37,771 nt of DNA from a virus (IMGVR_UViG_3300027800_000015:1-37771), one strand, 5' to 3'. Shown: positions 1-37,771, counted from the first letter of the stretch. A program made the numbers and translations. Notes: generated from the letters alone by a model not told the origin.

Positions 1-127
1 ACTGTGTTAAATCAATAACTTTCTGCATTATTGCAGCTTTTTCTGCTGCTGACTTATTATGTTCATAATATGATAATCTTAATTTAGCTATCTCTTCATT
101 TTCCTGTTTGTGCTGAGAAGATAAACC
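1..127. repeat. Exact terminal direct repeat, left copy (circular assembly overlap)
   Basis: These 127 bases are identical to 37645-37771. The reading frame of the tape-measure gene continues without a break when the two ends are joined. An overlap of exactly 127 nt is what a de Bruijn assembler run at k=127 leaves on a circular contig. It is therefore most likely an assembly signature of a circular or circularly permuted genome of 37,644 bp rather than a biological terminal repeat. Confidence 0.95.
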
Positions 128-931
128 CTTTTGCCGTTTATCCATTAAATCTAAAACTTCAGCATAATCCCTCCCAGCTTTCGCAGCCTCATTAATTCTG
201 TCAATCAAATTGTTGAAATCCCAATTTGCGACTGAATTAAGAAACTCATTCCATCCGTTTGTTAATCCTGCTGTAGTTTTAGCCCATTCATCAGTAGCGT
301 ATTGTGACGTTTTTATTACGGCTTCGCCTAATTTTATAGCACCATAAACACCTGCTAAAACTCCACCGGCTAAAGCTGCATACTTCTTTACTCCATCCCA
401 TGCACTTGCATAATTCCCTACATTCATTCCCTGTTGCCTTGCAGCATCTGAATTCTCTTTTAGGAATGCAGTATTTTTATTTACAGTTGCATTAAGTTCA
501 TCAAGTTTCTTTTTTTCAGATGCAATAGACGGGCTAAGTTTATCAATTTCTTTGCGAAGTGCTGAATTCTGAGCCTTCGCATCTGCCATTGTTTTAACAG
601 TGAGTTTTAGTGCGTCTGTGTGTGCTTTCTCTTTTGCAATAGCCTTGTCTAATGCTGCTACTCTTGCTTTTTCAGCGCGTTCAGCCGCCTGTAATATTTT
701 AGTTGCCTGTCTTTCGGTTTCATTGTATCGTTTCTTTTCCTCTGACATAGCCTTGCTGATAGTAGCTAAGTCCTTGTAACTAATGCCTTGCTTTTTAAGT
801 TCAGCAGTAAACTTAGTAAGTTCAGCAAGAGACTTATTCATTGTAGCATCAAACGCAATCAAAGCAACATCAGCCGCTTTTATTCCGTCGATTGCTTGTT
901 TACTGACTATATCGTTGATTTCTGCGGCCAT
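1..931 (-). CDS. Tape measure protein, N-terminal part (gene crosses the contig join)
   Basis: Start codon at 931, 1 nt after the stop of the upstream gene. The frame is open to base 1 and continues in frame at 37644 down to a TAA at 36152, giving 807 residues in total. This part encodes about 310 residues. They are almost entirely alpha-helical and rich in Lys, Glu and Ala, with coiled-coil character (residues about 40-150), followed by a hydrophobic Ala/Gly segment near residues 170-200. The protein should set tail length, act as scaffold for tail-tube polymerisation and take part in DNA ejection. Its position between a candidate chaperone gene and the large tail-tip gene, its length and its composition support the call. 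The family was recognised from these features, not from a specific motif. Confidence 0.85.
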   Translation of the reverse strand, partial: MAAEINDIVSKQAIDGIKAADVALIAFDATMNKSLAELTKFTAELKKQGISYKDLATISKAMSEEKKRYNETERQATKILQAAERAEKARVAALDKAIAKEKAHTDALKLTVKTMADAKAQNSALRKEIDKLSPSIASEKKKLDELNATVNKNTAFLKENSDAARQQGMNVGNYASAWDGVKKYAALAGGVLAGVYGAIKLGEAVIKTSQYATDEWAKTTAGLTNGWNEFLNSVANWDFNNLIDRINEAAKAGRDYAEVLDLMDKRQKGLSSQHKQENEEIAKLRLSYYEHNKSAAEKAAIMQKVIDLTQ

Positions 932-932
932 A

Positions 933-1658
933 TCACTTTTTATTAGCTTTCAGTTTATCAGCAATAACTTGCTGCTTTTGTTTACCAGCCTGGAACAATT
1001 CGTATAACTCGAATAATGTCATACCACTGTAGTCTGGATTTGTATCTGCGTTCATTGCGCAAATAAAATAGTATTGCATTATAGTTGTTCCTTCAACATT
1101 TTTTGTTTTCTTTTCGGCAAACATTTCTTCGAATTTGTCCGTTGACCGTTCAAGTTCATCACGAAACGCCGCCACATCTTCAAGTGTTTTGATCTCGATT
1201 CCGGTAACGTCCTTGATCTGTTGTATGTAATCTGCAAGAGTTTCATCCGGTTTGGGTTTCATACCGCACTTTGCCCGGGTAATATCCAGATTGATTTTGT
1301 GTACCAAATGCACATGAATAGCCTCAGATAGTGCTTGCATTATCATCAACTTATTTTGAAATATCAGCTTATCAATTTGCCGGTATAAGTCCCCCTGTGA
1401 TTCAGGATTAAACAGTTTATTAAATTCGGTTGTAAAGTTTTCGATCTGATTCAATAACCACGAAACAGGAATAAACCGTAACCACCAAAACCGGATTAAC
1501 AGTTTTAGGTTGCGTTCTGATTCATACCGTGCGTATTGCGGTATGGTCATGGTGCGGGGGGTGTGGATTAGGTTTGGTATCATTGATTGAATGAGTTTGA
1601 TTCGTGCCGCTTTGCGTGTGGCTCTTATGTGTTGCGTGTAGCTTCCGTATTGGCTCAT
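933..1658 (-). CDS. Putative tail assembly protein upstream of the tape measure
   Basis: 241 residues from the ATG at 1658, which overlaps the stop of the preceding gene as ATGA. An ATG at 1673 would add five residues. The protein is basic and Tyr/Arg-rich at the N-terminus, contains an aromatic patch (RFWWLRF, about residue 56), and is helical and charged at the C-terminus. No catalytic motif was recognised. In siphoviruses the gene directly before the tape measure normally encodes the tail assembly chaperone, often made in two forms by frameshifting. Here only one continuous frame is seen. The role is inferred from position alone. An adaptor or minor tail protein is the alternative. Confidence 0.55.
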   Translation of the reverse strand: MSQYGSYTQHIRATRKAARIKLIQSMIPNLIHTPRTMTIPQYARYESERNLKLLIRFWWLRFIPVSWLLNQIENFTTEFNKLFNPESQGDLYRQIDKLIFQNKLMIMQALSEAIHVHLVHKINLDITRAKCGMKPKPDETLADYIQQIKDVTGIEIKTLEDVAAFRDELERSTDKFEEMFAEKKTKNVEGTTIMQYYFICAMNADTNPDYSGMTLFELYELFQAGKQKQQVIADKLKANKK

Positions 1659-2080
1659 GTCGTTGTGTAGCAAGCTGCTTTGTATTGTTTACTCAACTCT
1701 TCAGTAGTTATCTGCTTTGCCTGTTTCTGCTTTGTCGGTGCAATCCCGAATATATCAGAACTATACTGATCTATCAGTTTCGGTGCGTAGTCAACTCCTG
1801 AATTGATTTCAAACTGTTCTCCTTTTGCTTCGATTGTCATTGCGTTAAACATGTCGCCGGTAACGTATAAATCAGGTATTGTGAAGCCTTTTAGTTTAGC
1901 GTAGTTCCGTGAGTATTTTGGGCTGATTGGTTTATCCTTTGCCGTCTTATGTTCCTCTTTCAACTGTTCGCGGTTCAGTTCAAGTAAAGCCTGATTGTCG
2001 TCAATAATTCCTTCGACATAGTTTTCTATGTTTTCAGTGAATTTGTGGTGACGTGTGGCGAAGTCGTGGAGTGCTCCCAT
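1655..2080 (-). CDS. Putative tail completion / virion morphogenesis protein
   Basis: 141 residues. The stop overlaps the next start (ATGA at 1655-1658). The N-terminal 60 residues are charged and helical. The second half carries a TGDMF segment followed by short beta-like stretches and YAPKLIDQY, a layout reminiscent of HK97 gp10-like or gpG-like tail completion proteins, where a 'TG.L..S' segment precedes 'YA..h..G'. The resemblance is weak. It lies in the first tail operon after the tail-tube gene, between a 65-residue protein and the tape-measure neighbour, so a structural or assembly role is likely. The exact role is not established. Confidence 0.5.
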   Translation of the reverse strand: MGALHDFATRHHKFTENIENYVEGIIDDNQALLELNREQLKEEHKTAKDKPISPKYSRNYAKLKGFTIPDLYVTGDMFNAMTIEAKGEQFEINSGVDYAPKLIDQYSSDIFGIAPTKQKQAKQITTEELSKQYKAACYTTT

Positions 2081-2081
2081 G

Positions 2082-2279
2082 CTATTTTATTTCGAAAATT
2101 CCCCATGTGTGCGGGACAACTGCAACTACTGTTGCCCCTTCACAAAGCGTTTCACCGTTATTGTATGTAATAAATTCACTTACAGTTGTTTGTGGTGAAC
2201 TTTTTACAATCACTTCGTCTGCATCTATAACTGTTTCAGATATAGGATAGCTTGCATCGATCACTCTAAATTTTCTCAT
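2082..2279 (-). CDS. Small hypothetical protein, first gene of the tail-assembly unit
   Basis: 65 residues, predicted mostly beta (alternating Val/Ile with Thr/Ser; several VIDADE/VIVKSS-type strands). No recognisable domain. It is the first gene after the promoter at 2307-2347, leaving a leader of about 20 nt, and it ends 1 nt before the next start. The start is fixed by the short distance from the promoter. It could be a small head-tail or tube-capping component, but no function can be read from the sequence. Confidence 0.6.
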   Translation of the reverse strand: MRKFRVIDASYPISETVIDADEVIVKSSPQTTVSEFITYNNGETLCEGATVVAVVPHTWGIFEIK

Positions 2280-2306
2280 GGCCTTGTCTTGTTTATTGGT
2301 TAACTA

Positions 2307-2347
2307 CAAATATAATTCATTTTAACCCTTTTCAATCCTTTGTTAAC
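2307..2347 (-). promoter_or_regulatory. Late-type promoter (variant box) for the tail unit
   Basis: The -7 element TATATTTG lies at 2307-2314. An upstream box, GTTAACAA at 2340-2347, lies exactly 25 nt before it and matches 6 of 8 bases of the ATCAACAA box of the other four late promoters. A TTG at 2333-2335 could serve as a -33 element. The promoter sits directly downstream of a terminator and upstream of the 65-residue gene, as expected for a new transcription unit. Confidence 0.7.
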
Positions 2348-2380
2348 AAAAAAGGGGGCGGAAGCATCACCTCCACCCCC
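2348..2380 (-). terminator. Rho-independent terminator after the tail-tube gene
   Basis: On the minus strand an 11-bp GC-rich stem (2370-2380 with 2354-2364, two wobble pairs) with a 5-nt loop is followed by six T (2353-2348). It begins 28 nt after the stop of the putative major tail protein. It closes the head-protein operon just before the next promoter. Confidence 0.9.
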
Positions 2381-2407
2381 ACAAGTCCTACAAGATTTCC
2401 AACAAGA

Positions 2408-3295
2408 CTATGGAGTAACGCCGTTAATTGTCAACGGGTTTGTAATGTAAGTCGCGTATGTCGATACGGTTTTATTCATCTGAATAGTGATATAATCACC
2501 GTCAACCAGCTCTTCATCAGTATTCTTGTAAGCAGTAATCACATAACTTCCATCAGTACCGGCTACTCCGGTGACAACAGCATCAGCAACGTTTGAGTCA
2601 ATCACTGCATACACATCAAGACCAGCATATCCAACAGCGCTGTTACGTTTTGTAGCTTTCACTGCAATAGTTCCGGCTGTTCCGTTGTAGGCTCCGGTTG
2701 CTTCAAGTTCCAAACCTACTGGAACAAGTGATTCGATTTCGCTTGCAGTATATGGCATTGGCATAAATTTCATACTTTGAAATTCTGCAACATCTTTGAA
2801 AAAGATGTCTATCGGGTGTGCTTCATTGCTGTTTTCAAAGTTAGGAAACGGGCTATATGCTCCGATTTGTCCGCGAAGTCCTTTATAAACTCCGTTGCTT
2901 TGTTTTATCAACGATCTTTTAGCATCAGAAGTAATAAATTCAACTTCAACGACAGTCGAATTCATCCTGAAGAATTGGCGGTAATCATCGAATGAACGAT
3001 CCAAGAAGATACGAGCAGAAGGGACCGGAAAAGTGTAAACCGATTTTACTCCTGTGTTTGATGTTTCAATATTAGGTTCATCAGTCGTGTTGTTGAACCC
3101 CGAAACAGGAACATAGATTGATACGATACCAGCGGCCAGGCTGATATTAGTTTTCGTTTTGGCAATCGTTTGCAGCTCTGCGTAGGTGTAGGTAGTATTT
3201 TTGGCTGAAATTAACACGCCAATGATCGGCTGTGTCCTTCCGTTACAATCACCAAGTCCGGCTGAAAGAAAAGCGCCACATGAATTGATTTCCAT
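2408..3295 (-). CDS. Putative major tail (tube) protein
   Basis: 295 residues, strongly beta in pattern, Gly/Thr/Ser/Val-rich with few charges. The C-terminal ~90 residues (from about 205) read as a separate Ig-like beta-sandwich (repeated strand patterns such as GTIAVKAT, YAVIDSN and DYITIQMN), as is common on tail-tube proteins. It is the last gene of the head/tail-tube operon and is followed at once by a strong terminator, consistent with an abundant structural product. It stands before the tail-assembly block and tape measure, where siphoviruses encode the tube protein. No signature motif was identified, so the call rests on position, size and composition. A decoration protein is the alternative. 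Confidence 0.6.
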   Translation of the reverse strand: MEINSCGAFLSAGLGDCNGRTQPIIGVLISAKNTTYTYAELQTIAKTKTNISLAAGIVSIYVPVSGFNNTTDEPNIETSNTGVKSVYTFPVPSARIFLDRSFDDYRQFFRMNSTVVEVEFITSDAKRSLIKQSNGVYKGLRGQIGAYSPFPNFENSNEAHPIDIFFKDVAEFQSMKFMPMPYTASEIESLVPVGLELEATGAYNGTAGTIAVKATKRNSAVGYAGLDVYAVIDSNVADAVVTGVAGTDGSYVITAYKNTDEELVDGDYITIQMNKTVSTYATYITNPLTINGVTP

Positions 3296-3300
3296 AGTTT

Positions 3301-3480
3301 TTAAGTGTTAAGTTGATAAATAATTGTGTATTCTTCTGGATGCTTTAATACTGATTCTTCCGGCACAACATCCAATAAACCGGACTTGGTTTTTATTACT
3401 GTCCACCTTTGTTTGTCAACATCCAAAAGTGATTTTACAGTATGTATTAGTTTGTCTTTTTCGCCGCAGTTGTAACACAT
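3301..3480 (-). CDS. Small 59-residue protein with an N-terminal CxxC
   Basis: ATG at 3480 follows the TAA of the upstream gene (3483-3481) with no gap, and the TAA at 3301-3303 leaves 5 nt before the start of the tail-tube gene. The frame fills the gap exactly, which is the main reason to accept it. The protein begins MCYNCGEKDK; the two cysteines (2 and 5) could bind metal or form a disulphide. The remainder is a short alpha/beta pattern. It is in the structural operon, so it may be a minor virion or assembly factor. No family recognised. Confidence 0.65.
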   Translation of the reverse strand: MCYNCGEKDKLIHTVKSLLDVDKQRWTVIKTKSGLLDVVPEESVLKHPEEYTIIYQLNT

Positions 3481-4275
3481 TTACTTAACGTATATTTGTC
3501 TTGAACCCATCGTATCGCATGGAACATGTAAAGAAATTTGCTCTAACAAAGCATCAGCCCCATAAGTATCAGTTGTTGGAGTGCGGCGGATATTGAACCC
3601 GATTTTACCACCAATAGCAAACGGCGTTGAAGGCTGATCTAATGTTCCCATTGTACTTAGTAAATGATGGTACTGTTTATCACTTGCTATGTTTACCTCA
3701 ACTTGTTTGGCGGTCATTGGTATCGGTGCTGCATTTGGCGGCGAATACTCCCAGTCAAAATACCATATCACTGTTCCGGTTCCCGTAGTTGACGGCCTCC
3801 AATGTACGTGTGCCTCGATAGCCTGCCCGATCATATAGTCATGCGGTATTTCAAAAGAACCTGATAGTATTTCCTGAGTCGCATTTCCGTCAAAGGCTCT
3901 CAATGTCCTTGCTACTCCCCCGATTGTGTGTGCTGTTTCATCAGGTGCAGCCGCTCCGCTTGCAGGTATAACCATGGCCGGATATTCGTCGCGGTATGTA
4001 GGTTGTTCAAGTACAAGAGTTTTAACGGCTCCGGTCTTAACTGTAAAATCGTTTGCCGTTGTCACATCAGGCGAAATTAGTTTATCGGTTGTGAATGTCT
4101 TTGCCCCTGTAATTGTTTGAACGCCGTCAAGTGTTACCGGATTAGTTGCTAAAGCATCAACTTCATCGTACAACGCATTAACCGAATCTTTGACTTCATT
4201 AGCATCAACATCACGCCATAGAGTTACTTCTCCGGCTCCGTCTTTGTCCTTATCTGGATATGTTACCTTGCTCAT
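3481..4275 (-). CDS. Putative phage structural protein, head- or tail-fibre-like
   Basis: 264 residues. Residues about 1-50 (with VKDSVNALYDEVDAL) resemble the helical attachment segments of phage fibre and hyaluronidase-like proteins. A low-complexity Thr/Val stretch follows (about 50-95), and then a C-terminal beta-sandwich of roughly 150 residues (HVHWRPS, WYFDWEYSPP, GFNIRR, ending DTMGSRQIYVK) of the type seen on phage head or tail fibres. Its start overlaps the preceding stop by ATGA. Within the head-completion operon, it may decorate the capsid or the neck. A tail-associated role is also possible. Confidence 0.5.
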   Translation of the reverse strand: MSKVTYPDKDKDGAGEVTLWRDVDANEVKDSVNALYDEVDALATNPVTLDGVQTITGAKTFTTDKLISPDVTTANDFTVKTGAVKTLVLEQPTYRDEYPAMVIPASGAAAPDETAHTIGGVARTLRAFDGNATQEILSGSFEIPHDYMIGQAIEAHVHWRPSTTGTGTVIWYFDWEYSPPNAAPIPMTAKQVEVNIASDKQYHHLLSTMGTLDQPSTPFAIGGKIGFNIRRTPTTDTYGADALLEQISLHVPCDTMGSRQIYVK

Positions 4276-4814
4276 TGTACGTTGGAGTTTAATGTGTAAT
4301 CAAAAGTCTGAAATGTTTGTGCAACGAATCCACAACCGGCATATGTCTTGACCTTGCACCCACTTATCACAATCGCATCCGCACAGTCATTAGCAACATT
4401 TGCGTTTGCCTCCGAACCCCAGAACGGATAAATTTTCATTTTGTGTTCACCTGAAAAAGTCAGGTTTGGAGTGTGTCCAAGTTCATGAATCAACCTGTCA
4501 TAAATCGGAATCAGGGTAGGAACAAATACATTTGTGTAACGCTCTGAAGCCTTCCAATGTGGTTTTGTTTCGGTAACAATCACAATATTTAGTTCCGTTT
4601 CAGATTCGAACTTATCCCGAGTTTCTTCAAAGTTGTGAAACAGGAATATAGCAGGGTATTTTTTGAGCTTCCAAACTGAATTCTTATCCTTTTCCATCAA
4701 TGTATTGACAATTTCCAACGGATGACCATAATAGTAATAAGGTGCTTCAGCTCCAGATTCGCGGCACTGTGCAACTGTATTGCCTATCAGATCAACTATG
4801 TTTGGAAATGTCAT
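4272..4814 (-). CDS. Putative head-tail joining / tail terminator protein
   Basis: 180 residues in a mixed alpha/beta pattern, Tyr/Phe-rich. The order (helix, strand AIFLFHNF, charged strand LNIVIVTET, long helix IYDRLIHEL, C-terminal strands) resembles tail terminator proteins, which share such a short alpha-beta fold, but no diagnostic motif is visible. It overlaps its neighbours on both sides by ATGA tetranucleotides, so translation is probably coupled with the adaptor gene upstream. Role inferred from position between the adaptor and tail-tube genes. Confidence 0.5.
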   Translation of the reverse strand: MTFPNIVDLIGNTVAQCRESGAEAPYYYYGHPLEIVNTLMEKDKNSVWKLKKYPAIFLFHNFEETRDKFESETELNIVIVTETKPHWKASERYTNVFVPTLIPIYDRLIHELGHTPNLTFSGEHKMKIYPFWGSEANANVANDCADAIVISGCKVKTYAGCGFVAQTFQTFDYTLNSNVQ

Positions 4815-5338
4815 ATGCCGAAGATGTTAGTAAGTTTGAAACGACAAGGTGAATCAAGCGGGTAATCGTCCGGTAATTGATTCATAAAGAAATAACATTG
4901 TTCGTATAAGTCAACAAAGTAATTCCAACTATTAGCAAACAACCCTATCCCGTCAACTATATTTGAGTTTTCGTTTTTAGGTTGTGTTACTCCGGTATTT
5001 GTAAGCGTTGACTGTGAATGTTTCAAATGCTGACAGTACACATAATAACTCAAGAATGATACTTTATCTGAGTTGATTAATCCGTTCCATCTTATTGTTT
5101 GGCTTCCATACGTGTAGGTGTGCCCTTTTATAAGTCTATCCCATTTCGTTGGTAGTGGTGTAGATGGTGCAGCAAGAAAGGCGGCATAAGCAGCCATCAA
5201 TTCAGTGTATAAAGTATATCCCAACAGTCCCACTAAGACATCTTTCTCGTACCTGTCAATGTATTGTTGCAGGTCTGAGTAGGTGCTTGCCGGCACGTTG
5301 ATCTCGTTGATATAATATGTACTGTCAGTGAAACTCAT
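4811..5338 (-). CDS. Putative head-tail connector (adaptor) protein
   Basis: 175 residues. The N-terminus contains LQQYIDRYEKDVLVGLLGYTLYTELM (shown only in part: 'YIDRYE...LLGYTLY'), the kind of helical start found in head-tail adaptor proteins of Bacteroidota phages (similar in style to DUF6712). The rest is helical and aromatic-rich. It lies after the capsid gene and before the putative tail terminator, the usual place of the adaptor that docks under the portal. The family name is from memory of the pattern; position is the stronger argument. Confidence 0.5.
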   Translation of the reverse strand: MSFTDSTYYINEINVPASTYSDLQQYIDRYEKDVLVGLLGYTLYTELMAAYAAFLAAPSTPLPTKWDRLIKGHTYTYGSQTIRWNGLINSDKVSFLSYYVYCQHLKHSQSTLTNTGVTQPKNENSNIVDGIGLFANSWNYFVDLYEQCYFFMNQLPDDYPLDSPCRFKLTNIFGI

Positions 5339-5341
5339 TGC

Positions 5342-5830
5342 TTATCGCTTTAAGTAGATTGTTGCCCGTGTGATTTTAACGGAAGTTGCGGCCTTAAAGT
5401 GCTGAACTGCTACCCTGATATAAGGCGGATTAATATACCATGTCGGCTGCCAATACCAAGAAGCGGCTGAAGTACCCATTCGCCCTTTATAATCGTATCC
5501 GGCGGCTGCTGTTACTGCATTAGTTTCATAATAAGTTCCTGTAGCAAGCAAAGGCGTTCCTAATCCTTTGAGTTTGTACCAGGTCGTCCCGTTTTGGCTT
5601 CCCTCAACCCAAACGTGCGTGGAGTCGGAAGAACTTATCGAAGGTGTGATTAAAACTTCAATCGCTCCTGTCCATTTGCCTGTTATCGGTTTTGCTAAAG
5701 TACAGTACTTTGTAGCAGCCCCGACAATGGAGTCATTTGTGGCCGGTGTGAATGTCAATGACAATCCGTTTTGCGCCTGCGCGAACCCGAAGGCGAGGAA
5801 GGCTATAAGTATAAATATTAGCTTTTTCAT
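5342..5830 (-). CDS. Protein with a signal peptide inside the head operon
   Basis: 162 residues. The first 19-20 residues form a clear Sec signal peptide: MKK, a hydrophobic run, then FAQAQ before the likely cleavage site. The mature part is a small beta-rich domain with many Thr, Tyr and Trp (for example SWYWQPTWYINPPYIRVAVQH), looking like a surface or carbohydrate-contacting beta-sandwich. It stands between the capsid and adaptor genes in a strictly structural operon, which is odd for an exported protein. Options are a virion or head-surface protein whose leader is recycled host sequence, or an envelope protein that changes the host surface late in infection. There is no lipobox. Confidence 0.6.
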   Translation of the reverse strand: MKKLIFILIAFLAFGFAQAQNGLSLTFTPATNDSIVGAATKYCTLAKPITGKWTGAIEVLITPSISSSDSTHVWVEGSQNGTTWYKLKGLGTPLLATGTYYETNAVTAAAGYDYKGRMGTSAASWYWQPTWYINPPYIRVAVQHFKAATSVKITRATIYLKR

Positions 5831-5831
5831 G

Positions 5832-6005
5832 TTATTTTAATTTTGCGGAGTTTTTGTTAATAAGAGTTTTTGCAAGCTGAGCGGAAACAAGTTTATCACC
5901 TTTGAACGTAATGCCTGTTATCCAAACCATACCTGTCAGCTTTTCAGGTAAAGCCGGAGCGGCTTCTATAACCGCCCCTGCTTTTATAGTTTTCGATTTA
6001 GCCAC
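5832..6005 (-). CDS. 57-residue protein next to the major capsid gene, GTG start
   Basis: The reading frame begins with GTG at 6005, 3 nt after the capsid stop, and ends with TAA at 5832-5834, 1 nt before the next ATG. It fills the gap between two genes exactly. The sequence starts (V/M)AKSKTIKAG and has an Ala/Pro-rich turn, then VWITGITFKGDKLV and a basic C-terminus. Small basic proteins of this kind, with a strand-turn-strand pattern, often follow capsid genes in Bacteroidota phages. The function is unknown; a capsid-associated peptide is possible. Confidence 0.65.
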   Translation of the reverse strand: MAKSKTIKAGAVIEAAPALPEKLTGMVWITGITFKGDKLVSAQLAKTLINKNSAKLK

Positions 6006-6008
6006 TGA

Positions 6009-7244
6009 TTACGATTTTTGTAAAGCGGCTGCAACGGTATCAACATCCATGTACAACCACGAAGTCTGCGACTGTGTCGGGAGTGAAAGAACCGAGAAAA
6101 TTTCACCGACAATAGTCGATTCGTTTTCAATGAACTGGTCACCGTGAACGCCCTTGCGGACAATCAGGTTGCCGTGCTGTTCTTTTACAGTGCGGCGGGT
6201 TCCGATCAGGATTTTACCGGCTGTTATCTGATTTGATACAAACGGAGTCAATCCGGCAAATTGGAATGCTTCAGGAATGAACATCTGGTTCCCGTTGTTG
6301 TCCTGTGTGTAGGTCATTTTGGCTACATCGGTAGGCGAAATGAAGATCACATCAGGCTCATAGTTGAAATTGCGGATATGCAACTGACCGGCACCGATTA
6401 CGGTGTGAACGGTTGGGTTTGCGATTGTTCCGTCAAGTCCGGTTGATGCGTAGGTGTCAGCCCAGGCAATAATATCAGCAAGTACACCGTTTTGGTAAAC
6501 GCGAAGAACGTCGTCCTCAAACATGCTGATAATCTGAAGTACAAGCTGATCGAAGTCAATTTCAACTTCTTCGGTCATTTCAATACGGCCAGCATATTTT
6601 TTGCGGGTGTCGTATTTCCATGTAAACAGTTTATCAGTAAGCGGTTTTGCTGCACCTTCGTTGGTTGCTGCAACAACACCGTCACTAACTGCAAGTTGTT
6701 CTTTGCGGCTAACTGTTTTCGGTACTTTTGCAACCTGACGCGAATTGATACCGTCAAGGATAAAGTTTTTCGGGTATTCAATAACTGTGATATCCATGTC
6801 GTCAAACACGTTCACGTTATTGATCGCACTTGCACCTGTCAATACTGTTCCGGTTGTCATCAAGGCAGAAGCGGCACGTTTTGCACGAAACTCAACTTCC
6901 CACGGTGCACCACCTTTGCGGGCACGTTGAATTTCGTCCTTCTTTGCTTCAAGTAGGCTTTTTAGTTTGAACTTCTCATCAGCCGTAAAGCTGCGTTTCG
7001 ATTTCTTTTCCATGTCGTCAATTGCTGTGGCAAGGTTGCGGACAATTGATGCGAATGTTTCGCCATCGTCGATTCCGCCCAGCTTGTCAGTTATGGCTTT
7101 TAACGCCAGATTGCGCTCTACTGATTCGGCTGTCATGGCCTGCTCAACGGCTTCGCCAATACCACCGAAAAAGTTTTCTTCTTGTTCGGTCAAAGTTGTT
7201 TTTGCCTTCGAGCGAACGATTTTCATGAAGTCTTCTTTTTTCAT
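6009..7244 (-). CDS. Major capsid protein, HK97 fold
   Basis: 411 residues. Residues 1 to about 115 are helical and highly charged, like the delta/scaffolding domain removed by the prohead protease. The remainder shows the HK97-type pattern: the P-domain long helix around VEIDFDQLVLQIISMFEDDV, the A-domain with FISPTDVAKM, and C-terminal strands GKILIGTRR. The protein forms the icosahedral shell. It directly follows the protease gene (4-nt gap), the standard order portal-protease-capsid. The length is normal for the family. Confidence 0.9.
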   Translation of the reverse strand: MKKEDFMKIVRSKAKTTLTEQEENFFGGIGEAVEQAMTAESVERNLALKAITDKLGGIDDGETFASIVRNLATAIDDMEKKSKRSFTADEKFKLKSLLEAKKDEIQRARKGGAPWEVEFRAKRAASALMTTGTVLTGASAINNVNVFDDMDITVIEYPKNFILDGINSRQVAKVPKTVSRKEQLAVSDGVVAATNEGAAKPLTDKLFTWKYDTRKKYAGRIEMTEEVEIDFDQLVLQIISMFEDDVLRVYQNGVLADIIAWADTYASTGLDGTIANPTVHTVIGAGQLHIRNFNYEPDVIFISPTDVAKMTYTQDNNGNQMFIPEAFQFAGLTPFVSNQITAGKILIGTRRTVKEQHGNLIVRKGVHGDQFIENESTIVGEIFSVLSLPTQSQTSWLYMDVDTVAAALQKS

Positions 7245-7248
7245 CGTT

Positions 7249-7839
7249 TTAAAATTTATTGATTAATGATTCAATTATTGATTTGTCCGCTTTCGGCGTT
7301 TCAATCTGTTTTTGAATAGCCCGCTTCACTTCGATTTGTGCGGCTATGTCGTTTGGTACAGGTGCAAATGATAACGATTCAGGAGTCCAAAGGTCTGCCA
7401 TGTACATCGGAACCATACCAGGTTTACGTTCAACCGTATAATTGCTGATAGTTCCTTCGATAGATACGGTCTTAACAATCCCGTTTTTTACATCTGACCT
7501 CAATGCTTCATCAGCACGCGCCCCGAATTTACACCTTACAATCAGCCCTTTATCGGTAAAGTCATAGGCTACTGATATTCCGAGCGTGTTTTCGGCTGAA
7601 TTATCCCACGGGTGATTGTCAAACAAAGGAATGCCGGAATCCAACCGCGAAGTGTCAACGTTATCCTTTCCGGTTCTTAGCACCTGCATAAAGTATTCGC
7701 TATTCTCATACGAATAACGCATCTGGCCGTTTTCTGCCGGAACAGCAACGCACTCAAAATCGTATTCCTCCGATTCAGTTACCGTAATTAGGGCGCGGCA
7801 TATCTGCCTATCGTTGGCGGTGGGTTTATCCTTTTCCAT
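7249..7839 (-). CDS. Prohead maturation protease (HK97 family, S78/U35 type)
   Basis: 196 residues. The likely catalytic His is H76 in PLFDNHPWD and the likely nucleophile is S126 in KTVSIEGT, spaced as in phage prohead proteases. The core runs from about residue 15 to 170, ending LSFAPVPNDI. It cleaves the capsid delta domain during maturation. It overlaps the portal gene's 3' end by 14 nt and precedes the capsid gene, as expected for the family. Confidence 0.87.
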   Translation of the reverse strand: MEKDKPTANDRQICRALITVTESEEYDFECVAVPAENGQMRYSYENSEYFMQVLRTGKDNVDTSRLDSGIPLFDNHPWDNSAENTLGISVAYDFTDKGLIVRCKFGARADEALRSDVKNGIVKTVSIEGTISNYTVERKPGMVPMYMADLWTPESLSFAPVPNDIAAQIEVKRAIQKQIETPKADKSIIESLINKF

Positions 7840-9088
7840 AACTCAAAAGTATTAAATCAATTTGTTTTGCAATCTCTTTACTTTCAGGGTTCAACCGCTG
7901 CATAGTTTCGAGGTTCTGCAATTTCTTTGTTATTAAATCCTGTTCAGCCCCCTCATTTGTACTCAATGCCGATACAGTCGAATAATCTGATTTGATCTGC
8001 AATCCAACTTTATCCAGATACAACGCCCGTGTAAAGTTATAATCAACCGTATCAACCATTGACATTAGGCCGTTTTCCCAAACTATGCGTTCACCTGAAT
8101 TCTGTGAACCTCCTGAATTATTTAACGTTGCAACTGCTGGCTGAGGAACCAATGAAGCTGGTATCTGAAATATTGAAGCAATCTTAATCGAGTTTTCCAG
8201 TGTTTCCTCAAACGGCATCAAGTCTTTGATGTGTGCCAGCGTGTTGATGAACTCCAACGGGACGGAAGATATGCCCCAGAAGTTACGGCGGCCTGTTATC
8301 CCGTTTCTTTCGTTAATATCCTTTAGTATGGTTTCGCGGGTAGCCGGATCAACTATTTCATTCAGCCCTCCGCTATTGGTTTGCTTCTTTACCAGATAAC
8401 CGGCGGCTCCGTTATTTGCATATACGTTGTATCGTGCTGAATAAGTGGCTAACAGGTTATCAATGTTCCGTTTCGCTTTGAACTGTGGTGATTTTGCCAG
8501 CACTAACGAATATTTGCGCCGCGTCTGGTCAATCGTATCAATTCTTAGTCGGGTTTTATCCAGATATTCCCATGATCGTGTTAACTGCGAATACTTCGCC
8601 TCCTTAATCAGATCAATGTTTGAACTAATGTTAAGCGGCGAAATATTTGTAAACTCGTTGATATGAATCAAATCAGGCTGCAACACATCCAACCGTGTTA
8701 TTGAATTTGCTGAAGGTTTACGGTACGAAGCCGGAACATTTACGTATGTTATCCCGTTACCGTCTGCAAGGTATGAGAATATGTATTGATAAACTAAGTC
8801 AGATAATGAATAAAGCGGGTTAATATCTGTTAAGAATCGGTTATATTCTGAGTTTGGCAACTCGTTTCCGTCTTTATCAGCTATGAACCGTCGCAATTTA
8901 CTGCCACGGTCTGCATAAAAATCAACAGGGAAGTATAGTTCTGTAACGGTATTAGCTAAGGTGAATGCGTTTTCATCCGTAAGTTTATCAGGAATTTCAA
9001 TAGTACCGACGTTTTTAGACTCGTAACCAGGCTCTTCCCAGTAGTCGATTCCTTTTGTACGTCCAAAAAACTGTGAAAGAAAACTCAT
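7826..9088 (-). CDS. Portal protein (HK97 type)
   Basis: 420 residues, the usual length for HK97-type portals. It shows the family's layout: an N-terminal region with an ANTVTELYFPV helix, a wing domain with GNGITYVN and LDVLQPDLI, a stem/clip region, and the IFQIPASLVPQ segment followed by a helical C-terminus. It forms the dodecameric ring for DNA passage and docks the terminase. It is the first gene behind the late promoter at 9106-9146, with a predicted leader of about 10 nt, and heads the head operon. Confidence 0.88.
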   Translation of the reverse strand: MSFLSQFFGRTKGIDYWEEPGYESKNVGTIEIPDKLTDENAFTLANTVTELYFPVDFYADRGSKLRRFIADKDGNELPNSEYNRFLTDINPLYSLSDLVYQYIFSYLADGNGITYVNVPASYRKPSANSITRLDVLQPDLIHINEFTNISPLNISSNIDLIKEAKYSQLTRSWEYLDKTRLRIDTIDQTRRKYSLVLAKSPQFKAKRNIDNLLATYSARYNVYANNGAAGYLVKKQTNSGGLNEIVDPATRETILKDINERNGITGRRNFWGISSVPLEFINTLAHIKDLMPFEETLENSIKIASIFQIPASLVPQPAVATLNNSGGSQNSGERIVWENGLMSMVDTVDYNFTRALYLDKVGLQIKSDYSTVSALSTNEGAEQDLITKKLQNLETMQRLNPESKEIAKQIDLILLSYGKG

Positions 9089-9105
9089 TTACGCTGTTTT
9101 GTTTG

Positions 9106-9146
9106 CAAATATATATTCAATTTTTACTAATTGTTTGTTTGTTGAT
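9106..9146 (-). promoter_or_regulatory. Late promoter of the head operon
   Basis: -7 element TATATTTG at 9106-9113, then exactly 25 nt, then the box ATCAACAA at 9139-9146 (minus-strand reading). The canonical -33 TTTG of Bacteroidota housekeeping promoters is absent. An additional AACAATTA and the run TATATATTTGCAAACAA are shared at the same spacing with the promoter at 9616-9656. Confidence 0.82.
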
Positions 9147-9180
9147 AAAAAAAGCCTTACATGGTTGCAAGGCTTTTTTA
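9147..9180. terminator. Bidirectional terminator after the moron gene
   Basis: Perfect stem of at least 7 bp (9152-9158 with 9169-9175) extended by an A-run on one side and a T-run on the other, so either strand yields a hairpin followed by T residues. On the minus strand it follows the stop of the 128-residue secreted protein, and its T-run leads straight into the late promoter box of the head operon. Confidence 0.88.
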
Positions 9181-9195
9181 TTTCTATTGATTTCA

Positions 9196-9582
9196 TTACG
9201 CTGCTGCCTCCGTCAGCCCGTCGCGTGGCTGGTTATGAACATATGTCAAGTTGCCGGAATCAGGTTCAAAGTTGTCATATTTATTACATATAAAATTACC
9301 TTCATTTATTGATACTGCATTTCGCGAATACCCGCATAGTAACCCGTAATTGTGTGATACATTAATTTCGTTTACTTCAGCGAATTCTGATTTTCCCATT
9401 TCGATCTGACTAAATGAATAGTCGGACATCTGCAATTCAATTGCAACCATGTCAGGTGCAAAAGTAGCAGAAGGGATGCAATAGCCAAAATCATCCTGAA
9501 TTGGAGGTGAATTTGATTGTCCAGGTGGCGCAAATACAATCAGAGCGAAGGTGATCATGCACAAAGCAAAAAGTTTTTTCAT
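9196..9582 (-). CDS. Small secreted protein in a moron-like insertion
   Basis: 128 residues from the ATG at 9582. A longer frame up to 9669 would run through the promoter and is not used. Residues 1-24 form a signal peptide (MKK, hydrophobic core, ending near VFAPPGQS). The mature part has four cysteines, is acidic and shows no known domain. The gene has its own promoter (9616-9656) and its own terminator (9147-9180) and separates terminase from portal, which are normally adjacent. That is the architecture of a moron. Such genes often encode host-altering functions such as superinfection exclusion. That role is an inference; no homologue was recognised. Confidence 0.7.
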   Translation of the reverse strand: MKKLFALCMITFALIVFAPPGQSNSPPIQDDFGYCIPSATFAPDMVAIELQMSDYSFSQIEMGKSEFAEVNEINVSHNYGLLCGYSRNAVSINEGNFICNKYDNFEPDSGNLTYVHNQPRDGLTEAAA

Positions 9583-9615
9583 AATACGTTTAATTTTTAT
9601 GTGATTAATTGTTTG

Positions 9616-9656
9616 CAAATATATAGCTGTAAATGGGTAATTGTTGAATTGTTGAT
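9616..9656 (-). promoter_or_regulatory. Late promoter of the moron gene
   Basis: -7 element TATATTTG at 9616-9623 and box ATCAACAA at 9649-9656, 25 nt apart. On the plus strand the 16-mer TTGTTGATAAAAATTA includes the stop codon of the large terminase gene. The same 16-mer recurs at 32169-32184. The leader to the ATG at 9582 is about 27 nt. Confidence 0.82.
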
Positions 9657-9661
9657 AAAAA

Positions 9662-10939
9662 TTATCCATACAATACCTTCGAATATTTTATTTTCAAAAT
9701 CGCAGCCACTGAACAGCACACATCAATCGCGTCCTTTTTATGGCGATTATCCCCCTCTTTCGTGTAACTTGTCAAGTCCTGAATGAACGCTTTATACTCT
9801 GGATCGGTTTCGTATTTCTCTTTGCTGAACATGAAATAACGTTGGACGAATTCGTAATGGCTGTGAATCCTGACATCTTTGTTTATCGTTGATGGGAACG
9901 GCGTTACTTTGACATGCTGGCCTATTTGCTTTTTCAACAACACAACCGCCGCCAATCCAACCCCGTTAGCTTCGATAAACATTTGCTCAGTCTTATTCGT
10001 TTTCGCCTTGTCAATTATCCGGCTTGTATTGGCTTCGATTCCGGCGGTTGAATGTATCACATCACGAACGTAAAAAGCTATGTTCCCTTCGTATTCAATC
10101 ACATCGACAAACGGCATTGAGTACTTGTCGCCTCCGGTGTCGGCAGGATCTCCGACTGATAGACTGAATTGTACCTGTTCCGGTGCTAATGTGGTGAAGT
10201 GTAGTTTAGATTTCGGCAATAAAACCCCTTCCGGTTCCTGAATCCACCCGCCTATAACTACATTGTCGTATTCGTTTTCATTATCTACTTTCAGCCGCTC
10301 ATAATCACGTATAATGTTTTTTGGAATGTATGCCTGGTTCACGTCAAGATATGAAGTATGAATGTACATCACATTGTCAATCACTGTACACTCCCCACCT
10401 TCAAGTCCCCGCTTTTCAAAGAATTCGATAAATATCCAATGTTCTTTTGTTGTCGGGTTCAGGATCAGGATTGTAAGGTTTCGTTTTTCAACTGATCGTA
10501 TCGAATAGAAAACTTTTTTGAACGTCTTAAAATCCGGTATTTCTTCGGCTTCATCAACTACAAAACAGTTGAAATTTGTAAGTGATTTTAAGTTGGCAGT
10601 TTGAACCTTACTGCCTGTCTTTATCCCTTTGAATGCAATCCGGTTTTGTTTGAATTCGATCTGAGTTGCTGTATCAGTTACCTTTGTTTCGTAGTTAAGT
10701 AATTCGATTTTGTCAGATACTTCCGGCTTAACAGAATCAATTATTGACATATTAGTATAGCGGGTGTAGAGTGTGTTCCATCCTTTTTCAACTAATCCGA
10801 TCAACGTTAATAGTGCAACCGTAAAAGACTTACCCGAAGCACGACCGCCTGTCATTATAACGGTGTCAACTTCGGGTAAATAGTTATCATTCAGAAGTTT
10901 AAATAGTGGGCGGTATTTCGTGCTGACATCAATCTCCAT
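9662..10939 (-). CDS. terL: Terminase large subunit
   Basis: 425 residues. Walker A GGRASGKS at 31-38, Walker B CFVVDEAEE at about 125-133, and coupling motif ILILNPTT near residue 150. The C-terminal RNase H-like nuclease shows SVGDPADTGGDK (first acidic residue), MFIEANGVG and KKDAIDVCC near the end. It powers DNA packaging and cuts the concatemer. The start overlaps the small-subunit gene by 11 nt. All catalytic motifs are intact. Confidence 0.95.
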   Translation of the reverse strand: MEIDVSTKYRPLFKLLNDNYLPEVDTVIMTGGRASGKSFTVALLTLIGLVEKGWNTLYTRYTNMSIIDSVKPEVSDKIELLNYETKVTDTATQIEFKQNRIAFKGIKTGSKVQTANLKSLTNFNCFVVDEAEEIPDFKTFKKVFYSIRSVEKRNLTILILNPTTKEHWIFIEFFEKRGLEGGECTVIDNVMYIHTSYLDVNQAYIPKNIIRDYERLKVDNENEYDNVVIGGWIQEPEGVLLPKSKLHFTTLAPEQVQFSLSVGDPADTGGDKYSMPFVDVIEYEGNIAFYVRDVIHSTAGIEANTSRIIDKAKTNKTEQMFIEANGVGLAAVVLLKKQIGQHVKVTPFPSTINKDVRIHSHYEFVQRYFMFSKEKYETDPEYKAFIQDLTSYTKEGDNRHKKDAIDVCCSVAAILKIKYSKVLYG

Positions 10940-11288
10940 CGGAGAAGTTTTTAAAAATGATTGTTCCGCCTGTTTTGATTTCGCCGTCGTGTTTCATCTT
11001 CTGGCTGTTAATCCGGTCTGATTCCTCGTCTGTTCCAATCAGTTTATATAGAGCGATTTGCACCGTCGCATTTTCTGAATCATACCACTTTTTACGCAGT
11101 CCGGCTTTGATGGTTTCTTTGTTCAGGTCAACAGCTGCTTTTATAGAGTCCAATTTGTCCAACTCATATGTGTAGAATGTCTGCTTTGAAATACCCATAA
11201 ACGAGGCAATCTCATGAATGAATACAAGTTTATTCTTTGTAATCACTTCAAGTGCCTTTGCTTCGAGTTCTTCGGTTTTGTATGCCAT
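10929..11288 (-). CDS. terS: Terminase small subunit
   Basis: 119 residues from the ATG at 11288, which begins MAYKTEELEAK. A longer frame to 11318 would lie within the tRNA-like sequence and is less likely. An N-terminal helix-turn-helix (FIHEIASFMGISKQTFYTYE) resembles the DNA-binding part of small terminase subunits, and a helical middle region serves for oligomerisation. It would recognise the packaging site and hand DNA to TerL, whose gene it overlaps by 11 nt. Confidence 0.75.
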   Translation of the reverse strand: MAYKTEELEAKALEVITKNKLVFIHEIASFMGISKQTFYTYELDKLDSIKAAVDLNKETIKAGLRKKWYDSENATVQIALYKLIGTDEESDRINSQKMKHDGEIKTGGTIIFKNFSDGD

Positions 11289-11292
11289 TGCT

Positions 11293-12114
11293 TTAAACTT
11301 TGAGCGATACGGTCGCATCGAACGCCCCCTCCCGACTGGATGCCGGTTGCTCTCCCAAGTGAGCTACTATCGCAGGTATATGCCTTTCGGCTTGTGTTAT
11401 CTTTTCGCCCTTGTACATTCCCGCCCCTAATTCATCTATTTTGCTAAATGGAAGTATTGGAACGGTTATTTTGCATGATTTGTCGATTAGGTAAATGTAT
11501 CGAAACTGAAACCCCTCAATTACTTTTGTTCCTAATTGTTCAGCATACCAAGACATTTGCTTATATGCTCCGTTTAATTTTAATTCCTGTTGCATGACTT
11601 TATACATAACATTTGATTTTGCTTGTAGTGTCATGCGATGTGCATATTTGCCCCCCCCGTTATATTTCCAATATTTCTCGGGAAGTTCAATCATTGATGC
11701 GTTTGAATATCCCGTTAAACTAAATCCGCTTGCCCTGTAAATGGTACCATCCCCACAATGGGTTGCATCTGAATATGATAAAACCCATTTTATGTGAGGT
11801 GCGTTTTTTCTCAATAACATCATTGAAACCGATATACATCGACTTTCTGAATACTTGGGTAAATATTCATCAAAAGCCATACGGTTTAATTCTAACATTT
11901 CATTCCATAAACAAGGCTGTACTAAATGAATAACTTTTGATTTATCGAGCGGACAACCATAAGACAAAACACCGTGCATATTGCCATCAAGAAAACACCC
12001 GAAGTGAAGCGTTGAATTATTTACAACCTTCCCAGAATAATGATGTTTCTTCACAAACTCATTAGCAATCTTTGCCGGTATAACCTTTACGATTATATCC
12101 TTTGCCCTGCCCAT
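11293..12114 (-). CDS. Mom-like DNA modification protein (GNAT fold)
   Basis: 273 residues. The pattern fits the phage Mom family: VKKHHYSGK near the N-terminus, STLHFGCFLDGNMHGVLSYG, MLELNRMAF, the SESRCISVSMMLLRK helix, WVLSYSDATHCGDGTIYRASGF, and C-terminal IYLIDKS and PFSKIDELGAGMYKGEKI. Mu Mom converts adenine to a methylcarbamoylated form and so blocks restriction enzymes. The last 26 residues (248-273) are read from the tRNA-like sequence at 11303-11373 and look unlike a folded domain. The gene overlaps the ParB-like gene by 22 nt and precedes the terminase, so the late promoter at 12696 would make it shortly before packaging. Family assignment is from motif recall. Confidence 0.75.
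   Translation of the reverse strand: MGRAKDIIVKVIPAKIANEFVKKHHYSGKVVNNSTLHFGCFLDGNMHGVLSYGCPLDKSKVIHLVQPCLWNEMLELNRMAFDEYLPKYSESRCISVSMMLLRKNAPHIKWVLSYSDATHCGDGTIYRASGFSLTGYSNASMIELPEKYWKYNGGGKYAHRMTLQAKSNVMYKVMQQELKLNGAYKQMSWYAEQLGTKVIEGFQFRYIYLIDKSCKITVPILPFSKIDELGAGMYKGEKITQAERHIPAIVAHLGEQPASSREGAFDATVSLKV
11303..11373 (-). tRNA. tRNA-like sequence, possibly degenerate tRNA-Gly(UCC)
   Basis: 71 nt fold as a cloverleaf: acceptor GCGATAG/GTATCGC (6 of 7 pairs, G-G mismatch at the inner end), U8, D-stem GCTC/GAGC with A14, G18G19 and A21, T-loop TTCGATG, T-stem with one mismatch, discriminator T. The anticodon arm is weak: four pairs counting one G-U, with the loop CATCCAG giving anticodon UCC but A instead of the universal U33. 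The whole element lies inside the 3' end of the mom-like frame. It may be a divergent tRNA, a decayed captured tRNA, or a tRNA mimic. Confidence 0.4.
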
Positions 12115-12689
12115 GATGCAACAATTAAATACAGTGCGTTACCGTTTGAATTTTCATTACCCATTGTTTCGGCAAACTTATAATCGTCTGTTTTCTTTAT
12201 GTCGGCTATTGCGTTTTGAATTACAACGGCCTGTTCATCTGCAAGGGTAAACGTCATTTGTTGGAATGGTGCTTTATCTCCATCGGGTAACGTGAAACCG
12301 TCTGAACCGTACGAAATATCAACAGGCCATTCACAAACCACTCCCCACTCACCCAACTTCACCTTATCATAATCCTTCAATAATTCTAAATCCCACTCCC
12401 CATTCGCCACGTTATCCCTTATGATAATTTCCCGCTCCCGCTTATCAGTAAGTCCGGTTAATAAGTGCGTTGGTATGGTTGACAGCTTCAAATGCTTTGC
12501 CGCCTCGTATCGCTGATTTCCTGCAATAATTACCAACTCCCCGGTCCGGTCTGAAAGTATCACCGGCCTTGCCTCGAAATAATCCGGGTTATCCTGAATA
12601 GATTTACACAACGATTTAAACGATGCGTCTTTAATCGTTCGCGGATTGTTCGGCAGCTTTGCCAGTTCTGTTAGCTTTCTGTATTCCAT
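12093..12689 (-). CDS. ParB/sulfiredoxin-like domain protein
   Basis: 198 residues from the ATG at 12689, chosen because the promoter's -7 element ends only 6 nt upstream. A longer frame to 12710 would run into the promoter. The ParB-type N-terminal domain has LPNNPRTI at about 12-19 and the GNQRYEAAK signature at 57-65, followed by LLTGLTDKREREIIIRDN. Such domains in phages bind nucleotides or nick DNA and are often linked to DNA methylases. The C-terminal half is unassigned. The gene overlaps the mom-like gene by 22 nt, suggesting a shared role in DNA modification or control of the late unit. Confidence 0.78.
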   Translation of the reverse strand: MEYRKLTELAKLPNNPRTIKDASFKSLCKSIQDNPDYFEARPVILSDRTGELVIIAGNQRYEAAKHLKLSTIPTHLLTGLTDKREREIIIRDNVANGEWDLELLKDYDKVKLGEWGVVCEWPVDISYGSDGFTLPDGDKAPFQQMTFTLADEQAVVIQNAIADIKKTDDYKFAETMGNENSNGNALYLIVASWAGQRI

Positions 12690-12695
12690 AATTGC

Positions 12696-12736
12696 CAAAT
12701 TTACAACCAAATTTTACTATTTGGGCGGTTGTTGAT
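12696..12736 (-). promoter_or_regulatory. Late promoter of the modification/packaging unit
   Basis: -7 element TAAATTTG at 12696-12703 and box ATCAACAA at 12729-12736, again with 25 nt between. The box touches the stop codon of the upstream small gene. The A of the ATG at 12689 is 7 nt beyond the -7 element, so the transcript should be leaderless or nearly so. Confidence 0.8.
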
Positions 12737-12942
12737 TAATATTTATGCTGTACGTGTTCTGGTATCGGTACTTTATAATGCACAAGAACCGTTATAGGTT
12801 CGTTGTAACAGCTTTGGAAGTATTTCTGATAGATTGCCTGATATTCGTTTATTTGTTCAACTGAGCGCACGAAACCGCTTTTAATTGGCAAAATTCCATA
12901 CTTGCTGCCATTGATTATTTCGAATGAGGTCATTGTGTACAT
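12736..12942 (-). CDS. Small hypothetical protein at the end of the replication operon
   Basis: 68 residues from the ATG at 12942. An alternative ATG at 12933 overlaps the upstream stop as ATGA and would give 65 residues. No domain recognised. The protein is aromatic-rich with a helical middle (VEQINEYQAIYQKYFQ) and a strand-like end (ITVLVHYKVPIP). Its stop lies beside the late promoter box at 12729-12736, so it is the last gene of the early/middle operon. Confidence 0.6.
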   Translation of the reverse strand: MYTMTSFEIINGSKYGILPIKSGFVRSVEQINEYQAIYQKYFQSCYNEPITVLVHYKVPIPEHVQHKY

Positions 12943-13364
12943 TTCGCCGTCTTTTTAAGTTCGTCTTTATAGCTTCTAAATTCACGTTGAACTATTCCTT
13001 TATTTCGTGACATCATGGCAAAGTATCTATTCTCAAAGATATAGTAAAATGTTAACATTTCGTCATGTGTCCCGTACTGTTTGAACATATGTTCCATGTT
13101 TTCAATCTTTCGTGTTGAATTGATAACGGTTGCATGGTCCTTGTGTCCAGTCATTTTACCAATATCAGCCAATGATATTCGGGTGTTTCGTGATAGACAA
13201 GCCTGCACAACCTGGCGAAGTTTTACAATCTTTCCGATTCTTGTGTGCATGTTTACCTCTTGGAGCGACATATCATAGTTATTTGCCAGTACCATTTCAA
13301 CGGCTTCAATTGGTGTGATTTTGTTTTGCCTGTAGCGGCGTAGTCGTGGGTGTGGGTAGTCCAT
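12930..13364 (-). CDS. Stand-alone DnaA domain IV-like DNA-binding protein
   Basis: 144 residues. Residues about 48-92 match the DNA-binding domain IV of bacterial DnaA: RQVVQACLSRNTRISLADIG, then MTGHKDHATVINSTRKIENM, including the signature H-x-D-H-A/S-T-V (H74 to V80). The AAA+ ATPase part of DnaA is absent. In DnaA this domain reads 9-mer boxes. In a phage it could recognise the phage origin (the repeats at 15.4-15.65 kb are candidates) or act as a transcription factor. N- and C-terminal basic tails flank the domain. It is expressed with the replication genes. Confidence 0.82.
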   Translation of the reverse strand: MDYPHPRLRRYRQNKITPIEAVEMVLANNYDMSLQEVNMHTRIGKIVKLRQVVQACLSRNTRISLADIGKMTGHKDHATVINSTRKIENMEHMFKQYGTHDEMLTFYYIFENRYFAMMSRNKGIVQREFRSYKDELKKTAKCTQ

Positions 13365-13370
13365 TTTGGT

Positions 13371-13511
13371 TTATTTTTCAGGGTGAAACAACTCTAAAAC
13401 ATCGCACTGAATTGAAACAAGCAATATCAATGCTGTTAATTCGAATCCTACCAATTTATAAAGGCCATAAGCTAAGGCCATAAATAGGAATGTTATTAAG
13501 GTTCTTTTCAT
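13371..13511 (-). CDS. 46-residue membrane peptide
   Basis: ATG at 13511, TAA at 13371-13373; it fills the gap between two neighbours (stop of the upstream gene at 13517, start of the downstream gene at 13364). The peptide begins MKRTLITFLFMALAYG and has two adjacent hydrophobic stretches covering most of residues 4-36, then an acidic tail. It would sit in the inner membrane. Role unknown; no family recognised. Confidence 0.55.
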   Translation of the reverse strand: MKRTLITFLFMALAYGLYKLVGFELTALILLVSIQCDVLELFHPEK

Positions 13512-13516
13512 TTTGT

Positions 13517-13930
13517 TTATGATTTTAGTGTTAATTCTTCGCCCGACATTTCATAGCAAAAATTCTGCACCTCGTGCAAATACTTAATTTGCCGGTCAAG
13601 TAAAATAATAACTTTTCGCCTGCCTTGCTTTTGATTAATGTAAATATCCCATAAATCAGATGAAGTGACCTTGGACAAATGAATACTTACATCGTTTGCG
13701 ATGGGGAGGAAAATATCGGTTACGGTAAAGTATTTATCTATTTTGACATTTTTTGATTTAAATCCTAAGTCAAAAAGCCTTTCTTTAGTTATTGAAATTG
13801 GTTGTAAATCAGATGTATCATATCCTATAAATTCTGATTTTTCAAATAGCTTTATAAGACTTGCATTTACAGTCATTATTTCATTTTCTAATGATACTGT
13901 ATTCCCTATTCTCAATTCTTTTGCTTCCAT
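13517..13930 (-). CDS. Hypothetical protein of the ELRIGN family
   Basis: 137 residues. It starts MEAKELRIGNTVSLEN and ends with QIKYLHEVQNFCYEMSGEELTL, the two end signatures of a family I recall as very common in Bacteroidota phages and mobile elements (usually '..LRIGN.V' and 'YVHQLQNLYFALTGEEL'). The middle is variable and beta-rich. No enzymatic motif is seen. It is in the replication/early operon, 1 nt after the gene upstream. The function of the family is unknown to me; its presence supports the host assignment. Confidence 0.75.
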   Translation of the reverse strand: MEAKELRIGNTVSLENEIMTVNASLIKLFEKSEFIGYDTSDLQPISITKERLFDLGFKSKNVKIDKYFTVTDIFLPIANDVSIHLSKVTSSDLWDIYINQKQGRRKVIILLDRQIKYLHEVQNFCYEMSGEELTLKS

Positions 13931-13931
13931 A

Positions 13932-14369
13932 TCAATTAACTTTAAACATTAAACATATCCCCGAATAAAATCCGGAGCCTGAATTCGCACCCCACTGCAC
14001 GGCGGCTGTAAACCGTCCGCGCCTGAATGCTTCGTATCTTAGCCCTATTTCGGCTATCGTGGTAACTTCTGTTTCTCTGTAACCTGGCCGGAATTCGATT
14101 ACTTTATTCCAACCTCCGCCAACTGCAACAGCAACGTCCTTATGAACCCGCTTAGACATGCCTATGATAGTTTCGTGATATTCAGTGCCGTTATGAACGT
14201 CCTGATGTGTGAGTTTACAGTATGCCCCGAATTGCTGGCCTTCAATTCCGAATTGCATCGGGCGGCGGTCTGTCGTGGTAACGAAACGGGCGAAGGTTAC
14301 CGTTTGGGCTTTTGTTTGGAAGCCTCCTGCAAAGATTAGCAGGAGGGGGATGATGAGTATGGTTTTCAT
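13932..14369 (-). CDS. Exported protein of unknown function
   Basis: 145 residues with a clear signal peptide (MKTILIIPLLLIFAGG, predicted cut after TKAQ near residue 22). The mature part is Gly/Arg/Phe-rich with alternating patterns (VAVAVGGGWNKV, TTIAEIGLRYEAF, FTAAVQWGAN) that suggest amphipathic beta strands, possibly a small outer-membrane or periplasmic protein. It is oddly placed between the SSB gene and the ELRIGN gene in the replication operon, so it is made early. A role at the host envelope, such as blocking secondary infection, is possible but unproven. Confidence 0.6.
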   Translation of the reverse strand: MKTILIIPLLLIFAGGFQTKAQTVTFARFVTTTDRRPMQFGIEGQQFGAYCKLTHQDVHNGTEYHETIIGMSKRVHKDVAVAVGGGWNKVIEFRPGYRETEVTTIAEIGLRYEAFRRGRFTAAVQWGANSGSGFYSGICLMFKVN

Positions 14370-14372
14370 AGG

Positions 14373-14756
14373 TTAGAATGGTAAAGAATCATTAACTGGT
14401 GCTGCATCGAATTGAGCAACATTACTGCCGGCTGCCTGATTCGCTTGTAGCTGTGTGAACGTTTGCTGTGCGGGTTGTTGTTGCCCGACCTTTTCAATCG
14501 CGAAGGCTTTAATTTCGTGATAATACTTGCCGTTGTATTCGCGGCTCGATACATCAAATTTTACTTTGATTTCCGTACCTGGTACAAGGTTTTTAACAAG
14601 GTCGGTTTTTTCGCCCCAAACAGAAAAAGCAATATTAACCGGATATTGCCCGTCTGAGGTAGTTAAGAATCCGCCCTTTACCCAAGCTGTTCCTGATTTA
14701 CTTACTCCGCTTTCTTCTGGGAGTTGTTTTACAAATCGTGTTGTGATTTCGTGCAT
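14373..14756 (-). CDS. SSB-like single-stranded DNA-binding protein (DUF3127)
   Basis: 127 residues. The N-terminal ~90 residues match the OB-fold DUF3127 pattern of Bacteroidota phages (KSGTAWVKGGFLTTSDGQYP, IAFSVWGEKTDLV, GTEIKVKFDVSSREYNGKYY, IKAFAIE). A Gln/Ala-rich linker and the tail VNDSLPF follow, which mimics the conserved acidic C-terminal tip by which bacterial SSB recruits partner proteins. It would coat single-stranded DNA during phage replication and recombination. It is in the replication operon, 3 nt before the exported-protein gene. Confidence 0.87.
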   Translation of the reverse strand: MHEITTRFVKQLPEESGVSKSGTAWVKGGFLTTSDGQYPVNIAFSVWGEKTDLVKNLVPGTEIKVKFDVSSREYNGKYYHEIKAFAIEKVGQQQPAQQTFTQLQANQAAGSNVAQFDAAPVNDSLPF

Positions 14757-14765
14757 GGTGTTTAG

Positions 14766-14867
14766 TTATTTAGTGTTAAACTTGATGTAGTCATTATACA
14801 TCTGAATTATCGTTTCTTCATCGTGGCCTGTCAGGTAACAAATGAATTTAAGGGTTTCTTCGTTCAT
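14766..14867 (-). CDS. 33-residue peptide upstream of the SSB gene
   Basis: ATG at 14867, TAA at 14766-14768. It occupies the gap between the nuclease gene (stop at 14879) and the SSB gene (start at 14756). The peptide begins MNEETLKFICYLTGHDEETI and is predicted to form two short helices. Length alone makes this uncertain. Its fit into the gap and the absence of any other explanation support it. Confidence 0.45.
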   Translation of the reverse strand: MNEETLKFICYLTGHDEETIIQMYNDYIKFNTK

Positions 14868-14878
14868 TTCAGTAAGTA

Positions 14879-15391
14879 TTAAGTGAATAATTCTGTTTGC
14901 ACCACATCCGCCGGCCTTGAATCCCACCACCTGACGAACTCCTCAAATGTATGTACTATCAAATAAATCCCACCGGCTCCGGTTATTGATTGTTCGTATT
15001 GTTTCTGCGCGTCTGATTGCCTGTCTTTGCCGTACTTAATTTCAATTTTCAGGCTCCGTCCGTACGGCGGTAACGTTGCCGAAATATCCGCACTGCCTTT
15101 TGTCATTGACGACTTCTGATAGCTTACCGATCCAACTATTCGGCTGTGCCCCATTACGTCCGTTACTTTCTTTGTGCCGTCAACCATTCGGCCTGTTACC
15201 GAGATTCGTTCTGCCTGCCCTCCGTTGAACTTGATCCAGTCAATTACGGCACGAGTTATTCCGTTTGCGCTGTTTACTTTGTAGTCGTGTACAAAAGATT
15301 CCGGATAGGGTAAGTTAGGCCGCTGCGTGGTGATTCTATCCAGTGCGGTTTGTTTAAGGCGTTTTAGGGGGGTGCGGTCTTGGGGGTTCAT
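14879..15391 (-). CDS. VRR-NUC-type nuclease
   Basis: 170 residues. The PD-(D/E)XK core is visible: KGSADISA (D102), SLKIEIKYG (E117, K119) and then DAQKQYEQSITGAGGIYLIV with the conserved Q-x(n)-G...Y/I-x-V layout of VRR-NUC proteins. The N-terminal 40 residues are basic. Such nucleases cut branched DNA and often stand in for Holliday-junction resolvases in phages. The gene begins directly at the edge of the iteron region, in line with a role in replication or recombination intermediates. Confidence 0.8.
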   Translation of the reverse strand: MNPQDRTPLKRLKQTALDRITTQRPNLPYPESFVHDYKVNSANGITRAVIDWIKFNGGQAERISVTGRMVDGTKKVTDVMGHSRIVGSVSYQKSSMTKGSADISATLPPYGRSLKIEIKYGKDRQSDAQKQYEQSITGAGGIYLIVHTFEEFVRWWDSRPADVVQTELFT

Positions 15392-15654
15392 TTTTTAACA
15401 GGTTTTTAACAGGTTTTTAACAAACTTTTTAACAACTTAACTTATTGATATTCTGTTAATTATTACTACTATTTCTATTTTGTTAAAAAAGTTAAGTAAA
15501 ATATAAAGAGTTAGTAGTATTTACAGTTATATAAAAAGGCTCTGGCTCTTCCTTTTTTCGCTTAACTTTTTAACAACCTTGTAACAAATTGAATCATAAA
15601 GTGTTAAGGTGTTAAAAAGTTTTTTACAGTTTTTAACAAATCAAGTTTTTAACA
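15392..15654. other. Iteron-rich AT-rich region, candidate replication origin
   Basis: No gene fits here. The region holds seven direct copies of TTTTTAACA (starting at 15392, 15403, 15414, 15426, 15567, 15630 and 15646) and two inverted copies (15481 and 15610). The first four are spaced 11, 11 and 12 nt apart, about one helix turn. The middle is a very AT-rich stretch. It lies between the SF3 helicase and the VRR-NUC gene, near the DnaA domain IV gene. Iteron arrays beside the initiator/helicase gene are typical of phage and plasmid origins. The function is inferred. Confidence 0.65.
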
Positions 15655-15655
15655 G

Positions 15656-17242
15656 TTAAAATGTTAATTCCTCGTTTTGTTTCGGGTAATTCAAAAATGC
15701 TTCTTTTTCTTCTTCTACCTCTTCAATGTTAAAAATCGAACGCTTAATTTCATAGGCCGTGCCAACTTTTGAGCTGTATGTCGAAGTGTCCCCAAACGGA
15801 ACGTAACGCATTGCTTTGCCTGGTATCAGCAAAAATTCATTCTTTAACACAGTTCTGATATAATGAATATCAATGTTATGACTATTTTTATACCAGCGTT
15901 CTTTAATGTCAACCGGAACTACAAAAATAGAATCATCGTTTCGTCCTGAGTTTGAAAAATGATCCACAAACCGCTCAAACATATCCTTATATAACCCTGT
16001 TTTTGATTCTTTTTTAACAGCTGTTAAAGTATCGTTTTTAAGTTCTTCAGTCGTAAAAGGAACACGGCCAATAGTAAAGTCAACCGGATTAAGTGTAGAT
16101 AAGTGTGCAAGAAACGCCGGTATTTCTTCCCGTAAATCTTTTTCTATCGAGTGATTAGAGTATTTTGGTTTGCCAACTTTGCGTACAAAAAACCGTATTT
16201 CCTCTTCGTCAACCTTTGCGAATTTGTCCTCATTGTTTGATGCAAGTATAATTTTACCGAAAAAAGGAAGTTTGTAATTGCTGATAAATTTCTCATTCAC
16301 TGATACAAATTTTCCGGTAGCTAATGCTTTTAGCTTTTCAACCGTTATGCTTTTTTCGATCAATGTTTCTTCAATCTCAATTATGTTTGCGGTTGCGTAT
16401 GAGCTGTTAAAATCGCTTGTAAGGTCTGAAGGATTAATCATAACGCAATTATCCCCGAATATCATATTCAACCAATTAAGGAAGGTAGTTTTTCCGGTCT
16501 GTCGCTCACGTGATACAAGTACCAAAATAGGAAGCATTTTATCGGGGTGCAAATATAAGCACTGCAAATAACGATACCCTAATTTAACCTGATCCCCAAA
16601 AATGTGTTCCATTAAAATATGGCTCCACTTAACTACTCCTTCTTTTTCAGTGTGGCGAAATGAGTGATAAAGGTTGTAACAGTTTTCAATCACTGGCTGA
16701 TAGTTAAAATTATCCGGCTCAATGCAAAAGTTATCAAACTTAGGTATTTTATTAATGTACTGTTTGCCGTGATCGTCTTTAATTTCTTCCTTCTTCCACT
16801 TTTTAAGATCAATTCCAGTTATTCCGAAACGGTCTTTTTTCTGAATCTTTTTAAAATAGTCAACTCCGATTCTTAGGTATGGCGAATCTTCATTCAGGTA
16901 ATAAACGCTTATCCAATTTATTGCAGCGTAGTAATTACCTTTAAATTTAATCAAAACCAAAATTTGAAACGGCGTGTAATTACAATCGCCACGGAACGGA
17001 TCAACATCTAAAATAAAATAAACCGAATACTCCGACCATGTAGCCGAATGAACAGCACTAAAAAATAGCTTGTCGTTGTGTTCAATTAATCCATGTTCAC
17101 GTAAAAGAAAGGCCGAATAATCACGTTTATAATAGTTAAACCAGCTTACAGGATCGGTAAACTCATGATTATCTAATGAATCGATCTTTTCAGAAAGTTC
17201 ATTTTTCTTATCTTCGAAAGTCTTTATTCCTGGTAAGTTCAT
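15656..17242 (-). CDS. SF3-type replicative helicase (D5/DUF5906-like)
   Basis: 528 residues. Walker A SRERQTGKTT at 244-253 (K251), Walker B-like NIIEIEE at 286-292, SF3 motif C/sensor IILASNNEDK at 331-340, followed by an arginine-containing EEEIRFFVRKVGK. The N-terminal 200 residues (with DVDPFRGDCNYTPFQ) are a possible primase-like or origin-binding part. No zinc ribbon is seen. SF3 helicases unwind the origin and drive phage replication. The C-terminus ends at the edge of the putative origin. A separate primase was not found, so this protein may supply both roles or rely on the host. Confidence 0.87.
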   Translation of the reverse strand: MNLPGIKTFEDKKNELSEKIDSLDNHEFTDPVSWFNYYKRDYSAFLLREHGLIEHNDKLFFSAVHSATWSEYSVYFILDVDPFRGDCNYTPFQILVLIKFKGNYYAAINWISVYYLNEDSPYLRIGVDYFKKIQKKDRFGITGIDLKKWKKEEIKDDHGKQYINKIPKFDNFCIEPDNFNYQPVIENCYNLYHSFRHTEKEGVVKWSHILMEHIFGDQVKLGYRYLQCLYLHPDKMLPILVLVSRERQTGKTTFLNWLNMIFGDNCVMINPSDLTSDFNSSYATANIIEIEETLIEKSITVEKLKALATGKFVSVNEKFISNYKLPFFGKIILASNNEDKFAKVDEEEIRFFVRKVGKPKYSNHSIEKDLREEIPAFLAHLSTLNPVDFTIGRVPFTTEELKNDTLTAVKKESKTGLYKDMFERFVDHFSNSGRNDDSIFVVPVDIKERWYKNSHNIDIHYIRTVLKNEFLLIPGKAMRYVPFGDTSTYSSKVGTAYEIKRSIFNIEEVEEEKEAFLNYPKQNEELTF

Positions 17243-17244
17243 AA

Positions 17245-17595
17245 CTAAAAAAGTTCAGGCCATTTTTGCATTGCGCGTGTTATCGAATTGAATCTATCAA
17301 GTTCTTTGTTGTTGGTTTTTACTCTTCGTTCCGGCTCGTATTGATCTACTGCCTTTTGGTAACCTGAAGTAAAACCTGTTGAAAAATCACTGTGCTGCTG
17401 TTCTTTCAGTTCTATATAAAGGTTTTTAACGTATTCATGATAGTCGTTTAATTGTTCTAAAATTCTTTGCCTGATTTCGACTGAAACCGCATTTGCGTTT
17501 TCTGATGCTGCGTATTTATCCAGATCGGTTTTCATTGATGCAATCAGCCGTGCAGTCTGGTTTTGTATGTCGTTAAATTGGATTTGGTAGAACAT
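17245..17595 (-). CDS. Hypothetical helical protein before the helicase
   Basis: 116 residues, nearly all helical with coiled-coil character (MKTDLDKYAASENANAV, IRQRILEQLNDYHEYV, YIELKEQQ) and an aromatic C-terminus. It ends 2 nt before the helicase start and is the first gene behind the putative attenuator. It could be a helicase loader or a replication accessory factor by position. Nothing in the sequence proves this. Confidence 0.65.
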   Translation of the reverse strand: MFYQIQFNDIQNQTARLIASMKTDLDKYAASENANAVSVEIRQRILEQLNDYHEYVKNLYIELKEQQHSDFSTGFTSGYQKAVDQYEPERRVKTNNKELDRFNSITRAMQKWPELF

Positions 17596-17618
17596 ATCAC
17601 TTAATATTAATTAACCAT

Positions 17619-17715
17619 AAAAACAAAACCCGCACTGCAAAGGCTCCCAACCGACGCAGATACGGGTAATGTAATTATGGTTTTAAGTGAATTTCTTTTC
17701 ATCGGTTGGGAGCCT
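17619..17715 (-). ncRNA. Structured leader / possible attenuator of the replication operon
   Basis: A perfect 14-bp inverted repeat (17641-17654 and 17702-17715) encloses 47 nt. On the minus strand a second hairpin, CCCG..CTGC with GCAG..CGGG (17656-17666 with 17629-17638), is followed by TTTTGTTTTT (17628-17619), as in a terminator. The 3' arm of the long repeat lies entirely in the loop of this terminator-like hairpin, so the two structures should compete. It lies between a gene end at 17747 and the replication operon start at 17595, with TATATTTG just upstream (17726-17733). No ORF fits the interval. Confidence 0.55.
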
Positions 17716-17725
17716 ATTTGAATTA

Positions 17726-17733
17726 CAAATATA
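17726..17733 (-). promoter_or_regulatory. -7 promoter element before the replication operon
   Basis: TATATTTG on the minus strand, 14 nt beyond the stop of the gene at 17747. Neither the late box ATCAACAA nor the early repeat is found at the matching distance, so it would be a third class or a host-type promoter. The transcript would start with the structured leader at 17619-17715. Confidence 0.55.
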
Positions 17734-17746
17734 GTTAATTTTTCAA

Positions 17747-17941
17747 TTAATCCTTACTAATCTGCAAAATATTTTCAAACATTTCGCATTTGCGCCGGTA
17801 GTTTCCGGACCAGGTGATACGCGATAGAACAAACCGCAGCCGGTTGCCTTTTGAACATTTAGCCTTTTGGATTAGCTTTATTTCATCACTCCATATCGAA
17901 TTGACGAAATTACGGCACTGTTCGCAGTTGTGGGTTTTCAT
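17747..17941 (-). CDS. Small Cys-containing basic protein
   Basis: 64 residues. Cysteines at 6, 9, 29 and 52 (HNCEQCRNF, AKCSKGN, RRKCEMF) could coordinate one zinc ion. The rest is basic (KGNRLRFVLSR), suggesting nucleic-acid contact. Its ATG overlaps the stop of the gene upstream (ATGA). It is the last gene before the replication-operon promoter. No family recognised. Confidence 0.6.
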   Translation of the reverse strand: MKTHNCEQCRNFVNSIWSDEIKLIQKAKCSKGNRLRFVLSRITWSGNYRRKCEMFENILQISKD

Positions 17942-18282
17942 GGGGTTTTAGTTGTTTCATAACGATTAGTATCGTCTCCGGTTATATCGATCCGTTCCCG
18001 AAGTGTTAGAATAGCATTTAGTAGTAACATTTCTTTCATTGTCATCGGTTCAACCTGAACATCATCATCATTTATGAAGTCAGCCATATATTCACGAATT
18101 AAATGTATAGCGGATTGCATATGCTGCAAATCCTTTTCCATTTCGTAAGCAATATGGTCGCCACAATTGAACTGGCCATTGTCACTGAATATACCCAGAT
18201 ACTTCTGTTTGATACGCTTCGCCCTTAAGTCACGTTGTGGCTTATGCATGTTCATAGGGTATTCTTTATGGGTTGGTTTCAT
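17938..18282 (-). CDS. Hypothetical protein downstream of the methyltransferase
   Basis: 114 residues from the ATG at 18282 (MKPTHKEYPMN), which lies 13 nt after the methyltransferase stop. A longer frame to 18339 would overlap that gene's 3' end. The first 40 residues are basic (RDLRAKRIKQKY). The rest is helical and acidic (MEKDLQHMQSAIHLIREYM, MTMKEMLLLNAILTLRER). No domain recognised. Translation is coupled to the next gene by ATGA. Confidence 0.6.
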   Translation of the reverse strand: MKPTHKEYPMNMHKPQRDLRAKRIKQKYLGIFSDNGQFNCGDHIAYEMEKDLQHMQSAIHLIREYMADFINDDDVQVEPMTMKEMLLLNAILTLRERIDITGDDTNRYETTKTP

Positions 18283-18295
18283 TGGTGCGGTTTGG

Positions 18296-19144
18296 TTAAA
18301 ATAAAGTTTGCGCCGTCTTGTTAATTTCAGTCCGAGCAAAACCCAGCGATTTTATTTCGTCAATCTTCAATTTACTCGATTCAATCCACGCCTTAGCATC
18401 TTTAAAAAACGGTTTCTTAATTTCAAAACAATATGCTTTGCGTCCCATATTATCAGCAGCTACATGAGTAGAACCTGAACCAGCAACCGGATCAATTACC
18501 ACATCACCAGGATCTGTAAATATTTCGATCAAACGTTCCAATAATTTAACTGGTTTTTGTGTCGGGTGTATTTTTACAGATTCATTATCACGCGGCCAGT
18601 CCATGCAATTAAATATCATTTTGCCGTTATTATTGAATTTCGGGAGCCGATCGCGGTATAGTAGTACGGCATATTCACAGTTACCCACAACCTTCATGTT
18701 AGCTTTTAATACCTGTGCTGAAAAATTCTTTCTGAATACCAGATTAATATAATTATTCAACCCGTATTGTTTAGCCAGATTTATAAGATAAAACTGCTGT
18801 TCAAACTCACAAAATACTATCATACATGGGGCTTTGGATTTTAGTTTTTTGCCTCCGTTTTCATCCTTTAATATCTCGATTTCTTCCTTTGTCAGTTTCG
18901 GCTCATTCCTGAGCATTGAACTGCAAAAGTGCATAAACTCTTTTGGCCGGAAGTCTTTATCGGTATCGAAAAACTCAGTTCCTGCGAGTGCAGATTCCCC
19001 GTTTTTATTATCACCGTCTTTGTACCATGCCGGATTCGAAGCATAGGCATTATTCCCTAAGTTGTACGGAATATCAGCGATTATCAGCTGTGCCTTTGGA
19101 ATTTGATAAGGCTTGTAATTCTGGAAGTGGTCGTTTATTATCAT
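18296..19144 (-). CDS. DNA amino-methyltransferase (N6-adenine or N4-cytosine, beta-type)
   Basis: 282 residues from the ATG at 19144 (MIINDHFQNY). The catalytic motif IV is DIPY at 24-27 near the N-terminus, and the AdoMet-binding motif is DPVAGSGST near residue 222. This order (IV before I) is that of the permuted beta group. IHPTQKPVKLLERLI precedes motif I as usual. It is probably a solitary phage methyltransferase that protects phage DNA; no cognate endonuclease is nearby. The variant DIPY instead of DPPY is tolerated in this family. Confidence 0.9.
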   Translation of the reverse strand: MIINDHFQNYKPYQIPKAQLIIADIPYNLGNNAYASNPAWYKDGDNKNGESALAGTEFFDTDKDFRPKEFMHFCSSMLRNEPKLTKEEIEILKDENGGKKLKSKAPCMIVFCEFEQQFYLINLAKQYGLNNYINLVFRKNFSAQVLKANMKVVGNCEYAVLLYRDRLPKFNNNGKMIFNCMDWPRDNESVKIHPTQKPVKLLERLIEIFTDPGDVVIDPVAGSGSTHVAADNMGRKAYCFEIKKPFFKDAKAWIESSKLKIDEIKSLGFARTEINKTAQTLF

Positions 19145-19256
19145 TGTTTTGTTTTTCTTTTTGCCCCTCACCCCTCACCCGCCCAGCTACAACAGCAAGC
19201 GCAAAGATCAGGATAATGAAGGCGGTTAGTATTAGGTTATTTCTTATGGCTTTCAT
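19074..19256 (-). CDS. Small single-pass membrane protein, overlapping the methyltransferase start
   Basis: 60 residues. It begins MKAIRNNLILTAFIILIF, an N-terminal membrane anchor, with a polar tail (GEGQKEKQNNDNK). The start overlaps the stop of the upstream gene by 20 nt and the 3' end overlaps the methyltransferase by 71 nt. It would fill an otherwise empty 92-nt gap. The long overlap makes it less certain, but the clean membrane anchor and gap position favour a real gene. Confidence 0.45.
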   Translation of the reverse strand: MKAIRNNLILTAFIILIFALAVVAGRVRGEGQKEKQNNDNKRPLPELQALSNSKGTADNR

Positions 19257-20025
19257 CTATTATACATGGTACTGTGTTATTCCACGATATTGAATGGTGA
19301 ATGCGGGGGTTTGAAGTGTTCATCATTGATACAACCACTCCAGAAGGATGCATCATAACCGTTGTGAATGCTTTACAGTATGTTCCGTATTTAAGATACA
19401 TATCTGTTATTCCGCCTGTTTGCTTTTGCGTAGCCTTTTGCACTAATGCAGCCATAGGTATAGTAAAAAATAAACTGCCACGACTCCCTAAAGTTGTATA
19501 AGTATTTACATCTTCATTCATTGCGCCTATAAACTTAAATGGCCTATCTACTGAGCAAATAAAGCTATTCATACATTTACGTAATAGTGGCCTATTAATT
19601 ACAGTTGGGTTTTCAACACCTCCAATAAAATCGCCCCCCTGTGCAAGTGCAACAGCTAAAATGCTTTTGTTATCAGTGAAAAAATTTAAGTATGAATCAA
19701 AAACAAAATCCAAAGTTTTTATTTTTTGCACTAATAATCGTTCATTTAATTTACATGCATACCTAAATTCAAATGCAGTATAATCGATAATAAGTTCATA
19801 ATTGAATACTGAGTGCCGTTTCGCTGCTTCAATCAAAAATAGCTTTTCGTTATCTGTTACGTTTGAGTTTTTAATTTCGGTAATAAGTCGATTAGTTTTG
19901 TATGTATCAACCAATTCAAAGATATTCGGCATACGGTTCTTAGGCTCGTATATAGGTGCTTTTATCTTTGATGTGTATTTCTGTTCGGCCTTTTCTTCCT
20001 GCCCGAATAGGTTAAATTGTTTCAT
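19237..20025 (-). CDS. Hypothetical protein upstream of the methyltransferase
   Basis: 262 residues. It starts MKQFNLFGQEEKAEQKY, and the FNLFGQ start is a short motif that resembles clamp-binding peptides (QxxLF-like), though this is only a visual similarity. The middle is helical. The second half has strand-rich segments (GSLFFTIPMAALVQKAT, KAFTTVMMHPSGVVVSMM, HHSISWNN). No domain was recognised. It lies directly before the methyltransferase block and could belong to DNA modification or replication. Confidence 0.65.
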   Translation of the reverse strand: MKQFNLFGQEEKAEQKYTSKIKAPIYEPKNRMPNIFELVDTYKTNRLITEIKNSNVTDNEKLFLIEAAKRHSVFNYELIIDYTAFEFRYACKLNERLLVQKIKTLDFVFDSYLNFFTDNKSILAVALAQGGDFIGGVENPTVINRPLLRKCMNSFICSVDRPFKFIGAMNEDVNTYTTLGSRGSLFFTIPMAALVQKATQKQTGGITDMYLKYGTYCKAFTTVMMHPSGVVVSMMNTSNPRIHHSISWNNTVPCIIDESHKK

Positions 20026-20040
20026 ATCGTCTGGTTAGTA

Positions 20041-20229
20041 TTAAAGTGTTTCGATATATTCGCATAGTTCTGTTTCGCTCCCAAACCACTCCACCCTCTT
20101 ATTATCCGGTTGTGTGACCAACACCCACGGCTTATCCATTCGCCGGCCTATCACTTTGTAATACAGGTAATATTTGCCGTCGTGCTGGCATACCGTTGTG
20201 TCGTCTTTGAATTGAGATAGGATTTCCAT
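20041..20229 (-). CDS. Small hypothetical protein
   Basis: 62 residues, beta-rich (CQHDGKYYLYYKVIGRR, PWVLVTQPD) with a short C-terminal helix (SETELCEYIETL). Its ATG overlaps the stop of the 29-residue peptide upstream as TAATG, indicating coupled translation. No family recognised. Confidence 0.6.
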   Translation of the reverse strand: MEILSQFKDDTTVCQHDGKYYLYYKVIGRRMDKPWVLVTQPDNKRVEWFGSETELCEYIETL

Positions 20230-20318
20230 TACTGAGTGAGTTTAATTATGAGTATAAGAACTGCCAATGCAGCAAGTGCAAACAGTTCAATTTTGGCTGA
20301 TGTTTCGTAGTGTTCCAT
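20229..20318 (-). CDS. 29-residue membrane peptide
   Basis: The ATG at 20318 overlaps the upstream stop (TAATG), and its own TAA at 20229-20231 overlaps the next ATG in the same way. Double coupling and perfect gap filling support it. Sequence: polar start MEHYETSAKIE, then a single hydrophobic helix of about 16 residues. Likely an inner-membrane micropeptide. Role unknown. Confidence 0.6.
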   Translation of the reverse strand: MEHYETSAKIELFALAALAVLILIIKLTQ

Positions 20319-20575
20319 TAGTCGACAGGATAAAGATCGGTTAGTAATATGAATTTAACGTCCGAATAAGTACGGCATTCACACACGCGGTCGACCGATT
20401 CCAAACGATATGTTATTCCGTTGCATTGAACGAGGTCGTTACGTTGCAGACATTTGCGCCAGTCGTTCAGATAAACCTCGTTTTCTGCATCGGTTGTACG
20501 TCCCATGTGGATTACGAATAGCGCTACTGATGCTATGGCAACTATGCCAAGTGCTATAATTATTAGAGTTGTCAT
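20318..20575 (-). CDS. Small membrane-anchored protein
   Basis: 85 residues. Residues 2-23 form one transmembrane helix (TLIIIALGIVAIASVALFVI). The soluble part holds three cysteines (LQRNDLVQCNGITYRL, VCECRTY) and short strands. ATGA overlap with the preceding gene at 20572. Probably an early membrane protein. No family recognised. Confidence 0.6.
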   Translation of the reverse strand: MTTLIIIALGIVAIASVALFVIHMGRTTDAENEVYLNDWRKCLQRNDLVQCNGITYRLESVDRVCECRTYSDVKFILLTDLYPVD

Positions 20576-20772
20576 ATGATTTGTTTTTTAAGGTTCAAAA
20601 TCTGTTGTGTTTCGTATTGTTCTACCTCTTCAGCAGCCAACTCAATAGCCTGGTTGCAGGCTTCGCGCATGGCGTTGATTATAGCCTGATAATCCATTGT
20701 AACCATTTCATTGTATGGTATTTCAGGACATCCGTAATCGTTTATTATTTCATCTAAATTAACCGTTTTCAT
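20572..20772 (-). CDS. Small acidic helical protein, first gene behind an early promoter
   Basis: 66 residues, mostly helical and acidic (YQAIINAMREACNQAIELAAEEVEQYE). It starts 17 nt beyond the -7 element TAACTTTG (20790-20797), so it is the first gene of this early unit, which probably continues to the methyltransferase. No domain recognised. Confidence 0.6.
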   Translation of the reverse strand: MKTVNLDEIINDYGCPEIPYNEMVTMDYQAIINAMREACNQAIELAAEEVEQYETQQILNLKKQII

Positions 20773-20789
20773 ACCCTTTATTTTTTCTT

Positions 20790-20866
20790 CAAAGTTAAAC
20801 TAAATACTTCTGTTTGGTTCTCGTTAGTCGCTGACATTTACCACTGTTCTGATTGAGATTTGTCAA
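20790..20866 (-). promoter_or_regulatory. Early promoter/operator, copy A
   Basis: Minus-strand order: dyad TTGACAAATCTCAA (20866-20853), 12 nt, TAAATGTCAGCG (20840-20829), 31 nt, TAACTTTG (20797-20790). The same blocks occur at copies B and C. The rest of 20773-21149, a 377-nt stretch without a gene, holds only an AT-rich spacer and the dyad element listed separately. Confidence 0.72.
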
Positions 20867-20949
20867 TGTGGCAGCTATTTATTTAACAATTCATTAACAG
20901 TTTTTTAATTGTAAGTAGTTGATTCTTAGAGTGTTTACGGTAGTGGTAG

Positions 20950-21079
20950 TTAGCGAATTGTTAGCCAGCAATTGGCTGTTACTGAAATCTATTAAAGCGT
21001 CAATCTAAATTCTCATACATGGGTCGTGTTTGAAACGTGATACAGCCAACATGCTGCTAACACAGGCTATACACAATGC
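20950..21079. repeat. attC-like dyad element 1
   Basis: Arms GTTAGCcAGCAaTTGGCTGT (20960-20979) and its imperfect complement ending GCTGCTAAC (to 21061). Outside the arms stand TTAGC on one side and GGCTATACACAATGC (21065-21079) on the other. The latter pairs, with 13 of 15 matches, with GCACTGTGCATAGCC at 21673-21687, on the far side of two genes. Confidence 0.6.
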
Positions 21080-21149
21080 TTGCATTTCGTTTTCAATCTG
21101 ACTGTGTGCGTAATCAATCATAATTTTAATGTTTTGTTAACGAGCAATC

Positions 21150-21365
21150 CTACTCGCCATTATCTGTTTGTGTTATTTCAACATCATATCCAAGATGCTG
21201 TAAAACTTGCTCTAAAATTGTTTTTACATCCTGGTTATGGAAAGGCATTTCTACACCGTTAACCTTTACTAAAGTTCCATAATTTGTGCAACAACCATCG
21301 GTACAATTATAACAATAGTCATCAAGCGTTACTACTATTTTTGGTTTATTGTCCATTGATCTCAC
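21150..21365 (-). CDS. Small Cys-rich protein in the repeat-bounded array
   Basis: 71 residues from the ATG at 21365; an ATG at 21356 would remove three. A cluster of five cysteines (CYNCTDGCCTNYG, about 18-27) suggests metal binding, followed by a strand (TLVKVNGVEMPF), a helix (VKTILEQVLQHLG) and a strand (DVEITQ). No family recognised. It overlaps the upstream gene by 20 nt. Both lie between a pair of inverted-repeat arms (21065-21079 and 21673-21687). Confidence 0.58.
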   Translation of the reverse strand: MRSMDNKPKIVVTLDDYCYNCTDGCCTNYGTLVKVNGVEMPFHNQDVKTILEQVLQHLGYDVEITQTDNGE

Positions 21366-21606
21366 TTATAAATTTATCAACCAACATTTCATTATCTTCT
21401 CTTATGTCCACATTATCCCACATCCACTCAATGAAATCCATTAAAAGACGTTTCCTATGTTGTTCCATCGTGTATTCTTCCTGTGATTCTCTACTTATCT
21501 GATTTTGCATATCTTTTTCCATTTGTCGGTTCATTTCTTCTTCCCGATCATAATGTTCATTTACGCAATCTTCAAAGTGTTGCTGACTTCCAATATATTC
21601 TTCCAT
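21346..21606 (-). CDS. Small acidic helical protein in the array
   Basis: 86 residues, strongly charged and helical (HYDREEEMNRQMEKDMQNQI, EEYTMEQHRKRLLMDFIEWMWDNV). Coiled coil likely. It overlaps the Cys-rich gene by 20 nt at its 3' end. No known domain. Enclosed with that gene by the L-type arms at 21065-21079 and 21673-21687. Confidence 0.58.
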   Translation of the reverse strand: MEEYIGSQQHFEDCVNEHYDREEEMNRQMEKDMQNQISRESQEEYTMEQHRKRLLMDFIEWMWDNVDIREDNEMLVDKFISEINGQ

Positions 21607-21672
21607 AAGGCAATACGGGTTTAAAAAACATTAAAATTATTTCCTTCTGTACTTCTATTTAACTTCACGGCT

Positions 21673-21770
21673 GCACTGTGCATAGCCTAATACGTTATGC
21701 GCCATTGTAAAGAAAGAAGAGAAAAAAGACTAATGGAACAACGGCGCATAACATTGGCTATAACCAATAG
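21673..21770. repeat. attC-like dyad element 2
   Basis: Central hairpin: GTTATGCGCCATTGT (21694-21708) against ACAACGGCGCATAAC (21738-21752), 14 of 15 pairs, loop of 29 nt rich in GAAGA/GAAAA. Outer arms: GCACTGTGCATAGCC (21673-21687) and GGCTATAACCAATAG (21756-21770), which pair with distant partners at 21065-21079 and 22064-22078, across genes. Confidence 0.65.
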
Positions 21771-21794
21771 AATTTAATTTGAGTTAGACGAGGC

Positions 21795-22013
21795 CTACAA
21801 TAGATAATTATCCAAAGCCCTCATAATATCGTACTGTGCAAATCCAGATAATGCGGAGTACAAATCCTCATCCTCAATAGCATCTTCAAAGTTGCCTTCC
21901 GTTCCTCTTGCTCCAGTTGGTGTTGAAATGTGCTTTTCAACGTGGGTTGCATCACCTAATTGAACTGTTGTAGTCCATCCTTTAGGGGTAATTTCAATCG
22001 TTACTTTTTTCAT
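21795..22013 (-). CDS. Small acidic protein in the array
   Basis: 72 residues. It begins MKKVTIEITPKGWTTTVQLGD with two strands, then a Gly/Thr loop and an acidic C-terminus (FEDAIEDEDLYSALSGFAQY). No family recognised. Flanked by the arms GGCTATAACCAATAG (21756-21770) and CTACTGGTCATAGCC (22064-22078), which match at 13 of 15 positions. Its leader carries TTAGGTAAATTGAG (22032-22045, plus strand), shared with two other genes of the array. Confidence 0.58.
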   Translation of the reverse strand: MKKVTIEITPKGWTTTVQLGDATHVEKHISTPTGARGTEGNFEDAIEDEDLYSALSGFAQYDIMRALDNYLL

Positions 22014-22063
22014 GGTTAATTTTATTTTAAATTAGGTAAATTGAGTATTTGAGGTAATTAAAT

Positions 22064-22093
22064 CTACTGGTCATAGCCTTATCGTTATACACA
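22064..22093. repeat. Left boundary arms of the cytosine methyltransferase unit
   Basis: CTACTGGTCATAGCC (22064-22078) pairs back across the 72-residue gene with 21756-21770. After a 5-nt spacer, GTTATACACA (22084-22093) pairs with AGTGTATAAC at 22812-22821 on the other side of the methyltransferase gene (9 of 10 matches). Confidence 0.55.
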
Positions 22094-22111
22094 ATAGAAA
22101 AAACAACATGG

Positions 22112-22771
22112 TTAGACGAGTTCCAATGCTCGGCCCCATTGTTCGGCCATTGCTTCGGCTATTTTTTTAAATGTCTTACTCCGCAGCGTTTGCCGGCTTT
22201 CTCCGGTTGATAACATTGCATCTGTAAAATATCTCGGTTTTCCGCTTTTATCAATGTATGTCGGTTGTGGTTCATCGCTTGCGGTTCTGTCCAGAAATAA
22301 ATTATCAATCATTGCGTATTGTAAAGGCGGTAATCCTTTAAGCCAGAAGCAAGTTCTTTTTTTGTCGCTATCTCCAAAATAATACGGATGTATAATTTGA
22401 TTAGCCTTTAAAGTGCTATTCATAAAGCCTACCGGGTTTTCAATACATATTTTTTCAATCGGGGCCCGCCAAAGTTGTAAGAAAAATTCAGCAGCTTCAA
22501 TTCTGTTTTTCCATCGGTCAATTGCCTTTTGTCCGTACCTGTCAATATTGTAATAACCAACAGCTGCATTTGATAAATAGGTGCATGGCGGGTGTGCAAT
22601 CATCATATCATATTTTCCGCTATAAGCCTCTTTTATTGCATCTCCCACAATATGCCATTCAGGATGTCCTCCGGTGCATTCTTTAATATCATTACTCCAG
22701 GCTTCAATACCTAACTTTCGCAATTCGATTGTTACTGCCTGGCTTTCTTCACATGCTACTAATACTTTCAT
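22112..22771 (-). CDS. Cytosine-C5 methyltransferase-like protein
   Basis: 219 residues, short for the family. It begins KVLVACEESQAVTIELRKLG (AdoMet-binding strand and loop in place of the usual FxGxG). Motif IV is HPPC with C63, and motif VI is ENP at 111-113. The following region (HPYYFGDSDKKRTCFWLKGLPP) is typical of phage-encoded 'DNA cytosine methyltransferase' proteins. No large target-recognition domain is present, so activity or specificity may be altered. It could also act on nucleotides or be a related base-modifying enzyme. It is the only enzyme in the repeat-bounded array and is flanked by GTTATACACA/AGTGTATAAC arms. Confidence 0.8.
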   Translation of the reverse strand: MKVLVACEESQAVTIELRKLGIEAWSNDIKECTGGHPEWHIVGDAIKEAYSGKYDMMIAHPPCTYLSNAAVGYYNIDRYGQKAIDRWKNRIEAAEFFLQLWRAPIEKICIENPVGFMNSTLKANQIIHPYYFGDSDKKRTCFWLKGLPPLQYAMIDNLFLDRTASDEPQPTYIDKSGKPRYFTDAMLSTGESRQTLRSKTFKKIAEAMAEQWGRALELV

Positions 22772-22811
22772 AATTTCTTTAACTTAGGTAAATTGAGCGT
22801 TGTTTTTCTAC

Positions 22812-22984
22812 AGTGTATAACACGTGCTATATTTCAGTCTGTGTGTTTTACAAGTAATTCGGGACATTTAGTTCAACGTGCCAGCCCGAAAATATAGCAC
22901 CATTCGTTAGTGGCAAGCGGAAAGAAAAAAGATAATCTTAGGTTCGGTATTTTAATAATCCGCCAGCCACTAACATGCGCTAAG
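22812..22984. repeat. attC-like element 3 with adjoining hairpin
   Basis: GTATAAC (22815-22821), 2 nt, GTGCTATATTTC (22824-22835), 52 nt, GAAAATATAGCAC (22888-22900), 5 nt, GTTAGTG (22906-22912). The two inner boxes pair over 12 bp with a single extra A, as in integron attC L boxes. Then GTTAGTGGCAAGCGGA (22906-22921) pairs with TCCGCCAGCCACTAAC (22959-22974), and GCTAAG follows at 22979-22984. No gene lies in 22772-22990. Confidence 0.65.
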
Positions 22985-22990
22985 AATCAA

Positions 22991-23221
22991 TTAAATGTTT
23001 TGAGTGGTACGCGTGGGTTCGGCATCTTCCATACACGGATTCACTTCATCACCTAAACTTTCGCCAGATAAATTGGCAAAAATTCTAACCATATCAGCTT
23101 TATTAATTCGCTTTAGCTTATTAAACTCTCTGTAGGCATTATTTAACAATTCCTGCAATTCTGCATTACATATTCTTATTCCAAAGTAAAGCCCTTCATT
23201 ATAATCTTCTGTATTTTTCAT
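22991..23221 (-). CDS. Small helical protein in the array
   Basis: 76 residues. MKNTEDYNEGLYFGIRICNAELQ leads into a helical middle (LLNNAYREFNKLKRINKADMVRIF) and an acidic, Thr-rich tail. No family recognised. The leader holds the TTAGGTTAAATGAG variant (23235-23248, plus strand) of the shared leader block. It lies between dyad elements 3 and 4. Confidence 0.57.
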   Translation of the reverse strand: MKNTEDYNEGLYFGIRICNAELQELLNNAYREFNKLKRINKADMVRIFANLSGESLGDEVNPCMEDAEPTRTTQNI

Positions 23222-23270
23222 AATTTCTCAATATTTAGGTTAAATGAGTATTTTAGGTAACTATTAATCA

Positions 23271-23370
23271 GTGCATAGCATCGGAGCGTTATGCACTACT
23301 GTAAAAGGTCGTAGGTGCGGAAGAAGAGAAACAATGGAACAGCAGTGCATAACAACGGCTATATACAAGG
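23271..23370. repeat. attC-like dyad element 4
   Basis: Central hairpin: GTTATGCACTACTGT (23288-23302) against ACAGCAGTGCATAAC (23339-23353), 14 of 15 pairs, loop of 36 nt with GAAGAAGAGAAA as in element 2. The pairs differ from element 2 on both arms (GCGCCATTG versus GCACTACTG), so the stem is conserved by compensating changes. GGCTATATACAAGG (23357-23370) pairs with 23712-23725 across the next gene. Confidence 0.65.
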
Positions 23371-23445
23371 CGGCACGTATCAGCAATAATGAAAGGGCGC
23401 AACATACATTGCATAGTTTTAATAATATGGTTAACGAGAAGGCAG

Positions 23446-23649
23446 TTATTTGTTCCATTTTTTCTTATACCTGATTATGAAATCATCAGGAAATTCAGAT
23501 ACCCAACCACATCGGCAAACAAACTGACTTTTATTTTCATCCCATTGTGTTCTTGGTGCGCCAGCTATACAATCATCCATATTCCCACAATACGGGGAGT
23601 AACCATCTCTGTGCATTAGATTTTCTCTTACTATTGAATTTTCTTCCAT
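23446..23649 (-). CDS. Small zinc-ribbon-like protein in the array
   Basis: 67 residues. Four cysteines in two groups (PYCGNMDDC, 21 and 27; VCRCGW, 45 and 47) could form a small zinc-binding ribbon. Basic C-terminus (IIRYKKKWNK). No family recognised. Enclosed by GGCTATATACAAGG (23357-23370) and CCCTGTATATAGCC (23712-23725), which match at 13 of 14 positions. The 224 nt between this gene and the one at 23221 hold dyad element 4 and no gene. Confidence 0.58.
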   Translation of the reverse strand: MEENSIVRENLMHRDGYSPYCGNMDDCIAGAPRTQWDENKSQFVCRCGWVSEFPDDFIIRYKKKWNK

Positions 23650-23711
23650 TTTTGAGTTATTTTAGCATTATTAAAACTATTACTTTGAATTTTCAATTTT
23701 ACTTCGGGTAG

Positions 23712-23746
23712 CCCTGTATATAGCCCTGTGCGTTATGTGCCATTGT
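23712..23746. repeat. attC-like element 5, single side
   Basis: CCCTGTATATAGCC (23712-23725), 6-nt spacer, GTTATGTGCCATTGT (23732-23746). The second box is nearly identical to that of element 2 and is followed by the same AAAGAA. No complementary GGCACATAAC arm was found above the nuclease gene, so this may mark the edge of the array. Confidence 0.55.
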
Positions 23747-23752
23747 AAAGAA

Positions 23753-24358
23753 TCAAAACAAAAACTTCTCTTCCATTTCGGTTAATATGCCGCGCGCTTC
23801 GATAACTTTCAACTGTAATGACTGAATCACAGCCGGATCACACTCAACATCAAACGACTTTATTCGCCTTTTATCTTCAACCTGGTAAATAATGCCAGCA
23901 TCCCAATTAGTTGCCGGAGTATCCAGCAGAACATAAACCAATTTAGCTTTACGTTTGCCTGTCAGGTGCATGTACACCTGTAGTTGATAGTAGTAATCCA
24001 TGTTTGGTATTTCGTTCTCAAATAACGGAAACGTGAAGCAATCCCATGAATTTTTAATATCAATAATCATATCTTCCAGAATCATATCCGGAGTTCCGGT
24101 AAAATATTCATCTTCAAAATTAGCCTCGTTTTTCAAAGCAAATTTAATATCTAACATTTTTACAGTAAGGTTTATAGCTTCATCTTCCATAAACACACCC
24201 TTGTCGATGTATTTAGATTTGATTTGCTTCTGAACGCCATAAATTTCGGATGTTAACCACTCTTTAAGGTAGGTTTTACCACCTACTGAGATAAGGCAGC
24301 CTTTGCCGTTTGGAACTAATGTTCCGGCGGATGATGCACGGAGTTTAAATTTTTTCAT
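23753..24358 (-). CDS. YqaJ/Cas4-like PD-(D/E)XK exonuclease
   Basis: 201 residues. The nuclease core has E60 in the EDEAIN helix, GTPDMI (D91), IIDIKNSWD (D100, K102) and then YYYQLQVYMHLTGKRK, the Q-Y helix typical of YqaJ and lambda-type exonucleases. The N-terminal RASSAGTL is also a family feature. It would resect double-stranded ends for the annealing protein encoded just upstream, with which it overlaps by 14 nt. Together they form a phage recombination pair. It abuts the edge of the repeat-bounded array. Confidence 0.87.
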   Translation of the reverse strand: MKKFKLRASSAGTLVPNGKGCLISVGGKTYLKEWLTSEIYGVQKQIKSKYIDKGVFMEDEAINLTVKMLDIKFALKNEANFEDEYFTGTPDMILEDMIIDIKNSWDCFTFPLFENEIPNMDYYYQLQVYMHLTGKRKAKLVYVLLDTPATNWDAGIIYQVEDKRRIKSFDVECDPAVIQSLQLKVIEARGILTEMEEKFLF

Positions 24359-24977
24359 TAAGAGCCTCCTTTACTTCGTCAGTTAGTGTATATTTTTTTT
24401 CAATCTGTTCAATCGTATAACTACCAGATTTTACAGCCGCTTTCATTTTTATAAACAATTCGCTGCCTATTTCAATCGGTTGTAGTTTAGTGTCTTCTGA
24501 ATAAGTCATTTGCTGTTTACGGTTCAAATCAGCCCCGAATAGTTTACCGAAATGATCGCAAGCATCTTTAATTGCAATAGTCTTAGCAATAGGAAGTGCC
24601 ATTTCAACCGCTCCCCTGTTTACGTTTGACATATCCATTAATAAACTGCCAGTGCCGGATTTGGTTTGTATCTCCTTTGCCCCTACTCCGTCGTGATAAT
24701 ACCACTCTTCAGAATCAGAATACCGGTAATGTACCCGAACCGTTACTTCGATAGCGTTTAACAGGGTTCCGGTTTTGATAACCTCAATTTTGTAATTGAT
24801 TTTAAAGAATGTTTTGAGCAACCATTCTACCCGCTCAATAGGCAGATAGTTGAAGTCTTTAATAAACGGGTGCTTTTTTACCCATTCCGCCGGCGGCTCC
24901 TGGTTAAGAGCCACCATTATTTTATCCTGTTTAACGAGGCGTTCAATGTTGCCTTCGAATTTAGTGATGTTTGTCAT
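24345..24977 (-). CDS. Rad52-like single-strand annealing protein
   Basis: 210 residues. The central part (about 30-155) resembles the Rad52/Rad22 fold: ERVEWLLKTFF, VTVRVHYR, a beta-hairpin HDGVGAKEIQTKSG, and AVEMALPIAKTIAIKDACDHFGKLFGADLN (given in part), whose 'A.KDA..HFG..FG..L' is the family's best-known stretch. It anneals complementary strands during phage recombination. The gene pairs with the YqaJ-like nuclease. RecT/ERF types are less likely on these motifs. Confidence 0.77.
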   Translation of the reverse strand: MTNITKFEGNIERLVKQDKIMVALNQEPPAEWVKKHPFIKDFNYLPIERVEWLLKTFFKINYKIEVIKTGTLLNAIEVTVRVHYRYSDSEEWYYHDGVGAKEIQTKSGTGSLLMDMSNVNRGAVEMALPIAKTIAIKDACDHFGKLFGADLNRKQQMTYSEDTKLQPIEIGSELFIKMKAAVKSGSYTIEQIEKKYTLTDEVKEALNEKI

Positions 24978-25002
24978 GTGGTTGTTTTTTATCCCGACCG
25001 CG

Positions 25003-25043
25003 CCCGCTCACACCTGTTACCTGTAAGTATGTGGTGTAGCGGG
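25003..25043 (-). promoter_or_regulatory. Leader hairpin upstream of the annealing protein gene
   Basis: CCCGCT-C-ACACC (25003-25014) pairs with GGTGT-AGCGGG (25033-25043), 11 bp with one bulged C and an 18-nt loop. It lies 25 nt before the ATG at 24977, between this gene and the zinc-ribbon peptide gene. There is no T-run, so it is more likely a translational or processing element than a terminator. Confidence 0.45.
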
Positions 25044-25057
25044 TTCTCCGGTTGGGG

Positions 25058-25234
25058 TTATTGGGTTAGCTTCATCCCACAGAAAGGACAATACAATATA
25101 TGTATTTCAGTTGAAAATGATGAATCTGTAGAATAGGCTTCGTATCCTATTTCCAAAGACTCCCCTACTATTTCAACTCTTAAACAGTCCCATTCTGTGG
25201 CTACTCTTAAATTGTTTTCGCAAATTTTACACAT
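25058..25234 (-). CDS. 58-residue zinc-ribbon peptide, first gene behind early promoter B
   Basis: ATG at 25234, TAA at 25058-25060. CKIC (2 and 5) and CPFC (49 and 52) form two CxxC knuckles at the ends of a small beta domain, the textbook layout of a zinc ribbon. It starts 22 nt beyond the -7 element at 25257-25264. No family name can be given. Early phage zinc ribbons often bind host proteins, RNA polymerase or nucleic acid. Confidence 0.65.
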   Translation of the reverse strand: MCKICENNLRVATEWDCLRVEIVGESLEIGYEAYSTDSSFSTEIHILYCPFCGMKLTQ

Positions 25235-25256
25235 AATCGTTTCGTTTTTCTTTCTA

Positions 25257-25333
25257 CTAAATTACAAATTATATATACATTCTGTTCTCTATCACCGCTG
25301 ACATTTAGCCGTGTTTCGGTTGAGATTTGTCAA
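25257..25333 (-). promoter_or_regulatory. Early promoter/operator, copy B
   Basis: Minus-strand order: TTGACAAATCTCAA (25333-25320), 12 nt, TAAATGTCAGCG (25307-25296), 31 nt, TAATTTAG (25264-25257). The blocks and spacings equal those of copy A. The dyad almost touches the stop of the upstream gene (25337). Confidence 0.72.
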
Positions 25334-25336
25334 TGG

Positions 25337-25492
25337 TTAGTATTCATAATAAGGGGGATCAACATCTTCGTCCATATCAGAATTATAATCTTCACAATGT
25401 GGATATCCGCAACAATTACACTCCTCAAATTGCCATTCATCAAATCCCCATATTGCGCCACAATTCGGGCAAGTCCATTCCTCGACGTTCAT
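25337..25492 (-). CDS. 51-residue Cys-rich zinc-ribbon-like peptide
   Basis: ATG at 25492, TAA at 25337-25339, filling the gap after the 86-residue gene. Cysteines at 8 and 11 (TCPNCG) and at 25, 27, 28 and 33 (ECNCCGYPHC) fit a zinc ribbon, followed by a strongly acidic tail (DMDEDVDPP). No family recognised. Confidence 0.62.
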   Translation of the reverse strand: MNVEEWTCPNCGAIWGFDEWQFEECNCCGYPHCEDYNSDMDEDVDPPYYEY

Positions 25493-25504
25493 AACATTCG
25501 ATTT

Positions 25505-25765
25505 TTAATGATTAACATCCCAAATACTCCCCACATCAGCCAGTATTCCGGCCTTTTCGTCTTGCTCGTTGTCGTAGCAGATTTGGCAGATACTACCAAC
25601 CATTTCATCCGGAGGGTAGTGTTCACCACAACCGGAACACTTAACAGGTTGCAGTTCGTAGCAGGATTCGCAAAGTCCATCTGTGCAGTCGCCGTTGAAT
25701 GAACCGCACTCTGGGCATATACCTTTGTGATATGGTCCGCCGTTTAGATCGAGTCCCCAGCTCAT
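25505..25765 (-). CDS. Multi-zinc-ribbon protein
   Basis: 86 residues with ten cysteines arranged in repeated CxxC knuckles: CPEC, C-x4-C-x2-C (DCTDGLCESC), CSGC and CQIC. At least two zinc ribbons in tandem are likely. The ends are acidic. The start overlaps the preceding stop by ATGA. It belongs to a group of three consecutive small Cys-rich genes (25058-25765). No precise function can be read. Confidence 0.68.
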   Translation of the reverse strand: MSWGLDLNGGPYHKGICPECGSFNGDCTDGLCESCYELQPVKCSGCGEHYPPDEMVGSICQICYDNEQDEKAGILADVGSIWDVNH

Positions 25766-26028
25766 TTCTTCACTCCTTCCATAATTTCAGTCAGTACATC
25801 TTCGCCGGTAATCGAATCAGTCAGTAACCGTGTAAGCTTGGTAATGCTTACAACTATATCAGGTTCGTTCAGTACCATATCGGATATGAGTTGAAATACA
25901 TATTCCGATCGCGTTTCTCTGTGCTGATCCGCCTTAATAAGATTGCCAATATAAACGGATTGATTCGGCTGTCTTTTCACGTATTCGATCTGTTCGTGAT
26001 CGAGTCTGATGAATAGGGGTTGTTTCAT
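25762..26028 (-). CDS. Hypothetical small protein
   Basis: 88 residues, alpha-rich. The N-terminus PLFIRLDHEQIEYVKRQPN followed by YIGNLIKAD resembles the strand-helix-helix of ribbon-helix-helix repressors, which would make it a candidate regulator of the early promoters. The resemblance is loose. The C-terminal half is helical (VVSITKLTRLLTDSITGEDVL). Coupled to the next gene by ATGA. Confidence 0.6.
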   Translation of the reverse strand: MKQPLFIRLDHEQIEYVKRQPNQSVYIGNLIKADQHRETRSEYVFQLISDMVLNEPDIVVSITKLTRLLTDSITGEDVLTEIMEGVKK

Positions 26029-26053
26029 TTTGAGTAGGTGTTAAGTTGGTTAA

Positions 26054-26341
26054 TTATTCGGTTGCTTTTTTGATAGCGTCTTTTAAATTGTGATATATTG
26101 CTTCTCCTGTCATTCCTTGCGGATCGTCTTTTTCAAAGTTTTCAATATAAAATATAGCAGCATGAAGCAAATCGGGTGCGGATGCAATTAGTTTGGCGTT
26201 GGCTTTCCAATTCTGCATAGATTTTATTGCGTGTTCTGGTGCTTCGCAAATTATATTTCCTTCGATAAATTCTGTTTTAGATTCAGTCCATACACTATAA
26301 CTGTCGTGCTTCCATTCCCCTTTTGTGTGTTTCGTTTCCAT
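26054..26341 (-). CDS. Widespread phage hypothetical protein (HTKGEW...APDLL family)
   Basis: 95 residues. It contains the two hallmarks of a small family common in phages of many hosts: TKGEWK near the N-terminus and NAKLIASAPDLLHAA near residue 48. The rest is helical. Function unknown to me. Its ATG is 2 nt after the stop of the 29-residue peptide upstream (TGAAATG), suggesting coupled translation. Confidence 0.7.
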   Translation of the reverse strand: METKHTKGEWKHDSYSVWTESKTEFIEGNIICEAPEHAIKSMQNWKANAKLIASAPDLLHAAIFYIENFEKDDPQGMTGEAIYHNLKDAIKKATE

Positions 26342-26342
26342 T

Positions 26343-26432
26343 TCACTTAATATTAAAGATTATACATTCAATCGTTTCCGCTATCAGTTTCGTTTTTTCG
26401 AATAATAGCCATTGTTCGGTTAACTGGTTCAT
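26343..26432 (-). CDS. 29-residue peptide with a strong ribosome-binding site
   Basis: ATG at 26432 overlaps the upstream stop (ATGA) and the TGA at 26343-26345 is 2 nt before the next ATG. An AGGAGG (26445-26440) lies 7 nt upstream, the only strong Shine-Dalgarno sequence noticed in this genome. The peptide (MNQLTEQWLLFEKTKLIAET...) is an amphipathic helix. It may serve mainly for translational coupling of the next gene. Confidence 0.55.
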   Translation of the reverse strand: MNQLTEQWLLFEKTKLIAETIECIIFNIK

Positions 26433-26626
26433 ATCGTGTCCTCCTGTATTGTTTTACGTTCTCCTATCTTTTTATTATCCCTTGCTGACTGTACGGCTTT
26501 ATCGTACGTTTTACGGGCTTGTTTCTCGTCATTAGTAAAAGAAGCAAGGCAAGTCCCATCGCACCAGATATAGTGCTTTGTATCTCCGTTTAAAGGATCG
26601 GATTCCTGAGTTAGTTTATATGTCAT
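26429..26626 (-). CDS. Small hypothetical protein
   Basis: 65 residues. An N-terminal beta part (MTYKLTQESDPL, KHYIWCDGTCLASF) is followed by a basic helix (KQARKTYDKAVQSARDNKK). No family recognised. The 100 nt upstream, between it and the gene at 26727, contain nothing I can assign. Confidence 0.57.
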   Translation of the reverse strand: MTYKLTQESDPLNGDTKHYIWCDGTCLASFTNDEKQARKTYDKAVQSARDNKKIGERKTIQEDTI

Positions 26627-26726
26627 TTTATTTGCCCGTGTAGCCGGTGGCAGAAGCTGTTAGTGTTAAATAAAAATAGTGTTATACGGTTATCGCTTCC
26701 GCCTGACTTCGCAGGAACAGGGTCGT

Positions 26727-26945
26727 TTATTCTGGAATAGTTAATACAATTTCAATATTGCCTCTATTTGCAGTTAAAAACTTTCCATCAAATTTTATAT
26801 CAAACCACTGCTTTAAATAAGCTAATGTGGCCGATGTAGCATGCCCCTGAAATACAATATCACCTGCACCAATTCGGATGCTATAAAATAGATTCAGGTT
26901 AATGAATCTTTTTATTAATTGAACTTTTCTAAAATTTGTTTCCAT
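26727..26945 (-). CDS. Small hypothetical protein, first early gene
   Basis: 72 residues, basic, alpha then beta (RKVQLIKRFINLNLFYSIRI, DIKFDGKFLTANRGNIEIVL). It is the first gene beyond early promoter C, with a leader of about 37 nt, so it should be among the first proteins made. No family recognised; a host take-over role is possible by position only. Confidence 0.6.
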   Translation of the reverse strand: METNFRKVQLIKRFINLNLFYSIRIGAGDIVFQGHATSATLAYLKQWFDIKFDGKFLTANRGNIEIVLTIPE

Positions 26946-26988
26946 TTTGCGAAGTTTTAAAGTTAGTATTTGTCTTAGTTTGTAGATG

Positions 26989-27089
26989 CTAAATTACAAC
27001 CAATTGTATATACAATCCTAATATTTACCGCTGACATTTATAACACTTTCGACTGATTGTTATCCTTATTTTGGTTGACATTTGTCAAT
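26989..27089 (-). promoter_or_regulatory. Early promoter/operator, copy C
   Basis: Minus-strand order: perfect palindrome TTGACAAATGTCAA (27089-27076), 35 nt, TAAATGTCAGCG (27040-27029), 32 nt, TAATTTAG (26996-26989). The palindrome is perfect here, against one mismatch in copies A and B, and the first spacer is longer by 23 nt. The block starts just 8 nt from the late terminator. Confidence 0.7.
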
Positions 27090-27097
27090 ATAAAACA

Positions 27098-27127
27098 AAA
27101 AACCCGCCGGTTAACCACTCCGGCGGG
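27098..27127 (-). terminator. Rho-independent terminator after the lysis operon
   Basis: Minus-strand stem CCCGCCG (27127-27121) and CGGCGGG (27110-27104), 7 bp, with a 10-nt loop, followed by TTTTTT (27103-27098). It begins 25 nt after the stop of the spanin gene and separates late from early transcription. Confidence 0.92.
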
Positions 27128-27152
27128 AACAAAACAAACCAAACAAAACAAC

Positions 27153-27686
27153 TCACCTCAATTTAAACCAAGCTACTAAACCCAAAACCACAATTAACAA
27201 TATCCTGAAGCCCCAAATCTGGAACCACTGCCAGCCGGTAACGTAATTGATCTTTTCTTTTACAGTCTGTTTTATGTACTTATATTCAACTTTAGTGTTA
27301 CTCTGAATCGCATCTTTAATCGTTGAAGCTATTACCGATTCTTTCTGAAAAAGATTATGGTACAAACGCGAATCATGAACATAAGCAATCGAAAACGCAT
27401 ATTTAGTATCCAACCGGCTTTTATCAGATTCAGCCAGTCCGTTACGAATTGTAACCGTGTCAACCGATCGTACCGTATCCGCTGCAACCCGAACAAATAT
27501 AGTCGTGTCGTGTCGTTCTCTGATTATCATTTGAGTATAAACCGTGTCAGATTGTTGCACCAACGGACAACCCCAACGATAAGCGGCCTTTTCGTATTTC
27601 AACTGTGCTTTGTTACACATTTTTTCCGGCGACCGGCACGAAGCAAGGAAGGCCAGAAAGATTAGGAATGGGAGGAGGGTTTTCAT
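27153..27686 (-). CDS. Putative unimolecular spanin (lipoprotein with C-terminal membrane anchor)
   Basis: 177 residues. The N-terminal signal peptide ends in the lipobox FLASC (Cys about 17), so the mature N-terminus should be lipid-anchored. The middle is periplasmic with strand-rich and helical parts (DTVYTQMIIRERHDTTIFVRV, KVEYKYIKQTVKEKINYV). Residues about 155-175 form a C-terminal transmembrane helix (ILLIVVLGLVAWF) and a short basic tail. A lipoprotein spanning from outer to inner membrane is the definition of a u-spanin, which disrupts the outer membrane at lysis. It is the last gene of the lysis block and overlaps the DUF5675 gene by 4 nt. Confidence 0.75.
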   Translation of the reverse strand: MKTLLPFLIFLAFLASCRSPEKMCNKAQLKYEKAAYRWGCPLVQQSDTVYTQMIIRERHDTTIFVRVAADTVRSVDTVTIRNGLAESDKSRLDTKYAFSIAYVHDSRLYHNLFQKESVIASTIKDAIQSNTKVEYKYIKQTVKEKINYVTGWQWFQIWGFRILLIVVLGLVAWFKLR

Positions 27687-28078
27687 GGGTTCGTTATTTC
27701 AATCGTTATTTCATCAGCTTTTTGCAATTCAGTAAACAACCTGTTAAACGTTTCGCGGCTCCGACTTATCCGCCCTTTCGAATCGTTAACACCTACCAAA
27801 ATACAACCGTGCGTATCTGCCGCAACATTGCCAGGGTGAATTCGAATACCGCTGAACATTGGCACGTCAACCAATATCGGTAAGACGCGATTAAAACGTG
27901 CCGAATGCGTTAGGATAACTTTATACGTGCCGGCAGGAATCGCGGTTTCTCCGTACACCTTTACGCCGTCTGGCCGCACTTTGTCCTCTAATGTGTCGCA
28001 GAACTTTGCACCGTCAATGAATAACCTCCCGATGGTATAGGTTTCTTTGAGTGCGTGGCGTTGGAGTTTGAGTATCAT
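27683..28078 (-). CDS. DUF5675 protein, probable peptidoglycan-active lysis enzyme
   Basis: 131 residues from the ATG at 28078 (MILKLQRHALK), which overlaps the stop of the 58-residue gene upstream as ATGA. A longer frame to 28111 is therefore unlikely. The family pattern is clear: TLEDKVR, TAIPAGTYKVILTHS, DVPMFSGIRIHPGN and DTHGCILVG. The RIH...HGC arrangement recalls the His/Cys site of L,D-transpeptidase-like enzymes. It is placed between a holin-like gene and the spanin, so it likely serves as endolysin or wall-remodelling enzyme. Catalysis is not proven for the family as far as I know. Confidence 0.78.
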   Translation of the reverse strand: MILKLQRHALKETYTIGRLFIDGAKFCDTLEDKVRPDGVKVYGETAIPAGTYKVILTHSARFNRVLPILVDVPMFSGIRIHPGNVAADTHGCILVGVNDSKGRISRSRETFNRLFTELQKADEITIEITNP

Positions 28079-28251
28079 TCTGCCTCCGGTTCTACATAGT
28101 TCTTCCGGCAATATGGCCGGATATCCTGCATTGTTATATTTTGCGGTGTGATACCGGCTACAGGAGTATCATTATCTTTTGGAATTGCGGCGGTTGGAAT
28201 ATCCAATAGTCCGCACAATTGTTGACACCTATTACATTTTATTGCGCTCAT
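28075..28251 (-). CDS. 58-residue Cys-containing protein in the lysis block
   Basis: ATG at 28251 overlaps the upstream stop (ATGA) and its TGA overlaps the DUF5675 start (ATGA). It begins MSAIKCNRCQQLCG, with cysteines at 6, 9, 13 and 48, which may bind zinc. Double coupling fixes the frame. Function unknown. Confidence 0.68.
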   Translation of the reverse strand: MSAIKCNRCQQLCGLLDIPTAAIPKDNDTPVAGITPQNITMQDIRPYCRKNYVEPEAE

Positions 28252-28589
28252 TTTTGTAAGTCTATTTCGTGAATATTAGTTTCGTATTCTTTCGGCTTAA
28301 TCGCTTCCAACTTTTGACACTTTGCCGGTGATTCTTTAAACGCTTCTACAAATGCCTTTATTTCCTTCATCTCTGTTTTTAACTCATTCAATGCCACAGA
28401 ATCCGCGCTAAGCCTTCGAATTGTATAATCATTGTGCCGGTATTGCACCACACGAAACTCATTGAACGCCTGTTCAACTGATTTCTGACTGCTAAAAGTT
28501 AAAGATACCATTAAGAAAATAGCCGTGAACATAATACCTAAAGCCCAGATTCCGAGCTTTGCAAGTGCTGATTCGAGTTTGTTTAGCAT
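28248..28589 (-). CDS. Membrane-anchored protein of the lysis block
   Basis: 113 residues. One N-terminal transmembrane helix (IWALGIMFTAIFLMVSLTF, about 13-31), then a long helical coiled-coil-like periplasmic part (VEQAFNEFRVVQ, ADSVALNELKTEMKEIKAFVEAF). The shape resembles an inner-membrane spanin or a holin regulator. Since a u-spanin candidate exists downstream, its role is open. ATGA overlap with the next gene. Confidence 0.6.
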   Translation of the reverse strand: MLNKLESALAKLGIWALGIMFTAIFLMVSLTFSSQKSVEQAFNEFRVVQYRHNDYTIRRLSADSVALNELKTEMKEIKAFVEAFKESPAKCQKLEAIKPKEYETNIHEIDLQK

Positions 28590-28600
28590 AGCATAAAGTT

Positions 28601-28834
28601 TTATTTATTAATATTTTCAGATTGATTCCGAATAGTTTCGTTTTTATCCGAACTTCCTTTTGATGAACCGTAAAAATAACTTACAACCATTGTTGCCATT
28701 GTAATAATTGCCCCGATCATTAAGTTAATCGCGGTTTCGTATTTGCCTGAAATAATCAGGAATAACATAACAGCGATAAATCCAAGTATCACAACGGCGC
28801 CTAGTACATACATGTAAATCTCTTTTCCTTTCAT
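28601..28834 (-). CDS. Putative holin
   Basis: 77 residues with two predicted transmembrane helices (about 8-29 MYVLGAVVILGFIAVMLFLI and 36-55 LMIGAIITMATMVVSYF) and a charged Ser/Lys-rich C-terminus. Size, topology and place in front of the DUF5675 and spanin genes fit a small holin that permeabilises the inner membrane. No sequence signature separates it from other small membrane proteins. Confidence 0.68.
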   Translation of the reverse strand: MKGKEIYMYVLGAVVILGFIAVMLFLIISGKYETAINLMIGAIITMATMVVSYFYGSSKGSSDKNETIRNQSENINK

Positions 28835-28838
28835 AGCC

Positions 28839-29153
28839 CTACAAGTTAGTTAAGTATTTATTCCTTTTATATATTTTATGCCTAAGCGCCGCCCTATTCT
28901 GCACCTCCAACTCATACCCAGCGCCCCACATCCCAGAATACTCAATCGTTAACGCCTTAGATTTATCCTGCACCATTTTGCCGTTAATCTTCATAGTTCC
29001 GTCCTCTAATATCCTGCCCCATTTCCCGTAGTTATTTACAACCGCTTCCCATCCAGAATCCTGAACCCAACCGACAACCTGCCAACCCCCCGCCTGTTCA
29101 GTTGTGATGCGGACCTGTTGCGCGTCTGGTATTGTCAGCGGTTCGTCGAACAT
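28839..29153 (-). CDS. Hypothetical protein between fibre and lysis genes
   Basis: 104 residues, Trp/Gly-rich and beta-like (GGWQVVGWVQDSGWEAVV, ALTIEYSGMWGAGYELEVQ) with a basic C-terminus. No family recognised. It overlaps the exported-protein gene by 19 nt and ends 4 nt before the holin gene. A small fibre-associated or wall-binding protein is possible. Confidence 0.58.
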   Translation of the reverse strand: MFDEPLTIPDAQQVRITTEQAGGWQVVGWVQDSGWEAVVNNYGKWGRILEDGTMKINGKMVQDKSKALTIEYSGMWGAGYELEVQNRAALRHKIYKRNKYLTNL

Positions 29154-29470
29154 AGTTTATAGACTTTAACTGTTGCAATAAATGACGCTTTGCCGTGTTT
29201 CAGTTGGATACGTACTAAATACATTCCTTCCGGTAATTTGCGCCAACGCTTTTCATTCGTTACTATTAACCGGCTTTGTTTGTCTATTTCCAGGCATTTA
29301 GTCGGGTCGTTCTTTATCGAAAACTTTACTATGTCGCCAACGTCGTTAATCACTGCACGTCCTATCACTTCGCCTCGCTTTACTTCACAGGCTGACATCT
29401 GTGACAGGTTGTAAGTCTGAGCTGTGGAGGTCAGTGTGAAGAGTAGGAGTATGTATAGGAGGTGTTTCAT
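29135..29470 (-). CDS. Small exported protein
   Basis: 111 residues with a signal peptide (MKHLLYILLLFTLTSTAQ, cut near residue 18). The mature part is beta-rich and reads like a single cadherin-like strand set (VIGRAVINDVGDIVKFSIKN, CLEIDKQSRLIVT, GMYLVRIQLKHG, SFIATVKVY). Late gene behind the tail fibre. It may act in the periplasm during lysis or at the cell surface. No family assigned. Confidence 0.58.
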   Translation of the reverse strand: MKHLLYILLLFTLTSTAQTYNLSQMSACEVKRGEVIGRAVINDVGDIVKFSIKNDPTKCLEIDKQSRLIVTNEKRWRKLPEGMYLVRIQLKHGKASFIATVKVYKLCSTNR

Positions 29471-29487
29471 ATTGTTCCCTTGTTGAA

Positions 29488-32130
29488 CTATTTTAATTTA
29501 AACCAAAGAGTTGTTGATTTGGTAAAGTTATTTGCCGTTGAATTACTATCTGCAACATGTACGAATCCCCATTCGTCACTTTTTAATGGGTTTAATGCAA
29601 TTAATTGTTTACAATCTGGCATCCCATATATCCGACTTGCTCTTATACTTACACCATAATCATTTGAGTGTACAATAGTTTCGTGGTTTCCAGTTATAAA
29701 TAAATGACCATTAGTATTAGCTAATAGCGATACTAACAGAGAATTGTTACCAACATTTGTATTAGAAATTTTAACATAATTAGCAGGATTGGCAATATCT
29801 GATATATTGCATTTAAACGCTGCATGTTTTTGCGTATTATCGACTCCCCAAAATACATCATCGCCATAAAAACCAAGTGCAGAAGATTTATAGTATGATG
29901 TCGAATCTCCATTTACCTGTTCTACACCAGCCCAAATATCAGTATCAATATTATATGTAAATTTTATCCACCTTGCTAATTTAGGGGTATTACCATCACC
30001 TGTAACAGCCCAAAATGACCCATCAGAACTATTATAAGTTATTCCGTGGAAATGATTAAAATCCAAAACAGGTTCCGTTGAGTTTATTAAATAAAAAGAT
30101 TTTAAACTTGCCCCATTATCTTTAGAATACCAAAGATTTATATTAGTTACCCCATCTGATGCTGTTGAATATGTGGAAAATACCCTTATTTCAATATCGC
30201 CTATAAATATAAAATTATCGGGCGATATATTCATGAAGTTTTGATTTGATGAAGGAGTAAAATTTTCACCTATAACATTTTTAGGTGTTATTTCGCTGAT
30301 ATTTGCAAGGTTATCAGTTGAAAGATATGCTTTTGTACCTGATTCAAAACTAATATTGCCATTATCCCAAATGTAAGCATTTTGAATAATGGTAAGCCCT
30401 GCAACCGATTTTGAATATTGGTAAGTTAATCCATTATCAATAGATAAGTAAACTGTACTGCCCTCCAGCTTTAATATTTTTTCATTTCTTGTTGCAACTA
30501 TGTTTTGTGTATCATATTTCCAATATATAAAATTATTTTCATATATTCCATCCGCTTTATAATCTCTACAATAGGTCAATGCTATATTATATTCTGATCC
30601 GGTCTTATTGGTTTCATAAGCAATAATTTCACTTAATTCTGTTCTATCACCGTATGAAGGTTCTTTAAATTTAACAAAACATAGTCCCTTATAATTTACA
30701 TTAGCCCACTTATACATCTGCAAATTAACCAATTCGTCAATATGCCAATATTTTTTTGTTGTTGCAGATGTTGAATCATAATGTGTAGTTGTATCTCTTG
30801 CTAAATCGCTCCAAATAGTCGCATCCGATCTATCCCATTTTGAGTTGTTTATAAATAATTTTGCATTTGAAAGATTGTATTTTGTAGTATTCCCTACAAA
30901 TGTTCCAACCTTAAAGAATCCATTAATCAGGCTTCCCATATCTTGTTCTTGACCAGAATCGGTAAGAGGTACATAAACTTTCGTAAAACCGTTATCATAC
31001 AAAGTATAACCAACATTAATTCCGTGGCGCGATCCGCCTGAACTATATTTTACAAACTTATAAGAATACGGCAGTACAGAAGCAGAGCCTATTAGATGGT
31101 ATCCACTTCCGCCAGCATCATAATCTATAAAATTACTTGCTGTCAACGTCCTATCTCCTAATAAATATCCAGAATAGCCAAGCATAGGCCAATGAGCCAA
31201 TGCACCCGAAACATTTATTCTATTAGTAAATATGTTTGTAATATCTGATTCAGATAATATTTTATTAAATACATAAATATCGGAAAAGCTGTGGTAACTA
31301 ACTGAAAAAAAACCGGTTCCGGTTGCGTTATTTGCGCAACCTACTGTAAATTTAAATTTATCATCAAGGTGAGTAAAAGTTCCTGTAAATATCACATCTG
31401 ATCCAATTTGCACTTCATCAACAAAAAATCTTATTTTCTTTGTAGATTGTTTTACATCCAACCTAAGAAAATGCCAATTAGTATCATAAACATCAATTGT
31501 TGATGGGATATTAATTAGACCTGTGCTGCTTTCCAAACAAGCACCAACATATCCAGAAGTGGCTAATGTATAAAATTGATACAATCCGTTGTTACTACCG
31601 CCACACGCTTTTCCAAACAATGTACCTGTAATAGATTTTGAAGTTGTTTCAGATTTTATCCACCCGCAAACAGTAAATTCATCATTTGTGTAAATATCTA
31701 AATTGCCGTTATCGGTTGCATATAAATATTCGGTATTTAATGTCTTTGAAAAATAAGGCAATACCAAGCTACCATCATTGCCAAGTTCATCAACTAATGA
31801 CAATCCGCTTAGTGATTTACTCCTAAACACTAAATCCGAATTATACGGCGGGTTCAACAATGTCCAAACCTGAATGTACTTCCACGCCTCCAAATTCGTT
31901 ACCTTAGTAACTCCCGCAATCGCATTCAACGCCGAAAGAACCTGACTATGCCCAGCCGCAACGCCCTGAATCGTGCATATTTCATTCAGTGCGTTGATCT
32001 CTAACGAGTGTCCGCCGGTACCACCAAGCAAAGTGCATATTTCATTCTCTCCGGCAATGTTCAACGAATGACCGCCAACCCCGCCAAGATCTGTGCAAAT
32101 CAAGTTAATGTATTTCAGGTTAGTTTCCAT
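29488..32130 (-). CDS. Tail fibre / receptor-binding protein
   Basis: 880 residues. Residues 9-68 hold three tandem 20-residue repeats (9-28, 29-48, 49-68) of the type NEICTxLGGxGGHSLxIxAL, probably the virion attachment part. About 150-300 resembles a LamG/concanavalin-like domain (FTVCGWIKSE, WHFLRLDV, IRFFVDEVQIGSD). The C-terminal half has several Asp-box-like motifs (SIDNGLTY near 560, SKDNGASL near 670, SNDYGVSI near 822), as in sialidase-type beta-propellers. Such a protein would bind or cleave surface glycans. It has its own late promoter, with the -7 element 5 nt before the ATG, so its mRNA is probably leaderless. Confidence 0.8.
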   Translation of the reverse strand: METNLKYINLICTDLGGVGGHSLNIAGENEICTLLGGTGGHSLEINALNEICTIQGVAAGHSQVLSALNAIAGVTKVTNLEAWKYIQVWTLLNPPYNSDLVFRSKSLSGLSLVDELGNDGSLVLPYFSKTLNTEYLYATDNGNLDIYTNDEFTVCGWIKSETTSKSITGTLFGKACGGSNNGLYQFYTLATSGYVGACLESSTGLINIPSTIDVYDTNWHFLRLDVKQSTKKIRFFVDEVQIGSDVIFTGTFTHLDDKFKFTVGCANNATGTGFFSVSYHSFSDIYVFNKILSESDITNIFTNRINVSGALAHWPMLGYSGYLLGDRTLTASNFIDYDAGGSGYHLIGSASVLPYSYKFVKYSSGGSRHGINVGYTLYDNGFTKVYVPLTDSGQEQDMGSLINGFFKVGTFVGNTTKYNLSNAKLFINNSKWDRSDATIWSDLARDTTTHYDSTSATTKKYWHIDELVNLQMYKWANVNYKGLCFVKFKEPSYGDRTELSEIIAYETNKTGSEYNIALTYCRDYKADGIYENNFIYWKYDTQNIVATRNEKILKLEGSTVYLSIDNGLTYQYSKSVAGLTIIQNAYIWDNGNISFESGTKAYLSTDNLANISEITPKNVIGENFTPSSNQNFMNISPDNFIFIGDIEIRVFSTYSTASDGVTNINLWYSKDNGASLKSFYLINSTEPVLDFNHFHGITYNSSDGSFWAVTGDGNTPKLARWIKFTYNIDTDIWAGVEQVNGDSTSYYKSSALGFYGDDVFWGVDNTQKHAAFKCNISDIANPANYVKISNTNVGNNSLLVSLLANTNGHLFITGNHETIVHSNDYGVSIRASRIYGMPDCKQLIALNPLKSDEWGFVHVADSNSTANNFTKSTTLWFKLK

Positions 32131-32135
32131 TGTAG

Positions 32136-32176
32136 CAAATTTAAGTTAAGATATTGCGATTCTGCAAATTGTTGAT
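32136..32176 (-). promoter_or_regulatory. Late promoter of the fibre/lysis unit
   Basis: -7 element TAAATTTG at 32136-32143 and box ATCAACAA at 32169-32176, 25 nt apart. The 16-mer TTGTTGATAAAAATTA (plus strand, 32169-32184) includes the stop codon of the preceding gene and is identical to that at 9649-9664. A TTTG 21 nt upstream of the -7 element could also act as -33. Confidence 0.82.
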
Positions 32177-32181
32177 AAAAA

Positions 32182-32958
32182 TTAACCTACATCGTGAGTA
32201 TTCAAACCGACAACGGTGCGTTGTGTTACTTTGGCGCTGAAAGTGTACATGTGTGATGTTCCGAGTTTAGTAGCAACAGGCTGTTCTGTGCGGACAAATT
32301 CAACTTCATTAATGTAAAAATGATCATGCGAAGTGGCTAATCTAAGCAACTCTGCCATATAGTCAGGTAATTCACATTTCAAAACAAACAACCGCTGTGC
32401 AGTTTCTTTTAACTTGACCTCTTCGCCCTGATTCGAATAAACTGAAACTTCGCCGCCAAATCCTAAGTCCTCTAGCTGTGCCTCAATCTGCATCGAATGC
32501 ACCAAACCGACGGAGTAATCCATTTGAAAAGCGTTTTCATCATTGAACCACTCAATCAGTAAGTAATTAGTTTGATCTGAAACAGTAAACCGTTCCGATC
32601 TGTAAGCTAATGTTTCTCCGTCGCCTGGTGTAGGTTCAAGAAATACCTCAATATAACAGCATTCATTCGGGTACGTTGCGAAGTTAATCGTGTAAGTTTC
32701 ATATTTATACACGCCGATAAACGAAGTCGCAAGGTCGGTTATTCGCGTCCGCGTTCCGCTGTGAATCAAATCAACATATGATGCTGATTCGTTGTCGTCC
32801 GGTGTAACTACCTGAAGCTGCTTAGATGTTTCCGGCACGTAAAATGTAAACGCATACGGTGCGCCGGTAGTATCAGCCGCGAAGGTATTATCGAAGTTTG
32901 GCCGGTTTGCGTTTATCGGCCTGAACCGGATTGATTGAGCGAGAGGGACGTTTATCAT
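32182..32958 (-). CDS. Distal tail / baseplate-like structural protein
   Basis: 258 residues, strongly beta. The pattern of the second half (TNYLLIEWFNDENAFQMDYS, HSMQIEAQL, HMYTFSAKVTQRTVVGLNTHDVG) resembles tail-tip accessory proteins that in Bacteroidota phages stand between the large tail-tip gene and the fibre. It overlaps the upstream gene by 4 nt. A role as fibre adaptor is inferred from position. Confidence 0.6.
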   Translation of the reverse strand: MINVPLAQSIRFRPINANRPNFDNTFAADTTGAPYAFTFYVPETSKQLQVVTPDDNESASYVDLIHSGTRTRITDLATSFIGVYKYETYTINFATYPNECCYIEVFLEPTPGDGETLAYRSERFTVSDQTNYLLIEWFNDENAFQMDYSVGLVHSMQIEAQLEDLGFGGEVSVYSNQGEEVKLKETAQRLFVLKCELPDYMAELLRLATSHDHFYINEVEFVRTEQPVATKLGTSHMYTFSAKVTQRTVVGLNTHDVG

Positions 32959-35900
32959 ATGGTTACGATTGTTACATTATTGTATGTTTGTAAGTATTGA
33001 ATATCTCCATCTGGTAGGCCAGAATTACATGTCATTTGTGATACCGGAACAGTAAGTGTTATGTTTTTTTCTGCATTAGCTGATGTAAAGACTCCATCAG
33101 CATTAACAGATGCCCCTATATTATTACATTTAGGCAAGTATATTGTATTTATAGATGCCAATGAATTAACAAAAGCAAAAGCAAATGTAAGATACCCAAC
33201 TGATAATACTTCTGGTAAAACCCACCTACTGCAAGCACTTGATCCGTCGCAAGCATTATCTTCTATCCCTACAATAGATCCTATATAATCACTAAATTTT
33301 ACAACGTTAACATTATCAAAAAATAGGTATGATTTTAGAGTAATATCATTACCGCCTGACAACTTTACAGTATTACCAACAACTGAAACAGATGTAAATT
33401 CAGTCCCGTATGTCGGCAAATCAAAAAATGTATTCCAATCTGATACACTTGAAGCATCAGCAACTGGGACATTATCAATAGAATCAAATTCTATTTCTAA
33501 AAATCCTGTTGTCTTGCTGTTAATAATCTCACATTCATGATGCAAATTATCCTTATCTATCACAAACACGTTCGGCGTTATCGAATCCAAAACATACCCC
33601 GTTTCAGTTTCTTCCGTTACGGTATAAGTCCCGAACGGTATTGATTCCAATAATATGCCGGCACTCGTTGAAATAGGCACGTTCATATATTCGATTCCGT
33701 TGTCGCCTATTATGTTCACATGGAAAACGGTATAGTCAACGACTGCACCCTGCACCTGTTTTTTTATTTCTAACGAAGTCGGGTAAACCGGATCACCAAT
33801 AGGAGTAACATACGAAGTATTACACCGTAACAAAGTAAATTCTGACTTCTTATTTTCGTTCTTGCTCTTGTAGTCAATCAGCCAGCCATATTCGGTATCA
33901 GTGCATTGAATCAGCCCGTATTTATTCGCCTGAATTATATCTATGTCCGTTTCCTGTGCGGGTATTTCAAACCGCAATATTTCCGGATGCCAAAGCGGAT
34001 CAGCAAGCGAAGAAATTAAAACGTCCGAATTTTCTGCCACCTCAGTTCCGCCCGTTACGGTGCTTTTTAATTTCGTGTTTTTATCTGAAGTCTGCCAGAT
34101 CAAAGACTTTGTTTTATCCTTTTCACAGAACCCGCGAATGTACGCCCCCCACCGGATTAGGTTTCTTTCAGGTGATAGTAGTAAGTTAAACAGCGTATCG
34201 CGGTTTGAGATGTTTGATATTGATTCGAACCCTTCAGAAGTACGAATGATAAAATCTGAACCGTCGCGAATAGTATCAAACACAAACACATCAGATAACT
34301 CTTCGCTGTCATAATTAGTGCCGCCAAGTTCCAAACAAAGTAAAATACCTGCCATATCTGCACGTATTGGCGAAACTATGTTCAATTCCTTGTCAACCGG
34401 TTTAATGGGTGCAGTGAATTTTGAAGTTGTGTTGAACTCGTAAATGCCGCCTAAAGATTTATATTCAAATGAATTGAACCCGACTGCAATCCTGTTAAAT
34501 GACAGCTCTGGATAATACTCTTTTTCGATTGTTTCAGATGCGATTCGATTAGATACGTTTAATAAAACTTCTGAAGAAAAAAAGTATTCCATCGGTTCAA
34601 CGACCACCTTTTCAACGCCTCCGATTGTTTCAACCCCCATCCCTAAATTGTAAATCGACTGCATAGAAGTGAACAGCGAAGATAGTGATGTAGCAAGTGT
34701 TTCGTTCCAAAAGTTTGCGCCGTTGAAATTTCGCCCTGTGGTAATTGAACCAATAACGCCGTCCGCACTATATCCCAGATCAGTGCGCCCGAAAAAGTCA
34801 GATTTAAACCTGCCTGAATTTCCTGTATAGATTTGCACTAAGCGTTCAAATGCTTCATGATAAAACACACCTTTTACTAATGACTGCGGATAATTAGCCA
34901 TCAAGTAACTGAATTTATACGTTATTCCTTCGAATGCGTCATAAACTATATTGCCGCTTCCTATTGATGGAGTGTAAACTGCATGTATTTTAATTGATTC
35001 ACCTTCTAGCAAATCTATTATTTCAGATTTATTAATTAATATATTTGTTGTAACGCCCTCGCATATAACATTTTCTGAAAATATGTTATTCATGTAAACG
35101 CCTCCGGAATACCGATCGCATTTTATTTCCCACGAGAAATAAGCACTTGAATTATTACCGGTTGCAACTGCCTTAATATTGACCTCTAATGTGGCCTGTA
35201 AATAATCTTTTTCAGCATCCAAAAACATATAAAGCGAATATTCATCCGTTGCTTCAGCTTCTTCAAATTCGCTGGCTTCAATTGCCGTTGGTAATATGTG
35301 GCTTGCTGTTTTGGTAATTGTTCCGGTTCCGCTTGTCCAGTTGCAGAATTGAGTTAACCTGATTTCTGGCCTTATTATATTCTGTAAAGTTAGCGATGAA
35401 ATAGTTTGTCCGTCAACCGATTTCACACCCAACAAATTAACGTCCATATTCGCCCGACTCAATACCAAGTCAGTGAATGAACCGTCAATCACTGCCACGT
35501 CTGTAGATAGTTCAGTACGCTTTAAAGTTGAATGATCTATCTTACCTACAAACCGCGTCCGAACCGAACCGAATGAAGTTGTTTCTGTGACTGTTAGGGT
35601 TTTATCTGTGTTAACGCCGGTTTCCTCGTATGAGTTTAGTATGTTATCACGTCCATCTTTTACGAATTTCAACTCACCTGTAGCGAATTTTCGGAACACT
35701 CCGAAGGATTTCAGGTCCCGCCTGAGTGTGAATTCGTCCGACTCCCATCCATCAGGGGCAAATTTGAGCTGTTTTGTTAGTGAGTAGGTAGTAGTTTCAA
35801 TCGTTGCACCGGTGCCAGGATATTGAAAAGTACACCCGATGAAGTTTATTTTTACAATGTAGATTTTATTCGATTCGTAAAATACTTCAAAATAATCAGT

Positions 35901-36173
35901 AACAAAATTAGATGTATGTTCCACATCGTCCGGATCGGTCATTACCATATTTTGAAAAGCTGACAAAGTCGTCATACCTTCCCACACCGGAAACTCAAAC
36001 GTATAAAGTCCTGCATCGGTATTGATTATAAATCCCGATGTTTCACGTTCAAACCCTGACCAGTCCACAACCTGTTCAGTATATGCCAAACGTTCAGCAT
36101 CGGTTAAATAAAATTTAAACCGTTTTCCGTCCGTTGGCCTGTTCATTCCGATTAGTTCTTCTTTCCTGCCCAT
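32955..36173 (-). CDS. Large tail-tip protein with adhesin-like C-terminal domains
   Basis: 1072 residues from the ATG at 36173; an ATG at 36146 is the alternative, lying just behind the tape-measure stop. The N-terminal ~790 residues are beta-rich and probably form the tail tip or central hub. Residues about 799-887 read as a Cna-B/prealbumin-like domain (LEIKKQVQGAVVDYTV, ILLESIPFGTYTVTEETETG), and 888-1072 as a BspA-like leucine-rich segment (EVLSVGYLTFAFAFVN, SINTIYLPKCNNIGAS). These modules bind surface proteins or glycans in bacteria. The gene follows the tape measure, where host-contact proteins lie in siphoviruses. It overlaps its neighbours on both sides. Confidence 0.75.
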   Translation of the reverse strand: MGRKEELIGMNRPTDGKRFKFYLTDAERLAYTEQVVDWSGFERETSGFIINTDAGLYTFEFPVWEGMTTLSAFQNMVMTDPDDVEHTSNFVTDYFEVFYESNKIYIVKINFIGCTFQYPGTGATIETTTYSLTKQLKFAPDGWESDEFTLRRDLKSFGVFRKFATGELKFVKDGRDNILNSYEETGVNTDKTLTVTETTSFGSVRTRFVGKIDHSTLKRTELSTDVAVIDGSFTDLVLSRANMDVNLLGVKSVDGQTISSLTLQNIIRPEIRLTQFCNWTSGTGTITKTASHILPTAIEASEFEEAEATDEYSLYMFLDAEKDYLQATLEVNIKAVATGNNSSAYFSWEIKCDRYSGGVYMNNIFSENVICEGVTTNILINKSEIIDLLEGESIKIHAVYTPSIGSGNIVYDAFEGITYKFSYLMANYPQSLVKGVFYHEAFERLVQIYTGNSGRFKSDFFGRTDLGYSADGVIGSITTGRNFNGANFWNETLATSLSSLFTSMQSIYNLGMGVETIGGVEKVVVEPMEYFFSSEVLLNVSNRIASETIEKEYYPELSFNRIAVGFNSFEYKSLGGIYEFNTTSKFTAPIKPVDKELNIVSPIRADMAGILLCLELGGTNYDSEELSDVFVFDTIRDGSDFIIRTSEGFESISNISNRDTLFNLLLSPERNLIRWGAYIRGFCEKDKTKSLIWQTSDKNTKLKSTVTGGTEVAENSDVLISSLADPLWHPEILRFEIPAQETDIDIIQANKYGLIQCTDTEYGWLIDYKSKNENKKSEFTLLRCNTSYVTPIGDPVYPTSLEIKKQVQGAVVDYTVFHVNIIGDNGIEYMNVPISTSAGILLESIPFGTYTVTEETETGYVLDSITPNVFVIDKDNLHHECEIINSKTTGFLEIEFDSIDNVPVADASSVSDWNTFFDLPTYGTEFTSVSVVGNTVKLSGGNDITLKSYLFFDNVNVVKFSDYIGSIVGIEDNACDGSSACSRWVLPEVLSVGYLTFAFAFVNSLASINTIYLPKCNNIGASVNADGVFTSANAEKNITLTVPVSQMTCNSGLPDGDIQYLQTYNNVTIVTI

Positions 36174-37771
36174 TGTACTTTTCTGAATAAGTAAGTTTTG
36201 TAGTAGTCGCCTTGTCTTTCTGTTATGTTTGAACCTGAAGCGGATATATGCAGTTCGCGTTTGTTGCGGATTGTATTTACGATATCCGCTCTCATTGCCT
36301 GAATCTCTGGCCTTATATCAATCTGATTCGGTGTAATACCTTGCTCAATCATTTGCCGCGTCTGTTCGCCACCTATAACTGTTGCACCTGCCATACCTTT
36401 GAACATTGTCGGTTTTGTAACTAACTGAACACGGCCTGAAGGTTCGATCATCCATTCAGGACGGCGTTCTCCGGCAATAAATGTGTCGGGTGTGCTGGCT
36501 GTACCGGCATCGAATTGCGGAACTTTCTGCGCTGATATAACAGCTATTTGAGCGGCTCCGGCTATTCCGGCGGATATTGCAGCCCCCGCGCTAAATGGTA
36601 TCTTTGTCATTGCTGCCGTTACCGCTAAAGCTGTATTGATTATAGCCTGAACTATTGCGGCTGCTTTCTGTTTCTTTGCTTGTTCTGTCTTCAACTTAGC
36701 CGCTTTCTTTTCATAGTCAGCTTCAATCTTAGCCCGTTGTGCTTCTGTTAATTTAGCGTTGCTTAATTTGGCTTCCTTTTCCTTTTCTAAATTGCTAAGT
36801 TTCAAATCAAGTTCAGCGTTTGCATAGTCGGCTATGATTTGGAATGTTGCATCGGCTGTGACTTGTGCCTGTTCAATAGCGAATTGTGATGCTTCTCCTG
36901 GTTCAAATATCTTATCACGTGGACCGGCAACCGTGCTATTATCAAATGAAACTTGCGCCCGTTTGCTAAGCGTTGGAGTTGCTCCGCTTGTTGGTATTAA
37001 GTTTGCACCTTTTGATTGAATCGCAACCATTCCAAGTGCAATAGCTTCAACCTCTTTTTTTACGTTTTCAAGTGCCGTTTGTGAAGATATTAATTCCCGA
37101 ACCATTGAATCAGGAACGGGCTGATTAGCCAGCCTTAATTCAATCATTGCGGATTGAAGGTCTGAAATTTTAGATGTTAGCTTTTCATATTGTGTTACTT
37201 GCTTCTCAACTGATTTCTTAACAATATTCTCATTTTTCTTTTCTTGCATTTCCATTTTACGGAAAAACCCTTCTTTATTTTCATAAACTGCATTATTTGT
37301 TTCAGCAACAGCATCAAATAAGTTTCTTGCATTATCAATTTGCTCCTGATTTAATTTTGATTCAAGTACCGAATATGCACCAACACCTTTTACTCTTAAT
37401 TCTATCATTTTTCTATATGCCCTTTGTACTCCAGGATCAGTTTCACCCAATATACCGGCATTTGCATTATAATAATTTTCCGCATTTTTTAAATCTTCAA
37501 TTAACTGTACCTTTTCTTCTGTTGTTCCTTTGAAAAGTAAATACGATTCTAATGTAGATTTATTTATACCTTTTGCTCTAATTATTGTACTTAAATATCC
37601 TTCATAATTTTGCTTTGCTGATGCAGCGTCTGCCTCACTTTGTGACTGTGTTAAATCAATAACTTTCTGCATTATTGCAGCTTTTTCTGCTGCTGACTTA
37701 TTATGTTCATAATATGATAATCTTAATTTAGCTATCTCTTCATTTTCCTGTTTGTGCTGAGAAGATAAACC
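36152..37771 (-). CDS. Tape measure protein, C-terminal part (gene crosses the contig join)
   Basis: Continuation of the frame that starts at 931. The codons above 37644 repeat those at 1-127. It encodes about 497 unique residues with long coiled coils (KSVEKQVTQYEKLTSKISDL, LDLKLSNLEKEKEAKL), a hydrophobic segment rich in Ala/Ile near residues 640-680 of the full protein (AAISAGIAGAAQIAVISA), and then GERRPEWMIEPSGRV, an 'E..PEW..P' motif often found near the end of tape measures. The stop at 36152-36154 overlaps the tail-tip gene by 22 nt. A methionine at 37672 is internal and should not be used as start. Confidence 0.87.
   Translation of the reverse strand, partial: GLSSQHKQENEEIAKLRLSYYEHNKSAAEKAAIMQKVIDLTQSQSEADAASAKQNYEGYLSTIIRAKGINKSTLESYLLFKGTTEEKVQLIEDLKNAENYYNANAGILGETDPGVQRAYRKMIELRVKGVGAYSVLESKLNQEQIDNARNLFDAVAETNNAVYENKEGFFRKMEMQEKKNENIVKKSVEKQVTQYEKLTSKISDLQSAMIELRLANQPVPDSMVRELISSQTALENVKKEVEAIALGMVAIQSKGANLIPTSGATPTLSKRAQVSFDNSTVAGPRDKIFEPGEASQFAIEQAQVTADATFQIIADYANAELDLKLSNLEKEKEAKLSNAKLTEAQRAKIEADYEKKAAKLKTEQAKKQKAAAIVQAIINTALAVTAAMTKIPFSAGAAISAGIAGAAQIAVISAQKVPQFDAGTASTPDTFIAGERRPEWMIEPSGRVQLVTKPTMFKGMAGATVIGGEQTRQMIEQGITPNQIDIRPEIQAMRADIVNTIRNKRELHISASGSNITERQGDYYKTYLFRKVQWAGKKN
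37645..37771. repeat. Exact terminal direct repeat, right copy
   Basis: Identical to bases 1-127. See the left copy for the reasoning that the contig is circular. Confidence 0.95.

Follow-up and report, generated by a model that had tools for sequence, protein, structure and literature searches.

An alternating series of imperfect stems in a phage genome is a probable integron-type cassette array with recombinase-linked counterparts in other viral contigs

What is a run of small genes set among attC-like inverted repeats doing inside a phage? The question is raised by the window analysed here, the whole 37,771-base virus record IMGVR_UViG_3300027800_000015, in which the main genes all lie on the minus strand and which carries a terminase match together with readable capsid-, tail- and replication-type genes. 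The first-pass annotation had proposed an integron-cassette-like array with attC-like structure, a proposal now backed by asymmetric stems, by gene swaps between relatives and by homologous arrays across many phages. The existence of the array is confirmed; it is of integron type and is probably a recombinase-less, CALIN-like cassette array within a phage-borne integron-like system. It is flanked on one side by an exonuclease gene (23753–24358, minus strand; phrog_5715, E 8e-47) and on the other by small genes (20318–20772). Adjoining the exonuclease gene, 24345–24977 (minus strand) encodes a 210-aa protein of possible single-strand-annealing type, for which AlphaFold gave a low-confidence beta-beta-beta-helix model (pLDDT 53) and which is a possible helper of homologous shuffling. 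A 37–40% homologue of this protein, with an exonuclease alongside, occurs in the TM7 phage DolZOral124_53_65 (L126). The window also holds a TET-associated glycosyltransferase match (19237–20025; PF20691, E 1.7e-9) and an N6/N4 methyltransferase (18296–19171), on the basis of which the phage may carry modified bases. A possibly regulatory 40-nt element is present twice outside the array (20829–20868 and 25296–25335, 85% identity) and also in L159 and L161.

In window coordinates, and with sequences written in the sense of the genes (minus strand), stems of R type (GTTA...TAAC) and of L type (GGCTA...TAGCC) follow one another in unbroken alternation across 20959–23725. They lie 3–8 nt apart, with spacers of 3–4 nt from L' to R' and 5–8 nt from R'' to L''. 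Followed in the direction of the genes, the array starts at the 3' end of the exonuclease gene with a lone R'' box (CTTTACAATGGCACATAAC, 23731–23750), for which no R' partner was found. Next come an L unit (23357–23725, stem GGCTATATACAGGGC/GCCTTGTATATAGCC) around a 67-aa gene (23446–23649), a 66-nt R hairpin without a gene (23288–23353), a weak-stemmed L unit (22979–23279) around a 76-aa gene (22991–23221) and a 69-nt R hairpin, again without a gene (22906–22974). A short L unit of 75 nt (22825–22899), also geneless, forms an attC-like site that spans 22815–22912 when its flanking R boxes are counted. It is followed by a 738-nt R unit (22084–22821) in the ordinary cassette layout around a DNA methyltransferase gene (22112–22771; phrog_757, E 8e-49). 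The remaining units are an L unit (21756–22078, stem GGCTATGACCAGTAG/CTATTGGTTATAGCC) around a 72-aa gene (21795–22013), a geneless 59-nt R hairpin (21694–21752), a 623-nt L unit (21065–21687, stem GGCTATGCACAGTGC/GCATTGTGTATAGCC) enclosing an 86-aa gene (21346–21606) and a 71-aa gene (21150–21365), and a geneless R hairpin of about 103 nt (20959–21061) that closes the array. The methyltransferase is the only gene of the array that lies between attC sites, in an R interval; most genes of the window and its relatives occupy L intervals. Relatives were retrieved with the 210-aa protein beside the exonuclease or, for L144, with its hairpin. A second inverted repeat inside the L units joins gene leader and trailer (23413–23426/23667–23680 and 21120–21141/21619–21640), and these repeats adjoin a CGTTAAC motif 3' of the stop codon in the window as in L130 and L144.

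Every repeat that the first-pass annotation had named was recovered where it had placed it. On the gene strand, the L pairs 21065–21079/21673–21687 and 21756–21770/22064–22078 match at 13 of 15 positions by Watson–Crick pairing and at all 15 when two G·T pairs are counted, and the arms 23357–23371/23711–23725 match at 14 of 15 plus one G·T. The R hairpins 21694–21752, 22906–22974 and 23288–23353 fold far more stably than shuffled sequences on that strand (z = -7.1, -4.8 and -4.5, respectively), and an Rfam scan of R hairpins returned no match. The R pair spanning the methyltransferase is present, with arms that extend to 22084–22102/22803–22821. The inventory itself lacked the R hairpin 20959–21061, the short L site 22825–22899, the weak L stem 22979–23279, the lone R box 23731–23750 and the fixed G·T position described below, and it did not point out that placing genes in L intervals reverses the usual cassette layout.

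A motif-free test found six consecutive abutting inverted repeats in the window, compared with a maximum of three in shuffles (n = 100; three in 1 shuffle, one in 77), and 12 in L130, compared with at most two in 40 shuffles. A chance origin of the repeat chain is excluded. Stricter arms were adopted because a looser setting (11/12 arms) separated weakly from shuffles, with seven abutting repeats in the window and up to six in shuffles. L127 and L131, whose arrays are smaller, were not distinct with strict arms alone and became so only through a signature detector. This detector, whose stem signature was derived on part of the data later scanned with it, reported chains of at least three stems on the gene strand only and at most two stems in shuffles. 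An initial wide pattern search had returned mostly chance matches. Stem sequences vary freely and loop lengths differ by hundreds of bases, and the window contains attC-like sites close together, each with R''/L''...L'/R' boxes and an unpaired spacer.

The stems share a one-sided imperfection. When the two arms are aligned, each of the 20 R stems listed has G facing T at column 11, and nearly all L stems have such a pair at column 11 or 12; a second G·T is frequent at column 7, and some stems have an extra base directly ahead. The position of the G·T is the same whatever the stem sequence and whether or not a gene is enclosed. The resulting strand asymmetry is that expected of attC sites, in which strand choice is set by one-sided imperfections, namely extrahelical bases and the unpaired spacer (PMC2727003). 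Polarity by the known attC rules is ambiguous, since the conserved G after AAC and the extra base point in opposite ways. Of the GTTRRRY/RYYYAAC-like ends claimed for the array, the GTTA/TAAC core holds and the strict consensus does not; the R boxes of Polaribacter phage P12002L likewise depart from RYYYAAC/GTTRRRY.

Comparison with related phages revealed the same kind of array in L130, L131 and L127; in the close relative L158 the exonuclease is not followed by an array. L127 and L131 have flanks that are about 92% identical and carry different units at one site. The window and L130 (14563–14635) have a short L site in common (GTGCTATAT..ATATAGCACGT) and different neighbouring R arms. The R unit that follows this site holds a different methyltransferase in each phage, and its arms differ between the two yet remain complementary. 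An R hairpin of about 100 nt is common to L130 and L131 at 96% identity with different genes on both sides. The closing hairpin of the window (20959–21061) has homologues in L127, L130 and L131, and the 59-nt hairpin (21694–21752) belongs to a family found twice in L130 and also in L144. A 67% homologue of the window's 71-aa protein lies inside an L unit of L127. Gene differences thus respect the repeat borders in both L127/L131 and window/L130, the comparison that the first-pass annotation had proposed as its own test. Some of these exchanges look like homologous recombination in conserved stems. L units of L130 (12950–13345) and L144 (1142–1516) contain YopX-like proteins with the same arms and diverged coding sequence, an identity based on a Pfam match for the L130 protein only. 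PAPS-reductase-like genes recur as cassettes in L127 (5424–5933) and among the cassettes of A6.

At least 30 further viral contigs carry similar stems, as do the isolated Polaribacter phages Leef_1 and P12002L. A 73–75-nt L site is near-identical across 25 viral contigs in which the R arms differ. Most of these phages have the ordinary cassette layout, with genes in R intervals of 110–998 nt and L sites mostly of 40–110 nt: 38 of 42 L intervals do not exceed 110 nt, and 31 of 47 R intervals contain an open reading frame of at least 50 aa. The layout is reversed in the window group, where 9 of 12 R intervals are no longer than 101 nt and 11 of 14 L intervals hold genes. DNA methyltransferases make up 18 of 61 cassette genes (Pfam, families summed). 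P12002L carries the same R stem with the G·T signature as the window-type arrays, and an attC of this phage was reported to be IntI1-active, although the assayed sequence is not necessarily the R stem compared here (PMC9892861). Leef_1 has stems, site and integrase together; the publication on this phage names the integrase, and integrons and cassettes are absent from it.

As previously noted, the window has no integrase, and none was found in 12 related or pattern-matched records. A tyrosine recombinase is, however, encoded in 5 of 27 array-bearing contigs, its position just after the array having been checked in three. A search with four array-contig recombinases yielded 80 recombinase loci. 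At 40 of these an array of at least three stems lay on the recombinase strand, always 5' of the gene, whereas none of the 80 had one on the other strand. A near-constant motif, TAnTATATGTA, follows the last R'' box (TAAC) in 47 of 60 distinct loci, compared with 3 of 60 for a control stretch; at loci whose match starts at residue 1, it lies about 54 nt upstream of the start codon. This end looks like an attI. The window's own array end (GCTAACTACCACTACCGTA, 20925–20960, minus strand) resembles it only weakly. In HMM and structure-sequence comparisons the linked recombinase matched XerA, XerC and XerD best, and it resembles XerA and IntI4. It lacks about 43 residues of IntI4 and scores 158.6 bits against the IntI profile, under the cut-off of 265; an IntI integrase with the IntI-specific insert was found neither in the window nor among the linked recombinases. 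On plasmids, relatives of the recombinase (Persicobacter, Chryseobacterium) were not accompanied by an array chain of three or more stems. At recombinase-bearing loci few L intervals are longer than 200 nt (5 of 66). Three of these are in L268, where genes lie in L intervals too and which is a possible intermediate toward the window's layout. Many array and recombinase contigs are fragments. Terminase scans of both sets gave few matches, and some recombinase contigs may therefore not be phages.

The mobile regulatory cassettes (PeSL) of T4 likewise have recurrent stem-loops set among small phage genes that are shuffled; in them, a stem-loop and an early promoter between genes are proposed to be moved by homologous recombination. 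Conserved hairpins and shared leaders were seen in the window-type arrays, and the stems of these arrays could act in RNA, as terminators or in processing or stability, while genes are shuffled by homologous recombination in repeated hairpins with the help of the exonuclease and the annealing-type protein. Because the imperfections are G·T on the gene strand, pairing survives in mRNA, and both the conserved 59-nt and approximately 100-nt hairpin families and the adjoining exonuclease gene suit such a mechanism. The window-type stems differ from PeSL in enclosing genes (whole genes of 300–870 nt), in being of two alternating kinds and in being linked to a recombinase and an attI-like end in other phages. 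In addition, U tracts and Rfam matches are absent and the G·T position is fixed rather than scattered, making an RNA role an improbable explanation. Transposon-like, MITE-like units would account for the inverted repeats, about 15 nt or longer, that terminate each unit, but the units abut without target duplications, the junction spacers differ on their two sides and obey the 3–4/5–8-nt rule, and no transposase was seen; we regard this origin as highly improbable.

A third possibility is that the array is a CALIN that originated in a Bacteroidota host's chromosomal integron and that a host IntI recombines. Phage CALINs are known, several with methyltransferases and some with sites that are functional with IntI1 (PMC9892861). 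Against this, two exact attC/hairpin patterns had no match in 84,980 bacterial and archaeal species genomes (exact matching only), and arrays in viral contigs adjoin a non-IntI recombinase. The earlier suggestion that the region is fed by a host integron is thus not favoured, and we consider a host CALIN unlikely. The reported phage CALINs, which include that of P12002L (Qi et al. 2023, PMC9892861), share with the window attC-like sites, integrase-less cassettes, methyltransferase cargo and a Bacteroidota phage setting. They differ in that the window's genes lie mostly inside L stems, with long R and L stems alternating, and in that window-type arrays are elsewhere linked to a recombinase, a linkage not described in that study.

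The recombinase-bearing phage loci have in common with IntI integrons a recombinase, an attI-like end and cassette sites that form imperfect hairpins. Integrons with IntI include class 1 and chromosomal integrons and an 'inverted' Treponema type. In contrast to IntI, the phage recombinase lacks the approximately 43 IntI4 residues, falls below the IntI cut-off and is encoded on the strand of the array, 3' to it; in contrast to its best matches among Xer proteins, it is linked to cassette arrays, not to a dif site.

In the integron-type reading that we prefer, an imperfect stem encloses each gene or spacer and R and L stems alternate, and therefore every R''–L'' or L'–R' junction can fold like an attC. 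When single-stranded, such junctions would adopt an attC-like fold with an unpaired spacer and a one-sided G·T or extra base. Cassettes would be integrated or removed at the attI-like end by a tyrosine recombinase of Xer/IntI-like type, whose cuts would fall within the conserved TAAC/GTTA core. The evidence for structure and linkage is strong, and the recombination itself, with the part played in it by the recombinase, is inferred. For the window phage, this enzyme would act in trans or would formerly have been encoded in cis, as it is absent from the window. In this reading the layout has turned inside out in the window lineage: most genes now occupy the attC loop formed by the L stem, and R intervals have been reduced to empty hairpins of 59–103 nt. 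The phage would probably gain from trading accessory genes, in particular DNA methyltransferases with which it would escape host restriction.

On balance, we lean towards the view that Bacteroidota phages have a class of integron of their own, with a XerA-type recombinase lacking the IntI insert, an attI-like end and asymmetric R and L stems, of which the window is a derived, recombinase-less form with its genes moved into attC loops. Phage CALINs are already known; the linked recombinase and the inside-out layout appear undescribed, and searches of an open-access library returned no account of phage arrays linked to a recombinase or of attC loops that contain genes. Long, equivalent box pairs, genes in either interval and an L site common to many phages with different R arms bear on how cassettes are built. 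If this view is correct, phages run integron-like exchange of their own rather than just borrowing bacterial cassettes, and exchange loaded with methyltransferases could defeat host restriction.
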